DNA from: an uncultured Gemmatimonadales bacterium
Lineage (GTDB): Bacteria > Gemmatimonadota > Gemmatimonadetes > Gemmatimonadales > GWC2-71-9
Assembly (NCBI GenBank): GCA_947259405.1
Contig: CAMYLY010000001.1
Coordinates: forward strand, 1-64,000
DNA length: 64,000 bases
Direction: 5' to 3'
Made by a program: the position numbers and the translations under genes. The notes under the pieces are model-generated. The model was given only the letters and a program-made list of their open reading frames with translations. It made no database searches and was not told where the DNA came from. Each line of letters starts with the position of its first letter. Position 1 is the first letter of the stretch. This document shows positions 1 to 64,000 of this stretch, piece by piece.

Positions 1-1
1 G

Positions 2-442
2 GAGACCGTGGCCTGGCTCCGCTCGGTCACTCCACTCCCGCTGATTCTCAAAGGGCTACAACACCCCGAGGACGCACGGCTCGCCGTGGAGCATGGCGTT
101 GACGGAATCATCGTTTCCAACCATGGGGGGCGCCAGCTTGACGGTGTCCCCGCAACGGTCGACATGCTTCCGCCTATTATCGACGTTGTCGGGGAGCGCC
201 TCGCCGTGCTGCTGGATGGCGGTATCCGGCGGGGAACTGACGTTGCGAAGGCGCTGGCGCTCGGTGCCGACGCCGTACTGATCGGACGACCGTATGTCTG
301 GGGACTCGCGGTCGCCGGCGCCGACGGTGTTCGGCACGTGCTCGACCTGTTGCGCGAAGAACTGGAGCTTGCCATGGCGCTCTTGGGGTGCTGCACCATC
401 GACGACCTCGGCCCGCAGATCCTGCGGCAGGGTGCGTCGTGA
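2..442 (+). CDS. FMN-dependent alpha-hydroxy-acid oxidase, C-terminal part
   Basis: The gene starts before the window; about 146 C-terminal residues are visible. They carry the hallmarks of the lactate / (S)-2-hydroxy-acid oxidase family (FMN TIM barrel): SNHGGRQLDG, which contains the catalytic His and the substrate-binding Arg, then LLDGGIRRGTDV and ALGADAVLIGRP, which hold the FMN phosphate. Members oxidise lactate, glycolate or similar 2-hydroxy acids to 2-oxo acids; the exact substrate cannot be read from this part. The protein ends normally for the family. A spacer of about 95 bases rich in CCCTGCG-like repeats separates it from the next gene. Confidence 0.93.
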   Translation, partial: ETVAWLRSVTPLPLILKGLQHPEDARLAVEHGVDGIIVSNHGGRQLDGVPATVDMLPPIIDVVGERLAVLLDGGIRRGTDVAKALALGADAVLIGRPYVWGLAVAGADGVRHVLDLLREELELAMALLGCCTIDDLGPQILRQGAS

Positions 443-536
443 ACGCAAGTGGGAGCTTCGTCGCTCTGCGCCATGCCCCCTGCGGCCTGCACCCCGCCTT
501 GCCCGTTATGCGCCCCGCGCCCTGCGCCCTGCGTCG
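443..536. repeat. Degenerate CCCTGCG-type short repeats
   Basis: The spacer between the oxidase and the histone-deacetylase homologue consists largely of imperfect 7-8 base units of the type CCCTGCG or CGCCCTG, clearest at about 515-533. No reading frame in it resembles a protein. Similar C/G-rich short tandem repeats sit in other spacers of this window (1450-1473, 51497-51525). Confidence 0.45.
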
Positions 537-1435
537 ATGATCCCTGTCATTCACCACGCGGACTACGAGTTCGACATCGGGCCGCATGTCTTCCCGACGC
601 GCAAGTATCGCCTTGTGCGGGAGCACCTGCTCCAAGCGGGTGAGATCACGGCCGAAGACCCGATGTCTCTCTCGTACACACCAAGGAGTATGTCGCGAAG
701 ATCAACGACAATTCACTCTCGCCCGCCGAACAACTGACGCTGGAAGTGCCATTTTCGCGCGACCTCCGCGACGCGATGTGGCTCTGCACGGGCGGCACGC
801 TGCTGAGCGCAGCCCTCGCCATGGAGCACGCCGTGGCAGTGCATTTGGGTGGAGGTTTTCACCACGCGTTTGCCGACCACGGCGAGGGGTTCTGTCTCAT
901 CAACGACGTCGCTATTGCGACGGCAATGCTGCAGCGAGATAACTTGATCGACAAGGCAACCATCATCGATCTCGATGTGCACCACGGGAACGGAACCGCA
1001 GCTATCTTCGCGGACGATCCGGATGTCTACACGTTCTCGATGCATCAGGAGCACAATTATCCGGGTTGGAAACCGACCAGCGACCTCGACGTCGGACTCG
1101 AGGACGGGATAACGGACGATCGCTACCACGAGTTACTCGAGCAGCATCTCCGGACCATCGTCAACGAGCATGATGCCCAGATCGCGTTCTACCTCGCGGG
1201 AGCCGACCCGTATCGTGAGGATCAACTGGGTGGGTTGGGACTCACGATCCAGGGACTCCGGCGCCGCGACGAGATCGTGTACGAATACCTTCGGGCCGCC
1301 GGAATTCCCGTCGCGGTCACACTCGCGGGTGGGTATGCCGTCAATACCGACGATACAGTGGAGATCCACTGTAACACGCTCCGCGCAGCACGCGACACGT
1401 ATCTGCGACCGACGGCAGCGATGCGGAGGTTGTAG
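537..1435 (+). pseudogene. Histone deacetylase family protein, interrupted by a one-base frameshift
   Basis: This is a homologue of the class I/IV histone-deacetylase and acetoin-utilisation family of Zn-dependent deacetylases. The N-terminus starts at ATG 537 (MIPVIHHADYEFD...) and runs in frame to about 660. From 662 the family reading continues in another frame (DVSLVHTKEYVAKI...) to the stop at 1433-1435. The switch lies in the C run at 659-661, where one added C would restore a single ORF of about 300 residues, the usual family length. The second part holds the active-site motifs GGGFHHA and DVHHGNGT (metal and catalytic His/Asp) and LAGADPY. All catalytic residues are intact, so the defect is either a recent mutation or an assembly or sequencing error in a homopolymer. 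Confidence 0.85.
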
Positions 1436-1449
1436 GGACGGTACAGCCT

Positions 1450-1475
1450 TGCCGCCCTGCCGCCCTGCCGCCCTA
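1450..1475. repeat. Three tandem TGCCGCCC units at a convergent gene end
   Basis: Three perfect 8-bp copies of TGCCGCCC lie at 1450-1473 between the convergent ends of the deacetylase homologue and the S9 peptidase. The peptidase TAG stop (1473-1475, read on the minus strand) abuts the array, so its mRNA 3' end reads TAG followed by GGCGGCA repeats. Confidence 0.8.
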
Positions 1476-3464
1476 GTCCGTCACTGCCTTTCGCTTCCCG
1501 AGATGCGTCTCGAACCACCGCAGGATGTGCTCGGAGACGCCCATCAACAGCTTCGGCTCGCGCGGGCCGTGCGGTGTTCGCGGGAGGATGATCATCTCAG
1601 TGGGGATCCCGCGGCGTTTCAGGGCGACGTAGAATTCCTGTCCTTGGCGTAGGGGGACGCGGTCGTCATTCTCGCCATGCACCACCTGCGTTGGCGTGGT
1701 GACGTTGGCGATCCGATACATGGCGGAGTGCTTCTCGTACGTTTCGTAGTCCTGCCAGAACTCCGCACCCATGTGTCCGACGAGATAGTCAGGGATATCG
1801 GTTGTCGTCACCATGCTGACCAGATTGGGAAGCCCCGCTCCCATGCTGGCGGCTTTGAACCGATTGGTCTTGGTCACAGCGAAGGACGTCATGTATCCGC
1901 CGTAACTCCACCCCATCAAGAGGAGACTGTCGGGATGGGCAACACCCATTTCGACCACGTGGTCTACCCCACCCATCAGATCCTCGAAGTCGCCGTATCC
2001 CCAATCGCGGACATTCGCGTATCGGAATTCCTTCCCGTAGCCGGCACTCCCTCGCGGGTTCGGGCGCAAGACCGCGTATCCTTCCTGCGCGAAGTACTGT
2101 AGCATGTAGATGCCGGGGTTTCCCGTGAACGACTGTGTGTAGACGCCCGCCGGTCCACCGTGCACGTTGAGAATCAGGGGCACGCGCCGGCCAGGTTGGT
2201 GGCCAACGGGATACGTCAACAATCCCTCGACGCGTCGTCCGTCGAACGACTCCCACGTAAGAAGTTCCGTCTTGCCCATGGTGGGTCGCGGTACCGACGC
2301 GTGCACGTCCGTGATCTTGCGCATCCCCATTCGTCCAACGTCGGCCACGTACACATCTGACGGCGTGTCGGTGTTTTGATACGTGAAGGCCACGTGGGAC
2401 GCGTCACCATCGAAGGAGAATGACCCGAACACGCCGTCCTGGCGCGTGAGGATAGTCGGGGCACTTCCATCTACCGGAAGCGACAGCAGGTGTCGTGAGG
2501 TGTGTACGGCTTCCGTGACGTAGAGATTGGAGCCATCACCAGACCAGTCGAGCAATCCGGCATTGCGGTCGGGCGTCTCGGCGAGCTTCCGAGCTTCCCC
2601 GCCGTTGGCGGGTACGACCCAGACATCGTTGAGCCCAATGGGCTCCGGCTGGCCGCCGTCTGACGAAAAGGCAATCCAACGACCGTCCGGTGAATACCGC
2701 ACGGAACCGTCGGATCCAGCTCGGCTAATGAGGGGCCGCAGTGCACCACTGTCCGCCGGGACCACGGAGATGTCCGTCTCGCCATCATTGATCGCCGGCG
2801 TGGGCTTGTGCGAGACTGCAAGCGTTGTCCCGTCTGGCGACCAATCGAATCCCGTCACCGTGAACTCACCCGACGTGATCCGCTTGGTGGAATGCGGCTT
2901 CACGGACAGGTCGATGACATAGAGGTGCGCATAGTCCCAATTTTGATCGACCAGGGTAACGTATCGCTTTTCTTTCTTCGCCTCCTTCTCCGCCTCAGTA
3001 TCCGGATCGCGCATGGTGTACGCGATCCGAGAGCCGTCCGGTGACCATTGGTATCCACCGACGCCGGGATCCGCCTCTGTCAGCCGCTCCGCCTCGCCGC
3101 CGCGAACGCGGATCCGCCAAATCTGGTTCCTTCCGGACCGTGACGATGTGAACGCCAATGACTCACCGTCCGGCGAAAACTGCGCATTCGTCGCCGATTG
3201 CTCCCCTTGCGTGAATTGCATGTTGAATGATCCATCCACGGCTGTCACCCAGATGTGTGTCCGGTACTCGGACTCCTCCCCGTCCATGATCGGCTCACGC
3301 ACCGTGTACGCGATCAGCTGGCCATCCGGAGATAGCTCCACGCCGCCCACCGCATGGAATTGCATACTGAGTGCCGGACTCCACCGGGTCGTGTCCAATT
3401 CGGTTTCTTGCGCCAACGAAGGGGTGGCCACCACCGCGGCCGCAAAGAGTCGGATGATCCGCAT
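1473..3464 (-). CDS. Secreted S9 family peptidase (prolyl oligopeptidase / acylaminoacyl-peptidase type)
   Basis: A 663-residue exported serine peptidase. The start was chosen at ATG 3464, which begins a signal peptide ending near residue 19 (TPSLAQE) and follows a GGACGAGG ribosome site; an upstream in-frame extension looks non-coding. Residues 40-390 form a WD40/Tol-like beta-propeller with repeated LSPDGQ and WSPDGS motifs. Residues 410-660 are the alpha/beta hydrolase domain with the nucleophile in GWSYGG (about Ser520), an Asp in HGENDD (about 600) and His632 in PRTPHGP. Such enzymes cleave oligopeptides or N-acyl amino acids in the periplasm. It is divergent from the exported amidohydrolase. 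Confidence 0.93.
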   Translation of the reverse strand: MRIIRLFAAAVVATPSLAQETELDTTRWSPALSMQFHAVGGVELSPDGQLIAYTVREPIMDGEESEYRTHIWVTAVDGSFNMQFTQGEQSATNAQFSPDGESLAFTSSRSGRNQIWRIRVRGGEAERLTEADPGVGGYQWSPDGSRIAYTMRDPDTEAEKEAKKEKRYVTLVDQNWDYAHLYVIDLSVKPHSTKRITSGEFTVTGFDWSPDGTTLAVSHKPTPAINDGETDISVVPADSGALRPLISRAGSDGSVRYSPDGRWIAFSSDGGQPEPIGLNDVWVVPANGGEARKLAETPDRNAGLLDWSGDGSNLYVTEAVHTSRHLLSLPVDGSAPTILTRQDGVFGSFSFDGDASHVAFTYQNTDTPSDVYVADVGRMGMRKITDVHASVPRPTMGKTELLTWESFDGRRVEGLLTYPVGHQPGRRVPLILNVHGGPAGVYTQSFTGNPGIYMLQYFAQEGYAVLRPNPRGSAGYGKEFRYANVRDWGYGDFEDLMGGVDHVVEMGVAHPDSLLLMGWSYGGYMTSFAVTKTNRFKAASMGAGLPNLVSMVTTTDIPDYLVGHMGAEFWQDYETYEKHSAMYRIANVTTPTQVVHGENDDRVPLRQGQEFYVALKRRGIPTEMIILPRTPHGPREPKLLMGVSEHILRWFETHLGKRKAVTD

Positions 3465-3615
3465 CGTAGACCTCGTCCGTAACGGGGGCAGGTAACGGAG
3501 ATACCGTTGCGGGGCGGGCGAGTCAATAAAGAACGTCGTGCCCACTCCCTGCCCACCGCTCACCGCGCTCCTCCTCCTCAACTATCTTACACGTCACCGA
3601 AATCAGGACACCTCA

Positions 3616-5736
3616 ATGCGCGCAACTCGGTACCTCTCGCTCGTTGCCGTGGCAGCGGTGACCGTCCCCGCCGCAGCACAAGACATCTCGTGGATCGATT
3701 ACACACCGCGCTCGTCGCTGGTCGTCCCAATGCACCACCGTACATCGGCCCGCTTTCCCTTCATTGACGCACATGCACACTCGCGGGTCCGCACGAAAGA
3801 GGCGTTGGACCAACTCGTGGCCGATATGGACGGCATGAACATGGGCCTGATGGTCAACCTCTCGGGCGGCACCGGCGAGCGCCTCGAGGCGACCGTCGAG
3901 CTGATGCGTGGGCACTACCCAGATCGCTTCGTCGTGTTCGCGAATCTCGACTACTCCGGAATCGATGAACCGGGCTGGGGTGAACGGGCAGCGCAGCGTT
4001 TCGCAGATGATGTCGCGAACGGAGCATCAGGACTCAAGATCTTCAAGAACCATGGTATGACGCTTCAGGATGCGTCCGGAAACCGCATCCCCACCGATGA
4101 TGCCCGCTTTGACCCCGTCTGGGCCATGGCCGGACAGCTCGGCGTTCCAGTATTGATCCACACCGCCGACCCCCATCAGTTCTGGGAGCCACATGATCAA
4201 TTCAACGAGCGCTGGTACGAGCTGGTCGAGCGACCGGGTCGAATTCGGCCCCTAGATCGTTTCCCACCATGGGAAACCCTCATGCAGGAACACTGGAACG
4301 TGATCCGGAGGCACCGGAACACGACGTTTATCTCGGCGCACCTATCCTGGCTTGGCGGAAATCTCGATCGCCTTGGAGCGCTGTTCGATTCGATGCCCAA
4401 CATGTATACCGAGTTGGGCGCCGTCCTCGCCGAGCTTGGACGCCAACCAGCTCACGCGCGCGACTTCCTGACGCGGTACCAGGATCGGGTCCTGTTTGGG
4501 AAAGACTCGTGGAATGTGGGAGAGTACCATGTATACTTCCGCGCGCTCGAGACGGGAGACGAGTACTTCGAGTACTACCGTCGCCGGCACGCCTTCTGGC
4601 GGATGTATGGAATGGCGCTGCCGGACAGCGTGCTCCGGAAGGTGTACTACGAGAACGCCATTCGGATCATCCCTGGCATCGATCGATCGCGGTTTCCTGC
4701 AGCCGCGCGCGCCCTTCCGTATGGCGACATGGCCATCCAGATCATGGCGGCGTTGAGCGCGCAAGTCGGTGAACGTGCCATTCTCCGCTACGATCCCGGC
4801 ACCTATCCAGAACTCGCTGGGCGCGTCGCAGAGGCCGGCCAGCTGGATGGCGTCTTGATTGATTTCATGCCCTACGGCTTGGTCCCGAGCTTTCCCGAGC
4901 GTCTGCAGGCGGCAGACATCTATGTCTGGCTTCCGGCCGGTCCAGACGCCGTGACGACGCCGGAGCAGATGGCCGCCCTCGGGCAGTGGTTGGACAGCGG
5001 ACGCGGACGGCAGATCCACTTTCACTGGGGCGGCGGGACGTACGGATTGGATGGCGTCCCCGGTGTACATTCACCGACCTACGACTCGATCTACGTCGCA
5101 GCGCTTGGAATCGACTACGCTGCCCTCGACCGCGTGCAGTCCCAGGCCATCGAACTCCTGCGTGCTGGTGAGGTCCATGTCACGACGCCGGCAGGAACTG
5201 ACGTGCGATTCTCGGTGGGTGACCGCCCCTTCAACAAACAAAACGGCGACGCGTCACGCACCGCCATGGCCACCGCACGCACGAGAATCGACCGAGAGAT
5301 CGAGTTTCCGGCCGGCGTCCTTCGCGTGGCCCCGATCGAGCGATCCGTCACGGGCAGACTCGTGGTGCCATGGGCCCGGTTCGGGAACGGAACGGTGAGA
5401 AATCTCCGGCTGACCTTCGAGCAGGGACGGATCGTCTCGATCACGGCCGACCAGGGCGTCAATGCGGCCCGGCAGGCCATCGCTTCGCAATCGGCGCTTC
5501 AGTTCTTTCGCGAGTTTGCGATCGGGTTCAATCCACGATTGATGAAGCCGTCGTCGGAGTCGTGGCTTCCATACTATGGCTACGGGGCCGGCGTCGTCCG
5601 GATGAGTCTTGGCAACAACGCGGAGGTGGGGGGGAGCGTCACGGGGGATGGGGTCCGTTGGTTCTTCTTTGATGATGCAACGGTCGCGGTCAACGAGCGG
5701 CCGTTGGTGGCCGAGGGTCGGCTAGAGATCCGCTGA
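3616..5736 (+). CDS. Exported amidohydrolase with M29 aminopeptidase-like C-terminal domain
   Basis: A 706-residue exported protein. The start at ATG 3616 gives a signal peptide ending in PAAAQ; an upstream start at 3538 would bury it. Residues 45-340 are an amidohydrolase-2 TIM barrel with metal-ligand motifs DAHAH (53, 55), IHTADP (His182), SAHL (His242) and FGKDSW (Asp297). Residues about 370-700 resemble the M29 (AmpS/AmpT) aminopeptidase fold: TTPAGTDVRF, VGDRPFNKQNGD, RLTFEQGRI, EFAIGFNP, RMSLGNN. By memory alignment, several M29 metal ligands appear replaced (no Glu after the AG of FPAGVLRVAP, and Arg where His precedes the SLGNN and FFFDD motifs), so this half may bind rather than cleave. 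The substrate is unknown. The next gene follows without a gap. Confidence 0.8.
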   Translation: MRATRYLSLVAVAAVTVPAAAQDISWIDYTPRSSLVVPMHHRTSARFPFIDAHAHSRVRTKEALDQLVADMDGMNMGLMVNLSGGTGERLEATVELMRGHYPDRFVVFANLDYSGIDEPGWGERAAQRFADDVANGASGLKIFKNHGMTLQDASGNRIPTDDARFDPVWAMAGQLGVPVLIHTADPHQFWEPHDQFNERWYELVERPGRIRPLDRFPPWETLMQEHWNVIRRHRNTTFISAHLSWLGGNLDRLGALFDSMPNMYTELGAVLAELGRQPAHARDFLTRYQDRVLFGKDSWNVGEYHVYFRALETGDEYFEYYRRRHAFWRMYGMALPDSVLRKVYYENAIRIIPGIDRSRFPAAARALPYGDMAIQIMAALSAQVGERAILRYDPGTYPELAGRVAEAGQLDGVLIDFMPYGLVPSFPERLQAADIYVWLPAGPDAVTTPEQMAALGQWLDSGRGRQIHFHWGGGTYGLDGVPGVHSPTYDSIYVAALGIDYAALDRVQSQAIELLRAGEVHVTTPAGTDVRFSVGDRPFNKQNGDASRTAMATARTRIDREIEFPAGVLRVAPIERSVTGRLVVPWARFGNGTVRNLRLTFEQGRIVSITADQGVNAARQAIASQSALQFFREFAIGFNPRLMKPSSESWLPYYGYGAGVVRMSLGNNAEVGGSVTGDGVRWFFFDDATVAVNERPLVAEGRLEIR

Positions 5737-6270
5737 ATGGCGTCTCCGGTCGGTCACGCGATGGTCGGCCTCGCGGCCGCCGCCGTGGTCCAGCACGCCA
5801 CGGGAGTTCCTTCCTCTCTGGCGTTGTGGCTCGGAGCGTTTGTCGCCTCCGGCGTCCCTGACCTCGACGTGTTCCTGCGCTTGATCGGCAAGTCAGGGCC
5901 ATCCTATCATCGGAACGTCTCGCATTCCCTGTTCGTCTCTCTGGCACTGTGGTTCGCCGCAGTCGGGGCCGTTCGTGCGGCGGGAATCGATCTGGCGTGG
6001 GGCATACTCGGCGCCTGGCTCGCGGCATTACTCACCCACGGCCCGTTGGACTACCTGACGACAGGACCGCGCCAGGGCGACGCGGGATACGGTATCGCGC
6101 TGTGGTGGCCGTTGAGCCGACGTCGGTATTATTCCGCACGGCCAGTCCTCGCCAAGGACCGCGGCGAGACCACTCGGATGTGGGACTACGCTCCGCAAGC
6201 GGCTGAGGAGATCCTGCGGATCGGACCCCTCGCCGCCGGCGCCGTCATCATCGCCCGACTCGCGCTCTAA
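5737..6270 (+). CDS. YdjM-type membrane-bound metal-dependent hydrolase
   Basis: A 177-residue inner-membrane protein whose ATG directly follows the stop of the amidohydrolase, so the two are translationally linked. It has the family layout: GHAMVGLAAA at the N-terminus, a first helix, SGVPDLDV, the HRNVSHS motif with candidate metal-binding His residues, HGPLDYLTTG, and a terminal hydrophobic helix. This is the predicted hydrolase family of E. coli YdjM (LexA-regulated), whose substrate is not settled. Length is typical and nothing is missing. Confidence 0.85.
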   Translation: MASPVGHAMVGLAAAAVVQHATGVPSSLALWLGAFVASGVPDLDVFLRLIGKSGPSYHRNVSHSLFVSLALWFAAVGAVRAAGIDLAWGILGAWLAALLTHGPLDYLTTGPRQGDAGYGIALWWPLSRRRYYSARPVLAKDRGETTRMWDYAPQAAEEILRIGPLAAGAVIIARLAL

Positions 6271-6284
6271 CCAGGAGAGTGAGC

Positions 6285-6803
6285 ATGCCAGCTCGCGTGA
6301 AGTGGACCGATCGCTCCTTCATCTTTGATTTCCCAAGCGACCTCTACCCGGAGTTGATGGAGCGCATTCGCGGTACGCCGGCGCGGCTGGATGAACGGGT
6401 GCGTCCCCTACCCCGCCATCTGCTGACGGTTCGCGACGGCGTGCGATGGTCCATGCAGGAACACGCCGGACATCTCATGGACCTCGAAGCATTGTGGATG
6501 GGGCGGATGGACGACTTCGAGAGCGGAGCTGAGGCGCTGCGGGCAGCTGACATGACCAATGCAAAGACCCACGACGCGAATCACAACGCGCAAGATATCG
6601 AAGCCATCCTCACCGGGTTCCGCGTGCAACGACTGGCCCTCGTGAAGCGACTGGAAGGGTTGCCTCCCGAGTCTTTCGCCCAAGCGGCGCTGCACCCGCG
6701 GCTGAACCAGCCTTTGCGCGTGTGCGATCACATGTACTTTATCGCCGAGCACGACGACTACCACCTCGCCCGCATTACGGAATTGGTGCAGAACATCGGC
6801 TGA
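6285..6803 (+). CDS. DinB family protein
   Basis: A 172-residue soluble four-helix-bundle protein of the DinB/YfiT superfamily, putative metal-dependent thiol transferases or hydrolases. I chose ATG 6285 over GTG 6279 because AGGAG at 6273-6277 is seven bases upstream of it. The family's His triad is plausible in EHAGHLMDLE, in the middle segment around DANHNAQD, and in HDDYHLARI near the C-terminus. It lies 14 bases behind the YdjM-type gene and is probably co-transcribed with it. The cellular substrate is unknown. Confidence 0.88.
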   Translation: MPARVKWTDRSFIFDFPSDLYPELMERIRGTPARLDERVRPLPRHLLTVRDGVRWSMQEHAGHLMDLEALWMGRMDDFESGAEALRAADMTNAKTHDANHNAQDIEAILTGFRVQRLALVKRLEGLPPESFAQAALHPRLNQPLRVCDHMYFIAEHDDYHLARITELVQNIG

Positions 6804-6829
6804 TGCCGACTGAGGGAATCGGTTACGGT

Positions 6830-8011
6830 CTACCGAGCCCGATCCACGATCCGTAACCGCACCACGTACGGTACGTCGAGTTCGTCCGTGTGCACCGCAT
6901 AGAGATTGCCCGCCACCACCCAGACTGGCATGAACGAACTTACGTTGAGTGGTAGGGACAGCGATCCGAGAAACCGGCCGAAGTCGTCGAAGACGTCGAA
7001 AACCGTTGTCTGAGCACCGTATCCTTTCGGCTGCCGGATCCACACGTTGCCGCGGTCGTCAACGTCAATCCGATCGAACGCCGGCTTGTGATCCGGAATG
7101 CGAGACCAATCGACCTTGGCACCCTCAGGAAGATCGTATTCCGCAATAAAGGCTTCGCGATCCGCGGTCGTGACCGGTACCGGAGCGTAGGCCCGCTCGA
7201 ACGCGCCAAGTGTGTCCCCACCGAAGCCGATCGAGTGGACGCGGTATCGATCGGACACCCCGGCCCACACCCAACCCTGCGCGTCCAGTCGGTAGTGGAG
7301 GCGCGGGGTATACGGCACGAGAAAGCTCATGCGCCCCTGCTCGAAGGTCAGCTCATAAAACTCGGGTACGTGCTCGGGCAGAAAGAGCGTGTCGGCGAAC
7401 GCGGAGATGCTTGTGTCGTAGCGCACGAGCACCCCCACCCGGTCATCCCCGCGCGGCGCCCCCGAATAGTCCCATAATCCTTCATCGCGAGTCCAACCGC
7501 CTGGCCAGAGATAGCCCCACCGCGTTGTCTCTCGACGATACGATTCCAGAAATTCACCGGTCGTGTCGAACACGGCGTACAACGGGTTGCGAATGTCGAC
7601 TACCCACAACCGGTCCTGCGCGTCGAAGGACATACCTTGCACCCGCCGGAACTCGCCGGGACCGCCCCCCTCTCGACCGATCGTGCGCACGTACGACCCA
7701 TCGGGTTCGAATACTCGTATCTCGAGGTATTGGCGATCCATGACGTAGATGCGCCCCCACCCGTCGACGGCCACGTCGACCACTTCGGCGAAGGACGCGG
7801 GATCGTCGCCTTCAATGGAGCCGAGCCTGAGGTCCTCTTGGAGTCGCCAGGCGGTGCGGGGCGTCCACAGGCCATCCTCGGGATTCGATATCAGGCGCGC
7901 CCCGTTTTCGAGCTCGCGGATTTCACCTTGCCAGCCGGCATCCACGGCACCGCCACACGCCCCAACGGACAACGCGACGAAAATCCAGTGGAGAGGACGC
8001 ATGACGGTCAT
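6830..8011 (-). CDS. 6-bladed beta-propeller (NHL-type) lipoprotein
   Basis: About 393 residues from ATG 8011 (alternative ATG 8002). The N-terminus is a lipoprotein signal ending in SVGAC, with lipidation expected at Cys19. The rest shows repeated propeller strands typical of NHL/6-bladed proteins: DGWGRIYVMDRQ, RVFEPDGSYVRTIG, DAQDRLWVVDIRN, DVDDRGNVWIRQP. Such lipoproteins are numerous in Gemmatimonadota and Bacteroidota and are thought to act as binding scaffolds at the cell surface; no enzymatic residues stand out. It converges with the DinB gene, and its start is about 100 bases from the divergent serine hydrolase. No strong Shine-Dalgarno site is visible, so the start is moderately uncertain. 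Confidence 0.8.
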   Translation of the reverse strand: MTVMRPLHWIFVALSVGACGGAVDAGWQGEIRELENGARLISNPEDGLWTPRTAWRLQEDLRLGSIEGDDPASFAEVVDVAVDGWGRIYVMDRQYLEIRVFEPDGSYVRTIGREGGGPGEFRRVQGMSFDAQDRLWVVDIRNPLYAVFDTTGEFLESYRRETTRWGYLWPGGWTRDEGLWDYSGAPRGDDRVGVLVRYDTSISAFADTLFLPEHVPEFYELTFEQGRMSFLVPYTPRLHYRLDAQGWVWAGVSDRYRVHSIGFGGDTLGAFERAYAPVPVTTADREAFIAEYDLPEGAKVDWSRIPDHKPAFDRIDVDDRGNVWIRQPKGYGAQTTVFDVFDDFGRFLGSLSLPLNVSSFMPVWVVAGNLYAVHTDELDVPYVVRLRIVDRAR

Positions 8012-8114
8012 AATGTGAACAACGCCTGTACCGCGCCAGGCCCCGAAACCTTTCCATGACCGGCACGTATCTTCCATGACCTCGGCTTCCCCTCATCGGT
8101 AGGACGGTTCCAAG

Positions 8115-9203
8115 ATGAAGCTGCTCGTTTTGTGTACACTCACTGCTGCATCCTCCCTCACAGCCCAGCAGATTGACGACACGTTCACCCGACAACTCGA
8201 GCAACGCATCGCCGCTGTGATGACAGAGGCACACCTCCCTGGCGTTGCGGTCGGCATCGTCCACGGTGATTCACTGGTACTTGAAATGGGATTTGGCGTC
8301 GCTGATCGCATGACGGGCCGCGGGGTCGACGGCGAGACCCTTTTCCAGATCGGGTCGCTCAGCAAGTCATTCACCAGCACACTCCTGGCGCTCCTCGTGG
8401 ACGACGGTCTGATCACGTTCCACGATCCCATCACCGATCACCTGCCAACCGAACTGCGCGTTCCAACCGCGCCGCAAGGTGCGCCGAGCGTGCGCCAGCT
8501 GGCGACACATACCTCTGGGCTGCCGCGGCAACCGCCGACCTTACGTCGCCTCCATGGGGACTATCCTGTCCTCGCCTTCTCCCATTTCGAGTTGTATCAA
8601 AGCCTGGAGGCTGCGCAACTCGAGCGGGCGCCAGGGGAGGGATTCGCTTATTCGAACTTTGGGTACAGCGTATTAGGACACATCCTCGAACGGGTCGGCG
8701 CACGGCCGTATGAACTCCTCGTGTCCGAACGCGTGTTCCGGCCTTTGCGCATGCGTTCGAGCACGGTCACCATCTGGTTGCAGTTCGAGCCGAGGTTGGC
8801 GCGACCCTACTACTGGAACAACCGCACGGGCGTGCTCGAGGACTACACACCATGGGACACGGAGGCGATGGCGCCGGCGGGCGGGATCGCGTCGACCATT
8901 CATGACTTGGCAAGATTCGTGAGCTATCAGTTTGGTGCTGATGGTGCACTGCTGGAGATCCGTGAACCACTGGTGGCACTCGGCGATGGGCTCGCGTACG
9001 GGATGGGCTGGTTCGTCCTCGAGCTCGAAGGTGTTGGAACTGTGATCAACCACGGTGGCGAGGTCGATGGATACACGTCCTATCTGGGATTCTCGCCGGA
9101 CCACCGCCTCGGCGTGATCATCCTGACCAACGCCGGCGACGGCCCGCTAGAGCCTGTTGCGAATTGGATCTTCTTGGATATGGTCGGTCGACTCGGCTTC
9201 TGA
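8115..9203 (+). CDS. Exported serine hydrolase of the beta-lactamase class C / PBP4* family
   Basis: A 362-residue protein with a short signal peptide (MKLLVLCTLTAASSLTAQ). The penicillin-binding fold is shown by the SxxK nucleophile in IGSLSKSFTS (Ser81, Lys84), the YxN motif in FAYSNFGY, and an HGG motif (INHGGEVDG) in place of KTG. Members are D-amino peptidases, esterases or beta-lactam-like hydrolases acting in the periplasm; the substrate cannot be assigned. There is no C-terminal lipocalin or extra domain, and the length is normal for the single-domain form. Confidence 0.92.
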   Translation: MKLLVLCTLTAASSLTAQQIDDTFTRQLEQRIAAVMTEAHLPGVAVGIVHGDSLVLEMGFGVADRMTGRGVDGETLFQIGSLSKSFTSTLLALLVDDGLITFHDPITDHLPTELRVPTAPQGAPSVRQLATHTSGLPRQPPTLRRLHGDYPVLAFSHFELYQSLEAAQLERAPGEGFAYSNFGYSVLGHILERVGARPYELLVSERVFRPLRMRSSTVTIWLQFEPRLARPYYWNNRTGVLEDYTPWDTEAMAPAGGIASTIHDLARFVSYQFGADGALLEIREPLVALGDGLAYGMGWFVLELEGVGTVINHGGEVDGYTSYLGFSPDHRLGVIILTNAGDGPLEPVANWIFLDMVGRLGF

Positions 9204-9212
9204 ATCCGTCGG

Positions 9213-9908
9213 TTACGACTCCGTCGCGCGACGCGTGAGCTCGCGCACCTGATCGACACCCCCACTGGCGGCATAGGCGATAGTACTGCTGCCGTCGACG
9301 ATGTACGTGAGCCGTGGGTGCACGATGTCGCCAGTCCGCTCGTCCCGTTGCCACGGAACGTTCCACGCTGCAAGCACCTCGTGGACCTTCTCGATCTCAC
9401 CGCTGACGACAAACGCGTCGCTGCCCAAGCCCCACTTGTCGGCGATCGACAGGAGGCGGCTGGGTTGATCACGCCAAGGATCGAGGGTAATGACGACCAC
9501 GGCGACCTGGACGCCGGCATCGGCGAGAGCGCGCTGGACTCGGAGCGCGTCCCGAACGAGAAGGGGACAAATCGTGGAGCAATGCGCGAACGCGAAGGTA
9601 ACGAGCATCGGACGACCCTCGAAGCGTTCGAGGTCGACCTTCGCACCAGTTTGATCGACGAGGCCGATGTCGGGAGCGGGTCGGTCGAGACGCGGGTAGG
9701 TGTCCGGGACGTCAGCGTCGACAATCTCGAAGGCCGCGGGACCCGTACGACCTGCCCCACCGACCACGCGGACGGTCGCCGCGGAGACAGCAGCCGTCAG
9801 CAGGACGGCCACTCCGACGAGGCCGACGCGGCTTGCGCCACCCAACCATAGATCGCGCAATGCGTTTCCGACGCTCCGACCCCAAATCCCACCGATCGCG
9901 CCGTACAT
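9213..9908 (-). CDS. SCO1/SenC family copper chaperone or redox protein
   Basis: About 231 residues, membrane-anchored by a hydrophobic helix (RVGLVGVAVLLTAAV) and carrying a periplasmic thioredoxin-fold SCO domain. The copper-binding or redox CxxxC is in AHCSTICP and the conserved distal His is in DIVHPRL. SCO proteins deliver copper to the CuA site of cytochrome c oxidase, but no oxidase genes are in this window. The start is uncertain: ATG 9908 is preceded by an in-frame TTG (9911) and no Shine-Dalgarno site. The same frame stays open with coding-like hydrophobic sequence for over 100 bases upstream without another start codon, so the N-terminus may be truncated or changed. Confidence 0.85.
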   Translation of the reverse strand: MYGAIGGIWGRSVGNALRDLWLGGASRVGLVGVAVLLTAAVSAATVRVVGGAGRTGPAAFEIVDADVPDTYPRLDRPAPDIGLVDQTGAKVDLERFEGRPMLVTFAFAHCSTICPLLVRDALRVQRALADAGVQVAVVVITLDPWRDQPSRLLSIADKWGLGSDAFVVSGEIEKVHEVLAAWNVPWQRDERTGDIVHPRLTYIVDGSSTIAYAASGGVDQVRELTRRATES

Positions 9909-9911
9909 CAA

Positions 9912-10318
9912 CAGCGGTTGCAGGATCAGCGCGGTCCAGCCCGCCGCATCCGGGAGGCTGCTTGCGGCGGACCCGAAGCAGACAAACTTGGCGCGCGCCA
10001 GCCATCGGCGGCTACCGTAAAGACATGCTATTCGCAGAGGACGTGCAGTTCCTCTTTGCCTTGCGCCGGTGGGGTCGACCTCGTGGCCTCGGTCTCACTC
10101 GCACGACCACCTCCGAAGGCGATCGCGTCGACACGGAAATTCGACACGTACGCCGACTGGCATTACGTGACGGGGATGGTGACATTGCCTGTGCGTTGGC
10201 TGTTCCGCCGACACACGGCCGAGCGTTTCGTGCGCGAGTATTGGTACGACGCGCGCGGGTAGGCCACGCCGACGAAGATCACCGAACACCAGGCCTCGTC
10301 ACACCTCGGGAGCGCGTA
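9912..10318. other. Spacer of about 400 bases with possible coding remnants
   Basis: No complete gene is supported here. The minus-strand frame of the SCO gene remains open across the first hundred or so bases. On the plus strand, a frame ending at the TAG at 10260-10262 reads from about 10113 as a protein-like stretch rich in aromatic residues (FDTYADWHYVTGM, RWLFRRHTAERFVREYWYD), but it lacks an obvious start and ribosome site. It may be the tail of a small or decayed gene. The diguanylate cyclase begins just after, with a GGGAG site at about 10308. Confidence 0.4.
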
Positions 10319-11524
10319 ATGCGAGCGTCGCGGACCACCATGGCCATCGTGGTTCCCGAAGGCCTGCTGTTCGCCGTCGCGGTGGCGCTCCTGCGGATCC
10401 CGTCGACACGCGCGCTTATCGATCCCCTGCTGGACGTCCTTCCCGTCCTCACGATCATCGTGGGCGCGCTGTTAAGCGTGCGGTTTCGTCGCCTCCAAAT
10501 CTTCATGGCGCTCGTTGCGCTGGCGCTGGTGGATCGCGGGCTCATCTACCTGTCCGGCGACGCGGTTCCTGGTCTGCTGGGGACGGTCCTTCCGTTTGTG
10601 CTCTTCGTTCTCGCCCTGGGCGATGGTGGATTCGAATCATGGTCGGGGCGGCTCTCGGTGCTGATCGTCACTGTGGCGTTGGCTATCACGCTTCTCCTGC
10701 CCCAGCCGATTCACACCCTTCCCGCGATCTTCGATTTTCCACTCGTGCCCGAGGCATTCCACCAACGCGTTGGTCTCCCGGCACTTGGGATCGTCGCCTA
10801 CGGCGGCGCTGGATTCACGATGGTGATTCTCGTCGCCGCACGTCACGACCGCGTCGTGCGGGGACTTCTGTGGTGCCTCGTGGCGTCGTTTTTCGGCTTC
10901 GCGGTTGCACTCGATCGCACGAGTTACTTTACCGTCGCTGGCGTGATCTTGATCGTGGCGCTCGTCGAAGACGCCTACGCGCTCGCCTACCGCGACGCCC
11001 TCACGAAGCTGCCGTCTCGACGGGCGCTCGACGACATGCTCAAACGGCTGCATCCACCATTTACGGTCGCCCTGGTGGACGTCGACCATTTCAAGCGGTT
11101 CAACGACCGGTACGGCCACGATGTCGGTGACCAAGTCCTCCAAATGGTGGCTCGTCACCTCGGCGCAGTCGGTGGTGCGGGGCAAGCCTACCGGTACGGC
11201 GGTGAAGAGTTCGCCATCGTCTTCCGTGGCAAGAAACTCGACGCATGTGAGGATCATCTCGAACAGGTGCGAGCCGGTATCGACGACGCGCGGTTCCTGC
11301 TGCGGGCTCCAGACCGACCGAAGAAGCGTCCGTCCAAGCCAGCGCCCCGCATCGCGAAGCCAAAACAAATCTCGGTCACGGTGAGCGTTGGCGTCGCGCA
11401 GAGTTCCGACGCGCTCCCGACGAGCCTTGAGGTGGTCGATGCGGCGGACAAGGCGCTGTACCGCGCCAAACGCGCAGGGCGCAACCGCATTACCACCGAA
11501 CGCCGAAAGAAGCGGCGCTCGTGA
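10319..11524 (+). CDS. Membrane-bound GGDEF diguanylate cyclase
   Basis: A 401-residue protein. ATG 10319 follows a GGGAG site and starts a block of about six hydrophobic helices (residues 10-215), an integral-membrane sensor of unknown ligand. The GGDEF domain (about 225-395) has DALTKLPSRRALDDM, DVDHFKRFNDRYGHDVGD and an intact RYGGEEF active site, so c-di-GMP synthesis is expected. The RxxD inhibitory site is not present before the active site. A basic Pro/Lys/Arg-rich insertion (RPKKRPSKPAPRIAKPK) interrupts the second half of the domain. Its stop overlaps the start of idi by four bases (GTGA). Confidence 0.92.
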   Translation: MRASRTTMAIVVPEGLLFAVAVALLRIPSTRALIDPLLDVLPVLTIIVGALLSVRFRRLQIFMALVALALVDRGLIYLSGDAVPGLLGTVLPFVLFVLALGDGGFESWSGRLSVLIVTVALAITLLLPQPIHTLPAIFDFPLVPEAFHQRVGLPALGIVAYGGAGFTMVILVAARHDRVVRGLLWCLVASFFGFAVALDRTSYFTVAGVILIVALVEDAYALAYRDALTKLPSRRALDDMLKRLHPPFTVALVDVDHFKRFNDRYGHDVGDQVLQMVARHLGAVGGAGQAYRYGGEEFAIVFRGKKLDACEDHLEQVRAGIDDARFLLRAPDRPKKRPSKPAPRIAKPKQISVTVSVGVAQSSDALPTSLEVVDAADKALYRAKRAGRNRITTERRKKRRS

Positions 11525-12036
11525 GCACCCCACAGATTGAGTTCGTCGTCCTTGTGGATGACCAGGACCACGAGGTCGGCACGGCCGAGAAGCTCGACGC
11601 GCATCGATCGGGCACGCTCCACCGGGCGTTCTCGATCTTCGTGCTCAATCGGAGAGGGCAAGTGTTGATGCAGCGTCGCGCGTCTGCGAAGTATCACTCG
11701 CCGGGTCTCTGGTCGAACACGTGCTGCGGACATCCGAGACCCGGGGAAGCGACGATCGTGGCCGCGTCGCGGCGCCTGCGCGAAGAGATGGGACTGCACT
11801 GCGCCCTGCGCCATGTCGGCCAATTCGTCTATCGCGCGGAACTCGACGGTGGATTGATCGAGCATGAGCTGGATCATGTCTTTGTGGGAACGTTCGAAGG
11901 CGAGCCGGTTGCCAATCCGATCGAGGTCGGCGAGTGGAAGTGGGTGGACCGCCATGACCTCGATCGGGCCCTGGCCGATTCCCCAACTGCGTTCACTGCG
12001 TGGCTCCGGCCGGCACTCAACCAGGTGGCCCGATGA
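11521..12036 (+). CDS. idi: Isopentenyl-diphosphate delta-isomerase, type I
   Basis: A 171-residue cytosolic Nudix-fold enzyme that interconverts isopentenyl diphosphate and dimethylallyl diphosphate for isoprenoid synthesis. Hallmarks are the catalytic Cys in WSNTCCGHP, the Nudix-like segment RRLREEMGL, the catalytic Glu in EHELDHVF, and WKWVDR near the C-terminus. Its GTG start lies inside the stop region of the diguanylate cyclase gene (GTGA overlap), so the two are translationally coupled, a pairing with no obvious metabolic logic. The length matches bacterial type I enzymes. Confidence 0.96.
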   Translation: MSTPQIEFVVLVDDQDHEVGTAEKLDAHRSGTLHRAFSIFVLNRRGQVLMQRRASAKYHSPGLWSNTCCGHPRPGEATIVAASRRLREEMGLHCALRHVGQFVYRAELDGGLIEHELDHVFVGTFEGEPVANPIEVGEWKWVDRHDLDRALADSPTAFTAWLRPALNQVAR

Positions 12037-12042
12037 GCTCGC

Positions 12043-13965
12043 CTAACTCGTAGACTCCCGCAGCCGCTTCTCGAGCAGGTCTTGGGCAATCCGCATGAAG
12101 CTCTGCTCGGTCACGAGACCGACAAGCTTGCCGTCCTTCAAGACCGGGAGGGCGGAGACCCGGTGTTCGCGCATGAGCTCGATCGCATCCATCGTCAATG
12201 TCTCTGGTGCTACGGTGTGCGGGTCGCGCGACATGATCTCTTTCACCGCCAGCGCCTCACCTGCTGGCGGTCCCCCCTGCGCAAGCAATCGGACGAGTGA
12301 GCGATAGGACACGATGCCGACCAGATTGTGTTCCATGTCTTCGATCACGACCTGCCGAAGTTGCTTGCGGTCCATGAGAAACGCCACGCGATCGACGAGA
12401 TCGTCCTCGCTCACCGTGAAGAGGTCCGTGGTCATGAACTGCTCGACCCGTGAGTAGAGGTCGCCCGACTCTCCTGCCTCACGGATTTCGGCAGACTCCC
12501 ATTCATGCACCGGACGCCCGGTACGCTGACGGTCGACGGTCGCGGCCGTGAGGGCAGCGAGGCGTTCTCCTCCGGTACCGAGCGACTTCATTTGTTGGAA
12601 CGATGTTACCAGCCACCAGGCCCCCGTATGCCCGCTCTCCACACGCGCCGCAATGACATCGAGATACTTCGAAATGTCACCATCCGTGACGCCGGCGGAC
12701 GCCAAGCCCTCCGCGGCCATGGGTATGAGCGTGTCGATCAGTAACTGCTGGGCACTTACTGATTGGCTGTCCATCCACGTGAACCCCGTCTTGAGACCAT
12801 ACCGGCTGGCAGCCACGAAGTTGGCTTTCGCATCGTCGAAGTCGAGTCGGCCGGCAACGTCGCCAAGGGTCTGCACGCCACCCAACATACAGCCGATCCA
12901 AAAGGCCGCGTTCGCCATTTCATCGGCAACGGACGGTCCCGACGGGATGTAGCGGCACTCGATGCGAAGGTGGGGAACACCGTCGGCTACCCCATAGCAT
13001 GGACGATTCCACGAGTACACGGTGCTGTTATGAAGGCACAACGCGCTGAGCGACGGGGCCAGTCCCTGCTGCAGCGCCTCGAAGGGATCGTCGTCGAGTG
13101 GCATGGCGATGAGCACTGGGAATCGTGCGACGTCCTCCTGAAAGAGCTCGAGGACGGAGTGCTCGATCCAGTGGCTGCCGAATCGCACCCGCGGACTCAA
13201 ATCACGGAGGTGCGGCGTCGCGCGTCGGGTGTCGATCGACTGCTGGAAGAGTGCGATACGGGTCTCACGCCACAATCGTCTCCCAAACAACAGCGGAGAA
13301 TTGGCGCACGAGGCCAACACCGGGGCGGCGATCGCCTGGGCCACGTTATAGAACGTCGGGAATTCCTGCGCACCCACCTGCAGGTGAACCTGGAACGACG
13401 TATTGCATGCCTCGAGCATCACGGAATCGTGTTCCAGGTGCAGTGAATCTGCCCCCTCGATGCGGAGGCGATACGGGGCCCCGCCCCGCAGCTTGCTGGT
13501 CGCCTCATTGAGCGCATCATACCGGGCGTAGGGCGTGATGTTGTCGAGTGACAGGTCCGTCTTGGAGAGACTGGGCAGTATTCCCGTGAGTACGATGGAT
13601 GCTCCCTCTTGTTGCGCCGCCTCGTAGGCTTTGTCGAGCAGTGCTCGCAGCTGTCCCTCGACCTGAGAAAAGCAGTCGTCACGAAGCTCGAGCGGCAACA
13701 GATTGACCTCGAGGTTGAAGCGCGCAAGTTCGGTCGTGAAACGTGGGTCGCCGAGCCGCTCTAGTACCTCCAAGGCGACCGGCGCCGGCCGCCACGCCCG
13801 GTCGACGAGCACCATCTCTTGCTCGGCGCCGATGCGATGAATGCCCTCTTCAACCATGCCACGCGCCAGTACTTCTTCCAGCGCGCGGAGATCCTCGAGC
13901 AACGCTTTCGTGAAGCGGCGCGTCGCTTCGGGACTGAGATCGGGTTTGATGTCTTGACGACCCAT
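12043..13965 (-). CDS. Glutamate-cysteine ligase-like protein fused to a CBS pair
   Basis: A 640-residue protein. Residues about 30-480 match the GCS2 / plant-type glutamate-cysteine ligase superfamily, with GAEQEMVLVD near the start, ELARFNLEVNL, a central HLQVGAQEF and IECRYIPSG. Residues about 515-630 form two CBS motifs (MTTDLFTVSEDD, VGIVSYRSLV, IMSRDPHTVAPE, VGLVTEQSF), which usually bind adenosyl nucleotides. The likely role is ATP-dependent ligation of glutamate to an amine or thiol, gated by nucleotides, but the true product is unknown. It converges with idi across six bases and diverges from the membrane kinase. Confidence 0.88.
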   Translation of the reverse strand: MGRQDIKPDLSPEATRRFTKALLEDLRALEEVLARGMVEEGIHRIGAEQEMVLVDRAWRPAPVALEVLERLGDPRFTTELARFNLEVNLLPLELRDDCFSQVEGQLRALLDKAYEAAQQEGASIVLTGILPSLSKTDLSLDNITPYARYDALNEATSKLRGGAPYRLRIEGADSLHLEHDSVMLEACNTSFQVHLQVGAQEFPTFYNVAQAIAAPVLASCANSPLLFGRRLWRETRIALFQQSIDTRRATPHLRDLSPRVRFGSHWIEHSVLELFQEDVARFPVLIAMPLDDDPFEALQQGLAPSLSALCLHNSTVYSWNRPCYGVADGVPHLRIECRYIPSGPSVADEMANAAFWIGCMLGGVQTLGDVAGRLDFDDAKANFVAASRYGLKTGFTWMDSQSVSAQQLLIDTLIPMAAEGLASAGVTDGDISKYLDVIAARVESGHTGAWWLVTSFQQMKSLGTGGERLAALTAATVDRQRTGRPVHEWESAEIREAGESGDLYSRVEQFMTTDLFTVSEDDLVDRVAFLMDRKQLRQVVIEDMEHNLVGIVSYRSLVRLLAQGGPPAGEALAVKEIMSRDPHTVAPETLTMDAIELMREHRVSALPVLKDGKLVGLVTEQSFMRIAQDLLEKRLRESTS

Positions 13966-13973
13966 GGTGCAAA

Positions 13974-14009
13974 GATGGGACTGCGGGGACGGATGGGACA
14001 GAGGGGATC
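13974..14009. repeat. Period-9 GATGGGACa repeat in a divergent spacer
   Basis: Four adjacent 9-base units (GATGGGACT, GCGGGGACG, GATGGGACA, GAGGGGATC) lie between the ligase/CBS start and the kinase start. They belong to the same degenerate GGGAYAGAG family seen at 27773-27858, 30765-30836, 33341-33484 and 36856-36900. Confidence 0.6.
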
Positions 14010-14064
14010 GGCTGGTGCGGCGTCATCCGTCGCACATCGACAGGATGCGGCTATCTTCGGAGGC

Positions 14065-15678
14065 ATGTCTGCCCCCCCCCTCGCCACGGAAGGATCGGCC
14101 ACCGAGGTTCGCGGCCGCCGATCGGAACTACGCGGAGCGCTCGGTGCCGAGACCAGTGCGGCGGGTGTGCTGCCGCAGGACATCCTCGAAGAGGCCTCCC
14201 GTCGGCTCGGTCTCTATGGGCTGATCTGGGCCGGACTCATCTCCTTCTGGATGGTGATGAACAACTTCGTCAGCCCGCTCCTGTCCGACGTACCACTGGA
14301 CGATTCTTTCCCCATACCGGCGAACCCCGTGGGCGCAGTACTCATCCTCGTGTCGGTCGCCCTGTTTCTCTACACCCGTTGGCACGCTTGCGATTGTCAG
14401 CTGTCACTCGACCTCGGATTGGTGTATGAGGTGGTGTTGGCGCTTGGCATCGGAGTCGTCAATCAGTGGACACCGAATGTCGAAGGCCTGTCATGGATCT
14501 GCATTGTCGTGCTGTTGCACCCGATGATTGTGCCCAATACGCCGACCCGGATTGTGACCGCCGCCCTGCTCGCAGCGTCGATGGATCCCGTCGGACTGGC
14601 GATTACGGGATTGCGGGGCCAGGAGCTCCCGTCGTTCGCCGTTGTCTTGTGGATCTACCTTCCGAACTACATCTGCGCGGGTCTGGCCGTGATCTCGAGC
14701 CGCGTGTTCACGCGGCTCGGCAAGCACGTGCAGGACGCGAGAGAGCTGGGGAGCTACAAGATCGGCGAGCTGCTCGGCCGAGGAGGCATGGGCGAGATCT
14801 ACCGGGCCTCTCACCGAATGTTACGCCGCCCGGCCGCGGTGAAGTTGATCCGCCAAGACCGGATACACCATGCTGCGGAAGCGGCCGAAACTGTTGTCGA
14901 GCGGTTCAAGCGCGAAGCGAACGCTGCCGCGAGCCTGCACTCACCCCACACAATCGCGCTCTACGATTTTGGGGTGACACCAGAGGGAAACTTCTACTAT
15001 GTGATGGAACTGTTGAATGGGATCGATCTCGAGCAGCTCATCGAGCGGTTCGGGCCGATGCCGGCCCCGCGTGTTGCCTACCTGCTGCGCCAGGTCTGCC
15101 ACTCACTCTCTGAAGCGCACGCATGCGGGCTCGTCCACCGCGACGTCAAGCCCGCCAACCTGTATGCCTGCCGCGTTGGCATCGAGCCGGACTTCATGAA
15201 AGTGTTGGACTTCGGCTTGGTGAAGACGCCGCCAACAACCGGTGAGGACCAGACCAAGCTCACGGCGGCAGACCTCACGACGGGTACGCCCGCCTATATC
15301 GCACCGGAGCTGGCGCTCGGCGAGGACATCGATCACCGTGTGGATCTGTACTCCCTCGGGTGCGTTGCCTTTTGGCTGTTGACGGGTCGGCTTGTGTTTG
15401 AAGGGGAAACGCCCATGAAGGTGATGTTGTCACACATCAACGAGCCCCCCCCCTCACCGTCCGACGTAAGCGAACAGCCGATCAGTCAGGCCATGGAGAC
15501 GTTTGTTCTCAGTTGCTTGGCAAAGAGCGCCGACGATCGCCCGGCGACGGCGGGCGAAGCATCGGCCCAACTCCGCGAGATCGTGAATGCGGAGACATGG
15601 ACCACGCTGGATTCAGAGCACTGGTGGGAGACCCACCTGCCGGACTACGGTCTGCCGACGGTGGGACTTGAGATGTGA
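14065..15678 (+). CDS. Membrane Ser/Thr protein kinase, PknB type with N-terminal multi-pass domain
   Basis: 537 residues from ATG 14065; longer in-frame starts back to 13819 run through the period-9 repeat and look non-coding. Residues 45-215 hold about five hydrophobic helices. Residues 231-507 form a complete kinase: P-loop LLGRGGMGEIY, Lys260 (AAVKLI), HRDVKPAN (Asp360), DFG at 382-384, and GTPAYIAPE. The domain order is reversed relative to PknB, with membrane first and kinase last. A run of nine C bases (about 14072-14080) encodes Pro-Pro right after the start, so a single-base slip would abolish translation. Substrates are unknown; a PP2C phosphatase lies at 50554. Confidence 0.92.
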   Translation: MSAPPLATEGSATEVRGRRSELRGALGAETSAAGVLPQDILEEASRRLGLYGLIWAGLISFWMVMNNFVSPLLSDVPLDDSFPIPANPVGAVLILVSVALFLYTRWHACDCQLSLDLGLVYEVVLALGIGVVNQWTPNVEGLSWICIVVLLHPMIVPNTPTRIVTAALLAASMDPVGLAITGLRGQELPSFAVVLWIYLPNYICAGLAVISSRVFTRLGKHVQDARELGSYKIGELLGRGGMGEIYRASHRMLRRPAAVKLIRQDRIHHAAEAAETVVERFKREANAAASLHSPHTIALYDFGVTPEGNFYYVMELLNGIDLEQLIERFGPMPAPRVAYLLRQVCHSLSEAHACGLVHRDVKPANLYACRVGIEPDFMKVLDFGLVKTPPTTGEDQTKLTAADLTTGTPAYIAPELALGEDIDHRVDLYSLGCVAFWLLTGRLVFEGETPMKVMLSHINEPPPSPSDVSEQPISQAMETFVLSCLAKSADDRPATAGEASAQLREIVNAETWTTLDSEHWWETHLPDYGLPTVGLEM

Positions 15679-15685
15679 GCTCCGC

Positions 15686-15970
15686 CTAGGACGCCCTGGC
15701 GACGTTGCTCGGGATGTGGGTCAACAACACACGGCGCCGACACCCCGGACACTGAAAATCCCACACCACGTCGGCTACATTTTCACCGGCTGCCGGGACG
15801 CCAATCAACTGCAGATGCCCTTCGCAGCGCGGGCACTCGACGCGTGCCCCCGCGGTCACCGCAAGCCTCGCGATCACGGCTTTTTCAGGCACCGTGTATT
15901 CGCCCTGGCGTTGGGGACGGGCCGATCGCCCATCATCTGGAGGCAATCGGATGGGTTGGGGTGGATTCAT
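15686..15970 (-). CDS. Small zinc-ribbon protein
   Basis: 94 residues preceded by a strong AAGGAGGTC ribosome site. The C-terminal half has two Cys pairs, CPRC and CPGC, spaced as in a zinc ribbon (ECPRCEGHLQ ... FQCPGCRRRV). The N-terminal third is Pro/Arg-rich and probably disordered. I do not recognise a named family. It lies on the same strand as the downstream-positioned MscS gene but upstream of its own convergent neighbour, the kinase, whose stop is seven bases away. Confidence 0.8.
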   Translation of the reverse strand: MNPPQPIRLPPDDGRSARPQRQGEYTVPEKAVIARLAVTAGARVECPRCEGHLQLIGVPAAGENVADVVWDFQCPGCRRRVLLTHIPSNVARAS

Positions 15971-16063
15971 GGCCGACCTCCTTGCTCGGACTAGCCTTCT
16001 AGACAGTCCACTGCAAGGGGTGCGCCACGAGGTTCAGCCGGTGACCGAAGTCACGACTTCGCG

Positions 16064-17857
16064 CTAGCCGTCTCCTCCATCATTGAACGTCCCAGGGTCG
16101 ACCCCCCCGTAGTCCACGGGTTTGGGCTTTTCTTGTCGCCACGGCTGGTCGCGCGTGATTTCCTTTGCCGCGATGGACCCGGCGCGCATCGCTTGTTGAT
16201 CGCTGGGGCCACGCGGGATCTGATATGGCGACGGTTCCTCACCCGGTTCCGCCTTGACGAGGTGGAGCGTCTGCGTTGGGAACGCGAACTGGACGCCGAG
16301 TTTGTTGGCGAGCCGAACGACATCGACCAGTAAGCGCTCTCGTTCCCGAAGCTCCGTCGACCAATCGGGCACCTCGTGGAACATGTAGAGCAGAATGTCA
16401 ATCGACGACGGGCCGAAGTCGTTCACCCATACCTGGTAGTAATCCTTTCGCGTGTACGGATGGCGCTGGATCAGCGTTCGGATTCCCTCGGTGAAGGCAA
16501 GGAGTTGTTCGGGTGTCGTATCATACTGCACGCCCAAGATCGTTTTCCAACGTCGATAGCGTCGCCGACCGTAGTTGTCGACCGTCGCGCGGACCAGCAC
16601 CGCATTGGGAATCGTGACGAGGGAATTGTAGAACGTTCGGACGCGGGTCGATCGAAAGCCGAGTTCTTCGACGGTGCCTTCCACGTCTCCCGTCACGATC
16701 CAGTCACCCACCTCGAACGGTCGGTCCAAGATGACCGCCACCGACCCAAATAGGTTCTCGATCGTGTCCTTGGCCGCGAAGGCGAAGGCCAACCCCCCAA
16801 TGCCAAGACCCGTCAGCAGCGGCACGATATCGATATTGAGGGTTTGCGCACCGTAGATGATGCCGAAGGCGATGACGAAGAGCTTCGCCGTCTTACGGAC
16901 CAGCGGGACTAGGATGTCATCGAACTTCGAATCGGTGTGTGCGGCCCGCGCTATCAAGACCGCGCCAAGGAGGTCGGTGAGTCTCCACGCCGTGAAAACG
17001 GCGGCCAGCACCGCGAACACGCCGAAGGCTGCCCGGGCAACATCATAGACGGCATCGACGAGCGCGAGGGACGGGAAGAACACCAACCAGAGGACGGCTG
17101 CAGCGAAGAGACCTGCCGCGCGCACCAATTGGGTCATGGCGTCCGGATCGACCTCGACGCCGAAACTCCGTACCACGCGCCTCACGACTGGGGACAGCAT
17201 GCTTCGCACTACGAAATCGGCCAAAACACCTAAGAAGATCAGGACGAGCAGTCCGATCCACTGCCAATAGCGGACTCCGAGCACGCTGTTGGTTCGCAAG
17301 CTTTCCGGCACCAGCTGGATAACCCACGCGGGAGCCTGAAGCGCCTCCTCGTCCACTTGGACGGAAGCGGGGAGTGGGCTCAGTGCGCTACTGAGTGCGA
17401 CGATGCCAGCGACCGTTTGGGCGGAGAAGAGCCATTGTCCATCGGACTGCCGGTGAAGCGCAATGACGCCGTTCCCGATATCGACTCGCGAACGGATCGC
17501 CTCGTCCTCGGCGTTGAATGCGCGCGGGAAGTAGACGAAGAGCGTGTCGGAAGCCCCCAACGAACCCGCTTCGGGAAGTTCCGAGGGTTGGACGCGGCGG
17601 ATCCGATTGAGTGCGGCCCAAAGCTGCCTCGCAGCCTGGCGGGCTTCGTTCGAGGTTGCGCTGACACCGAGCGAAGAAAGATCGAGGGTCGCCACGGCTG
17701 TGCCGATCGCGGCTTGGTCGCCGTCCCGCACCGCGTTCACGGCATCGAGGAACGTGAACATCGTGCCGCGCGGGCTGGTGAGGTCCTGCGCCACCTGGGC
17801 GGACAACGATGGCAAGCCTAGCGTCAGCGCGCCCACAAGCAAAATCGAGCGATGCAT
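16064..17857 (-). CDS. MscS-family mechanosensitive ion channel with exported N-terminal domain
   Basis: A 597-residue protein. A signal peptide (MHRSILLVGALTLGLPSLSAQ) precedes a periplasmic domain to about residue 170, then four hydrophobic helices. The pore helix and MscS beta domain follow, with the glycine/alanine-rich TGLGIGGLAFAFAAKDTIENLFG motif region at about 350-372 and DRPFEVGDWI after it. The C-terminal domain (VGVQYDTTPEQL, WVNDFGPSSIDI) is typical of the large MscS/YbdG-YnaI group. It should open under membrane tension to release solutes. The extreme C-terminus is Pro/Gly-rich. Confidence 0.93.
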   Translation of the reverse strand: MHRSILLVGALTLGLPSLSAQVAQDLTSPRGTMFTFLDAVNAVRDGDQAAIGTAVATLDLSSLGVSATSNEARQAARQLWAALNRIRRVQPSELPEAGSLGASDTLFVYFPRAFNAEDEAIRSRVDIGNGVIALHRQSDGQWLFSAQTVAGIVALSSALSPLPASVQVDEEALQAPAWVIQLVPESLRTNSVLGVRYWQWIGLLVLIFLGVLADFVVRSMLSPVVRRVVRSFGVEVDPDAMTQLVRAAGLFAAAVLWLVFFPSLALVDAVYDVARAAFGVFAVLAAVFTAWRLTDLLGAVLIARAAHTDSKFDDILVPLVRKTAKLFVIAFGIIYGAQTLNIDIVPLLTGLGIGGLAFAFAAKDTIENLFGSVAVILDRPFEVGDWIVTGDVEGTVEELGFRSTRVRTFYNSLVTIPNAVLVRATVDNYGRRRYRRWKTILGVQYDTTPEQLLAFTEGIRTLIQRHPYTRKDYYQVWVNDFGPSSIDILLYMFHEVPDWSTELRERERLLVDVVRLANKLGVQFAFPTQTLHLVKAEPGEEPSPYQIPRGPSDQQAMRAGSIAAKEITRDQPWRQEKPKPVDYGGVDPGTFNDGGDG

Positions 17858-18031
17858 GATCGTTACCGGGACGGGTTGGGGGGCAAACTACGGGGGGATT
17901 CGGCGGTTCACCAGGGCGACCCGTTTCGAGCCTATTCGGCGGGCGACCTCGGGTGGCCCGGTCGCGGCCAACCCGTCATCTTGTGGGGCACGATTCAACA
18001 ACGATTCTGAGTTCAGCTTGGAGCTATTCCC

Positions 18032-21000
18032 GTGAAGGATCTCGTCTCCCGCCTCAACGCGGCGCTGGACGGCCGATACGAAATCGGGGGACCGCTCGGC
18101 GAAGGCGGAATGGCGGTCGTGTTCCGGGCGACCGACGTCAAACACCGCCGCACGGTCGCCATCAAGGTCCTGCGTCCAGATCTTTCCGAGGCGCTCGGGA
18201 CGGAACGCTTCTTACAGGAAATCGAGACGGCTGCCGGCCTGAGCCATCCACACATTCTGCCGGTCTATGATTCCGGTGAAGCCGATGGGCTTCTGTACTA
18301 CGTGATGCCCATCGTCGAAGGCGAGTCGTTGCGGGTCCGACTCGAGCGGGAACAGCAACTCCCCGTCGATGAGGCCATTGCGCTGACGAAGGAGATCGCG
18401 GAGGCCCTCACTCACGCGCACAGTGAAGGCATTATTCACCGCGATGTCAAACCGGAGAATGTGCTGCTGCACGCTGGGCACGCCGTGCTTGCCGACTTCG
18501 GGATCGCGAAGGCGGTCAGTGTAGCCGGCGGCGAACGATTGACCGGAACTGGGATGGCCGTAGGCACCCCCGCGTACATGAGCCCAGAGCAGGCGAGCGG
18601 TGAGGAGATCGACGCGCGCAGTGACGTCTATGCGCTGGCATGCATGCTCTACGAAATGCTGGTGGGCGAGGCTCCGTTTACGGGTCGCAACGCCCAAGCG
18701 GTCATTCAACAACACATCGTTGCTCCGCCTCCCTCCGCATCATACAGTCGAGCGAGCATTACCCCAGCTCTGAACGCGGCCATCCAACGGGGCATGGCCA
18801 AGACCCCTGCAGATCGCTTCAGCACGCCCACGGCATTTGCGGACGCGCTCGCGGAGGGAGGACTCAAAGAAGCACAGTGGACGACCTTGGTGCGCCGCCG
18901 TGTGCCGCACGCCATTGTGGTGTATGGGGTGGCCTCGTTCGCGGTATACTGGATCTTGGGGTTCGTGGTCGATCGATTCGTCTGGTCACCGCACCTTCCC
19001 GTGTTTGGTCTGGTCGCGATGGCTACGCTCATTCCAGCCGTCGCAATCCTGGCGTACCGGAAGGGTGGCGGTGGATCGGCGGTAATCACCAAGCTTGGCC
19101 TGCCTGCGAATCTGGCTATGTCCGCCGCAGTCCTGTGGCTCATCTTTGGATCTACGGATCTCGGGGCCGCGACGACCACGATCATTGTGGAAGATGAGGA
19201 TGGGAACGCCACGGAGCGTGTTGTTCCCAAGAGCGAGTTTCGCAAGAACGTGATGGTCTTTCCCTTCGAAAACGAAACGTCGGACACGGCGACGAACTGG
19301 GTCCAGTACGGGCTGCCTGTGGCGATGGACGTCGACCTCGAACAAGACCTGTTCATCCAGTTCGTCCCCACCGATGGCCTGGCAGAGAAGTTCCGACAGC
19401 GAGGGTTCCCAGGTGGGATCGACGTGCCTCTTGCGCTCAAGCGCGACCTTGCCCGTGACGCGAACCATCAGTTCTTCGTGACGGGCACCTATGGCGTCGC
19501 TGACGGGCGCATCGACGTCACCGTCAACCTCTACGACACTCGCCGAGGGAGACTCCTGACGGAGCGGACGTTCAGAGGCCCGGACGTGCTCACCGTCACG
19601 GATGACGTGACGGCACAGCTCAAACTGGATCTCGACCTGCCCATGCAGCACATCGAGGCAACGCAAGACCTGCCAGTCGCTGAAATGCTGACGGAGTCGC
19701 TCGACGCTTTTCGCTATCTGGTCGAGGCATACCGATTGGTGACGTACGATCAGAACTGGCCTGACGCGGCGACGGCGGTGCGACGATCGACGGAGATCGA
19801 CCCGACGAACGCGTTCGGACACGTGCTCGACTACGGTGTGTCAGTGATGGGGAACGACAATGCGAATGCGGCGCGGGCGATCGAAGCCGCGATGCAGCAC
19901 AGCTACAAACTTCCCGAGAACACCCAATACCAGGTCAAAACGCAGTATTACGATTTCAGCCAGGAAGCGGACAAGGCTCTCGCCGTAGCCGAGATGCGGG
20001 TCGAGTTGTTCACGGGAGATGTCCAAGGCCGGCTCGTGCTGGCTCAGCTGTATGCGCTGCGCGACCGCATTCCCGAGACGATGGAGCAGTTCGAGGCCAT
20101 CCTTGCGGTGGATCCGTCTCAGACCCAATACCTCCGCCAACTCGGATCGCTGGCGAGGGCCGAAGGAGACTTTGAGCTCTCTGCGGACTACTACCGTCGT
20201 TTCTCGGAGGGAAACCCCGACGATTATCGATCGTATGCCTCGATCGCCAGCCTGCAGAGCCTTCTCGGAGATTTTGCCGAGGCCAAGGAGACATATGGGC
20301 GCGCCCTCCTGCTCGAGCCCAACAACGTGAGCATTCTCGTTGGTCTCGCGAACCTGGAGCGTCACTTCGGCAATTTTGACTCTGGGTTGGCGGGATTGGA
20401 AGCCGCTCTCGAACGGGCGCGCACCACGCAGGATTCCATCTCGGCATTCGGAGCACTGGAATCGGCGTATGAGTACAGTGGCAAAATGAATGAATCGCTC
20501 CGGCACTTCGAAGCGAGACTGGAACTCCTGCGGGGCATCTCACCGACGATCAGCGTGCTCAGCCAGCAGTTGGATGCACTCGAGGAGTACGTCAAGGCAG
20601 GCCGAGAGGACCAAGCTCGCTCCATCCTCGCAGCGGTCGAACCACAGCTCCAGCCGCCATTCGACGGGATAGCCGCCCTCGGACACATGAGGGTGGCGCT
20701 TGCCATGGAAAACCCTGACGCGGCCGAGGCCGCAATCCCGCGCGTGCAGGCATTCATCGATCAGACGGGGGTGCAGGCCCTGCAGCCGTCGGTCACCAAC
20801 GCGCGGGCGAGGATCCTCGAGATGCGCGACCGCTGTGCCGAAGCCATAGCGGTATTCCGAAGCTTGCTAGACGACAACCCATCAGAGATCTCGATCAATA
20901 CTTCAATTGGCCGATGCCAACGCAAAACAGGAGACCTTGATGCGGCCGAGGAGAGCCTGCGTCGCAGCCTCGTCTCGTTTCCCTACAGCCCAACCGTCCA

Positions 21001-21154
21001 TTATCAGATGGCGCTCGTGTTCGAGGCTCGGGGCGACGACGCCAAGGCCATTGAACATCTCGAGACTGCCATGCGCACGTGGAGCTTGGCCGACCCAGAA
21101 TTCAAGCCCGCGCGCGACGCGCGAGAGAAGCTTGCGGAGCTGCAAAGGAGCTGA
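18032..21154 (+). CDS. Ser/Thr protein kinase with membrane segments and TPR tail
   Basis: A 1040-residue PknB-type kinase of the form abundant in Gemmatimonadota. GTG 18032 follows GGAG at about 18020. Kinase domain residues 16-275 have GEGGMAVVF, Lys45 (VAIKVL), HRDVKPEN (Asp137), DFG at 155-157 and GTPAYMSPEQ. Hydrophobic helices at about 290-375 would place the rest outside the cytoplasm or tether it to the membrane. An adenylate-cyclase-like TolB/FlgO-type segment (VMVFPFENETSDTA) follows, then TPR-like helical repeats from about 560 to the end (ALRDRIPETMEQFEAIL, LLLEPNNVSILVGLANLERH). Substrates are unknown. Confidence 0.93.
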   Translation: MKDLVSRLNAALDGRYEIGGPLGEGGMAVVFRATDVKHRRTVAIKVLRPDLSEALGTERFLQEIETAAGLSHPHILPVYDSGEADGLLYYVMPIVEGESLRVRLEREQQLPVDEAIALTKEIAEALTHAHSEGIIHRDVKPENVLLHAGHAVLADFGIAKAVSVAGGERLTGTGMAVGTPAYMSPEQASGEEIDARSDVYALACMLYEMLVGEAPFTGRNAQAVIQQHIVAPPPSASYSRASITPALNAAIQRGMAKTPADRFSTPTAFADALAEGGLKEAQWTTLVRRRVPHAIVVYGVASFAVYWILGFVVDRFVWSPHLPVFGLVAMATLIPAVAILAYRKGGGGSAVITKLGLPANLAMSAAVLWLIFGSTDLGAATTTIIVEDEDGNATERVVPKSEFRKNVMVFPFENETSDTATNWVQYGLPVAMDVDLEQDLFIQFVPTDGLAEKFRQRGFPGGIDVPLALKRDLARDANHQFFVTGTYGVADGRIDVTVNLYDTRRGRLLTERTFRGPDVLTVTDDVTAQLKLDLDLPMQHIEATQDLPVAEMLTESLDAFRYLVEAYRLVTYDQNWPDAATAVRRSTEIDPTNAFGHVLDYGVSVMGNDNANAARAIEAAMQHSYKLPENTQYQVKTQYYDFSQEADKALAVAEMRVELFTGDVQGRLVLAQLYALRDRIPETMEQFEAILAVDPSQTQYLRQLGSLARAEGDFELSADYYRRFSEGNPDDYRSYASIASLQSLLGDFAEAKETYGRALLLEPNNVSILVGLANLERHFGNFDSGLAGLEAALERARTTQDSISAFGALESAYEYSGKMNESLRHFEARLELLRGISPTISVLSQQLDALEEYVKAGREDQARSILAAVEPQLQPPFDGIAALGHMRVALAMENPDAAEAAIPRVQAFIDQTGVQALQPSVTNARARILEMRDRCAEAIAVFRSLLDDNPSEISINTSIGRCQRKTGDLDAAEESLRRSLVSFPYSPTVHYQMALVFEARGDDAKAIEHLETAMRTWSLADPEFKPARDAREKLAELQRS

Positions 21155-21164
21155 CGGGACACCG

Positions 21165-22298
21165 CTACGGACCGTACGAAATCCGGTAGACCTTCCCTGC
21201 TCGATCATCCGAGAGCAGCAGCGAGCCGTCCTGTAGTACCAGAAGATCGACCGGCGCTCCGGACGCTCGCCCCAGCCGTAACCACCCCGTGGCAAACGGC
21301 TCATACGAAACCGCTCGGTTGCCTTCGAGCTTCACGAGCATCACGCGGTATCCGCTCGGCGGCACTCGATTCCACGATCCATGTTCGGCAATGAAGATCC
21401 GACCGCGGTACTCATCTGGAAACATGGCACCCGTGTAGAATCGCAACCCCAGCGCAGCCACGTGTGGATCCAGCTTCTGGACCGGCGGCTCGAACTCGTC
21501 GCATGAGCGACCGGTGAACTCGTCGTCTGCCACAGTCCCACCGTGGCAATATGGAAATCCATAGTGCGTGCCGATTTCCGTGAGACGGTTCAGCTCGTCG
21601 GGGGGAGCATTGTTCCCCATCCAATCACGCCCATTATCTGTGAACCACAGCTCTCCCGTTTCGGGATGCCAGTCAAGGCCAACGGAGTTCCGCACCCCCT
21701 GGGCCACCATCGTGAACTCGGATCCATCCGGATTCATGCGCACGATGGTGGCGAACCGCTGGTCGTCCCGCCGGCAGACGTTGCAGGGCACGCCAATGGT
21801 CATGTAGAGCTTGCCGTCCGGCCCGAACCGCATATATCGCCAGCCGTGCCAGCTGTCCGTAGGGAGGTCATCCCGAACCACCTCGGGTTCGGGCGGATCG
21901 GCGAGTTGCGTCTCGATGTCGTCATAGCGGAGGACGCGATCGACGGTGGCTACATAGAGCGCCGAACCCAGCACGTCGAGTCCATTCGGCATGAAGAGGT
22001 CGGAGTCGATGATGTTGCGCCGATCTACCTTTCCATCGCCGTCATCATCACTGACCGCGTAGACCACGCCCTCCGACCGGGTACCGATGAAAACGGTCCC
22101 CCCGTCCGCGCGGGCCATCGACCTCGCACCTGGGACGGAGTCGGCAAAAACGGCCAGGACAAACCCGGGCGGCAACTTGATCGCTCCGGTCTGGAGTCGC
22201 GCTGGGACGCGAAGATACAGCACTCCCGCGAACACACCGAGCAGAACGAAGAGCACGACGAGTCGGGCCCAGCGGTAGAAGGAACGCGCGCGACTCAT
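21165..22298 (-). CDS. PQQ-dependent sugar dehydrogenase-like (glucose/sorbosone dehydrogenase) beta-propeller
   Basis: A 377-residue membrane-anchored protein with an N-terminal helix (LVVLFVLLGVFAGVLYL). The propeller carries family motifs LPPGFVLAVFAD, GTVFIGTRSEGVVYAV, RFGPDGKLYMTIG, GVRNSVGLDWHPETGELWFTDNGRD and FIAEHGSWNR, as in PQQ-linked soluble glucose/sorbosone dehydrogenases. It would oxidise a sugar or aldose in the periplasm; PQQ synthesis genes are not in the window. A CNVC pair (about residue 172) is unusual. The ATG directly abuts the TAA stop of the upstream coiled-coil gene, so the two form an operon. Confidence 0.87.
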   Translation of the reverse strand: MSRARSFYRWARLVVLFVLLGVFAGVLYLRVPARLQTGAIKLPPGFVLAVFADSVPGARSMARADGGTVFIGTRSEGVVYAVSDDDGDGKVDRRNIIDSDLFMPNGLDVLGSALYVATVDRVLRYDDIETQLADPPEPEVVRDDLPTDSWHGWRYMRFGPDGKLYMTIGVPCNVCRRDDQRFATIVRMNPDGSEFTMVAQGVRNSVGLDWHPETGELWFTDNGRDWMGNNAPPDELNRLTEIGTHYGFPYCHGGTVADDEFTGRSCDEFEPPVQKLDPHVAALGLRFYTGAMFPDEYRGRIFIAEHGSWNRVPPSGYRVMLVKLEGNRAVSYEPFATGWLRLGRASGAPVDLLVLQDGSLLLSDDRAGKVYRISYGP

Positions 22299-22718
22299 TT
22301 AGAGGAGCGAGCGAATCAAGTCCTCGTCCTTGTCGTCTTCGATGACCTTACGCTGCGCGAAATCTAAGGCGTCGTAGATCACCGCGATGACCTCTTTCAT
22401 CCGAATGACTTTCGCGCGATGCAGCACGCCTGCTCCACGAGCCAGCACGGTCATCTGCTGAACGTCTTCAGCCAACAGCGCAAACCCCCTCTCGGCCAAC
22501 AACGTCGAGAGATCGGATGACGCTCTCCGGACGCTCCTCTGGAGCCTCTCGACGTGGCCTTCCATGACCGCCGACTTCGCCCTAACGCTGACGCTCTGCG
22601 TCGAGCGTCGCATTTCCAGCTCCTCGACTAGCGCGTGCACGTGGTCCCACTTGCGACGCGCTTCCTCGAGCACGGCGAGTTTGCCTCGAGCCCGGACGCT
22701 GGGTTTGTAGGATGGCAC
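22299..22718 (-). CDS. Hypothetical helical protein
   Basis: 139 residues starting at GTG 22718 after a GGGAGAG site. The sequence is almost entirely alpha-helical and charged (KLAVLEEARRKWDHVHALVEELEMRR; DFAQRKVIEDDKDEDLI), consistent with a coiled-coil or helical bundle. There is no signal peptide and no known motif. It is the first gene of a two-gene operon with the sorbosone-type dehydrogenase (stop and start codons adjoin). I do not recognise the family. Confidence 0.75.
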   Translation of the reverse strand: MPSYKPSVRARGKLAVLEEARRKWDHVHALVEELEMRRSTQSVSVRAKSAVMEGHVERLQRSVRRASSDLSTLLAERGFALLAEDVQQMTVLARGAGVLHRAKVIRMKEVIAVIYDALDFAQRKVIEDDKDEDLIRSLL

Positions 22719-22878
22719 CTCTCCCTCGATTGGCAGGCGTCGTCGAATATAGGGGGAGGTGGCGTCGGGTCTCTACCCTGGCGGGGCACAGGGAAGAGAC
22801 TTTGAGGTATTTTCCCCTGGCGTGGTTCGCGCACCTGGTGCAGCTTAGCCCAGCCTCCAAAGCTTCCGTGGAGCCTTT

Positions 22879-23265
22879 ATGCGCATGTTGTTCGTGATGA
22901 CCGTGACCACGTTCCTGGCTGGATCGGCCGAAGCGCAACATACATCTGCGCCGCTCTCGGTCCTCGACAGCGTCTACACCGTTGAACAAGCCGAACGAGG
23001 CGACGAACTCTTCGATCGGGTGTGCCTCGAATGTCATCTCCCCGAGGAGTTTGCCGAAGGCGGGTACATGAATTCATGGGCGGGCCAGCGCATCGCGGAC
23101 CTCCTCGAGTACATCCAATTCAATATGCCGGAAGACAACCCAGCGAGCCTGCCCGATAGCGAGTATTTGGACATCATGGCCTATATCCTGAACCTCAACG
23201 GGATCCCCGCCGGACCGCGCGACCTCACCGCGGAGACCGTGCACGCGCGAATCGAGTTGCCATAA
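22879..23265 (+). CDS. Periplasmic monohaem cytochrome c
   Basis: A 128-residue exported protein: signal peptide to about residue 19 (GSAEAQ), one haem attachment site CLECH in the first third, and a distal Met candidate in FNMPEDNPASL, as in class I cytochromes c. The C-terminus has DIMAYILNLNG, the usual terminal helix. The PQQ dehydrogenase gene starts 27 bases downstream, so this cytochrome is very probably its electron acceptor. ATG 22885 is an equally possible start. Confidence 0.92.
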   Translation: MRMLFVMTVTTFLAGSAEAQHTSAPLSVLDSVYTVEQAERGDELFDRVCLECHLPEEFAEGGYMNSWAGQRIADLLEYIQFNMPEDNPASLPDSEYLDIMAYILNLNGIPAGPRDLTAETVHARIELP

Positions 23266-23292
23266 AGACAGATGGGGCAGAGGGAACCGGTA

Positions 23293-25206
23293 ATGATCCT
23301 TCTGGCGTTGGCCGTCGTCTGCAGCGCCCACCCCGGACGCTTGGCATCACAGACCGGCGTGACGAACGGGCAGTGGCCGCACTATGGCGGCGACCAAGGC
23401 TCGACTCGCTATTCCACACTCGATCAGATCGACGCGACCAACGTTGGTACGCTCGAGGTCGCGTGGCGTTGGAAGACTGAGAATCTCGGTCCCCGCCCCG
23501 AATACCGGTACCAAGCCACCCCACTGATGGTCGACGGCGTGCTCTACACTGCGGCCGGAGGGGCGCGACGCGCAGTGGCCGCCATCGATGCCGGCACCGG
23601 GGAAACCCTGTGGACGTATCGCTGGGATGATGGAGCGCGTGGCCGGAGCGCTCCGAGAAGGAACTCTGGCCGCGGTGTCGCCTACTGGTCCGACGGGGAC
23701 GGCGACCGGCGCGTGGTGTTCATCACGCCCGGCTATTTTCTCATCGCGCTCGACGCCACGTCCGGCCGTCCAGTCTCTACGTTTGGCAACAACGGCGTCG
23801 TCGATCTCAAGAAGGGACTCGATACCGAGGTCGACTCGGTCGAAACCGTGATCGGCGCCTCGTCACCTCCAATGATCGTGGGCGACGTGGCCGTTGTCGG
23901 GGCGGCACTCGCAATTGGCCTGCGACCGCCGTCCCGACGCAACGTACCCGGACACGTCCGTGGCTATGACGTTCGGACCGGCGAGCGGAAGTGGGTCTTC
24001 CACACCATCCCTCAGCCTGGAGAATTCGGCCACGAGACGTGGTTGGACAGCTCATGGGCGTATACCGGCAACGCGGCGGTCTGGGCGCCGATGGCAGCCG
24101 ATCCGGAGCTCGGCTATGTGTATCTCCCAACCGAAGCAGCCACGAGCGACTTCTCCGGTGGACACCGCGCCGGGGATAATCTGTTCTCCACGACCCTGGT
24201 GTGCTTGAACGCGACGACGGGCGAGCGTGTGTGGCACTTCCAACTAGTCCACCACGACATCTGGGACTTCGACATTCCAGCCGCGCCAATCCTGTTGGAC
24301 GTGAACGTAGCTGGGCGACCGGTCAAAGCTGTCGCCCAAGTCACAAAGCAGAGTTTCACCTATGTCTTCGATCGGGTCACCGGTGAACCGATCTGGCCCA
24401 TCGAGGAGCGGCCTGTCCCGCCGAGCGACGTCCCCGGCGAATGGACATCACCAACACAACCCTTCCCGACCAAACCCGCCCCATTCGACCACCAGGCGTT
24501 CACCGAGGACTTGCTCATCGACTTCACGCCAGAGGTTCGTGCCGAGGCAGCCGAAATCGCCCGCCGCTATCGATGGGGGACGATCTTCACCCCAGGGTCG
24601 CTCGAGGACGCGACGGACGGAACGCAGGGCACGTTGCGCATGCCGGCCACGACTGGAGGGGCGAACTGGGAAGGTGGCGCCGTCGATATCGAAACCGGCA
24701 CGCTGTATGTCGCATCCGTCAGCGCCCCTTCGCTGATTGCTCTCGAGCACGACCCGGAACGATCGGATCTCGATTACATCTTGGCGGGCAGCGGTCGCAT
24801 CAATGGGCCTCAGCGCCTGCCGCTGATCAAGCCCCCGTACGGGCGGATCACGGCTATCGACCTGAACACGGGCGACCACCGGTGGATGATCCCAAATGGC
24901 GGCACGCCACGACGGATTGCCAACCACCCGGCGCTTGCCGGCGTCGATCTTTCACCGACCGGGCACCCGAGCCGAGCCGTCATGCTGGTGACGAAGACGC
25001 TCCTGTTCGCCGGAGAGGGCTTTGGAGCCGACCCCGTGCTGCACGCAATCGATAAAGCAACCGGCGAGGGAATAGCAGACATCGAGCTACCGGCGGCAGC
25101 TACTGGGCTGCCGATGACCTACACGCATGAAGGAAGGCAGTACGTGGTAGTCCCTGTCGGTGCCTTCCGGCATCCAGCGGAGCTTGTAGCGCTCACGCTC
25201 CCGTAG
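23293..25206 (+). CDS. PQQ-dependent dehydrogenase (quinoprotein alcohol/glucose dehydrogenase family)
   Basis: About 637 residues. I prefer ATG 23293, which begins a signal peptide (MILLALAVVCSAHPGRLASQ) behind AGAGGGAA, over ATG 23272. It is an eight-bladed propeller with NGQWPHYGGDQGSTRYS at the N-terminus, tryptophan-docking repeats such as DAGTGETLWTYRWDDG, the segment WHFQLVHHDIWDFDIPA containing the catalytic-site Asp region, and GAFRHPAEL at the C-terminus. It oxidises an alcohol or sugar in the periplasm and passes electrons to the cytochrome c encoded 27 bases upstream. The substrate is not determinable from sequence, and there is no fused haem domain. Confidence 0.93.
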   Translation: MILLALAVVCSAHPGRLASQTGVTNGQWPHYGGDQGSTRYSTLDQIDATNVGTLEVAWRWKTENLGPRPEYRYQATPLMVDGVLYTAAGGARRAVAAIDAGTGETLWTYRWDDGARGRSAPRRNSGRGVAYWSDGDGDRRVVFITPGYFLIALDATSGRPVSTFGNNGVVDLKKGLDTEVDSVETVIGASSPPMIVGDVAVVGAALAIGLRPPSRRNVPGHVRGYDVRTGERKWVFHTIPQPGEFGHETWLDSSWAYTGNAAVWAPMAADPELGYVYLPTEAATSDFSGGHRAGDNLFSTTLVCLNATTGERVWHFQLVHHDIWDFDIPAAPILLDVNVAGRPVKAVAQVTKQSFTYVFDRVTGEPIWPIEERPVPPSDVPGEWTSPTQPFPTKPAPFDHQAFTEDLLIDFTPEVRAEAAEIARRYRWGTIFTPGSLEDATDGTQGTLRMPATTGGANWEGGAVDIETGTLYVASVSAPSLIALEHDPERSDLDYILAGSGRINGPQRLPLIKPPYGRITAIDLNTGDHRWMIPNGGTPRRIANHPALAGVDLSPTGHPSRAVMLVTKTLLFAGEGFGADPVLHAIDKATGEGIADIELPAAATGLPMTYTHEGRQYVVVPVGAFRHPAELVALTLP

Positions 25207-25258
25207 CAGTACATCTCCCGGACAATTCCTGTTTCACCAGGATCAAGAGGAGGTCGTG

Positions 25259-27772
25259 ATGTTTCGCACCACTCGTCTGTTTGCATTCGTCTGCATCGCC
25301 GTGCCGTTTGTGGCCGCGGAATCCACAGCACAAGGCCGCCAGGGCCAGAATGCCCAACCGTTACCGTCAATCGCCGAGAAGACCGAGGGAATGCAACGGC
25401 TGGACGGCTTCTTCACCCTCTATTGGGACGGGGGGTTAGGCCAACTTTGGATGGAGATCGACAGGTTCGACACCGAGCTGTTGCACCTGAACGGACTCGG
25501 CGCAGGCTTGGGATCGAATGATATCGGCCTTGACCGCGGTCAGGGGAACGGCTCCCGCATCGTTAAGTTCGAGCGTGTCGGTCGGAAGATCCTGATGGTG
25601 CAGCCGAACTACCGGTTCCGCGCGAGCAGTGACAACCCCGCCGAGGTGCAGGCGGTGCAAGACGGCTTCGCGCGCTCGGTGTTGTGGGGGTTCACCGCCG
25701 CCGCGGAATCCAATGGCCGAGTGTTGGTCGACCTCACCGAATTCCTGGTCCGGGATCCTATCGGGATTGCCGGTCGCCTGCGTCCGGGCACGTACCGACT
25801 CGACGCGAGTCGCAGCGCAGTCTACATGCCAATGACCATGAACTTCCCCCAGAACACCGAGATGGAAGTCGAGCTCACGTTCGTTCGACAACCAGGTGGG
25901 GGTGGGGGTGGCTTCGGCGGCGGCGGCGGGTTCGAAGGCGTCGGAAGCGTTGCCGCAACCGGAGAAGCGGCAAGCATTCGTGCCCACCATTCCTTTGTCC
26001 AGCTTCCAGACGACAACTACACCCCACGCCTCCACGATCCCCGGTCGGGCTATGGTGCGCTGAGCTACATGGACTACGCGACGCCGCTCGGCGACCCCAT
26101 GGTCAAGCGGTTCATCCGTCGACATCAGCTGGAGAAGGTCGACCCAACCGCCACCGTGAGCGACCCCGTTGAACCGATCGTGTATTACCTGGATCCGGGA
26201 ACGCCCGAGCCGGTGCGCTCGGCACTCCTGGAAGGCGCTCGCTGGTGGAGTCAGGCGTTCGAGGCTGCGGGGTATCGCAATGCCTTCCGAGTCGAGATGC
26301 GACCTGAGAACGTCAGCTCCCACGACATACGCTACAACGTGATCAACTGGACCCACCGGTCGACACGTGGATGGAGTTATGGAGGTTCGGTCACGGATCC
26401 GCGTACGGGCGAGATCATCAAAGGCGTCGTGACCTTGGGGTCGCTCCGCATCCGGCAAGATTACCTGATCGCCGAAGGACTGTTGAGTCCATACAGTAAC
26501 GGCGACGAGACCCCGCCCGAGCTCGCGGAGTGGGCCCTCGCGCGCATCCGCCAGCTCTCGGCCCACGAGGTCGGTCACACCATCGGGCTTGGTCACAACT
26601 ATTACGACAGCGAAGCGGGTCGCATCTCGGTGCTCGATTACCCGCACCCCCTGATCACGCTCGACGAGGACGGGTCATTCGATTTCTCGCAAGTGTACGA
26701 CGTTGGCATTGGTGCGTGGGACGAGGTGGCGGTTACATACGGGTACCAGGATTTCCCGAACGGGACCGACGAGGCTGCAGCGCTGCAGGCTATCCTGGAT
26801 GCAGCCTGGGATCGCGACATCCGCTACTTCACCAATCAAGATATCGATCTCCACCCGCGCGCTGACCAGTGGTCCAACGGCACGAACGTGGCCGAGGAGC
26901 TGGCCCGTATGATGGAAGTGCGCCGAGTGGCCATGTCGCGGTTCGGCGAGAACGCCATCAAGCGCAATATGCCGCTCGCCACGATCGAAGAGGTCTTGGT
27001 TCCTCTCTTTCTCCATCATCGGTTTCAGGTCACAGCTGCGGCTTCAGCCATTGGCGGGGTGGATTACATCTACGCCATGCGCGGTGACGGGCGCTCGCCC
27101 ATGCGACCTGCCAGCGCTGACTTGCAGCACGCGGCGCTTCGGTCTCTCATGGCCACCATCAATCCATCAACCCTGACCCTCCCCACTAGTGTTCTCGCCG
27201 CAATTCCCCCCAGGCCGGCAGGTTGGGGACGTCACCGCGAGCTCTTCCCTCGCTACACCGGCGGGATGTTCGACGCGGTGACGCCGGCGACGGTGGCAGC
27301 CCACCATACGGTGACCAGTATTCTGACCAGCCCGCGAGCCGCACGGATCGTCGAGCAACACGCACTGGATCCATCCCTGCCCGGATTAGACGCGGTGATC
27401 GACGCTATCCTTGAAGCGAGCTTTGGCGCCCGTGCCAGTAATGCCTACGAAGCCGAGGTAAAGCGAGCCGTCGAGCGTGTCGTGATCGAACACATGATAC
27501 GTTTGGCGGCCAATGCGTCGATGCCGCAGGTCCGAGCGATCGTCAGCTACCGACTCGATCGCTTGCGGGGGGATTTCATGGCGTTCACCTCTGGTGATGG
27601 CGACGATCTCGCGCACTACGCGTTGATGGCGCGGGATATCGGCCGGTTCATCGACAGGCCGGCAGAAGCGTTCAGTCAGCCCAGTTCCGTCGACGCCCCT
27701 CCAGGCGCGCCGATCGGCGATCCGGCGTTGGAGTGGCTGGAAGGGTTGGATTGGGTTTGTCGGTGGAAATGA
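25259..27772 (+). CDS. Secreted zinc metalloprotease of the DUF5117/DUF5118 type
   Basis: 837 residues from ATG 25259, behind AGAGGAGG. Signal peptide to about residue 25 (AESTAQG). The N-terminal part (40-300) is the DUF5117-like domain, with a glycine-rich loop at about 212-226. The catalytic core holds HEVGHTIGLGH, giving Zn ligands His436, His440 and His446 and catalytic Glu437 (extended metzincin consensus HExxHxxGxxH), followed by a downstream Met-turn region (YIYAMRG). Such proteins are large exported peptidases of unknown specificity. A paralogue lies at 30867. The TGA stop leads straight into the period-9 repeat. Confidence 0.92.
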   Translation: MFRTTRLFAFVCIAVPFVAAESTAQGRQGQNAQPLPSIAEKTEGMQRLDGFFTLYWDGGLGQLWMEIDRFDTELLHLNGLGAGLGSNDIGLDRGQGNGSRIVKFERVGRKILMVQPNYRFRASSDNPAEVQAVQDGFARSVLWGFTAAAESNGRVLVDLTEFLVRDPIGIAGRLRPGTYRLDASRSAVYMPMTMNFPQNTEMEVELTFVRQPGGGGGGFGGGGGFEGVGSVAATGEAASIRAHHSFVQLPDDNYTPRLHDPRSGYGALSYMDYATPLGDPMVKRFIRRHQLEKVDPTATVSDPVEPIVYYLDPGTPEPVRSALLEGARWWSQAFEAAGYRNAFRVEMRPENVSSHDIRYNVINWTHRSTRGWSYGGSVTDPRTGEIIKGVVTLGSLRIRQDYLIAEGLLSPYSNGDETPPELAEWALARIRQLSAHEVGHTIGLGHNYYDSEAGRISVLDYPHPLITLDEDGSFDFSQVYDVGIGAWDEVAVTYGYQDFPNGTDEAAALQAILDAAWDRDIRYFTNQDIDLHPRADQWSNGTNVAEELARMMEVRRVAMSRFGENAIKRNMPLATIEEVLVPLFLHHRFQVTAAASAIGGVDYIYAMRGDGRSPMRPASADLQHAALRSLMATINPSTLTLPTSVLAAIPPRPAGWGRHRELFPRYTGGMFDAVTPATVAAHHTVTSILTSPRAARIVEQHALDPSLPGLDAVIDAILEASFGARASNAYEAEVKRAVERVVIEHMIRLAANASMPQVRAIVSYRLDRLRGDFMAFTSGDGDDLAHYALMARDIGRFIDRPAEAFSQPSSVDAPPGAPIGDPALEWLEGLDWVCRWK

Positions 27773-27858
27773 TGAAGAAGGGATAGAGGGGATAGAATTA
27801 GCGTGGGTAGCGATTCTATCCCATCCTATCCCCTCTGTTCCCCGCTATCCCTCTATTG
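27773..27858. repeat. Inverted period-9 GGGATAGAG repeat, probable bidirectional terminator
   Basis: Between two convergent genes the left part reads GAAGGGATAGAGGGGATAG and the right part its complement. The inner stem GGGATAGAAT (27789-27798) pairs with ATTCTATCCC (27813-27822) over a 14-base loop, and more imperfect units extend outwards on both sides. The plus-strand gene's TGA is at the left edge, and the minus-strand gene's TAG stop (27853-27855) lies inside the right arm. Confidence 0.8.
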
Positions 27859-29874
27859 CTGCGTCACCACCTTCCCACCTCGGCTGTGCTTCTTGAACCA
27901 CTCGCGCAGGTAGAGTTGAGTACGCATGAAGTTGGACGGGCGACTGCTCGTGCCGTGCCACTCGCTCTTGAAGCGGATCATCGCCGTCGGGACCTTCCGA
28001 TAGCGCAGCGCCTGGTAGTACTCCTCCGTCTGCGGCATGGGCGTGCGAAGATCGTTCTCGCCCGTCATCAACATCGTCGGAGTTTCGACATTCCCCACGT
28101 ACATGATCGGCGAGCGACGAAGGTGCTCCGACGGATCCTCCCAGGGCAGGTTGTCAAAGTTGCGGTACCAGCTCGCTCCGTCTGTCGTACCCACAAACGA
28201 AAACCAATTGGTGACCGGGCAGTTCGCTGACGCCGCTGCAAACCGATTCGTGTGCCCAACGACCCACGACGTGAGCACACCACCGCCACTGCAGCCATAC
28301 ACAAACAAGTTCTCCTCATCGACATACCCGCGGTTGACCACAGAATCGACGCCCGCCATCAGGTCGTCATAATCCTTTCCAGGATATGCGCGCTTGATTG
28401 CGTTCCCGAACGCGCTCCCATACCCCGAACTGCCACGCGGGTTGGTGTAGAGCACGACGTACCCGTTGGCCGCGTGATTCTGCCAGCCAAAATTGAAACC
28501 CACACCGTACATCCCGTGTGGTCCGCCGTGGATGGAGAGGATGAGTGGGTACTCTTTGGACGGGTCGAAGTCGGGTGGCTTGATGATCCACCCCTGGATC
28601 TGGTAATCGTCGACTGATGAGTACCACATCTCTTCGACCTCACCCAAGCGCACACCGTGCAACACGTCGTCATTGACACTGGTAAGTTGTTGCCGCTGTC
28701 CGTTGCGGAGGTTCAGCGTGATGACGTCGCCAGGCTCGTGCGGGCTGGTGAGCGTACCCACGGCCATGAGGTCGTCGGTCATACTGCCGATACTAATCAG
28801 GTGGTTCCCCTCGGTGACCTGCCGCACGCCCCCACGCGCGGACACGAAGAACACTTGACGGGTCCCACGATCGTTGGACGTGAAATACAAACCACTGTTG
28901 TCGGACGCCCAGCGCATGCCGGATGGCCGGCGGTCGAACCCCTCCGAGATCATGCGATGGCCGGTGCCATCGAGGTTCATGAGGTAGATCTTCGATGTGA
29001 TGTACGTATCGTCGGTCCAGTCGTAACCCGTGTAGGCCACCAGGCGGCCGTTCGGTGACACGACGGGGCCGCTGTCGGGTCCGTTCCGATCGGTCAGCTT
29101 GCGAATCGTCCCGTCGGAGACGCGAACGGCGTACACGTCAGATTGGCGCCAGTCGTGTTCTGCTTCCGGAACCCGGTGGCTCGAAAAGAGGACCTCGCTC
29201 GCATCCGGCGTCCACGCTGGTGACCCATGGCTCCAGTCTCCATCGGTGAGTTGCCGCGGTGTACCGCCCGTCGCGGAAACCACGAAGATGTGCCGGTATC
29301 CGTCATCGATGTAGCCGACCCGATCGCGGCGGTAGTTCAGCCGTGTCACGACCTTGGGTTCGCCAGTCCACTTTGCACCATCGGGCCTACCCGGCAACGA
29401 TACCCGCCACGATTCGTCACTCGGCACAGACATCGCGAAGGCGATATGCTCGCCATCCGGCGCCCAGCGAATCGAACCGGGTGATTCCTCGACGTGCGTG
29501 ATTTGCGACGTTGCTCCTTCGGCATCCATCCAGCGCACGAAGATCTGCGATCCTTCACCCTCGTTGTCGCTGCCCCGTGTGAACGCAATGCGGGTCCCGT
29601 CCGGCGACCACTGCGCGTTAGACCCGTCCGTCAGATACCGGTTCTTGGACCCGTCCGCGTTCATGATCCAAAGCTCGGAATCCCACCGGTCGTTGATCTT
29701 GTCCACACGACTTCGCGTATAGACGATCTGCTGACCGTCAGGTGAGATCTGCGGGCCTCCAACGCGTTCCCAATCGAGATACGTGGCGAGTTGAAGCGTC
29801 GTGGTTTCTTGGGCGAGCGCCACTGCGGGCCCCATCACGAGCACTAACGCCATGCGAGTCATGATTCGCATCAT
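27853..29874 (-). CDS. Secreted S9 family peptidase
   Basis: A 673-residue exported prolyl-oligopeptidase-type enzyme; GGGAGG lies just before ATG 29874. Signal peptide to about residue 21 (AVALAQE). Residues 35-400 form the Tol/WD40-like propeller (ISPDGQQIVY, WSPDGTRIAF, VSPNGRLVAY). Residues 430-665 are the hydrolase domain with oxyanion-side HGGPHG, nucleophile Ser529 in YGCSGGG, Asp608 in GEND and His640 in EWHGTS. The GCSGGG elbow differs slightly from the common GxSYGG. It is co-oriented with the FAH-family gene 17 bases upstream and probably expressed with it. Confidence 0.94.
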   Translation of the reverse strand: MMRIMTRMALVLVMGPAVALAQETTTLQLATYLDWERVGGPQISPDGQQIVYTRSRVDKINDRWDSELWIMNADGSKNRYLTDGSNAQWSPDGTRIAFTRGSDNEGEGSQIFVRWMDAEGATSQITHVEESPGSIRWAPDGEHIAFAMSVPSDESWRVSLPGRPDGAKWTGEPKVVTRLNYRRDRVGYIDDGYRHIFVVSATGGTPRQLTDGDWSHGSPAWTPDASEVLFSSHRVPEAEHDWRQSDVYAVRVSDGTIRKLTDRNGPDSGPVVSPNGRLVAYTGYDWTDDTYITSKIYLMNLDGTGHRMISEGFDRRPSGMRWASDNSGLYFTSNDRGTRQVFFVSARGGVRQVTEGNHLISIGSMTDDLMAVGTLTSPHEPGDVITLNLRNGQRQQLTSVNDDVLHGVRLGEVEEMWYSSVDDYQIQGWIIKPPDFDPSKEYPLILSIHGGPHGMYGVGFNFGWQNHAANGYVVLYTNPRGSSGYGSAFGNAIKRAYPGKDYDDLMAGVDSVVNRGYVDEENLFVYGCSGGGVLTSWVVGHTNRFAAASANCPVTNWFSFVGTTDGASWYRNFDNLPWEDPSEHLRRSPIMYVGNVETPTMLMTGENDLRTPMPQTEEYYQALRYRKVPTAMIRFKSEWHGTSSRPSNFMRTQLYLREWFKKHSRGGKVVTQQ

Positions 29875-29891
29875 GCCTGCCTCCCGGCCGC

Positions 29892-30722
29892 CTAATTCCC
29901 GGCGGCGGCTACTTGGTTGCGGAGAATTCCGACACCCTCCAGCTCGATTTCCACAACATCGCCGACCTGCATCGCGCGCGTCGTGCCCGGCGTTCCAGTG
30001 AAGATGAGGTCGCCCGGATATAACGTGATGTATCGACTGACATAGCTCACGATCGCGGCAACATCGAACACGAGATCCGCTGTGCGTTCCGATTGCCGGA
30101 CCTCACCATTCAGTCGAGTCTGCACGAGCAGGTCGTCATAGTCCAACCCGGCGGCGATCACAGGGCCGATGGGTCCAAACGTGTCTGACCCTTTGGCCCG
30201 CAGCCATTGGAGATCCTCGCGTTGCCAAATGCGCTCGGACACATCATTCCCGGCGGTTACACCGAAGACGTAGTCCCGTGCCTCAGCTTCCGGCACGTTC
30301 TTGGCCTTCTTCCCAATGACGAGCACCAGCTCCCCCTCATAGTGGAGCGATTGTGCATCGGGAGGCATGACGATATCCGCCCCGGGCCCAACGATGGACG
30401 TTGGGTACTTCGCGAACATGCCCGGGTAAGTCGGGACAGGACGTTCACCAATGTGACTACGGTAGTTCAGGCCTATCGCAATGACTTTGGAGGGGACCGC
30501 TGGTGCAAGCAGCTGAACCGCATCGAGCGGTACGGTCCGTTCCGTGAGTCGATGATCGCCAAAGAGATCGCCATCGACGACACGTATCTGGCTCCCGTCC
30601 AGCACTCCGTACGAGACCTGATTCTGATAGCTGTATCTGACGAATTTGGCCACGTGATCCTGCGCGATCGCCACGGAGGCAACACAAGTGAGGGATAAGC
30701 CGAGGAAGAGCGTTCGGCGCAT
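29892..30722 (-). CDS. Fumarylacetoacetate hydrolase family protein with signal peptide
   Basis: 276 residues. The C-terminal 200 residues are a canonical FAH/MhpD-type domain: IAIGLNYRSHI, HYEGELVLVIGK (metal-binding Glu residues), VFGVTAGNDVSERIWQ, KGSDTFGPIGP and GDLIFTGTPGT. Family members are cytosolic Mg-dependent C-C hydrolases, isomerases or decarboxylases acting on 2,4-dioxo acids. Unusually, this protein begins with a classical signal peptide (MRRTLFLGLSLTCVASVAIAQ), so it should act in the periplasm. It precedes the S9 peptidase gene by 17 bases on the same strand. The start is supported by the perfect signal peptide. Confidence 0.9.
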   Translation of the reverse strand: MRRTLFLGLSLTCVASVAIAQDHVAKFVRYSYQNQVSYGVLDGSQIRVVDGDLFGDHRLTERTVPLDAVQLLAPAVPSKVIAIGLNYRSHIGERPVPTYPGMFAKYPTSIVGPGADIVMPPDAQSLHYEGELVLVIGKKAKNVPEAEARDYVFGVTAGNDVSERIWQREDLQWLRAKGSDTFGPIGPVIAAGLDYDDLLVQTRLNGEVRQSERTADLVFDVAAIVSYVSRYITLYPGDLIFTGTPGTTRAMQVGDVVEIELEGVGILRNQVAAAGN

Positions 30723-30764
30723 GAAGCCGCCTTGTTCAGAATGTCAGAGAAGGTATCCCGCCGT

Positions 30765-30836
30765 CCACCATCCCCGCCATCCCTGCTGCCCCTCTATCCC
30801 TTCTATCCCTTCTATCCCCTCTATTATCTTCCCCCC
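30765..30836. repeat. Tandem period-9 CTCTATCCC array in a divergent promoter region
   Basis: Eight 9-base units in register: CCACCATCC, CCGCCATCC, CTGCTGCCC, CTCTATCCC, TTCTATCCC twice, CTCTATTAT, CTTCCCCCC. The array sits between the divergent starts of the FAH-family gene (30722) and the second metalloprotease (30867). It is one-sided, with no opposing arm, unlike the copies at convergent gene ends. Confidence 0.85.
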
Positions 30837-30866
30837 TCCTAACACACCACCAACAAGGAACCATCC

Positions 30867-33350
30867 ATGTCGAGACGTTTTGTCCGGGCACTCGGATCCA
30901 CCGCGCTGATCGCCGCTTTCGTGGCATGTACGGGAGCACAGGCCGAAACAGCCGCGAGACCCGAGGGGCAGCAGGGCCCCGGCCAGCGACCCAGCGGCCG
31001 CAGCCAAGACGAAGAACCCCAGAGTTACAGTGACGTCATCACTGACAAGGCGGTGACGGATTCTGGGATGTTCCACGTCCATTGGGTCGACGACGAACTG
31101 TTTTATGAGATCCCGGTTGGTATGATCGACGAGGAGATGTTGCTCGTGTCACGTGTGGCCCGTACCGCCACCGGCGTGGGCTACGGCGGCCAGAAGTTCA
31201 ACACGCAGACGGTGCGGTGGCAGCGCAACAAGAAACAGATCCTCTTCCGGACGTCTGCGCACGTCAACGTCGCCGACGATTCATTGGCCATCTCGATGGC
31301 AGTCGAGAACTCGAACTACGAACCGGTGATCCGCGCGTTCGACATTGAGACATGGAACGATGATTCCACGGCCGTCGTGATCGAGGTAACACCCCTCTTT
31401 GCCACCGATATCCCGGTCCTCGGACTGAGCCAGGGGCGACGGACGGCCTATGGAGTCCGACGGCTCGATGCCGATCGGTCGTTCGTGCAGAGTGCCAAGA
31501 GCTTCCCACGAAATGTCGAAATCCGAAGCGTCCTGACCTACGATGCGACGCGGGCGCCCTCGAACGCGTCAACCGGCACCGTCACCATCGAGATGAACCA
31601 CTCGATGATCCGGCTGCCGGAAGTCCCGATGCAGGCGCGCCTCCGCGACGACCGCGTCGGATTCTTCAGCATCACCCAGACCGACTACGGCCTCGACGAG
31701 CACCGTGCGGCCACCCGAACCTATATCACGCGCTATCGGTTGGAGCCCAGCGATACTGCCGCCTTTCTGCGAGGCGAACTCGTCGACCCCATCAAGCCGA
31801 TCGTCTACTACATCGACCCTGCCACGCCCGAGGTATGGCGCCCGTACATCAAACAGGGGATCGAGGACTGGCAGGTCGCATTCGAAGAGGCGGGATTCTC
31901 CAACGCGATCATCGCGCGTGACCCGCCGTCGCCGGAAGAGGATCCCGAGTTCAGCCCTGAGGACATTCGATACTCGGTCATCCGGTACTTCCCCTCGGCC
32001 GTACAAAATGCCTCCGGACCGCACGTCCACGATCCCAGATCTGGCGAGATCCTGGAGAGCGACATCAACTGGTATCACAACGTGATGAACCTGCTGCGGA
32101 ACTGGTACTTCGTGCAAACGGCCGCAGCGAATCCCGACGCCCGGAACGCCAAGATGAGTGATGAGACGATGGGTGAGTTGGTGCGATTCGTCGCGGCGCA
32201 CGAGGTTGGTCACACTATCGGGCTCCAGCACGCGATGAAACAGAGCTCTGCGTATCCTGTGGATTCACTGCGCTCACCATCGTTCGTGTGCGAAATGGGC
32301 AACGCCCCCTCTATCATGGACTATGCGCGATTCAACTACGTCGCGCAGCCGGGTGACGGCATCGACTGCTGGTTCCCAGGGGTTGGTCCCTACGACAGAT
32401 ATGCGATCGGGTGGGGCTATCGTCCGATACTCGACGCCGATTCACCCGACGCCGAGCGAGCAACACTGCACCAGTGGATCATGGACGCAGACAACAAGAT
32501 GTTCCGCTATGGCCCGTCGCTTCCGTTCGATCCAGACTCGCCCAGCGAGGCGTTGAGCGATGACCCAGTGCGCGCAAGCGAGTTCGGCATCGCCAACCTC
32601 AAGCGCATCCTCCCAAACATCCCGTCGTGGGCGCAGCAAGACCTTGAGGATTTCTCGCAGATCAACGAGCTGTACAACAACGTGATCGCGCAATGGAATC
32701 GCTACATGGGTCACGTAGCGGCGCTGATCGGCGGCGTGTACCGGACCGCCAGAACGCAAAGCGAAGGCCGGCCCATGTACGAGTTCGTCCCCGCCGAGCG
32801 GCAGCGCCAGGCAATGGCGTTCTTCGAAGAGCACGCCTTCGCCACACCAACGTGGATGTTGGACGAGAACATTCTCTCGAGAGTCGAACATGCCGGCGCC
32901 GTCGAGCGGATTCGACAACGGCAAGTGAGTGTGCTCAACAATGTGCTGGATCCGTCACGCATGCAGAGATTGATCGAAACCGCGGCGCGCAACGGCGGTG
33001 ATTCGTACGGGCTCGGCGAGATGATGGGCAACCTGCGTGGAGCCGTGTGGAGCGAGCTCGCGGGGGGGAGTTCGATCGATGCCTACCGCCGCAATCTCCA
33101 GCGCGGATACATCGAGCGGATGCATTGGCTCATGACGGAGGAACCACCGGCGCCCCCGGCGTTCTTCGCGGCGTTCTTCACGCGCGTCGACGTCAGCCAG
33201 TCCGATATCCGGCCATTCGTACGGGGTGAACTGACCGTGCTCAAGAGTGAGATCCAACGCACCCTGCGCCGCAATCTGGACCGAACCACCAGATACCATT
33301 TGGACGACGCGATCGTCCGCATTGACGCGATTCTGGATCCGAATGGATAG
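30867..33350 (+). CDS. Secreted zinc metalloprotease of the DUF5117/DUF5118 type (paralogue)
   Basis: 827 residues with a signal peptide ending in the GAQAE region, then a Gln/Gly/Pro-rich linker (residues 35-55). The domain order matches the 25259 gene: DUF5117-like part with SYSDVITDKAVTDSGMF and YEIPVGMIDEEMLLVSR, an HDPRSGEILESDI segment, and HEVGHTIGLQH (Zn ligands His445, His449, His455; Glu446), then SIMDYARFNYVAQP, which contains the Met-turn. It is probably a periplasmic or secreted peptidase. Its TAG stop (33348-33350) is the first unit of the large inverted repeat. The two paralogues bracket an S9 peptidase and the secreted FAH protein. Confidence 0.93.
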   Translation: MSRRFVRALGSTALIAAFVACTGAQAETAARPEGQQGPGQRPSGRSQDEEPQSYSDVITDKAVTDSGMFHVHWVDDELFYEIPVGMIDEEMLLVSRVARTATGVGYGGQKFNTQTVRWQRNKKQILFRTSAHVNVADDSLAISMAVENSNYEPVIRAFDIETWNDDSTAVVIEVTPLFATDIPVLGLSQGRRTAYGVRRLDADRSFVQSAKSFPRNVEIRSVLTYDATRAPSNASTGTVTIEMNHSMIRLPEVPMQARLRDDRVGFFSITQTDYGLDEHRAATRTYITRYRLEPSDTAAFLRGELVDPIKPIVYYIDPATPEVWRPYIKQGIEDWQVAFEEAGFSNAIIARDPPSPEEDPEFSPEDIRYSVIRYFPSAVQNASGPHVHDPRSGEILESDINWYHNVMNLLRNWYFVQTAAANPDARNAKMSDETMGELVRFVAAHEVGHTIGLQHAMKQSSAYPVDSLRSPSFVCEMGNAPSIMDYARFNYVAQPGDGIDCWFPGVGPYDRYAIGWGYRPILDADSPDAERATLHQWIMDADNKMFRYGPSLPFDPDSPSEALSDDPVRASEFGIANLKRILPNIPSWAQQDLEDFSQINELYNNVIAQWNRYMGHVAALIGGVYRTARTQSEGRPMYEFVPAERQRQAMAFFEEHAFATPTWMLDENILSRVEHAGAVERIRQRQVSVLNNVLDPSRMQRLIETAARNGGDSYGLGEMMGNLRGAVWSELAGGSSIDAYRRNLQRGYIERMHWLMTEEPPAPPAFFAAFFTRVDVSQSDIRPFVRGELTVLKSEIQRTLRRNLDRTTRYHLDDAIVRIDAILDPNG

Positions 33351-33484
33351 AAAGGATAGAGGGGATAGAGGGATAGAACTGCGTGGGGACTAGACCGGGC
33401 CGCTCCGCCTAGTCCTCACGCAGTTCTATCCCCTCTATCCCCTCTATCCCTTCTATCCATTCTATCCCTTCTTCCTTCTATCCC
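33341..33484. repeat. Large inverted repeat built from GGGATAGAG units
   Basis: The left arm 33341-33395 and right arm 33407-33462 are reverse complements over about 56 bases with three mismatches and one single-base gap; the loop is only about 11 bases. The outer two thirds of each arm are 9-base units of the GGATAGAAG or GGGATAGAG type, and the inner third is a non-repetitive segment around CTGCGTG and ACTAG. Further units continue to 33484. The TAG stop of the plus-strand metalloprotease (33348-33350) and that of the minus-strand tryptophanase (33478-33480) are both formed by GGATAGAA units. It should form a very stable RNA hairpin from either strand. Confidence 0.93.
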
Positions 33485-34836
33485 ACCTCCTCAAATTCCG
33501 CCGTAAAATGCCGCAGATACTGCGGTGAGTTGGTCATGCGGAGACCCGGAAGCTCGTGTCGCCGCGCGAAGACAGCCGCACTGGCTTCGATGACATAGTC
33601 GATGTGGCTCTGCGTATACACACGGCGCGGGATGGCCAGACGGACCAGTTCGAGTGGTGGCGGGTGCCCGTCGCCGCCAAACATCACGCTGCCCACCTCG
33701 ACCGCCCGAATGCCTCCCTCGCGGAAGAGAGCACAGACGAGCGCTTGTCCTGGGAAGCACGGTGCCGGAATGTGATTGCAGCACGCCGCCGCGTCGATGT
33801 AGATGGCGTGGCCACCGGGTGGCTCGACGATCTGATACCCAAGGTCCAGGAGCCGCTCGCCGAGGTACTCGGTGGCCCGGACGCGGTAGGCGAGGTAATC
33901 CTCGTGCACGACCTCCTCGAACCCTTGCGTCATGGCTTCCAGGTCGCGTCCGGCCAGACCGCCGTAGGTGACGAAGCCCTCCGTGAGGATCAAGAGCGAG
34001 CTGGCCCGTTCTGCGAGCGCGTCATCGCGTAGCAGGAGCACACCACCGATGTTGACCAATCCGTCTTTCTTGGCCGAGATCGTCGCGCCATCCACGAGGT
34101 CGAACATCTCCCGCACGATGTCGCGCACCGCCCGATTGCTGTAGCCCTGTTCCCGCACCTTGATGAAATACGCGTTTTCGGCAAAACGACAGGCGTCCAG
34201 GAAGAAAGGAATCCCATGCCGATCACAGACGCGCCGCACTTGCTTGAGATTCTCCATGCTCACCGGCTGGCCACCGTCCGAGTTGTTCGTGACCGTGACC
34301 ATGCAGAGCGGGATTCGGCCTGCGCCGACGTCTTCGATCAAGGCTTCGAGCTTGGCGAGGTCGATATTGCCCTTGAAGGGATGGCGACATCGCGGATCCA
34401 GCGCTTCGTCGATGACCAGATCGACGGCTTCCGCTCCGGAATGCTCGATGTTGGCGCGGGTGGTGTCGAAATGATTGTTGTTGGGGACCACCTTTCCCGG
34501 TCCGCCGACCAGTTCGAACAAGATGCGCTCACTGGCCCGACCCTGGTGTGTCGGCAAGATATGGTCGAAGCCGGTGAGTTCCTGGACCTTCGCACGGAAG
34601 CGGAAGAAGCTCTCCGCACCGGCGTAGGACTCATCGCCCTGCATCATGGCAGCCCACTGCAAGCTGCTCATCGCCCCAGTGCCACTATCGGTCAAGAGAT
34701 CGATCAGGACATCTCGCGAGTGGATATTGAAAACGTTGAATCTCGCCTCGCGAAGCACTTGCTCCCGATGCGCCGGCGTGGTCATCCGGAGCGGCTCGAC
34801 GACCTTGATGCGGAATGGTTCGATGATCGTCTTCAT
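33478..34836 (-). CDS. tnaA: Tryptophanase (beta-eliminating lyase)
   Basis: A 452-residue PLP enzyme of the tryptophanase / tyrosine phenol-lyase family. Visible motifs are EPFRIKVVEP, IDLLTDSGTGAMS, PTHQGRASE, DACRFAENAYFI and the PLP lysine in SAKKDG (Lys257). In tyrosine phenol-lyase Arg381 binds the phenol ring. The aligned position here, in IRAVEVGS, is Val381, as in tryptophanases, and NHFDTT also matches tryptophanase. It would convert tryptophan to indole, pyruvate and ammonia in the cytosol. No TnaC-like leader or permease is adjacent. The last residues and stop fall inside the repeat at 33463-33484. Confidence 0.9.
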   Translation of the reverse strand: MKTIIEPFRIKVVEPLRMTTPAHREQVLREARFNVFNIHSRDVLIDLLTDSGTGAMSSLQWAAMMQGDESYAGAESFFRFRAKVQELTGFDHILPTHQGRASERILFELVGGPGKVVPNNNHFDTTRANIEHSGAEAVDLVIDEALDPRCRHPFKGNIDLAKLEALIEDVGAGRIPLCMVTVTNNSDGGQPVSMENLKQVRRVCDRHGIPFFLDACRFAENAYFIKVREQGYSNRAVRDIVREMFDLVDGATISAKKDGLVNIGGVLLLRDDALAERASSLLILTEGFVTYGGLAGRDLEAMTQGFEEVVHEDYLAYRVRATEYLGERLLDLGYQIVEPPGGHAIYIDAAACCNHIPAPCFPGQALVCALFREGGIRAVEVGSVMFGGDGHPPPLELVRLAIPRRVYTQSHIDYVIEASAAVFARRHELPGLRMTNSPQYLRHFTAEFEEVG

Positions 34837-34963
34837 AGTCTGAAATGTCTGCCGTGAGGTTGAAGAGACCGTGAAGTCCCATTCAGGCCGTCTTGGACCT
34901 TCATAGTCGATTCATGTTCTGCTCAATCGCGCTGCGGTCAGATTGACGGTGGGAGGAACCACG

Positions 34964-36841
34964 GTGGAACAGGATGACACGCGGCCCGCGCTCGCGGACC
35001 TCCAGAAACGACTGAACGAAGTGCGGCAGCATGCAGCCGAGGTTGAACGCGGGTTTGCGCCGGCAATCGACGCCGTGGATCCGTGCTTCCGCGAAAGTGC
35101 GCGGAACCTCGTGCACTATCTCGCGCTGCGCCACTTTGATCTGCGTGACATCCAGGGTCACCTGAGTGCGATGGGACTCTCGACGCTCGGTGACGTCGAA
35201 GCGCACACGATGGCCAGCATTGATGCCGTGCGTGGCGCACTCGAACCCGCCGCAGTGGATAATGCTTCGGTATCACCCGGTGTTCGGATCGAAGAGGGGC
35301 CCGAGCTGCTCGTCGCGAACACCGAGGCATTAATGGGCACGCAGCGTGACGACCGTTACGTCCGCATCATGGTCACGATCCCTACCGAGGCTGCCGAGAA
35401 CTACGACGTCGTGCGGGACCTTATGACGTCCGGCATGGATTGCGCGCGCATCAATTGCGCCCGTGACGATGAGACGACGTGGACAGGGATGGTCGAGCAC
35501 ATCAAGCGAGCCAAAGAGGAGCTCGGTCGAGACTGCAAGATCTTCATGGACCTGGCGGGACCGAAACTCCGCTTGGGCGGCCTCGAGCCCGGCCCCCGGG
35601 TCACGTCCTGGCAACCGACGTTCGATGCACGAGGCAAAGCGACCGCGCCAGCCGCGCTATGGTTCGCGCACGAGCACTTGCCGCGACCCTCGAAGGCGGA
35701 CGCTGTGATTCCCGTTTCCGCGTCGTGGCTGGCCCAAGCACAACCCAACGACTGCGTACGGTTTCGCGACGCCAACGGAGTCGATCACGAGATCGTGATC
35801 ACGAACGTGCAAGACGATGGATGCCTCGGTGAGATCTGGCGCGCCGCACATATCGAAACGGGAACGGAACTCGAGCTTCACCACACACACGGCGAGCCTC
35901 CGACGGACCCCACCACGCGCGTCAGCATCATGCCTGAGGTCGAGGTGCCACTCTGGCTCGCCGTCGGCGATACGCTCGTGCTGCACAAGGACCAACGGCT
36001 GGGTGAGCCGGCGGTTCGCACCCCTGACGGAACGCTGGTCGACCATGCGCACGTCTCGTGCACGATGCCTGAAGTATTCGACGACGTGAACGTGGGAGAC
36101 GCCGTGATGATCGACGACGGCAAGATCTCCGGCATCGCCCGCTCAGTTACTGGAGATGAAATCCGCGTCGCCGTTACGCTGACCAAGCCCGGGGGGCAGC
36201 GGCTCCGCGGTCATAAGGGCATCAACTTTCCAGATACGCATCTCCACGTATCGGCCATTACCAGGAAGGACCTGGCAGATCTCGACTTTGTCGTGCGTCA
36301 CGCCGACGCTGTAGACATGTCGTTCGCCAACGAGCCTGGTGACGTGCTGACGCTGCTCGACGAACTCGAGAAACGTGACGGGCGTAGACTTGGGTTGGTG
36401 CTCAAGATCGAAACCAAGCGTGGGTTCTACCAGCTTCCCTGGCTCTTGCTCGCGGGGATGCAGGGGTATCCGATCGGCGTGATGATTGCTCGAGGGGATT
36501 TGGCGGTCGAGTGTGGGTGGGAGCGTCTTGCCGAAATGCAGGAAGAGATCCTGTGGTTCTGCGAGGCCGCACACATCCCGGTCATCTGGGCGACCCAGGT
36601 CCTCGAGCATCTTGCGAAGAAGGGATTTCCGTCACGAGCGGAGGTGACGGACGCCGCCATGGCCGAACGCGCCGAATGTGTGATGCTCAACAAGGGCCCC
36701 TACATCCTGCGGGCCGTCGAGACACTCGATCATATCCTGCGCCGCATGGAAGAACATCACGAAAAGAAGATCATGCGCCTGCGTCGCCTGACCTTGGCCC
36801 ACGCCGCGCAACGCCGCCCCGACGGGCAGCCCGCCGGGTAA
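34964..36841 (+). CDS. Atypical pyruvate kinase family protein
   Basis: 625 residues from GTG 34964, six bases behind GGGAGGA. Residues 1-120 are a helical extension not found in standard enzymes. The pyruvate-kinase barrel follows: VTIPTEAAENYDVV, FMDLAGPKLRLGG, MIDDGKI, KGINFPDTHLHVSAITRKDLADLDFV, VLKIETKRGF, IARGDLAVECGWERLAEMQEE and ATQVLEHLAKKGFPSRAEVTDAA. About 100 residues are inserted in the B-domain region, and the usual C-terminal allosteric domain is absent (the protein ends soon after VMLNKGPYILRAVETL). Catalytic Lys and metal-binding Glu motifs appear conserved, so catalysis (PEP plus ADP to pyruvate plus ATP) is plausible. Confidence 0.85.
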   Translation: MEQDDTRPALADLQKRLNEVRQHAAEVERGFAPAIDAVDPCFRESARNLVHYLALRHFDLRDIQGHLSAMGLSTLGDVEAHTMASIDAVRGALEPAAVDNASVSPGVRIEEGPELLVANTEALMGTQRDDRYVRIMVTIPTEAAENYDVVRDLMTSGMDCARINCARDDETTWTGMVEHIKRAKEELGRDCKIFMDLAGPKLRLGGLEPGPRVTSWQPTFDARGKATAPAALWFAHEHLPRPSKADAVIPVSASWLAQAQPNDCVRFRDANGVDHEIVITNVQDDGCLGEIWRAAHIETGTELELHHTHGEPPTDPTTRVSIMPEVEVPLWLAVGDTLVLHKDQRLGEPAVRTPDGTLVDHAHVSCTMPEVFDDVNVGDAVMIDDGKISGIARSVTGDEIRVAVTLTKPGGQRLRGHKGINFPDTHLHVSAITRKDLADLDFVVRHADAVDMSFANEPGDVLTLLDELEKRDGRRLGLVLKIETKRGFYQLPWLLLAGMQGYPIGVMIARGDLAVECGWERLAEMQEEILWFCEAAHIPVIWATQVLEHLAKKGFPSRAEVTDAAMAERAECVMLNKGPYILRAVETLDHILRRMEEHHEKKIMRLRRLTLAHAAQRRPDGQPAG

Positions 36842-36848
36842 GTCTATC

Positions 36849-37865
36849 TTACGAACCAGTCCCCTCTGTCCCTTCTGCCCCCTCTCTCTTCATCTCCTCC
36901 ACCCTCTGCTTCACCCCCACCGGCACCAACAGGTTGTCGGCAATAGCCGCGATCTCCTCCGCCTCGCGCCAGGCAAGCTCTAACTCGACCAGCTCACCTG
37001 CTAGCGCTCGAAGCTCCTGCTCTTCATGGAGCGCCATCTCGAGCGCGAGCTTGGTCGGTCCCGGGAGCCGGTGCACTTCGCGCTGTTTGGCGGGGAGCTG
37101 CTCGCGACGCTCGACCTCGGCTCGCAGCCGCGCCAGAAACACTTCCGGATGTCCGGCCTCCTCGATCTGGCTCACGGCACTATGGATCGTCTTCTTGGAC
37201 CCGGACATGTAGTTGAGCTTGGGAAGAACGACACCAGCCACGCGGAGCGCCTCAGCGCCGGTGAACGTCTCGATCTGCTTCCGCTTGTATTTGATCGTGA
37301 GCCCGATCTTGTCCGAGTCGTCCACGAATAGGCGCGTGGCACGAAGATGGGGAGTTTTGAGCTTCAGAATCCGACCGTCCTTGGTCTTGACCCGTGCGCG
37401 CACAGGGACGTTCATGACCACATTCGGCAGATTCGCGATGCCGCCAATGCCGATTCCTGCGACCGCGGCTCCTGCAAACACGGCCGTGACAGCGGCCGCC
37501 CCCACGGTCGTCCACATGATCGCACGCCGCCGGCGGCGCCCGAACTGATCGCCGTACCGCCATGCCGCAAACTCGGGTCGCTGCGGAGCGCCAATCCGCA
37601 CAAGCTCCAGTCCTTCGGTCAAGCGCGCCAGCCCGATCTCGTCCGTCGACATCCGCATCCGTGCGCGTTCGAAGTGTCGCTCGCACTCTTCGAACGCCTC
37701 CCATCGCTCCTCGAGCGGACTCAGATTCCACCGCTCGCACTTGCGGCACACCACCCAGAGCCGGCCTTTGGAGGAATCGAAGGCGAGCCGGCGACCAATG
37801 GGAAACGCCTCGACACTCTCGTTGGCCCCCAGCGGCTTCTTGCAGTAGATGCAGTGGCTGTACAT
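36849..37865 (-). CDS. Zinc-ribbon membrane protein of unknown function
   Basis: 338 residues. The N-terminus holds two Cys pairs, CIYC and CRKC (residues 5-8 and about 40-43), a zinc-ribbon arrangement. A basic cluster RRRRRA and a hydrophobic Gly/Ala helix follow at about 112-140; the rest is a long charged helical region. The last 11 residues (EGAEGTEGTGS) are encoded by period-9 repeat units, so the C-terminus seems to have been extended or replaced by the repeat. I do not recognise the family. It converges with the pyruvate kinase gene eight bases away. Confidence 0.75.
   Translation of the reverse strand: MYSHCIYCKKPLGANESVEAFPIGRRLAFDSSKGRLWVVCRKCERWNLSPLEERWEAFEECERHFERARMRMSTDEIGLARLTEGLELVRIGAPQRPEFAAWRYGDQFGRRRRRAIMWTTVGAAAVTAVFAGAAVAGIGIGGIANLPNVVMNVPVRARVKTKDGRILKLKTPHLRATRLFVDDSDKIGLTIKYKRKQIETFTGAEALRVAGVVLPKLNYMSGSKKTIHSAVSQIEEAGHPEVFLARLRAEVERREQLPAKQREVHRLPGPTKLALEMALHEEQELRALAGELVELELAWREAEEIAAIADNLLVPVGVKQRVEEMKREGAEGTEGTGS
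36856..36900. repeat. Period-9 CTGTCCCTT array overlapping a coding end
   Basis: Five imperfect 9-base units (CAGTCCCCT, CTGTCCCTT, CTGCCCCCT, CTCTCTTCA, TCTCCTCCA) of the GGGACAGAG family. Read on the minus strand they lie inside the 3' end of the zinc-ribbon membrane protein gene and encode an EGTEG-type repeat. Confidence 0.65.
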
Positions 37866-37943
37866 CAGGGAGTAGAGGCGACGGACGAGATCGATGGGAC
37901 CACAGGGACATGGAAGAACGCGGCGTAATCCACCAACTGCCCG

Positions 37944-38234
37944 TCAGTTGGCTCGATCGGTGGGTCCGGGCCCTTGCGCCGACCCCCTCGTGAGCATGCG
38001 CTCGGTGAACTCGATGCGCTCATTCAAATCCGTCATTCCCTCACGCAGCGCATGGACTTCATCCATCAGGTCCCCAACCGCTGCGGTGAGTCGTTCGACA
38101 TCTTCCGACCTGCCCTCCTTGTCCGCCAGCCGCGCCTTGTGGTTGTAGCGAAGCTTGAGGCCAATGAGGACCATCGTCCCAATGCCCATTAGGGCGAGAA
38201 ACGGCATGATGACGTCGAGCGCTACTGGATCCAT
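37944..38234 (-). CDS. Small single-pass membrane protein with coiled coil
   Basis: 96 residues: one hydrophobic helix at residues 7-27 (VIMPFLALMGIGTMVLIGL), then a basic stretch (KLRYNHKARLADKEGR) and a coiled coil (RLTAAVGDLMDEVHALREGM ... LNERIEFTERML). The layout resembles the PspB/phage-shock type of small membrane proteins, but identity is too weak to name it. It lies 78 bases upstream of the zinc-ribbon gene on the same strand. Confidence 0.7.
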   Translation of the reverse strand: MDPVALDVIMPFLALMGIGTMVLIGLKLRYNHKARLADKEGRSEDVERLTAAVGDLMDEVHALREGMTDLNERIEFTERMLTRGSAQGPGPTDRAN

Positions 38235-38357
38235 AACCTTGTCCTCCGAGCCTTGGCGCAGTCACTGCACGTACGGGATGAACATACCAAAGGATTCCTC
38301 GGTTGCACGCGTGTCGCGCTTCACGAATCCTTCATGTTCGGCGCACTATGGTGACGC

Positions 38358-39911
38358 ATGGCGACGACGCCAACTGAATTGCACGTTGCCTTGACCGGCC
38401 AGTACACGATTCAAGGTGAAATCGGGTATGGCGGTATGGCGACTGTGTATCTCGCCGACGACTGCAAGCACGACCGGCAGGTCGCCGTCAAGGTACTGCG
38501 CCGTGAGCTCGCGGCGACCATCGGCACAGACCGTTTCCTTCGTGAGATCGCGATCACCGCGCGCCTCAATCACCCGAACATTCTGCCGCTTCTCGACTCC
38601 GGACGGGCCGGTGACTTTCTCTTCTATGTCATGCCCTACGTGTCGGGAGAGTCGCTCCGGAGTCTCCTGAATCAAGACGGGACCGTGCCGCTGCGAACGG
38701 CGGCGCGCATTGTCCGCGAGGTATCGGGCGCTCTCGAGCACGCGCATCGGCACGGTGTCATCCACCGGGATGTGAAGCCGGAGAACATCCTGATCTCGGA
38801 GGGCGTTGCGGTCGTGGCCGATTTTGGCATCGCACGCGCGCTAACCATCGCCGGCCCCGACTCCCTGACGCGCAGTGGGGTTCCGCTCGGGACGCTTGGA
38901 TACATGAGTCCAGAGCAGGCTTCGGGACGCCAGGATCTCGATCCACGCACTGATGTGTGCAGTCTGGCGTGCGTTGCCTTCGAGATGATCATCGGAGAGA
39001 CGCCGGGCGCGTGGACCACACCGCAAGAGGTGCTGCTCGGCCGGTTCGAAGAAATCCTCCTCGAGCATCGCGCACGGCTGGACGAGTTCCCGGGGCGCGT
39101 GGAGCAGGTCCTCGTACAGGGACTCGCTATCCGACGGGGAGAGCGATTCGCTTCCCCCACCGAGTTCGCGGAGGCGTTCGCCTCCGCCTGCGCAGGCTCG
39201 ACGAGCGTCCCGCATCGGGACGTCGACCGATTGTTGAAGCGCGCCGTCGTGTTGGATGCCGGACGCGACACGTCGGAGCCCGCCCTCTCCCTGGGCGGAG
39301 TCGAACAGATCGCAGCACAGGTAGGGATCCCGCCGGCGCGCGTTCGGGAAGCCTTGAACGGGATATCTGCCCCCACGCCCAGCACCGCAGTCGAGCACAG
39401 GGAGACGGTCAGGCGCGAACCCGCTGGGTGGCCCACCAAGGTCGTGGTGGACCGCGTCGTCGATCAACGGCTCGACCCGTCCACCTACGATTCGGTCGTC
39501 GAGGCCATCCACTCGACGCTTGGCGAGATGGGGCACAGCTCAACGCTGGGGGGCACCCTGGTGTGGACCAGCACGCCCACCAGTGATGCGGGACGTGACG
39601 TCCGGGTCACCCTCCGGCAGCACCAGGGCCAAACACACATCCACATCGAGGAAGATCTCGCGTTACGTGGCTTCGATCGGATGCTGCCTGGTTGGGGAAC
39701 CGCCGGTGGCGTCATACTCGGTGCCGGGATTGGAGCCGCGTTTGGAGGTGCCGAGGGCTCGGCGGTGAGTATGGCGGCATTCATGGGATTCGTGGGCTGG
39801 TTTACCGCAGCCCGGATGATCTTGAACGCGCATGGAAACGCACGGGCACCAGAGATCAGCAAACTTGCCGATCAACTCGTGGCGATCGTGTGGGGTGCTA
39901 CCGAACGCTAG
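38358..39911 (+). CDS. Ser/Thr protein kinase, PknB type, with C-terminal membrane region
   Basis: 517 residues. Kinase domain residues 16-275: P-loop EIGYGGMATVY, Lys45 (VAVKVL), HRDVKPEN (Asp137), DFG at 155-157, and LGTLGYMSPEQ. The C-terminal region includes a short helix-turn-helix-like segment (VEQIAAQVGIPPARVREALNG), a beta-rich domain, and two hydrophobic Gly/Ala helices at about 450-490. It is therefore cytosolic kinase first, membrane anchor second. Its TAG stop overlaps the stop of the convergent CarboxypepD_reg gene by four bases. Substrates are unknown; this is the third such kinase in the window. Confidence 0.92.
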   Translation: MATTPTELHVALTGQYTIQGEIGYGGMATVYLADDCKHDRQVAVKVLRRELAATIGTDRFLREIAITARLNHPNILPLLDSGRAGDFLFYVMPYVSGESLRSLLNQDGTVPLRTAARIVREVSGALEHAHRHGVIHRDVKPENILISEGVAVVADFGIARALTIAGPDSLTRSGVPLGTLGYMSPEQASGRQDLDPRTDVCSLACVAFEMIIGETPGAWTTPQEVLLGRFEEILLEHRARLDEFPGRVEQVLVQGLAIRRGERFASPTEFAEAFASACAGSTSVPHRDVDRLLKRAVVLDAGRDTSEPALSLGGVEQIAAQVGIPPARVREALNGISAPTPSTAVEHRETVRREPAGWPTKVVVDRVVDQRLDPSTYDSVVEAIHSTLGEMGHSSTLGGTLVWTSTPTSDAGRDVRVTLRQHQGQTHIHIEEDLALRGFDRMLPGWGTAGGVILGAGIGAAFGGAEGSAVSMAAFMGFVGWFTAARMILNAHGNARAPEISKLADQLVAIVWGATER

Positions 39912-41617
39912 TCGTTCTCTCCAGTCCCCGGAGTCCTACCCTCATCGGTGACCGGACGCTTCACCCGAATATCCATCAGGTGCAACTTGCTCTCCCCAAA
40001 GACGGCCGGAACCGCAGAGACCAACTCATCGGCAATCGTTACCTCGACCGAGAGCGGGGCGCCTCGAGGCACACAAGCCCTGTACACGCCGGTGGAGTCC
40101 GTGCGCACCGCCAGCGACCGAAGTGACTCAGCACCAGCGGTCTCTTCGAGCCACGTCACTTTGACATCAGCATCTGCAACCACCGCATCTGTGCCCTCCT
40201 CGTAGATATTTCCGAGGAGCAAGCCAACCTCGTCCCCACGGGCTCCGCATCGGCGCTCGACGATGACGTCATTGGGAGGGATGGCAAGGTCGCGATACGA
40301 CTCCTGCCCCTCCCGGAGACGAACCGACCACGAATCGGTGAGGCCGAACAGGGCGGCTCGCGGGTGCGTGAAGACGAGTTGATACGTTCCATCCGGAAGA
40401 TCCGTGAGCCAATAGCGGCCATCGGGTTGGCTGATCGTCACCCAGTCCGTACCGTCCAGGCTGACAAATGCACCCCCCAGTCGCTGGCCGGTGGTGCTGT
40501 CGTAGACGATGCCACTGACAGTCGCCCGATCGCGGGCGAACACCGTTCGGCCATCCCCCGCGTAGACCTTCATGACTTCACCGCCCTCCTCCTCGAAGCC
40601 AACGACCGCCTCGGGGAAGTCCCAGATCGGGCCTTTGAGACTCTCGACCGCCACCACGAGCGGCATGCGGATCCACCACCGGGACACGAACCACCGACCG
40701 TCAGGCAACTGATGAAACTGGAGCTGCGCCCCGGCACCTCGCTCTCGCGCCCAGGCACCGACATTCACGTAAGAAAGCTCGAGCTGCTCGAGCGCACCCG
40801 TTTGGCCATCGAGCCAAAACGTCCCCGTTACATCCGGCAGGTCCGAATCGTCCACCGGTTCGAAACGGAGGCCAAGACGCGCACGACCACCCCGCGCGTC
40901 ACGATCGAGCCAGAAGCAGTGGTTCTGGAGAAACGGTGGAGAGAAGAACACCTCCGCGTCGGGTGCCTCATACACGACGCTGTCTTCCTCCAGCAGTACG
41001 TATCCGAATTCCTCGAGCTCCGCGACCGAACGGCTGCGGAACGGCATGACATGGCGCGTGGGGACATTCGTTCGCGTTTCACGGCGCAGCACGAAGGACG
41101 GTGAGTAGGATCGCTCGAATCGATCGAGCTCATGGATGAATTCTTCCTGCAATTCTGACCATGCTACTGCAGCCAGTGCTTTGCGCGCTTCGTCCCAGAC
41201 CGTGAGTACCTCAAACGCCTGTTCGCCGATGACTCGACATTCCCGGGCGCGTCCCTGGACGAACAGGGGATCGAGACTGAGACGAATCGGCTCGACCTCG
41301 AGCTGCAGATCGTCCGCGCCATCATTCCCAAGATCGAAGCGTGAGGTCACGCTGCTGCGATACCCAACGACCTCGGTCCGGAGCCGATACGCGTCGGGCT
41401 TCGGCGCATGCAGCCGGAAACGGCCAAGTCCGTCCGTGAGCGCGCGGGCAATCTCAAGCGAATCCGCGCCGAGAAGTACGACGTAGGCCCCACCAACTGG
41501 CGTACCGGTATTCTGGTCGAGCAACAAGCCCGAGATGGACTGCGCCCAGGCCGCGGTTGGCAAGAACGCGACCACTGCCAATGCGAGCGCCGAAAACGAA
41601 CGAACGACGGAGGCCAT
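39908..41617 (-). CDS. Exported carboxypeptidase-regulatory-like domain protein
   Basis: 569 residues from ATG 41617, which begins a signal peptide ending in TAAWAQS; ATG 41674 is an alternative, and starts further upstream lie in non-coding-looking sequence. Residues 28-115 are a CarboxypepD_reg / TonB-receptor-plug-like Ig fold (SISGLLLDQNTGTPVGGAYVVL, YRLRTEVVGY). A second copy lies at about 390-460 (SGIVYDSTTGQRLGGAFVSLDG, GRYWLTDLPDGTYQLVF) and a third incomplete one near the end. The middle region is a beta-rich domain often found between such folds in Gemmatimonadota. It is probably a surface or periplasmic binding protein; no catalytic residues are seen. Confidence 0.82.
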   Translation of the reverse strand: MASVVRSFSALALAVVAFLPTAAWAQSISGLLLDQNTGTPVGGAYVVLLGADSLEIARALTDGLGRFRLHAPKPDAYRLRTEVVGYRSSVTSRFDLGNDGADDLQLEVEPIRLSLDPLFVQGRARECRVIGEQAFEVLTVWDEARKALAAVAWSELQEEFIHELDRFERSYSPSFVLRRETRTNVPTRHVMPFRSRSVAELEEFGYVLLEEDSVVYEAPDAEVFFSPPFLQNHCFWLDRDARGGRARLGLRFEPVDDSDLPDVTGTFWLDGQTGALEQLELSYVNVGAWARERGAGAQLQFHQLPDGRWFVSRWWIRMPLVVAVESLKGPIWDFPEAVVGFEEEGGEVMKVYAGDGRTVFARDRATVSGIVYDSTTGQRLGGAFVSLDGTDWVTISQPDGRYWLTDLPDGTYQLVFTHPRAALFGLTDSWSVRLREGQESYRDLAIPPNDVIVERRCGARGDEVGLLLGNIYEEGTDAVVADADVKVTWLEETAGAESLRSLAVRTDSTGVYRACVPRGAPLSVEVTIADELVSAVPAVFGESKLHLMDIRVKRPVTDEGRTPGTGEND

Positions 41618-41849
41618 GCTGAAAGCTACGACGCCCCGCAGCGGCCGGAAAGAACGACGACGAAGGAATGTCATTGGAGAAGCTCGTATTCCGTACGCTC
41701 CGGCACCGCCAAGGTTCCGCAACCCGAAAGTGAGAAGGCTAACCGCTTGCCACGCAGGCGGTTGTGCATCCGACGCGCCAGTGCAACGAGCTCCTTGCTG
41801 TCCCGTGGAACGCCCCGTAACGTTCCGCAGCACAAATCGGAGGGAACGT

Positions 41850-42560
41850 ATGCGCCCGTTCGGGCTCGGTGTCACAACGTTGATCCAAGGCGTGTACTCA
41901 CTTCTCTGGGTCGCGGTGTTGTTCGACGTTGCATCACCCACCTTCGATCTCCGCGGATCCGCATCGTGGACAGGGATGCAAACGGTGATCGTCATCATCC
42001 TCGCCCTGACGGGTGCGGTTGCACTTGGTCTGATGGTGCACACACTCTCTCGAAGCCTGTTTCGCAAGCGCAAAGACCAGTGGACGCTGACCGTGCTTCA
42101 AAGCCAGACGGTACAGAAACGCCTGACGACAGTGGGCGCGACCGAGACATTCTCCGGTGGTCCCCGCCTCGAGGACATGCTGAACGCGGACGCGGCCACA
42201 AGACCACGGCACGCCGGCGGCTTCGTGCACGCGATCACCTATCAGTTGATGTCCCGGGCTCCGCAGCTTTGGGGATCCATCCAAGTGTACCGCGACCAGT
42301 ACCGTCTCGCTCGTGGCTTCGTGGTGCCGTCGGCGGCCTTCGCACTCGTGTTGCCGCTGTGGGACCCGATCGCAGCGCTCGACCCCGCAGGCTCCATCGG
42401 GCCGTTCCCAATCATCCGGACCCAACTGGTACTGCTCAGCGTTCTGGCAGCCGCTGTGAGCTACGTCGCGTTTCGGGAGCGGGCCTATCGCTATACTGCG
42501 GCCGCCTTGCTAGCATACACGACTATGGTAGCACAACGGAAACAGGGGTTACCACAATGA
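41850..42560 (+). CDS. Integral membrane protein of unknown function
   Basis: 236 residues from ATG 41850 with GGAGGG seven bases upstream. Hydrophobic helices occur at about 10-30, 45-67, 158-180 and 185-220, with a soluble segment of about 85 residues between helices 2 and 3. No family motif is recognised. Its stop overlaps the ATG of the pilin gene (ATGA), so the two are translationally coupled, suggesting a role with that pilin. Confidence 0.78.
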   Translation: MRPFGLGVTTLIQGVYSLLWVAVLFDVASPTFDLRGSASWTGMQTVIVIILALTGAVALGLMVHTLSRSLFRKRKDQWTLTVLQSQTVQKRLTTVGATETFSGGPRLEDMLNADAATRPRHAGGFVHAITYQLMSRAPQLWGSIQVYRDQYRLARGFVVPSAAFALVLPLWDPIAALDPAGSIGPFPIIRTQLVLLSVLAAAVSYVAFRERAYRYTAAALLAYTTMVAQRKQGLPQ

Positions 42561-42940
42561 GCGATACGTCTTTGAGAGGGTTTACTCTCATCGAGCTATT
42601 GATCGTGGTCGTGATCATTGGAATTCTCGCGACCATTGCCATTCCGAAGTTCACGAACACCAAAGAGCGGGCGATGCTGGCCTCCATGAAATCCGACCTC
42701 CGCAACCTTGCTACACAACAGGAGAGTTATAACGTCGACTGGAACGCGTATACCACATCGTTCCCCGCAGCTGAGTGGCGACCGACGACTGGAGTCACTG
42801 GGCCCACCATCGCGCTCACGGCTGATGGTTGGACCGCTATTGTCGGGCATACGACGTCGACCAAAACGTGTGCCCTCTTCATGGGAGGGACAGCCCAGGC
42901 TCCAGCAACGGTGGAAGGCGTACCGAAGTGCTCCTCCTAA
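42557..42940 (+). CDS. Type IV pilin / pseudopilin
   Basis: 127 residues with a class III prepilin leader: a short basic leader (MSDTSLRG) followed by FTLIELLIVVVIIGIL, which has the prepilin peptidase cleavage site before Phe and the invariant Glu at +5. The mature domain is short (about 100 residues) with a Cys pair near the C-terminus (CALF, KCSS) that could form the D-loop disulphide. No pilus ATPase, PilC or PilD gene lies near, so assembly must rely on genes elsewhere. It is followed by a perfect palindromic terminator. Confidence 0.94.
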   Translation: MSDTSLRGFTLIELLIVVVIIGILATIAIPKFTNTKERAMLASMKSDLRNLATQQESYNVDWNAYTTSFPAAEWRPTTGVTGPTIALTADGWTAIVGHTTSTKTCALFMGGTAQAPATVEGVPKCSS

Positions 42941-42967
42941 CTCGCCAACACTGAGGCGAAAGACAAC

Positions 42968-42993
42968 AAAGAGGCCGCGCATGCGCGGCCTCT
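42968..42993 (+). terminator. Rho-independent terminator after the pilin gene
   Basis: A perfect 26-base palindrome with arms AAGAGGCCGCGC and its complement, followed by CTTAC. It lies 28 bases behind the pilin stop and between convergent genes, so it could serve both. Confidence 0.85.
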
Positions 42994-43023
42994 TCTTACT
43001 TCAGCGAGTCATTGGACGCCGTC

Positions 43024-43473
43024 TTATTCGGCCGTCAGCTCCTGCCACCTGGCATACACCCGCTCGCTCAGCTGCGCCTCCAACACCCCAGTCGAGGAGC
43101 ACCACCGTCCGTCACCTGGAGCGGGGACCGCGGTGACCTGCAGGCGGGTCTCGCCGTCGTTCACCGGCAGTGCCCGGATGCTCAAAACCCCCTCGGGAAC
43201 CTGGTCTGGCTCCGGAGAACAAGCCCAAAACTCTCGGGCATTCGGCCCGGAGAAGGCCGTAGGCTCAGACCGGAGGTACCCGCGACCAATGTCCATGGTC
43301 TCGAGCGGGACCTGGTACTCGCCGACGACATCGATGATCGCCCAGAAAACCGCTTCCAGCGGCGCCGGAACGACCGTTGGATCAGCCTCGGGCGCACCGG
43401 CCATCGCAGTCGGCTGGGCTCCCGTACAGGCGGCCACAGCCCCCAGGCTCAGTAGCATTAGGTGCTTGCGCAT
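43024..43473 (-). CDS. Small lipoprotein of unknown function
   Basis: 149 residues from ATG 43473. The N-terminus is a lipoprotein signal (MRKHLMLLSLGAVAACTG) with lipidation expected at the Cys of VAAC. The mature part is mixed alpha/beta with two further Cys residues (FWACSP, RWCSST) that may form a disulphide. No family is recognised. An upstream in-frame extension to 43545 is unlikely because it would bury the lipobox. Confidence 0.75.
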   Translation of the reverse strand: MRKHLMLLSLGAVAACTGAQPTAMAGAPEADPTVVPAPLEAVFWAIIDVVGEYQVPLETMDIGRGYLRSEPTAFSGPNAREFWACSPEPDQVPEGVLSIRALPVNDGETRLQVTAVPAPGDGRWCSSTGVLEAQLSERVYARWQELTAE

Positions 43474-43596
43474 GGTTCCGTGGTTTCGAAGAGTGTGTCT
43501 TCTACTACGCCCCCGGGTTCCCCAGGGTTTCATGGGTATAGACACTGGAAACCACGGTTTGGTTGCCGCCGCGTGACTCGCATGTCAACCCGCGGT

Positions 43597-43612
43597 AACG
43601 GGCACGCCCGTT
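43597..43612 (-). terminator. Possible hairpin behind the redoxin gene
   Basis: AACGGGC and GCCCGTT form a short perfect inverted repeat about 10 bases downstream of the redoxin stop. There is no T tract, so a terminator function is only possible. Confidence 0.35.
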
Positions 43613-43622
43613 TCAGCGGGGG

Positions 43623-44246
43623 CTAATCCTCTTCGAGCGCCTCGAGTTCGGCCAGCAAGTCGTCGTGGGTTGGTCGGACCCTGTAATTCACTTCCACGAA
43701 TCGATAGCGCACGATTCCTCGCCGGTCGATGATGAACGTCGCCGGGTGCGTGATGGACCGTCCCTTGGGGTCATCTTGATTGAACAGACCATACCGATTA
43801 ATCACGAGGTGGCCTGAATCAGAGAGGAAGGCGTAGTCGGGCAGTACGCCATCCTCTTTCGATATGCGGTCGACCATCATTTGCAGCTGTTCCGGCTCAT
43901 CGACTGAAAGGGCCAGAATCTCGGTGGAGGCCCGCTGATCATCCGTCAGGAGGTTGCGCAGCTTCCCGAGCTGCCCAGCGCACCATGGTCACCAATGTCC
44001 CCGATAGAAGACGAGGACGACGTTCTTTTCATCGCGGTAGTCGGAGAGCGTAATGACGTCACCAGACAGGGCGCGGAGAGAAAAATCGGGTGCCTCTTCT
44101 CCAACCGTGACTCGTTCGAGATCGATCCCCGGAAGGCCATGACCGTCTACAGGCCCGAGCGCGACCGACTCGGCGCGCAGTGAGAACAGGATCACTCCCA
44201 CCACGATCAATCCTGCGACTCCAGCTATCCCAATGACTGCGCGCAT
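43623..44246 (-). CDS. Selenocysteine-containing peroxiredoxin-like redoxin (in-frame TGA at 43989-43991)
   Basis: I read this as one gene of 207 residues. The N-terminal part has a membrane anchor (MRAVIGIAGVAGLIVVGVIL), then the redoxin fold: GEEAPDFSLRALSG, ITLSDYRD and VVLVFYRGHW. A TGA follows, and the same frame continues with PWCAGQLGKLRNLL, ILALSVDEPEQ, FLSDSGHLVINRYGL, THPATFIIDRRG and VRPTHDDLLAEL to the stop at 43623. Peroxiredoxin-like proteins have Cys at the TGA position (HWCPxC), so the active site here would be Sec86-Pro-Trp-Cys89. Other genes in the window use TGA as a normal stop. A candidate bSECIS hairpin follows. The alternative is a TGC-to-TGA nonsense mutation. It should reduce peroxides or disulphides at the outer face of the membrane. 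Confidence 0.82.
43955..43989 (-). promoter_or_regulatory. Candidate bacterial SECIS stem-loop
   Basis: Immediately 3' of the in-frame TGA the mRNA can form the stem GCAGCU / AGCUGC (six perfect pairs) with apical loop CGGGA. An alternative lower stem pairs UGCGC with GCGCA. The loop begins 20 bases after the TGA and has G at its second position, within the geometry described for bacterial SECIS elements (loop about 16-37 bases from UGA, G among the first loop bases). Stability and conservation were not computed. Confidence 0.55.
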
Positions 44247-44301
44247 CGGCCCTCGCTCCGTGACGGCATAGAGCACAATAGGGCGTTCCGTCGCGTCGCC
44301 G

Positions 44302-44652
44302 TCAACCGCGTCGCCTTGACCGGGCCCAACCTACGAGGTAGCCCACCACTGGAGGGGCTGCTGCGAAACTCACCAAGAGGACGCGCTGAACGCGCGACGA
44401 GACAGGTAGCACGTTGATCGCAACGGCTCCGGCAAAGAAAACAACGAAGCCGGCCATTCGACTCCAACGCCGAGTCCACAGATCGACTTCCTCATTAGCG
44501 GGCTCCGGATGGTGTCGTCCGTCAGCGACCCGCACGGCCCGGAGTCCACGCCGCACAAACGGATGCAGCAAAGGGTCCAAGAGCAACCCTATCCCCATGC
44601 CCGCGACGCCAAACCACACCACGACGCCGACTGCTAAGAGGCCCTGCAGCAT
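44302..44652 (-). CDS. Small integral membrane protein of unknown function
   Basis: 116 residues with hydrophobic helices at about 4-30 (VGVVVWFGVAGMGIGLLL), 65-82 and 88-108, separated by a charged loop (RVADGRHHPEPANEEVDLWTRR shortened here to its acidic/His character). No known motif is visible. It lies 55 bases upstream of the selenoprotein candidate on the same strand, so they may be co-transcribed; this neighbour could be the membrane electron partner, but that is only inference. Confidence 0.7.
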   Translation of the reverse strand: MLQGLLAVGVVVWFGVAGMGIGLLLDPLLHPFVRRGLRAVRVADGRHHPEPANEEVDLWTRRWSRMAGFVVFFAGAVAINVLPVSSRVQRVLLVSFAAAPPVVGYLVGWARSRRRG

Positions 44653-44795
44653 AGCGGATCTCCGTTCTCCCGTTGCCTTGCGCGCGTCGGCCGACCCGCG
44701 CTGGACCTGGGCACCTAGCGCGGTGCCTCCGAATCCCCATTATTGGTGCCGACGACCGGCCTTCCGGCCAGCCGAGTAACCGAAAGGAGCGATTC

Positions 44796-45356
44796 ATGGT
44801 CCAGATCATGGCGTTATGGCTGCCCATCCTGCTTTCTGCGGTGATCGTGTTCGCCGCCAGCTCCGTGATTCACATGTTCCTCACGTACCACTCGACGGAC
44901 TATGACCAACTTCCGAACGAGGCATCCGTCATGGAGGGGATGCGGAACGCCGGCGTCCAACCGGGCAACTACGCCTACCCATGGTGCGCGAGCATGAAGG
45001 AAATGGGTTCGTCGGAGATGCTGGAGAAATACAACAAGGGCCCCGTTGGCACCGCGGTCGTGTGGCCTAACGGGCCGCCCGCCATGGGCAAGCTGCTCAT
45101 CCAGTGGTTCGTGTTCTCGCTGCTGGTCGGCGTGATGGTTGCTTATATGACAGGCCGGACCTTGTCTGCGGGCGAGGAATACTGGGCCGTGTTCCGGGTT
45201 GCAGGTACCGTGGCGTTTCTCTGTTATGGCTTCGCTCAGATCATCGAATCCATTTGGTGGGGCCGCAAATGGAGCACCACCGCCAAGAATCTGTTCGACG
45301 CTTTCGTGTACGGCTCGCTCACTGCCGGGTCGTTTGCGGGGTTCTGGCCGGCCTAG
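44796..45356 (+). CDS. Integral membrane protein of unknown function
   Basis: 186 residues from ATG 44796, seven bases behind AAAGGAG. Hydrophobic helices lie at about 5-30, 100-118, 130-150 and 165-183, with a soluble segment at 30-95 containing a conserved-looking Pro/Tyr/Cys stretch (YAYPWCASMKEMGS). I know of similar hypothetical proteins in other bacteria but no function. It is followed by the ZIP/permease fusion 124 bases downstream. Confidence 0.78.
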   Translation: MVQIMALWLPILLSAVIVFAASSVIHMFLTYHSTDYDQLPNEASVMEGMRNAGVQPGNYAYPWCASMKEMGSSEMLEKYNKGPVGTAVVWPNGPPAMGKLLIQWFVFSLLVGVMVAYMTGRTLSAGEEYWAVFRVAGTVAFLCYGFAQIIESIWWGRKWSTTAKNLFDAFVYGSLTAGSFAGFWPA

Positions 45357-45480
45357 CACTTCCATAGGCACGCTGGCGTCGCGTTCTTGTGCGGCGCCAG
45401 CGCTGCCACCATCGCACCCGCGCAATCCATGAGTCAACCTTGCCAGCGCGGGCAGTCCCGATGATGATGCGGGCTCGACC

Positions 45481-47250
45481 ATGACGTACCTGATCGCGGC
45501 GCTCGTGGCCCCGGTGCTGGGGCCGGTCCTCTACACGGCCTTTCGACAGCAGGCGGGAGCCTTTCGGCTTCTGGACGGCTTCGTGTACCTCGCCATCCCG
45601 GGACTCGTCTTTTTGCACGTGTTCCCGTTTGCCGTCGAACAGCGCAGTCCAGCCGCCGTTGTTGCCGTCACCCTGGGTCTCCTCCTCCCCACACTAGCGG
45701 AGCGCACGGCTCGCGCGGTCGCACTGCGAACGGACACTTTCGCTCTGCTTTTCGGAATCAGCGGTCTCGCACTCCACGCCCTCCTCGACGGGGCGGCCCT
45801 GGCCCCCGCTAGCCAAACCAGCGACCTGCCTTTCGCGTTGGCGATCACGCTCCATCGCCTCCCAGTGGGACTGGCGATCTGGTGGCTCGTTCGTCCGAAA
45901 TACGGTCTCCAATCCGCCGTGGTAGCCATTGGCACACTGGTCGCGGTGACCGTGGTGGGCTATGGAGCGAGCGCGGGTCTCCTCGCCAGCAGCGGGGCCG
46001 AGGCCGTGGCTCTCTACCAGGCGTTCGTGGGCGGCTCACTGATCCACGTAGTATTCCACCAGGGCCACCCGGACAAGGCGATACGCGAGACGCCCGCATT
46101 GAGACGCTTTGAAGGCCTCGGTGGCCTCTTCGCGTTCATCCTCCTCATCGTGCTGGCCCGAGCGCACGTGGGCGACATGCCGGTCGGCGCCATCCAGGTG
46201 TTTGGCGAGCGATTTCTCGTTCTGGCTCTCGAGAGCGCCCCAGCCCTCGTAATCGCCTACTTCGCTGCCGGCGCCCTGAGCGCGTTCCTCCCGGGGACCT
46301 CGATTCGCTGGATTGCGAAAGGTGGGAGCCTCTCCTCGGCCATTCGGGGCACCGTGGTAGGACTTCCATTCCCAATCTGCTCGTGCGGCGTGATTCCGAT
46401 CTATCGCACGCTCGTCGTTCGAGGTGCACCGCCGGCTGCTGCTATGGCGTTCTTGGTGGCGACCCCAGAGCTGGGCCTCGACGCCGTGCTCCTGTCGATC
46501 CCACTGTTGGGGCTGTCTATGACCTGGATCCGCGTGATTGCCGCGGCGTTCGCGGCCCTGTTCGTGGGGTGGCTCGTAGGTCGACTCCTCCCAACGGCCA
46601 CTGATATCCCGGACACCTCGGGCGCGGCGATTGGCACTGACCGCGCCATGACGGTGGGTGAACGTACCCGAGCCGGGCTCAAGACCGGACTCGGCGACGT
46701 GGTCGACCACACGGCACCATGGATCCTTCTTGGACTCGCGATTGCCGCGGCGATCGAGCCGTTTCTCTCCGAAGGGCTGATCGCGTCCATCCCGGGCGGT
46801 TTGGAGGTCCCGCTCTTCGCGTTGCTGGGTGTCCCCACGTATGTATGTGCGTCTTCGGCCACGCCCTTGGTTGCGGCTCTCATGGTCGGTGGACTGTCGC
46901 CAGGAGCGGCCATCGCGTTCCTGATCACCGGTCCCGCGACCAACGCGACGACGTTCGGGCTGCTGTCAGGCCTCCACGGGTGGAAAGCCGCGCTGGCCTT
47001 CTCTGCCACGTTGATCGGATTCTCGGTGACCTTTGGCTATGCCATCAACGCGTTTGTCGGCACGCTCGCCGTACCTCCACTCGACGCCCTGGCCGCCGAG
47101 GACGCCAGCATCGTCAAGGTCGTCTCGCTCTGGGCCCTCCTCATGCTCTTTCTGGCCTCGCTGATGCGGCGCGGAGTCCGAAAGTTCCTTGGCGAGTTGC
47201 GCCAGGGTCTGGTCGGGGACGCGCGGCAACCGGTCGCGCTGCAGACCTGA
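45481..47250 (+). CDS. Predicted metal transporter: ZIP-like domain fused to an SO_0444-type permease
   Basis: A 589-residue polytopic protein. The N-terminal half (1-220) resembles ZIP metal transporters, with HALLDGAAL followed by ITLHRLPVGLAIWW (the paired His/Asp/Pro-Gly motifs of ZIP helices IV and V) and HVVFHQGHP. The C-terminal half (225-575) is a DUF318/SO_0444-type permease with GLPFPICSCGVIPIYRTL, VATPELGLDA, SSATPLVAALMVGGLSPGAA and LITGPATN. The CSC motif is the likely soft-metal site. The most reasonable role is Cu/Zn efflux or homeostasis; a metal-binding regulator is not adjacent. The fusion of two transporter types in one chain is unusual. Confidence 0.83.
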   Translation: MTYLIAALVAPVLGPVLYTAFRQQAGAFRLLDGFVYLAIPGLVFLHVFPFAVEQRSPAAVVAVTLGLLLPTLAERTARAVALRTDTFALLFGISGLALHALLDGAALAPASQTSDLPFALAITLHRLPVGLAIWWLVRPKYGLQSAVVAIGTLVAVTVVGYGASAGLLASSGAEAVALYQAFVGGSLIHVVFHQGHPDKAIRETPALRRFEGLGGLFAFILLIVLARAHVGDMPVGAIQVFGERFLVLALESAPALVIAYFAAGALSAFLPGTSIRWIAKGGSLSSAIRGTVVGLPFPICSCGVIPIYRTLVVRGAPPAAAMAFLVATPELGLDAVLLSIPLLGLSMTWIRVIAAAFAALFVGWLVGRLLPTATDIPDTSGAAIGTDRAMTVGERTRAGLKTGLGDVVDHTAPWILLGLAIAAAIEPFLSEGLIASIPGGLEVPLFALLGVPTYVCASSATPLVAALMVGGLSPGAAIAFLITGPATNATTFGLLSGLHGWKAALAFSATLIGFSVTFGYAINAFVGTLAVPPLDALAAEDASIVKVVSLWALLMLFLASLMRRGVRKFLGELRQGLVGDARQPVALQT

Positions 47251-47307
47251 AGAAGCAATGGCGCGGTGGTTTCACCCCGCTTCGAGTTCTGCCAAAGCGT
47301 CCCGTCT

Positions 47308-48903
47308 CTAGTTCCCCCCTCCACCGGTCGACGTCTTCGGTTTGAGGGTGGGGTATGTGATGCCGAGCTGTTCCAGGTACGTGTCGTATCGCGTTTCGTC
47401 GTAGTAGAACTTCCGCATTTCGGGCCGGAACCGATCCATGATGTCCTTGTTCAGGTCAGTGGGCGGCGGATCGTCCTCACTGATGAATGGGACGTATTCC
47501 GTTTCTGCTGTCTGCACGTCACGAAAATACGTCCACGCCTCATCGACGACGTTCGGCTCCAGAAACATGTGGAGCGCGGTCCGGGCCATTACCTTGGCTC
47601 CGGCGACCGCGCCCTTGTGGGCAATCGGCGTCGCCATCGCGATCGCACTCGACCAATGGTGACCCTGCAGCCCCCGCACGTTCGAAGGAAATCGGAGCGT
47701 CACCGTCGGAACGGTCCACGAGATATCACCGATGTCGTCGGAGCCACCACTCGTGCGGTTTTCGCTGGGCTCCCGGAGTTCCGCAACCTCCATCGACAGA
47801 CCGCGTGGTTCGCTGCCCACCTCTTCTTGAATCGCTTTCGCCATGGTCTGGTCGGCTTCGTCCCATGCGGGCAGCCCAACCTCCTGGATATGCTCATACA
47901 TCGTTTCCGCTATGACCTTGTTGAAGTGACGCGGCCACGCGGCGCCGCGCACACGGTAGGACATCTCCGTATCTGTCATCAACGCGGCCCCTTCCGCCAT
48001 ACGGATGGCCGTGTCGAAGTTGCGCTTGATGTCTTCGTAATCCATCTCACGTAGGAAGTACCACACCGACGCGCGCGGCGGAACGACATTGGGTTGGTCG
48101 CCGCCGTCGGTGATCACATAGTGCGACCGCTGTAGCGGTCGCAGATGCTCGCGTCGAAAATTCCACGCGATGTTCAGGAGTTCGACCGCATCGAGCGCGC
48201 TCCGCCCACGCCACGGCGCTCCCGCCCCGTGCGCGGCTTCACCAGCGAACGAAAACTCAACCGACACCAATCCGGTGCCGTTGGCCGGACCCCACGTGAC
48301 GCTCAGGTTGCTGCTCACATGGGTGAACAACACGGCGTCGACCTCCTCGAAATATCCATCCCGCACGAACCACGCTTTGCTCCCAAGTTGTTCCTCTGCC
48401 ACACCCGGCCACAAAACAAGCGTTCCCGGAATCCGCTCACGCTCCATGATCTCCTTCAACGCAAGTGCTGCGGCCACGTTCACCGCTTGCCCGGAATTGT
48501 GACCCTCGCCGTGACCCGGAGCGCCCTCGATGAGCGGATCGTGATACGCCACACCAGGCTTCTGACTGGATTTCGGGATTCCGTCGATGTCACTGCCGAA
48601 CGCGATGACAGGTCGGCCCGACCCCCACCGCGCAAACCATGCCGTGGGAATATCGGCCGCTCCACGCTCGATTTTGAATCCGTTGCGCTCGAGCACCCCA
48701 GTGACGTAGGTCGACGTCTCGATTTCCTGTTGCCCGAGTTCCGAGAACGAGAAGATCTTGTCTACCATGACCTGGACCAGCTTGGCCCGGCCATCGACCA
48801 TCGTTTCGACCTCATCGACCAGGGCTTCCGTCCGCTGGGCCTGCGCCACCGGCGCGACACTCAACACGAACAGGGTCGTCACACCAAACACACGTTGTCG
48901 CAT
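47308..48903 (-). CDS. Exported M20 family amidohydrolase (AbgB-like)
   Basis: 531 residues from ATG 48903 (GAGAGG upstream); signal peptide ending in VAQAQ. The M20D/AbgB domain has ETSTYVTGVLE, AFGSDIDGIP, APGHGEGHNSG (metal ligands), WPGVAEEQLGSKAW with the catalytic Glu pair, FTHVSSNL and the dimerisation lobe around FAGEAAHGAGAPW. Relatives cleave p-aminobenzoyl-glutamate or N-acyl amino acids. The export signal suggests it works on peptides or acyl-amino acids in the periplasm. It lies 40 bases downstream of the M19 dipeptidase on the same strand, a likely two-gene peptide-degradation operon. Confidence 0.92.
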   Translation of the reverse strand: MRQRVFGVTTLFVLSVAPVAQAQRTEALVDEVETMVDGRAKLVQVMVDKIFSFSELGQQEIETSTYVTGVLERNGFKIERGAADIPTAWFARWGSGRPVIAFGSDIDGIPKSSQKPGVAYHDPLIEGAPGHGEGHNSGQAVNVAAALALKEIMERERIPGTLVLWPGVAEEQLGSKAWFVRDGYFEEVDAVLFTHVSSNLSVTWGPANGTGLVSVEFSFAGEAAHGAGAPWRGRSALDAVELLNIAWNFRREHLRPLQRSHYVITDGGDQPNVVPPRASVWYFLREMDYEDIKRNFDTAIRMAEGAALMTDTEMSYRVRGAAWPRHFNKVIAETMYEHIQEVGLPAWDEADQTMAKAIQEEVGSEPRGLSMEVAELREPSENRTSGGSDDIGDISWTVPTVTLRFPSNVRGLQGHHWSSAIAMATPIAHKGAVAGAKVMARTALHMFLEPNVVDEAWTYFRDVQTAETEYVPFISEDDPPPTDLNKDIMDRFRPEMRKFYYDETRYDTYLEQLGITYPTLKPKTSTGGGGN

Positions 48904-48943
48904 CACATCGCCTCTCGATGTCGGTTCATACCGCTTTGCCTCC

Positions 48944-50080
48944 CTACCGTCCGTCCAACTCTCGGATCGTCCTTGTCGACGGGGGTCGCTCGCGCTGTAG
49001 CCTTCGCGCGACGCGTTCAGCCTCACGGATCACGCGCAGGAGGTTCTCCCCTGCCAATTTGGCCAGATCTTCGTCTCCCCAACCACGCCTGGACAGCTCA
49101 GCAAACAACGCCGGGAAAGTGGAAACGTCCTCGAGCCCGATCGGCGTCGAGCTGATACCGTCGAAGTCACTGCCAATGCCAACGTGATCGACCCCGGCAA
49201 CCCGGCGGATGTGCTCAATGTGATCGACCACGTCGCCAATCGTGGCAACGTCGCGGTCGGTCAGGAACGACGGCACAAAGGTCACCATCACTACGCCCCC
49301 ATTGTCGGCAAGCTGTGTGAGAATGGAGTCGGGTACGTTGCGCCGGTGGTCACGTAAAGCTCGTGCAGACGAGTGGGAGAAGATGACGGGCGCGTCGACT
49401 GTGTTGAGCACGTCGCTCATGGTGCCCGGTGACGTGTGTGACAGGTCCACCAACATCCCCAGCCAATTCATCTCGCGAACGACCTCTTCGCCGAACCCCG
49501 TCAGTCCGCCGTGTTCGGGGTCATCGGTCCCGGCGTCCGCCCAATCGACATTCCGCGAGTGGGTGAGCGTCATGTACCGCACGCCCAGGTCGTAATACGC
49601 GCGGAGCGCACCCAGCGAGTTCTCGATAGCATGCCCGCCTTCGATCCCGAGCATCGATGCGATACGCCCTTCACCGAAAGCGCGCTCGATGTCGGACGCG
49701 GTGCCCGCAAACTGGAAATGGCCTGGGTGCGCACGGATAAACTGTCGCGCGACATCGATCTGCTCGAGCTGGACGCGTGCAAATCCAGAGTCGCCGTACG
49801 CCGACGGGATGTAGACGGACCAGAACTGCGCTCCGAGCATACCCTGCCGAAGTCGGTCGAGATCGGTATGGCCCGGTGCCCGACGGGAAATGTCGTACGC
49901 CGCGACGTTCAGCGGTGCGTCCTCGAACAAGCGAATGGCCCAGGGAAGGTCGTTGTGGCCATCGATCAGTGGCGTCATCGAGAGCACGCGGCGAGCGCGT
50001 TCGAGGTGCTCGTCGTTTTGGGCGTCGAGGTGCTGAGGAAAGATGGCTGCGCCTATCATCAGTACCGCCAGGCGGTGCAT
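48944..50080 (-). CDS. Exported membrane dipeptidase (peptidase M19)
   Basis: 378 residues from ATG 50080; signal peptide to about residue 20 (PQHLDAQ). The renal-dipeptidase fold is shown by IDGHNDLPW (first His and Asp metal ligands), LGIEGGHAIEN (bridging Glu), YMTLTHSRN, LVDLSHTS and IFSHSSARAL (further His ligands), and GIGSDFDGI. These binuclear zinc enzymes hydrolyse a wide range of dipeptides. It is encoded just upstream of the M20 amidohydrolase. A longer in-frame start at 50266 would add 62 residues of low-quality sequence before the signal peptide and was not used. Confidence 0.93.
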   Translation of the reverse strand: MHRLAVLMIGAAIFPQHLDAQNDEHLERARRVLSMTPLIDGHNDLPWAIRLFEDAPLNVAAYDISRRAPGHTDLDRLRQGMLGAQFWSVYIPSAYGDSGFARVQLEQIDVARQFIRAHPGHFQFAGTASDIERAFGEGRIASMLGIEGGHAIENSLGALRAYYDLGVRYMTLTHSRNVDWADAGTDDPEHGGLTGFGEEVVREMNWLGMLVDLSHTSPGTMSDVLNTVDAPVIFSHSSARALRDHRRNVPDSILTQLADNGGVVMVTFVPSFLTDRDVATIGDVVDHIEHIRRVAGVDHVGIGSDFDGISSTPIGLEDVSTFPALFAELSRRGWGDEDLAKLAGENLLRVIREAERVARRLQRERPPSTRTIRELDGR

Positions 50081-50553
50081 AGCGTCTCCAGGGCTGGTTC
50101 CACACGGCTCGTTCGCCTGACAACTTACCCTGCGTCCCCCATCCACATCTAGCCGGAAATGCTTGCGCTTGTCTGGATCACCTTGCACGCTGGCGACGGC
50201 GGTGATCGACGCCCAACCTCGTCGACCCTGCCCCAACAAGGGTTCTCGAGAGGCAAAGGGGGGCATACTCCAGGATCGGCATCAACGGACCTTTGCGTCG
50301 GCGCGGGGCGCCACTGGGGGACAGTGACCTGTGGCCTGACCAAAGGACTTGATGAAGCCTACGCAGCGCGCGCGCATGCAGGACACGGGCGAAGCCGCAC
50401 GCAGCACGTCTGAAGGAAATCTGGGGCGAGCGGCTCGTCGCTCTCGGCAGCCCGGACCTAGGTGGGATCCACGGGGGACGGACCATCGTCCTTCCCCCTT
50501 CTAGCCGACCTCGCCTTGGCGACGTACGTTAGCGATACCGAAGGAGGCGGCAC
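50081..50553. other. Intergenic region of about 470 bases, no gene recognised
   Basis: Only short, Arg/Pro-rich reading frames occur on either strand and none resembles a protein family. I found no tRNA-like or known ncRNA signature. The region contains the divergent upstream sequences of the M19 dipeptidase and the PP2C phosphatase, the latter with a strong AAGGAGG ribosome site at its right edge (about 50539). Confidence 0.55.
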
Positions 50554-51432
50554 ATGGCAGCCCCAAAGACCGACCCGCAGGCCGACGCGATGCGTAAACC
50601 TCACGATGATGAAGTCGACTTTGTAGGGCTCACCCATACGGGGAAGGTGCGGGCCAACAATCAGGACCATTTCCTCATCTGCTCGCTGCGCAAGGGCGTC
50701 GAGGTCCACGCCACGAGCCTCGACGACGTGTCGGCGCTCACGCAGGCCGGCGACCGCATGGCGTTTCTCGCCATGGTCGCCGACGGCGTGGGCAGCAGCG
50801 CCAAAGGCGGTGTGGCGAGTCGCCTGGCACTCGAAACCGCCACGCGCTACGCCATCGAAAGTATGCGTTGCTATCACGACGTGGACACGACCGACGACCA
50901 GGCATTTCTGGACGCCCTCCAGGACGCGGCATTCCAGGCTCATGCCAGCGTCGTTGCTGAGGCGGAGGCAGCTCCCGACCGGCGGGGAATGGCGACCACC
51001 CTCACCCTGTGGATGTTCGTGTGGCCCCGGTCCTACCTCCTGCAGGTGGGAGACAGTCGCTGCTACAAGTTTCGGGACGATAAGCTGACGCAGATCTCGC
51101 GCGACCAGACCATGGCGCAGGCTCTTGTGGATGAGGGCGTGCTCACACAGTCGACCGCGTTTAGGACGAAATGGGCCAATGTGCTTGCCAGTTCGATCGG
51201 AGGACAGCAAACCGCACCCGTGGTGACGCGACTCGATCAGGACTGGGATACCGTGAGCCTGCTGTGCAGCGATGGACTGACCAAGCACGTCTCCGAGGAA
51301 CAGATCGCCGATCGCTTGCGGAACATGAAGTCATCGCACCAGGCCTGCGAGCAGCTCATTCAGGATGCGCTCGACGGCGGCGGGAGTGACAATATCACGG
51401 TGATCGTCGGGCGGGATGTGAAGAAAGGTTAG
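50554..51432 (+). CDS. PP2C-family Ser/Thr protein phosphatase
   Basis: A 292-residue soluble phosphatase behind a strong AAGGAGGCGGC site. PP2C motifs appear in order: GLTHTGKVRANNQD (first Asp region), MVADGVGSSAKGGVAS (metal Asp), MATTLTLW, LLQVGDSRCY, SSIGGQ, LLCSDGLTKHV and GGGSDNITVIVGRD (last metal Asp). It should dephosphorylate the targets of the PknB-type kinases, three of which are encoded in this window. Nothing is missing. A clear terminator follows. Confidence 0.95.
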   Translation: MAAPKTDPQADAMRKPHDDEVDFVGLTHTGKVRANNQDHFLICSLRKGVEVHATSLDDVSALTQAGDRMAFLAMVADGVGSSAKGGVASRLALETATRYAIESMRCYHDVDTTDDQAFLDALQDAAFQAHASVVAEAEAAPDRRGMATTLTLWMFVWPRSYLLQVGDSRCYKFRDDKLTQISRDQTMAQALVDEGVLTQSTAFRTKWANVLASSIGGQQTAPVVTRLDQDWDTVSLLCSDGLTKHVSEEQIADRLRNMKSSHQACEQLIQDALDGGGSDNITVIVGRDVKKG

Positions 51433-51450
51433 GAGGGTAGTCCAGCGACG

Positions 51451-51482
51451 AAGGCGGCCGGCTCCGTGAAGCCGACCGCCTT
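51451..51482 (+). terminator. Rho-independent terminator after the phosphatase gene
   Basis: AAGGCGGCCGGCT and AGCCGACCGCCTT form a 13-bp stem with one mismatch and a 6-base loop, followed by CTGCTTTC. It lies 18 bases behind the PP2C stop and between convergent genes. Confidence 0.8.
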
Positions 51483-51508
51483 CTGCTTTCGTCCGCCTCC
51501 TGTTCGCC

Positions 51509-54500
51509 CTACCGCCCTGACTCCCCGTATCCCCCAATTCGCTCCACTACCAGCGTCTGCGTGAATGTGCGGCCGCCGGCCTTCAACGTGATGGTGTACA
51601 CACCTGGCTCCATCAATGGTGCCTGCCCACCCCCGCCGCGGAAGAAGCGGCGCATGAGGGACTGCGTCCCCTGCCCGGGCATCACCAGCTCGGCGATCTC
51701 GCGCATCTGGCCAAACTGCCCAGCGCCAAACCCACCACCGCTCATCTGCTCGGCGGGTCGCTCTCTGAATGCTTCGGGGTCCCGTGCCTGGCCGCCACCG
51801 CCGCTGCCACGGCCACCGCCACGGCCGCCGCCAAAGCTCCTGAACAGTGCCTGGGCACCCTCTTCACTCGTGAATGCGGCCGTCATCCGGCGCACCATCT
51901 GTTCCTGCCACCCAGCCTCGATGAGCGAATCCGCCACTACCTTGGCCCGCGCTGAGATCTTCTCGCGCTCCTTGATCTCATACGGACCCGGCTCCGCTCG
52001 CTCGGCGGCCGGTCCGCGGTAGTTCCAGCGGACGGTGTGAATGCCCTCGGCGGCCGCTCCCTGCAGGGTGTTTACCACATCGCCGTCAGCGTTGGTGACC
52101 GTGATCTCCACCTGAGGCCCGCGGGGTCCTCGCTGCCCCGGACCACCCGGCCCTCCCCGACCGCCTGCACCACGTCGCGCGGCTGGCGGTCCCGGGTCGG
52201 CCTGGTCGCCCGGCTCGGGCTGGTTTGCCTCGAACTCCTCCTGAAGTTCGGCCGCCAGCTCATCGCCGATGTAGTAACTGATCTCGGCGGACGAACCAGG
52301 TGTTGGTCGCGAGAACCACATCTGCGCGTAGAATTCCCCGCCACGCTCCGGTGTACCGAACTGGAAGCCCGGCCGTGGCTCGAACAGGGCCGCTCCATCA
52401 GCCACCACCGCATTGGTGAAGTCTTGGAGGGGGGCAATGTCCACGATCCAGATCGACCGGCCGTGCGTGCCCGCAATGAGTTCGCGGTCGCGCGGGTGAA
52501 TCTTGAGATCATGCACGGGCACCGCCGGCATCCCTTCCATGAAACGCTGCCACGATCCGCCTCGGTTCGTCGACACATACGCGCCGACGTCCGTGCCCAC
52601 GAACAACAGATTCTCGTTTCTCGGGTCTTCGCGCACGACGTGCACGAAGTCCAACGAGCCCGTTGGCAGGTTGGACGCGATCGACCGGAAGGTCCGGCCA
52701 CCATTCTCGGTCACGAATACGTACGGCGTGAAGTCATTCGTTCGGTGGCCGTCGAAGGTCACGTAGAAACGGTCGGCGTCGAACTTGGACGGCTCGATGC
52801 GACTCACATACGTCTGCGCCGGCACGCCGTTGAAGTTCTCGGTCAGTTCGGTCCACTCGCCGCCGTCGTCTCGCGTGATCCACACCCGTCCATCATCGGT
52901 TCCGGCAAAGATCATCCCCTGCTGGAGCGGTGACTCGGCCAATGCAACGATCGTCGCATACGTTTCCGCTCCGGTCACGTCGGGTGTAATCCCCCCCGTG
53001 GTGGACGTGCTGATTTCGACCTTTTCCTTGTCGTTGTGGCTGAGGTCCGGCGAGATCGGCTTCAGCTCATCACCCCAATCGGTGCTCTTCACCACCATGT
53101 TGCCACCAGCATAGAAGTGGCTGCGATCGTGGACCGACTGGAAGAATGGCGTACTCCAATTCCATCGCATGTCATGGCCAGCGGAGTCGGCGGATGCGCG
53201 CTCGCGCAGCGCCAGCACGCGCGGGTCGTCCTCACCCGCGCCTTCGTCCATCAGCATCACAATCGAGTCTTGATAGGGCAACCAGGCGTCGCGCCAATCC
53301 GGTTTGTCCAACGTGGTGCGCTCTCCGGTTGCGAGATTGCTCCGACCCATATTGCCGCCCTGCGATTCCGACCAGACGATCCTCGGGTCTTCGGGATCCT
53401 GCGCCGTGAAGAATCCGTCACCGCCGCTGATCGTCGCCCAGTGGTACTTCGTGATCTCGCCGTTCGACAAGCGGCTGGGTCCACACCACGTGTAATTGTC
53501 CTGGAGACCGCCGCAGATTCGGTAGGGAACCTCCATGTTGTAGCTCACGTGGTAGAACTGCCCCAGCGCCATGTTATTCAGGTATTGAAAGTTTCCGCCC
53601 CTGTCGTACGTGATGGCCACACCGCCATCGTTGCCGACGATCATACGATCGGGATCGTTCGGATCGATCCACATTGCGTGATGATCAACGTGGACACCTT
53701 GGGCAGCGTTGCCCACCGTCTTGCCACCGTCACTGGAAAAGTTGAACGACGAGAAATAGACCCGGTCGGGATCGAGCGGGTCGACCCGGACCTGGGAGTA
53801 GTAGAAGGGCCTGCTGTTGTTGTCGCTCCGCTTTTCCCACGTAGCGCCACCATCTTCCGACCGGTAGAGTCCCGTACCACCACTCTCGTCCTCCTCCTTT
53901 TCGGCCTCGACCATGGTGTACATGATGTCGGGATTCGAGACGCTGATAGCGATCCCAATTCGACCTTTGTTCGTGGTCGGGAATCCGTTGCCTTCGATCT
54001 CGACCCAGTTATCGCCCCCGTCCGTCGACGTCCACAGGGCGCTCCCAGGCCCACCACTCTGCAAGAACCAAGGGCCGCGGACCCGCTCCCAACTCGAGGC
54101 GAAGAGCACCTCGGGATTCCGGGGATGCATCGCCACGTCGACGAATCCGGCTTTGTCACTGATGAACTTGACGAGTTCCCACGTGTTGCCGCCGTCCGTC
54201 GTGCGGTACAACCCGCGTTCAGGATTCGCACCCCACACGTGTCCAAGCGCTGCGACGTACACGATGTCGGGATTCGTGGGGTGGACGACGACTCGGCCAA
54301 TGACCTGCGTTGCCTCGAGGCCTTTCGCCTCCCAGGTCATGCCCCCGTCGTTCGACTTGAAGATTCCGCCACCAGCGGAAATCGAATTGCGGGAATCCTC
54401 CTCGCCAGTACCCGCCCAGATCTGGTCCGGGTCGCTAGGCGCGATCGCGAGGTCACCCATCGCGACGACGCGCTGATGGTCCCAGATGGGTCGGAAGGTC

Positions 54501-54739
54501 GTGCCGTTGTTCGTCGTCTTCCAGATCCCGCCGCTCGCCGCCGCGACGTAGAACGTCTTGGAGGGGCTCGGCAGGCCCTCGATGTCGGTGACGCGGCCTC
54601 CCATGTTCACCGGACCCACCGACCGCCACTTGAATGCCGAGAGCGTTGCCGAGTCCAGGGGCTGAGAGAGTTGGGCTTCGAGAGCGGGGGCAAAGACGAC
54701 GAGCCCCACGAGCGCTAGGAGCGTGTTCCGTTGGATCAT
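51509..54739 (-). CDS. Exported BNR/sortilin-type beta-propeller protein
   Basis: 1076 residues from ATG 54739 (GGTGAG upstream); signal peptide ending in LEAQL. Residues 25-800 hold many Asp-box/BNR repeats (SNDGGMTWEAKG, TTDGGNTWELVKF, STDGGDNWVEIEG, TENGGRTFRSIAS, STNRGGSWQRFM), the double propeller of VPS10/sortilin-like 'glycosyl hydrolase' proteins. The C-terminal part has an Ig-like region and Gly/Arg-rich linkers (RRGAGGRGGPGGPGQRG; GGGRGGGRGSGGGG). The function is not established; it is probably a surface protein that binds or processes ligands, and no catalytic residues stand out. The stop is a TAG inside GGGCGGTAGGGCG. Confidence 0.9.
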   Translation of the reverse strand: MIQRNTLLALVGLVVFAPALEAQLSQPLDSATLSAFKWRSVGPVNMGGRVTDIEGLPSPSKTFYVAAASGGIWKTTNNGTTFRPIWDHQRVVAMGDLAIAPSDPDQIWAGTGEEDSRNSISAGGGIFKSNDGGMTWEAKGLEATQVIGRVVVHPTNPDIVYVAALGHVWGANPERGLYRTTDGGNTWELVKFISDKAGFVDVAMHPRNPEVLFASSWERVRGPWFLQSGGPGSALWTSTDGGDNWVEIEGNGFPTTNKGRIGIAISVSNPDIMYTMVEAEKEEDESGGTGLYRSEDGGATWEKRSDNNSRPFYYSQVRVDPLDPDRVYFSSFNFSSDGGKTVGNAAQGVHVDHHAMWIDPNDPDRMIVGNDGGVAITYDRGGNFQYLNNMALGQFYHVSYNMEVPYRICGGLQDNYTWCGPSRLSNGEITKYHWATISGGDGFFTAQDPEDPRIVWSESQGGNMGRSNLATGERTTLDKPDWRDAWLPYQDSIVMLMDEGAGEDDPRVLALRERASADSAGHDMRWNWSTPFFQSVHDRSHFYAGGNMVVKSTDWGDELKPISPDLSHNDKEKVEISTSTTGGITPDVTGAETYATIVALAESPLQQGMIFAGTDDGRVWITRDDGGEWTELTENFNGVPAQTYVSRIEPSKFDADRFYVTFDGHRTNDFTPYVFVTENGGRTFRSIASNLPTGSLDFVHVVREDPRNENLLFVGTDVGAYVSTNRGGSWQRFMEGMPAVPVHDLKIHPRDRELIAGTHGRSIWIVDIAPLQDFTNAVVADGAALFEPRPGFQFGTPERGGEFYAQMWFSRPTPGSSAEISYYIGDELAAELQEEFEANQPEPGDQADPGPPAARRGAGGRGGPGGPGQRGPRGPQVEITVTNADGDVVNTLQGAAAEGIHTVRWNYRGPAAERAEPGPYEIKEREKISARAKVVADSLIEAGWQEQMVRRMTAAFTSEEGAQALFRSFGGGRGGGRGSGGGGQARDPEAFRERPAEQMSGGGFGAGQFGQMREIAELVMPGQGTQSLMRRFFRGGGGQAPLMEPGVYTITLKAGGRTFTQTLVVERIGGYGESGR

Positions 54740-54851
54740 GTTCTCACCTGTGGAAGACGATTGAAGCGGATATCCGTACCAGCGATACGCACCGCGCGAG
54801 ACAATTGTTGACGGCAAGGGCCGGCTTCCGTCGCGTACATTCGAGAGCCGG

Positions 54852-55607
54852 TCAGGGCGTACCATCCACGGGGCGGCGCCACAGGGTGTCTCCGAGCGCC
54901 AGCGTGGGCAGCGCGATCTCGAACGGAAATCTGGCAGTCCAGTCCGCATCGGCCGTCGACGCGCTCCACCTCACATGGAAGTAGAGGTCCTCATCCGTGG
55001 TCGTGACCGGCACCGTAATGTTGAAGAGGAGGGTGTCTCCGCTGGACCCGGAAAAGAAGCGATCGGTGGCCGAGCCGGGGAAGTACACATCATTCATGGG
55101 CGGCATCGTGAGGAACAGATTGACGCCGACCGGCTGATTGTCACTGACCGCGCGTGGGCCACCGATGAGTGCCACCCGCATGGTCTGTGGGGAATTCTGG
55201 ATCAGCGTGTCGGCCAGTTCCAGCAACGTGAGACCGAAAGGAATGACGCCCATGGTCGCCGCGACGCTTCCCTCGCCCGGTACCGTCAGCCCCGTTACAA
55301 CGTCGCCGCCGATCGCCAGTTTGGCCGGGCCGCTGATGAGCGCGACGACGGTGACCTCGTACCCGGATCCCGCCGCGACCGTCACCGTCGTCGACCCAGT
55401 GGCAGGTAGACCCATCCGGCGCACGTCATTCACGCCCAGCGCCGCGTTCCGCACGCGTATGAAGGCGCTGTCCGCATTGGCAGCAATGGTTGCGGGAAGC
55501 GCGCCCAGGCTAACAACGACATCCCCCTGGTTGGACGGGCCTCCTCCACCGTCGTTGCCACAGGCAAGTGCCAATGTGACGGTTATCACACTCATGATCC
55601 GATTCAT
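54852..55607 (-). CDS. Exported lipoprotein of unknown function
   Basis: 251 residues with a lipoprotein signal (MNRIMSVITVTLALACGN) and a Gly-rich spacer (GNDGGGGPSNQG). The mature part is beta-rich with repeated Val/Thr/Ala stretches (VVVSLGALPATIAANADSAF, TTVTVAAGSGYEVTVVAL), suggesting Ig-like folds. It is about 110 bases upstream of the BNR gene on the same strand and may be expressed with it. No named family is recognised. Confidence 0.78.
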   Translation of the reverse strand: MNRIMSVITVTLALACGNDGGGGPSNQGDVVVSLGALPATIAANADSAFIRVRNAALGVNDVRRMGLPATGSTTVTVAAGSGYEVTVVALISGPAKLAIGGDVVTGLTVPGEGSVAATMGVIPFGLTLLELADTLIQNSPQTMRVALIGGPRAVSDNQPVGVNLFLTMPPMNDVYFPGSATDRFFSGSSGDTLLFNITVPVTTTDEDLYFHVRWSASTADADWTARFPFEIALPTLALGDTLWRRPVDGTP

Positions 55608-55814
55608 CTGTTATCCTCCTGACCTTGCTCGCCGATCGCCCAGCAAAACTACAGCATTTCCGTACCGACGGACGCTCCGACTCGACCAATCGTCGTTTGT
55701 CGCGTGGTTCCTGCAACGTCACCTCAGCATCGCAGGTCGGGACTGGTTATTTTTGGGCGTCGGCGGCGCGGAGAATCGATGAACGAGTCTGCTGCCCAGA
55801 ACGAGGAGCACGTT

Positions 55815-56483
55815 ATGAGAAGACTAGTCTCAACCGCAGTTCTAGCCACCGTGTTGTTCGCCGGGAACAGCTGCGCAACCAAGGCTGAAACGGGTGTCTT
55901 GATCGGTGCGGCGGGTGGCGCAGTGGCCGGCGGCGCAATTGGCGCGGCGGCCGGAAACACCGTCGCCGGCGCCATCATTGGTGCGGCGATCGGCGGAGCC
56001 GCCGGAGCCATCATCGGCGACTACATGGATCGCCAGGCCGCCGAGATGGAACGCGATCTCGAAGGTGCGACGATCGAGCGAATGGGGGAGGGCATCAAGA
56101 TCACGTTCGGGTCCGGCATCTTATTCGATGTGGATCGGGCGGACCTGCGATACGACGCGCAAACTGAGCTGGTCAAGCTGGCAGAGATCCTAAACAAGTA
56201 CGACGATACCAACGTCATCATCGAGGGCCACACGGATGCCACGGGATCTGACGACTACAATCTGCGGTTGTCCGAGCGGCGTGCGCAGTCGGTTGCGACG
56301 CATCTCGCCCAGCAGGCGGTGAACTCTCAGCGGTTCACCGTCACCGGATGGGGCGAGGCGCAACCTGTTGCCACCAACGAGACCACCGACGGTCGCCAGC
56401 AGAACCGCCGCGTGGACTTGGCGATCATCGCCAACGACGACCTCAAGGCGGCGGCGGAACGGCAGGCGCGAGGCGATCGATAA
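55815..56483 (+). CDS. OmpA-family outer-membrane lipoprotein with glycine zipper
   Basis: 222 residues from ATG 55815, behind GAGGAG. The export signal leads to Cys20 (FAGNSCATK), a weak lipobox. Residues 27-75 are a glycine-zipper segment (IGAAGGAVAGGAIGAAAGN, AIIGAAIGGAAGAIIG). Residues 100-205 form the OmpA C-terminal peptidoglycan-binding domain: SGILFDVDRADLR, IIEGHTDATGS, NLRLSERRAQSV, GWGEAQPVATN and QQNRRVDLAI. It should tether the outer membrane to peptidoglycan. A strong terminator follows. Confidence 0.93.
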   Translation: MRRLVSTAVLATVLFAGNSCATKAETGVLIGAAGGAVAGGAIGAAAGNTVAGAIIGAAIGGAAGAIIGDYMDRQAAEMERDLEGATIERMGEGIKITFGSGILFDVDRADLRYDAQTELVKLAEILNKYDDTNVIIEGHTDATGSDDYNLRLSERRAQSVATHLAQQAVNSQRFTVTGWGEAQPVATNETTDGRQQNRRVDLAIIANDDLKAAAERQARGDR

Positions 56484-56484
56484 G

Positions 56485-56502
56485 GATCGCGCGCGCGCGC
56501 CG
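56485..56502. other. Alternating CG dinucleotide tract
   Basis: About 16 bases of alternating G and C (GATCGCGCGCGCGCGCCG) directly behind the OmpA gene, between its stop and its terminator. Such tracts can adopt Z-DNA under supercoiling; whether this is functional is not known. Confidence 0.5.
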
Positions 56503-56518
56503 TTGACCGTCTAAACAC

Positions 56519-56550
56519 AGACCCCGCGGGAGGATACCCCCGCGGGGTCT
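56519..56550 (+). terminator. Rho-independent terminator after the OmpA gene
   Basis: A perfect 12-bp stem, AGACCCCGCGGG and its complement, with an 8-base loop (AGGATACC). It lies 36 bases behind the OmpA stop and between convergent genes. No T run follows, but the stem is very GC-rich. Confidence 0.8.
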
Positions 56551-56573
56551 GGCGTCCGGGGTATGATTGGTCG

Positions 56574-57221
56574 TCAGGAGCCCGTCGCAAAACAGTAGAA
56601 GAACCCCTTCCCGCCCGTGCCCTCGAGCGCGGACTGGCTGCATCCCCGCGAGCCATGGGCGGAATTCCAGGATGTGGGATTCTGGCCACCGCCCTGCCGG
56701 TCATGATGCCCCACCTGCACGCTCCCATCGCCATTGCTGGACCAGTTATCGCAGTTGTTGTAACCGTCAGCAGTGAAGGCGGTGCCGTCCAAGTTCGACC
56801 CGGTAATGATATCGTGCATGTTGGGACTGTCCCCACGCCCGTTCACCATGTCACCCTTCTCGGTGAGAATCGTTTCTTTGGTGAGGTTCGCATTCTCACT
56901 ATGCAGGTCGTCGACGTTGTCGGCGATCTTCACGCCCTTCACGTTGTGCCACGGGCCATCGCCAATCCGATCGCGGGCGTGGACCGCCGCACCTCCGGCC
57001 GCGTCGATCGTGCTCAAGTACGCGCGCCACTGCATGTCTCCGGCACCCGCCGCGCTGGCCAGCGCCTGACAGAGCCGGTCGGCTCCCTCCAATCCACCAA
57101 GATTGGCCCCATCTCCGGATCCGGCACTCGTGATGAAGAAGGTCATTGGTGGCTCCTGGTGTACCCCGGGCTGCACTCCAATGAAGGCCGCCGCTGCGAA
57201 AACCGCCAATACTCTAGTCAT
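56574..57221 (-). CDS. Exported lectin-like / DUF1554-type protein
   Basis: 215 residues from ATG 57221 after a near-perfect AGGAGGTGAG site. Signal peptide (MTRVLAVFAAAAFIGV). The mature domain starts with FFITSAGSGDGANLGGLEGADRLC and continues with LSTIDAAGGAAVHARDRIG and a Cys/Asn-rich end (GYNNCDNWSSNG, GSRGCSQSALEG, FFYCFATGS). This matches the extracellular lectin-like/DUF1554 fold annotated in many environmental bacteria, with paired Cys likely forming disulphides. The ligand is unknown. It converges with the OmpA gene. Confidence 0.83.
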   Translation of the reverse strand: MTRVLAVFAAAAFIGVQPGVHQEPPMTFFITSAGSGDGANLGGLEGADRLCQALASAAGAGDMQWRAYLSTIDAAGGAAVHARDRIGDGPWHNVKGVKIADNVDDLHSENANLTKETILTEKGDMVNGRGDSPNMHDIITGSNLDGTAFTADGYNNCDNWSSNGDGSVQVGHHDRQGGGQNPTSWNSAHGSRGCSQSALEGTGGKGFFYCFATGS

Positions 57222-57414
57222 CTCACCTCCTGGTGGGTCGCTGTCAGGTAAAGGTGACGTGCGGCACAGACAGCCCGCTAGGGGGGGATTAACAGTGAGC
57301 AGTGCACCGTGGGGAGTCGCATCTGAGTGGATTTTCACCGCTCACCACTCACTCGGTTGACGCCGCTCGATCGGGTACCGACCTTCTCAACACTCATCTT
57401 AGCGGACACACACC

Positions 57415-60093
57415 ATGGCCTCGCTATTCGGACGTTCCAGCAAGTCGTCCACCCCGCCGGATCCTGAGAAGCTCGAAGCCCTCCTCGAGGAGACACGCCA
57501 ACAGCGGAAGGGCCTCGAGGCAACGCTCCGCCATGCCCGAGAGCTCGCCAACACGATCTCGACGGCCCGACACCACGCCGAGAAGGCCGCTGAACAGAAC
57601 GCGCAACTCCACGAACAACTGAACGACGCCGGCGCAAGGCTGACGGAACTCTCGAGGACGGCATCAGAACTCGAGTCGGTTGCTGGGCGAGTCGAGGAGT
57701 TGAAGCAGCACAACCAGGCGGCGGAAGTGCGTGTCGAGAAACTGAACCACAGCGTTTCCGACGCACTTGCTGTTGCGGACGGGATCCGGAGTTCGATGCA
57801 GGAGGCCGCGGCACTCAAGGACGCGCTCGACTCGATGGGCGACCCCTCGGGCCAGATAGCGCAGCTCGCTACCGAGACCGATCAGCTTCGCGTGCAGTTC
57901 CTCAACTACAACCACGACATCCAAGCTGTCCGCGACGACTTGAATCAGTTCGCGACAGTCCTCGAATCGGCGAAGGACGAACTCGGCGGAGTCCAGGGGA
58001 GGATCGATTCCACGTCGTCAGCCGTCGGGAGAATCAATGCAACGTTAGGCACGATCGGCAAGATCGAAGAACGGACCGCCAAGTCGGAGATGGAGCTCAA
58101 GCATTTGAACACGCTTGCCGACCACGTGATGCAGAAGACTCTGGCCCTCGAGAAGCAGCAGGAGGTCGTGGATCGTGCCGCCGCGCAGGCCGCGAGGTTG
58201 GACGACCTCGTGTGGGATCTGGACACCCGTGTGAAAGGGTTGCGCGAGGAGAGCAAGCAGATCAAGAAGACGCAGGACCGCCTTACGACGCTCCAGGACC
58301 TTTCGGGGAAGCTGGAGCACCGACTCGCCGAGACCAAGACCAGCCATGAGGGGGTCAAGCGCGAAGCAGCGTCGCTGGCAACGCGCTTCACATCGTTGCG
58401 CTCCGAGGTGGAGGACGGCCTCAGTCGACTTGCGCACGAAAAGGAGGCTATCGAGCCCATTGGGCGGCAGGCAACGGAACTCCGTGCGCTGGTCGTGGAC
58501 CTCGAGGCCAAGCTCGCAACGGCCGAGGGAAACGCACGCGAGCTTGCACAAATGCAGACGCGGGGAGACGAGCTCTCCACCAAGCTCAACACGCTGGCGG
58601 CAACCGTGCAGCGCGTGGACGATCAGGCCTCGCGCGTCGAGGTCGTTCAGACCAGACTGGATCGCATCGACGAACAGTCGGAACGGGCGCACGACAAAGT
58701 CGACAACGTGCAGGCCGTCGAGCAGCGCGTGGGAGCGCTTGAGCAGACGTTCACCGAGCTCCGGGGCGTGTCTGAGGAGCTCCGGGATCGCTTCGACCAA
58801 TTGCGGGCGGCGCGGTCGGGGATGACTGATGCTCTGGCAGCGTTCGCCGATACGAGAGCCTGGATGCAGGAGACCGAGTCCCAGGTCTCGAGTTTGCGGG
58901 ATCAAGTTGCCGGCCTCGCGGACTTGCAGGCCGACGTCAACCGAGCTCGCTCTCTTGCGGAGCGGGCGACCGCAGCGAGCGACGCATTGGGGGAACGCCA
59001 GGAATTGGTGACGTCACTCGAGTATCGCATCAATCAACTGAATGCCATGAGCAGCGAATTGACCACTCGCCTGAGCACCATGGACGAATGGAACGCCAAG
59101 GTCTCGACGCTCCAGGCGAACATGCAGAGTATCGACGAGAGGATCGGTGATGCCGCGCGCCGATCGGCGGACATCGCACAACGCGTCGAAGGCGTCGCGA
59201 GCACGGCCGATCGAGTGGCTGACTTGGACAGCCGCGTGGCCCGCGCACAGGGCGTCATGGCGGATCTCGAGGGCCAGGTACAGTCCTCGTCGGCGCGAGC
59301 AGCCGATCTGGATGCGCTGGCGAAGCGCGTCGACACCGTGGGGAGCGAACTCGCTTCTCGTGAGGCGTCGCTCACCGCAACCGCGAAGCGACTGGAGGAG
59401 GTGACCACCCTCCGACGCCAGGTGGCCGAGGCGGTCGAAGGGCTCCAAAGCCAACACGCCAGTCTCACGCAATCCCTCGCGGCGGCACAATCGCAGGAGG
59501 AGCAGCTCCGCTCGGCCGCCGAGCAACTCGAGAGTCGCGCCGGGAACCTGCGCTTTGTGGATAAACGCGTGACGCAGTTCGAGGAACGGCTCGCCGAGCT
59601 GGGCCGGCTCGAGCAGCGCGTCACGGAAACGGCCAACGCGGTCGAAACCCGGCAGCAGAGCATCGAAGCGGCACGCCGCGAGCTGCATTCTCTTTTCGAG
59701 GTCGCCTCTCGCACGTCCGATCAGATGGCCACGATCTCCGACGCCCGCAGTGATATCGATGCTGCCCGCTTAGCCGTCGACGATGTGCTCGCGCGGGCGC
59801 AGCGTCTGGACGACCTCGCCGCCTCGATCGAAGCGCGCGAGCAGCGCATTGGCGAGGCCGAAACGCGACTCGGCCGACTGGAAGCGTTGATGGCCGACGT
59901 GCGCAACGGGCTCGAGGTTCTCCACAGCCAGCGCACCCTCGTGGATCACGCGATCGAAAAAGCCGGCCAGTTGACCTTCCAGGCCAAGGAAGCCGAGGCC
60001 CTCATCGTGACCCTCAAAGAAGAGCGCGAGCTCGCCAGTCGCATTCACGAAGGAACCCGGCGGCTGCGGGAGGAAGATCGGAACGCGGGCTGA
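57415..60093 (+). CDS. 892-residue cytosolic coiled-coil protein
   Basis: After a short Pro/Ser N-terminus (MASLFGRSSKSSTPPDPEKL) almost the whole chain is heptad-rich helix, without signal peptide or membrane segment: LEALLEETRQQRKGLEATL, TALEKQQEVVDRAAAQ and many others. There is no Walker A or B motif, so it is not an SMC ATPase. Repeats of the type SRVEVVQTRLDRIDEQ and ASTADRVADLDSRV give a methyl-accepting-chemotaxis or tropomyosin-like look. Possible roles are structural (polarity, cytoskeletal scaffold) but none can be assigned. It converges with the CorA-like gene 12 bases away. Confidence 0.85.
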   Translation: MASLFGRSSKSSTPPDPEKLEALLEETRQQRKGLEATLRHARELANTISTARHHAEKAAEQNAQLHEQLNDAGARLTELSRTASELESVAGRVEELKQHNQAAEVRVEKLNHSVSDALAVADGIRSSMQEAAALKDALDSMGDPSGQIAQLATETDQLRVQFLNYNHDIQAVRDDLNQFATVLESAKDELGGVQGRIDSTSSAVGRINATLGTIGKIEERTAKSEMELKHLNTLADHVMQKTLALEKQQEVVDRAAAQAARLDDLVWDLDTRVKGLREESKQIKKTQDRLTTLQDLSGKLEHRLAETKTSHEGVKREAASLATRFTSLRSEVEDGLSRLAHEKEAIEPIGRQATELRALVVDLEAKLATAEGNARELAQMQTRGDELSTKLNTLAATVQRVDDQASRVEVVQTRLDRIDEQSERAHDKVDNVQAVEQRVGALEQTFTELRGVSEELRDRFDQLRAARSGMTDALAAFADTRAWMQETESQVSSLRDQVAGLADLQADVNRARSLAERATAASDALGERQELVTSLEYRINQLNAMSSELTTRLSTMDEWNAKVSTLQANMQSIDERIGDAARRSADIAQRVEGVASTADRVADLDSRVARAQGVMADLEGQVQSSSARAADLDALAKRVDTVGSELASREASLTATAKRLEEVTTLRRQVAEAVEGLQSQHASLTQSLAAAQSQEEQLRSAAEQLESRAGNLRFVDKRVTQFEERLAELGRLEQRVTETANAVETRQQSIEAARRELHSLFEVASRTSDQMATISDARSDIDAARLAVDDVLARAQRLDDLAASIEAREQRIGEAETRLGRLEALMADVRNGLEVLHSQRTLVDHAIEKAGQLTFQAKEAEALIVTLKEERELASRIHEGTRRLREEDRNAG

Positions 60094-60105
60094 CGGTCGG
60101 GTGTG

Positions 60106-60828
60106 CTAGGGCTCGGTAATCCAGCTCGTGGCGAACATGCCGACGCCCATCGCGACGGCGAAGACGAACCAGAATAACACCGGAGACTGGGCCTCCAGAC
60201 CACTCGCGATGTTCATTCCGAATACGGTCGCGACGGCCATCAACGGGAACGTGAGCGCGGCCAGGACGTTCAGCTTATGCTGTGCTCGCGTGAGTTCGCT
60301 CGCCTTGACCGACTGTTGCTCGGCACTTTCGGCGATTCGATAATCCAGCGCGAGCCGAGCATCGTTCTGCAGCAACTCGAACCCTCGCGAAATCTCGTAC
60401 GCTTCATCTCGCACGCCGATCAAGAAGGAATCCTCCCGCACCAGATCACGAGCCGACTGTAAGGCCGTACTCATGTTGTTCGCGCTCCGCGTCAGCGGGG
60501 TCAAATGATCGAGAATGACTCTGAGATCCGCAACGGAACGTGCGCGCTCGTAGGCGTCCTCGTACTTCTGTAACAGATCTCCGAATGTCTCGAGCAGACG
60601 CCTGAGTTTGTGCTCGCCGTCGTCGACCCCGTTGCACTGGTAGGCGCCGTTCGGCTTGCGCAGAAACACTCGGGCGCTGCGGTCGTGGGTGTCCGCGCTC
60701 GGTGGCGTGTGGAGGATGATGAGGAGATGGCCGTCCTCGAAAATGGTCCGCTGGCGACCATAGGTTGACTCGCCTAATCGGGCTTCGATCGCCTCCGGAA
60801 GCTGCCAGATAAAGGTCTCTCGTCGCAT
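60106..60828 (-). CDS. Short CorA-like membrane protein
   Basis: 240 residues, clearly shorter than classical CorA (about 316). The C-terminus carries the CorA signature: HKLNVLAALTFPLMAVATVFGMN with the GMN pore motif, a second helix (VLFWFVFAVAMGVGMFA), and a short basic/Pro tail. The cytosolic part retains the long helix (TALQSARDLVRED, AEQQSVKASELTRAQ) but the N-terminal alpha/beta domain is reduced. It could transport Mg, Co or Ni or act as a channel of the CorA-like group. Confidence 0.85.
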   Translation of the reverse strand: MRRETFIWQLPEAIEARLGESTYGRQRTIFEDGHLLIILHTPPSADTHDRSARVFLRKPNGAYQCNGVDDGEHKLRRLLETFGDLLQKYEDAYERARSVADLRVILDHLTPLTRSANNMSTALQSARDLVREDSFLIGVRDEAYEISRGFELLQNDARLALDYRIAESAEQQSVKASELTRAQHKLNVLAALTFPLMAVATVFGMNIASGLEAQSPVLFWFVFAVAMGVGMFATSWITEP

Positions 60829-60903
60829 GCCGAACGCCTCCGTCGTGCCTACGGTCTGGGCCTGACCATGAATCCCTCGTGAACCAGCGATGAATACTCC
60901 GAA

Positions 60904-63570
60904 TCAGCCCGTGTTGCGCATTCCCGCCGCGACCCCGTTCACCGTCACGGAGAGCGCGTCACGAAGCCTGGCGTTGTCCGGATCCTCGCGCAGGCGAGAA
61001 AGAATCTCGGCCTGGGTGATGTTGATCGGATCCACATACGGGTTGCGGACCTCAATCGAGCGCTTGAGCACGGCGTTGGTCTCGAGCAGCTCCGAGTGAC
61101 CGGTCACCGCAAGCAATGCGTCCGTCGCGCGTGCGAGCCGTTCGCGGAGGTCGACCCCAATCCCGCGTAGGTGGTCCGGGACGAGGCGTTCGTCATACCG
61201 CTCCGCAATGCCGGGCGACGCTTTCGCGAGAACCATCTCGACGAGATCGAGTGTGGTGCGGAAGAACGGCCACTTGCCATACATGCCGCGTAGCGCGTCA
61301 CCGTGACCGTCATCGATGGCCCGCTGTAGCGATTCCCCCACCCCGAGCCAGGCCGGCAGCATCAAGCGGGTTTGCGTCCAGGCAAACACCCACGGGATGG
61401 CACGCAGCCCGCGCACACCGCTCTTGCCGCTGCGGCGAGCCGGTCGACTCCCAATGTTGAGGTGTCCGAGCTCAACCTCGGGCGTTGCGAGCCGGAAGTA
61501 GTCGAGAAACTCCGCCATCTCATACACGATACCGCGATACGCCTCACGTGAGTGGGACGCCAGCCGGTCGATCAACTGCCGTTGCTCCGGCGTCGGACCC
61601 AGCTGGTCAAGCAGCGTGGCGTCCAACGTGGCTGTGAGGTACAGCTCGAGCGTCCGGTCGGCGATCCCGGGAAGCCCGAACTTCGCCTCGATCATCTCAC
61701 CCTGCTCCGTGACGCGAATGCACCCATCAATCGAACCCGGTGGCTGGGCCTGGATGGCCTGGTACGTCGGACCGCCACCTCGACCGACGGTGCCACCCCG
61801 TCCATGAAACAACGTGACGTGCACGCCTCGCTCGCGACACGCGGCCACGATGTCCTCCTGCGCGCGATAGAGCCCCCATGACGCCGCGAGTCGTCCGCCG
61901 TCCTTCGCGGAATCAGAGTACCCGAGCATGATTTCCTGACGACCGTTGATCCGCGCAGCGTACCACGGGAGGTCGAGCAGTCGGCCGACGGCGGTACCAG
62001 CGTTCGCAAGATCGGCGACTGTCTCAAAGAGAGGCACAACGCGGAGCGGTGGGTCGACGCCTGCCGCCGTCTGCAGTACCTCGACCGCCAACACGTCGGA
62101 CGGCTGTGCCGCCATGGAAATGACGTACGCTCCCAACGATTCCGTGGGCAGCGAGGCCGCCACCGCGAACGTGCCAAGCACGTCACGCACGGCGTCATCA
62201 AACGCGTTCGGCGGCGTGCACGCGTTCGTAACCGCGACGGCTCCGTCCTGAAGCTGTTTGCGAAGAAACACCTGCCGCGTGTCCTCATCCCAATCGACAT
62301 AGGATCCCGCGCCCAGTCGCATGGTGATCGCGTTCATCGCGGCGGTATGCCGGTCGGCATCCTGCCGAAGGTCGAGACGCACCAAGGTCAACCCGAAACA
62401 GGCGAGCCGTCGCAGCACATCCTGGAGTCGCCCGCGCGCAATCACCCCTGCTCCCGTCTCCTCGAGCGAGCGGAAGCAGAGTCGCAGCGGTTCGGCAAGT
62501 TCATGGGCCTGCCAATAGCAGGCCTCCCTGTGGTCCGCGTCCATTTCATCACCGTTCAGCAATTGCTCCACGCCGTCGCGCGTACGTCTCAAGCGATCGC
62601 ACACGGTGCGGAGGAGCACGCGATACGGCTCGGCGACCTGCCCGACCTCACTCCGGAGCTCGGCACTGGCGATGCTGAGGGGCAACTCGGCCCGGAGTGC
62701 TGTGATCTCACCGAGGTACAGATCGGCCGCCATCCACCGGGCGAGAAGACAGGCTTGCGTCGTTACTTCCGGGGTCACATTGGGGTTGCCGTCGCGATCA
62801 CCCCCCATCCATGACCCGAACCTGATCGGCGCGATCTCGGTCGGCAGCGTGCGGTCAGCTACGTCGTGCAGCACGGCATCGAGATCGCGTAACGTTCGAG
62901 GCACGGCATCCCACAGCGTCTGCTCGAAGAACACGAGTCCCCACTGTACCTCGTCGCGCGGCGACGGTCGTGCGTGTTTGACCTCATCGACCATCCAGCC
63001 CAACATCACCTCCCGCCGCAGCGTGTCGACCGTCCTGTCGCGTTCTCCAGGCGTGAGATCCGGGCGGTCCCGCACACTCAGCTGCTCCTCGATCCGTCGT
63101 TGTTGCTGACGAAGCGTGCGCCGCACGATTTCCGTGGGATGGGCCGTCAACACGAGCTCGACACGCATCTCCGCGATCGTCGCCAGCAACGTATCGGCAT
63201 CGATGCCCGACGCGAGCAACCGTCGCACACAGTCGGCGAACGACGCCCGTTGCGGCGGTGCCTCGGGGTCTCGCTGATAGTCGCGACGCCGTCGTGTGCG
63301 ATGATGTTGTTCCGCGATGTTCGCGAGGGTGAGAAAGTGCGCGAAGGCACGCGCAACCGTCAGCGCCGACTCCACCGGTAACCGCGTGAGGGTTCGTTCC
63401 AGTGCATCACGGTCTGCCGTGTCACCCTCGCGCGCGCCCTTGGCCAACGTGCGCACGCATTCGACTGCGTCGAAGATCTCGCGGCCCTCGATCTGCGTCA
63501 GAGTATCACCGAGCAGCGTTCCGAGAAGATTGACGTCGGCGCGAAGCGGAAGATGGGGATCACTGGGCAC
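60904..63570 (-). CDS. ppc: Phosphoenolpyruvate carboxylase
   Basis: About 888 residues, close to the usual length for the bacterial enzyme. The GTG at 63570 was chosen (PSDPHLPLRADVNLLG begins the family region); an in-frame TTG at 63597 adds nine residues. Catalytic motifs: VLTAHPTEIVRRT (catalytic His), GSWMGGDRDGNPNVT, LGYSDSAKDGGRLAASW, FHGRGGTVGRGGGPT and, at the end, RLREDPDNARLRDALSVTVNGVAAGMRNTG with the C-terminal Asn-Thr-Gly. It carboxylates PEP to oxaloacetate (anaplerosis). Divergent from the YegP gene with about 125 bases between starts. Confidence 0.95.
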   Translation of the reverse strand: MPSDPHLPLRADVNLLGTLLGDTLTQIEGREIFDAVECVRTLAKGAREGDTADRDALERTLTRLPVESALTVARAFAHFLTLANIAEQHHRTRRRRDYQRDPEAPPQRASFADCVRRLLASGIDADTLLATIAEMRVELVLTAHPTEIVRRTLRQQQRRIEEQLSVRDRPDLTPGERDRTVDTLRREVMLGWMVDEVKHARPSPRDEVQWGLVFFEQTLWDAVPRTLRDLDAVLHDVADRTLPTEIAPIRFGSWMGGDRDGNPNVTPEVTTQACLLARWMAADLYLGEITALRAELPLSIASAELRSEVGQVAEPYRVLLRTVCDRLRRTRDGVEQLLNGDEMDADHREACYWQAHELAEPLRLCFRSLEETGAGVIARGRLQDVLRRLACFGLTLVRLDLRQDADRHTAAMNAITMRLGAGSYVDWDEDTRQVFLRKQLQDGAVAVTNACTPPNAFDDAVRDVLGTFAVAASLPTESLGAYVISMAAQPSDVLAVEVLQTAAGVDPPLRVVPLFETVADLANAGTAVGRLLDLPWYAARINGRQEIMLGYSDSAKDGGRLAASWGLYRAQEDIVAACRERGVHVTLFHGRGGTVGRGGGPTYQAIQAQPPGSIDGCIRVTEQGEMIEAKFGLPGIADRTLELYLTATLDATLLDQLGPTPEQRQLIDRLASHSREAYRGIVYEMAEFLDYFRLATPEVELGHLNIGSRPARRSGKSGVRGLRAIPWVFAWTQTRLMLPAWLGVGESLQRAIDDGHGDALRGMYGKWPFFRTTLDLVEMVLAKASPGIAERYDERLVPDHLRGIGVDLRERLARATDALLAVTGHSELLETNAVLKRSIEVRNPYVDPINITQAEILSRLREDPDNARLRDALSVTVNGVAAGMRNTG

Positions 63571-63623
63571 GAGTATCAATAGGCGGCCGAGGTGCAAAAC
63601 GGCAAGATCGCGGCGAAATCTCT

Positions 63624-63652
63624 TTGCAATTGCAGTCGTGGAACGCTACCTT
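63624..63652 (+). promoter_or_regulatory. Candidate sigma-70-type promoter for the YegP gene
   Basis: TTGCAA (63624-63629) and TACCTT (63647-63652) are separated by 17 bases and lie 43 bases upstream of ATG 63696. This is the best consensus-like promoter I see in the window; it is inferred from sequence only. Confidence 0.35.
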
Positions 63653-63695
63653 CGGGCGACCACCGCAACCCGATACCCACACTCGGAGGTTCGTG

Positions 63696-64000
63696 ATGGC
63701 GCATCCGCAATTCCGGCTGTTCAAAGGCAGAAGCGGGAAGTTCTACTTTAACCTCACGGCGAAAAACGGCCAGGTGGTTTTGACTGGTCAGGGCTATGGC
63801 TCCAAGGTGGGCGCTCGCAACGGCATCAAAGCGGTGAAGAAATGCTCAAAGCGCAAGACCTTGTTCGAGCGTAAGACGGCCAAGAACGGGAAGTACTACT
63901 TCGTGCTCACGTCTCCAAACGGACAGACCATCGGCAAAAGCGAAATGTACAGCTCATCGTCGGGACGATCGAACGGAATCGCGTCCGTGAAGGCCAACGC
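63696..64000 (+). CDS. YegP / UPF0339 (DUF1508) family protein, 3' end outside the window
   Basis: ATG 63696 follows GGAGG by seven bases. The visible 101 residues contain two tandem DUF1508 repeats: FRLFKGRSGKFYFNLTAKNG and GYGSKVGARNGIKAVKK in the first, FERKTAKNGKYYFVLTSPNG and MYSSSSGRSNGIASVK in the second. Each repeat is a small beta-beta-alpha unit found in YegP-like proteins of unknown function. The stop is beyond 64000. The promoter-like boxes at 63624-63652 lie 43 bases upstream. Confidence 0.93.
   Translation, partial: MAHPQFRLFKGRSGKFYFNLTAKNGQVVLTGQGYGSKVGARNGIKAVKKCSKRKTLFERKTAKNGKYYFVLTSPNGQTIGKSEMYSSSSGRSNGIASVKAN

Follow-up and report, generated by a model that had tools for sequence, protein, structure and literature searches.

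Locus and gene structure

Within the window, by which we mean the whole stretch of 64,000 nucleotides analysed here, we examined a gene of the forward strand at positions 3616..5736. This gene is a single uninterrupted reading frame that runs from an ATG at 3616, with AGGA on its 5' side, to a stop codon at 5736, and it encodes a protein of 706 aa in which a signal peptide is followed by an Amidohydro_2 barrel (residues ~40-356) and an M29-fold domain (residues ~365-706), both complete. By inspection of the sequence, positions 3616..3681 (+) encode a Sec signal peptide, MRATRYLSLVAVAAVTVPAAAQ, with predicted cleavage between MRATRYLSLVAVAAVTVPAAAQ and the following D, in keeping with the export proposed in a first-pass annotation of this DNA. 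A divergently transcribed gene for an exported S9 prolyl-oligopeptidase-type peptidase adjoins the fused gene (window 1473-3581, minus strand), and a PF00144 beta-lactamase-family gene with a signal-like N-terminus lies ~2.4 kb downstream (window 8115-9203, plus strand).

The source genome is an incomplete assembly (61% complete), and we found no second genome with an Amidohydro_2 and M29-fold fusion, either among 298 Gemmatimonadota genomes or among 102 genomes of the same family. Both facts would fit a fusion created by assembly or by a reading-frame error, an explanation that we consider very unlikely. The join is in frame and falls at the exact domain ends, with 0 N bases; there is no internal signal peptide between the two halves; and the codon usage of each half matches that of the neighbouring genes. 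The fusion point is clean, as close stand-alone amidohydrolase orthologs stop at ...IIPGIDxxLFPx, where the M29-fold domain starts. Comparable fusions with other partners also occur in 15 further sequences from independent genomes. We judged a chimeric assembly unlikely given the clean in-frame join, the codon usage and the recurrence of such fusions. The first-pass annotation could name no standard family with such a domain order, and we likewise found no standard family in which Amidohydro_2 is followed by M29.

The amidohydrolase half

The N-terminal half (3733..4683, +) is a COG2159-type TIM barrel that matches Pfam PF04909 (Amidohydro_2) at residues 97-351 (E 1.4e-13; 51.7 bits, above the cut-off of 26.4). 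A PDB sequence search with this half gave no useful match. We performed Foldseek with the N half of a full-length AF2 model, the only part of that model used, and retrieved ACMSD, IDCase and PDC hydrolase. Stand-alone homologs of the amidohydrolase half were present in 171 of the 298 Gemmatimonadota genomes (best identity 66%), and the same genome encodes a stand-alone paralog that is 50% identical to it (G000:C7:89557-90558).

The ligand set of the family (HxH, His, His, Asp) is represented in full by H53 and H55 (3772..3780, +), H182 (4159..4161, +), H242 (4339..4341, +) and D297 in GKDSW (4504..4506, +). Across 40 homologs, conservation of each of the four histidines is 97% or higher. D297, taken as the Asp ligand typical of the family, is present and stands outside this list of conserved positions, 2 of the 40 rows ending before it. 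These metal ligands are shared with the COG2159 proteins (ACMSD, IDCase and 2-pyrone-4,6-dicarboxylate hydrolase), whereas the M29-fold extension was found on no other homolog that we retrieved. Judged by sequence, the amidohydrolase half is an ordinary exported member of Amidohydro_2 with an intact metal site, as had been proposed.

The C-terminal half has an M29 fold

The C-terminal module (4708..5733, +) matches Pfam Peptidase_M29 (PF02073) at residues 559-638 with an E value of 9.8e-6 (25-26 bits), just under the gathering cut-off of 27 bits. This match is not a chance one, because of 27 C-half relatives 26 match the same model (best 2.7e-10) and tblastn retrieved a Listeria protein with the annotation "M29 family aminopeptidase T" (2e-8). 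An AF2 model of the C half, built with 27 natural sequences as input, had a pLDDT of 94.4 and a pTM of 0.91. Foldseek of this model against the PDB gave full-length matches to NicX (7e-20), PepS (1e-15), AmpT (9e-15) and AmpS (3e-13); the full-length matches were exclusively to the M29 superfamily, and all others were partial. By its predicted fold, the C half is a member of the M29 superfamily, which agrees with its earlier description as M29-like.

The M29 metal site is replaced by other conserved residues

In an M29 enzyme, each of six residues, EEHYHD, is essential (PMC7023490). We aligned these positions across the window family, 3 bona fide M29 sequences, 5 NicX-like proteins and two further groups of exported proteins, and assessed conservation in an enlarged set of 72 module sequences (residue numbers below are those of the module). 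Of the canonical ligands Glu, Glu, His, His and Asp, the window module keeps the second Glu alone, and the catalytic Tyr is lost. The first position, Glu in AmpT and AmpS, is Val in the window protein (5317..5319, +) and A, V or S in 72/72 sequences. The second, Glu277 (5512..5514, +), is E in 72/72. The third, a His in M29, is Arg306 (5599..5601, +), with R in 72/72 and in 25/25 family members of the first alignment. Arg325 (5656..5658, +) occupies the region of the fifth position, also a His in M29, and is R in 71/71 and in 24/25 family members of the first alignment. Members of the window family have N, F or L in place of the Asp of the M29 HxD, which follows the Arg325 position. The EEHYHD motif thus reads V or A, E, R, a residue other than Y, R, and N, F or L, bearing out the earlier suggestion that most metal ligands have been lost.

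It could be argued that the ligands were misaligned and that the C half is a normal metallo-aminopeptidase of family M29, a reading to which the sub-threshold Pfam match lends something. Against this, in the 27 members examined no lost Glu or His ligand turns up within three columns of its own position, and a profile alignment to AmpT places a non-acidic residue at Glu250; we regard the idea as scarcely credible. The first-pass annotation had named two outcomes that would overturn its reading, a C-terminal half without structural match to M29 and ligands that prove conserved once properly aligned; neither occurred.

Twelve residues are invariant in all 72 module sequences (R109, H112, H114, W115, E207, R214, R276, E277, Y297, Y300, R306 and E314), and R325 and W326 are invariant in 71/71. 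H112, H114 and W115 belong to an HFHW motif (residues 112-115; 5017..5028, +), and this HxHW pattern is absent from the canonical M29 and NicX-like proteins that we aligned. HxHW lies in the N-terminal subdomain, while Arg214, Arg276, Glu277, Tyr297, Tyr300, Arg306, Glu314 and Arg325 lie in the C-terminal one. The motif stands at the end of a strand, beside the strand-loop that in NicX carries L104-H105, residues that contact the substrate (PMC7910607), and we infer that it faces the cleft. On these alignments, the module has lost the metal centre of M29 and NicX and carries a fixed set of residues instead.

Two other exported groups were noted in the course of this work. The first (L041-L045) comes from the same Gemmatimonadota family and has ~31% identity to the window family; it has HxHW, Glu277 and Arg306 in common with it and lacks Arg325. 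The second (L046-L052, L115 and L116) is another M29-like lineage in which the first Glu is mostly kept and the other ligands have been lost differently; ligands were checked in L046-L049, L051 and L052, and L115 and L116 were assigned from their position in the tree.

Rebuilding of the site, not decay, looks likely because the new residues are invariant; a drifting dead site would not give such fixation. The module might still be a catalytically dead relic that serves only in folding, oligomerisation or surface attachment, and the loss of the canonical ligands and the dimeric state of M29 enzymes (PMC7023490) are compatible with this. However, at two of the former ligand positions a new residue has become fixed instead of drifting, and the first of the exported cousin groups retains HxHW, Glu277 and Arg306. 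We therefore hold a dead relic to be improbable.

Comparison with M29 peptidases and NicX

With the M29 enzymes (AmpS, AmpT and PepS; PF02073), the module shares the fold, the two-subdomain layout, the second metal-ligand Glu and the landmarks LPxGxxxxAPxExSVxG and xxEFAxGxNP. It differs from them in lacking four of the five metal ligands and the catalytic Tyr, in having HxHW and four Arg as new residues, in its length (~350 aa versus ~410 aa for M29) and in being sometimes fused to hydrolases. M29 enzymes are described as cytosolic (PMC7023490), whereas the module is exported. On its ligands, we rejected assignment as a canonical M29 aminopeptidase.

NicX, a 2,5-dihydroxypyridine 5,6-dioxygenase, is the best structural match of the module and of similar length. 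It uses H265, S302, H318 and D320 (PMC7910607), of which the iron ligands H265, H318 and D320 correspond in the module to R306, R325 and N, F or L, and the module family, unlike NicX, is exported. A NicX-type dioxygenase was rejected, all three of its His/His/Asp ligands being gone. Its defining residues place the module outside both the M29 peptidases and the NicX dioxygenases. In the open-licence literature that we searched, we found no papers on M29 fusions or M29 pseudoenzymes.

Distribution, export and recurrent fusions

The C-terminal half is not confined to this protein: it belongs to a widespread exported family with invariant residues of its own and several fusion partners. In Gemmatimonadota and Acidobacteriota the module usually occurs by itself, as an exported protein or a lipoprotein. 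In nearly all stand-alone members it is immediately preceded by a signal peptide or a lipoprotein signal, and in fused members the signal stands solely ahead of the partner domain, with none internal; export is thus predicted in nearly every member examined. We found no constant operon partner for the stand-alone module, whose neighbours are miscellaneous, and because of this the module seems also to work without a fused hydrolase. In three Acidobacteriota (L033, L035 and L136), the gene immediately upstream of the stand-alone module is of the TonB-dependent-receptor type. On a Gemmatimonadaceae contig (L037), a beta-lactamase-family gene lies 28 bp downstream of a module gene whose 5' end is cut off by the contig.

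In a tree of the 72 modules, all 16 fusions fell in one clade of 35 members (100/100 support), and the other clade had 0/37, all of its members being stand-alone. On well-supported branches, the tree forces at least 7 changes between the fused and stand-alone states. The module is always C-terminal, and its partners are a class A beta-lactamase (11 fusions), a class C-like beta-lactamase with DUF3471 (3), an M19 dipeptidase (1) and Amidohydro_2 (1, the window protein alone). The M19 fusion (L036) comes from a KSB1 genome; its partner matches Pfam PF01244 (7.6e-118; 393.7 bits), and by eye it has the HND, ME, AH, SH and SDFD motifs, so that the M19 metal ligands are represented. An Acidobacterium protein (L038) joins the module to PF00144 and DUF3471 (1.1e-71). 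We searched 257 genomes of the order of L038, Bryobacterales, for more fusions and found 11 of class A type, with three PF00144 and DUF3471 fusions including L038.

The class A partners match PF13354 with E values down to 2.8e-56, and all six of the fusions scanned passed the NCBIfam bla_class_A cut-off. Across the 11 fused class A domains (L152, L157, L158 and L169-L176), SxxK, SDN and KTG are invariant. These motifs and the bla_class_A score are thus shared with class A beta-lactamases; the fused proteins differ from them in that the ExxLN omega-loop motif is not recognisable, that the same region holds an insert of ~25-30 aa and that an M29-fold module follows at the C-terminus. One stand-alone module (L166:1492-2727) has an N-terminus that resembles the remains of a fused beta-lactamase, with the signal peptide and last residues kept and the middle missing; either a genuine loss of the domain or a fault of the assembly could explain this.

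In the tree, the window module falls among stand-alone modules of Acidobacteriota (identity at most 55%), away from the main Gemmatimonadota set. The amidohydrolase fusion therefore looks independent, and from the tree it may have followed horizontal transfer.

Proposed function

We propose that the window protein is a secreted two-domain protein in which an intact metal-dependent Amidohydro_2 domain is joined to an M29-fold module that would no longer be an M29 aminopeptidase. Arginines in place of metal-binding histidines would form a pocket for anions within the former substrate cleft, and the module could there capture a small carboxylate-bearing ligand of a peptide-, muropeptide- or lactam-like kind. 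Fusion would keep this ligand beside a hydrolase that makes or consumes it. That the conserved Arg, Glu, Tyr and His residues share one pocket is suggested by the alignment to M29 and NicX. On balance, we give close to an even chance to the interpretation that the cleft of this exported M29-fold module has passed from metal-dependent hydrolysis to the recognition of an anionic ligand that the module and its partner hydrolases have in common. Because the module recurs on several unrelated enzymes that cleave amides, beta-lactamases among them, it probably marks an extracytoplasmic function that has yet to be described.

The first-pass annotation, whose interpretation our results support in part, suggested a binding or regulatory role; this is one of two readings that we take seriously, and new catalysis is the other, because the invariance equals in strictness that of enzyme active sites. 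The module could be a second enzyme that precedes or follows the fused hydrolase in a short pathway, its chemistry either metal-free (His/Glu/Arg/Tyr) or dependent on a relocated metal. Although the old site is gone, HxHW and Glu277/Glu314 could hold a different metal site, and the module, earlier called possibly metal-free, may thus still bind a metal. The 72 sequences are strictly invariant at His, Glu, Arg and Tyr positions, consecutive enzymes are often joined by fusion, and NicX is an earlier change of chemistry on the same fold (PMC7910607). On the other hand, a canonical metal-ligand set is missing, and the unrelated partners point to a shared ligand as much as to a shared pathway. We consider a second enzyme a real possibility, short of an even chance. 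Our preference for binding or targeting puts it slightly ahead of new catalysis, and the data do not separate the two.

The broadest form of the argument is offered more speculatively, and we would sooner doubt than assert it: that this is a new exported M29-fold family whose active or binding site is entirely new, with new catalytic chemistry, and which is repeatedly attached to beta-lactamases, dipeptidases and amidohydrolases, which would point to a common class of extracytoplasmic substrates in Acidobacteriota and Gemmatimonadota (for example, D-amino-acid peptides, muropeptides or lactams).

The solved M29-fold structures that we found are cytosolic-type metallo-aminopeptidases and one ring-opening dioxygenase; an exported branch with different, strictly conserved residues would add a third functional state to the fold. 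An automatic label of "aminopeptidase" or "beta-lactamase" misses half of such proteins. The recurrent fusions to class A, class C-like, M19 and amidohydrolase domains are a testable clue to an extracytoplasmic role of the module in Acidobacteriota and Gemmatimonadota.
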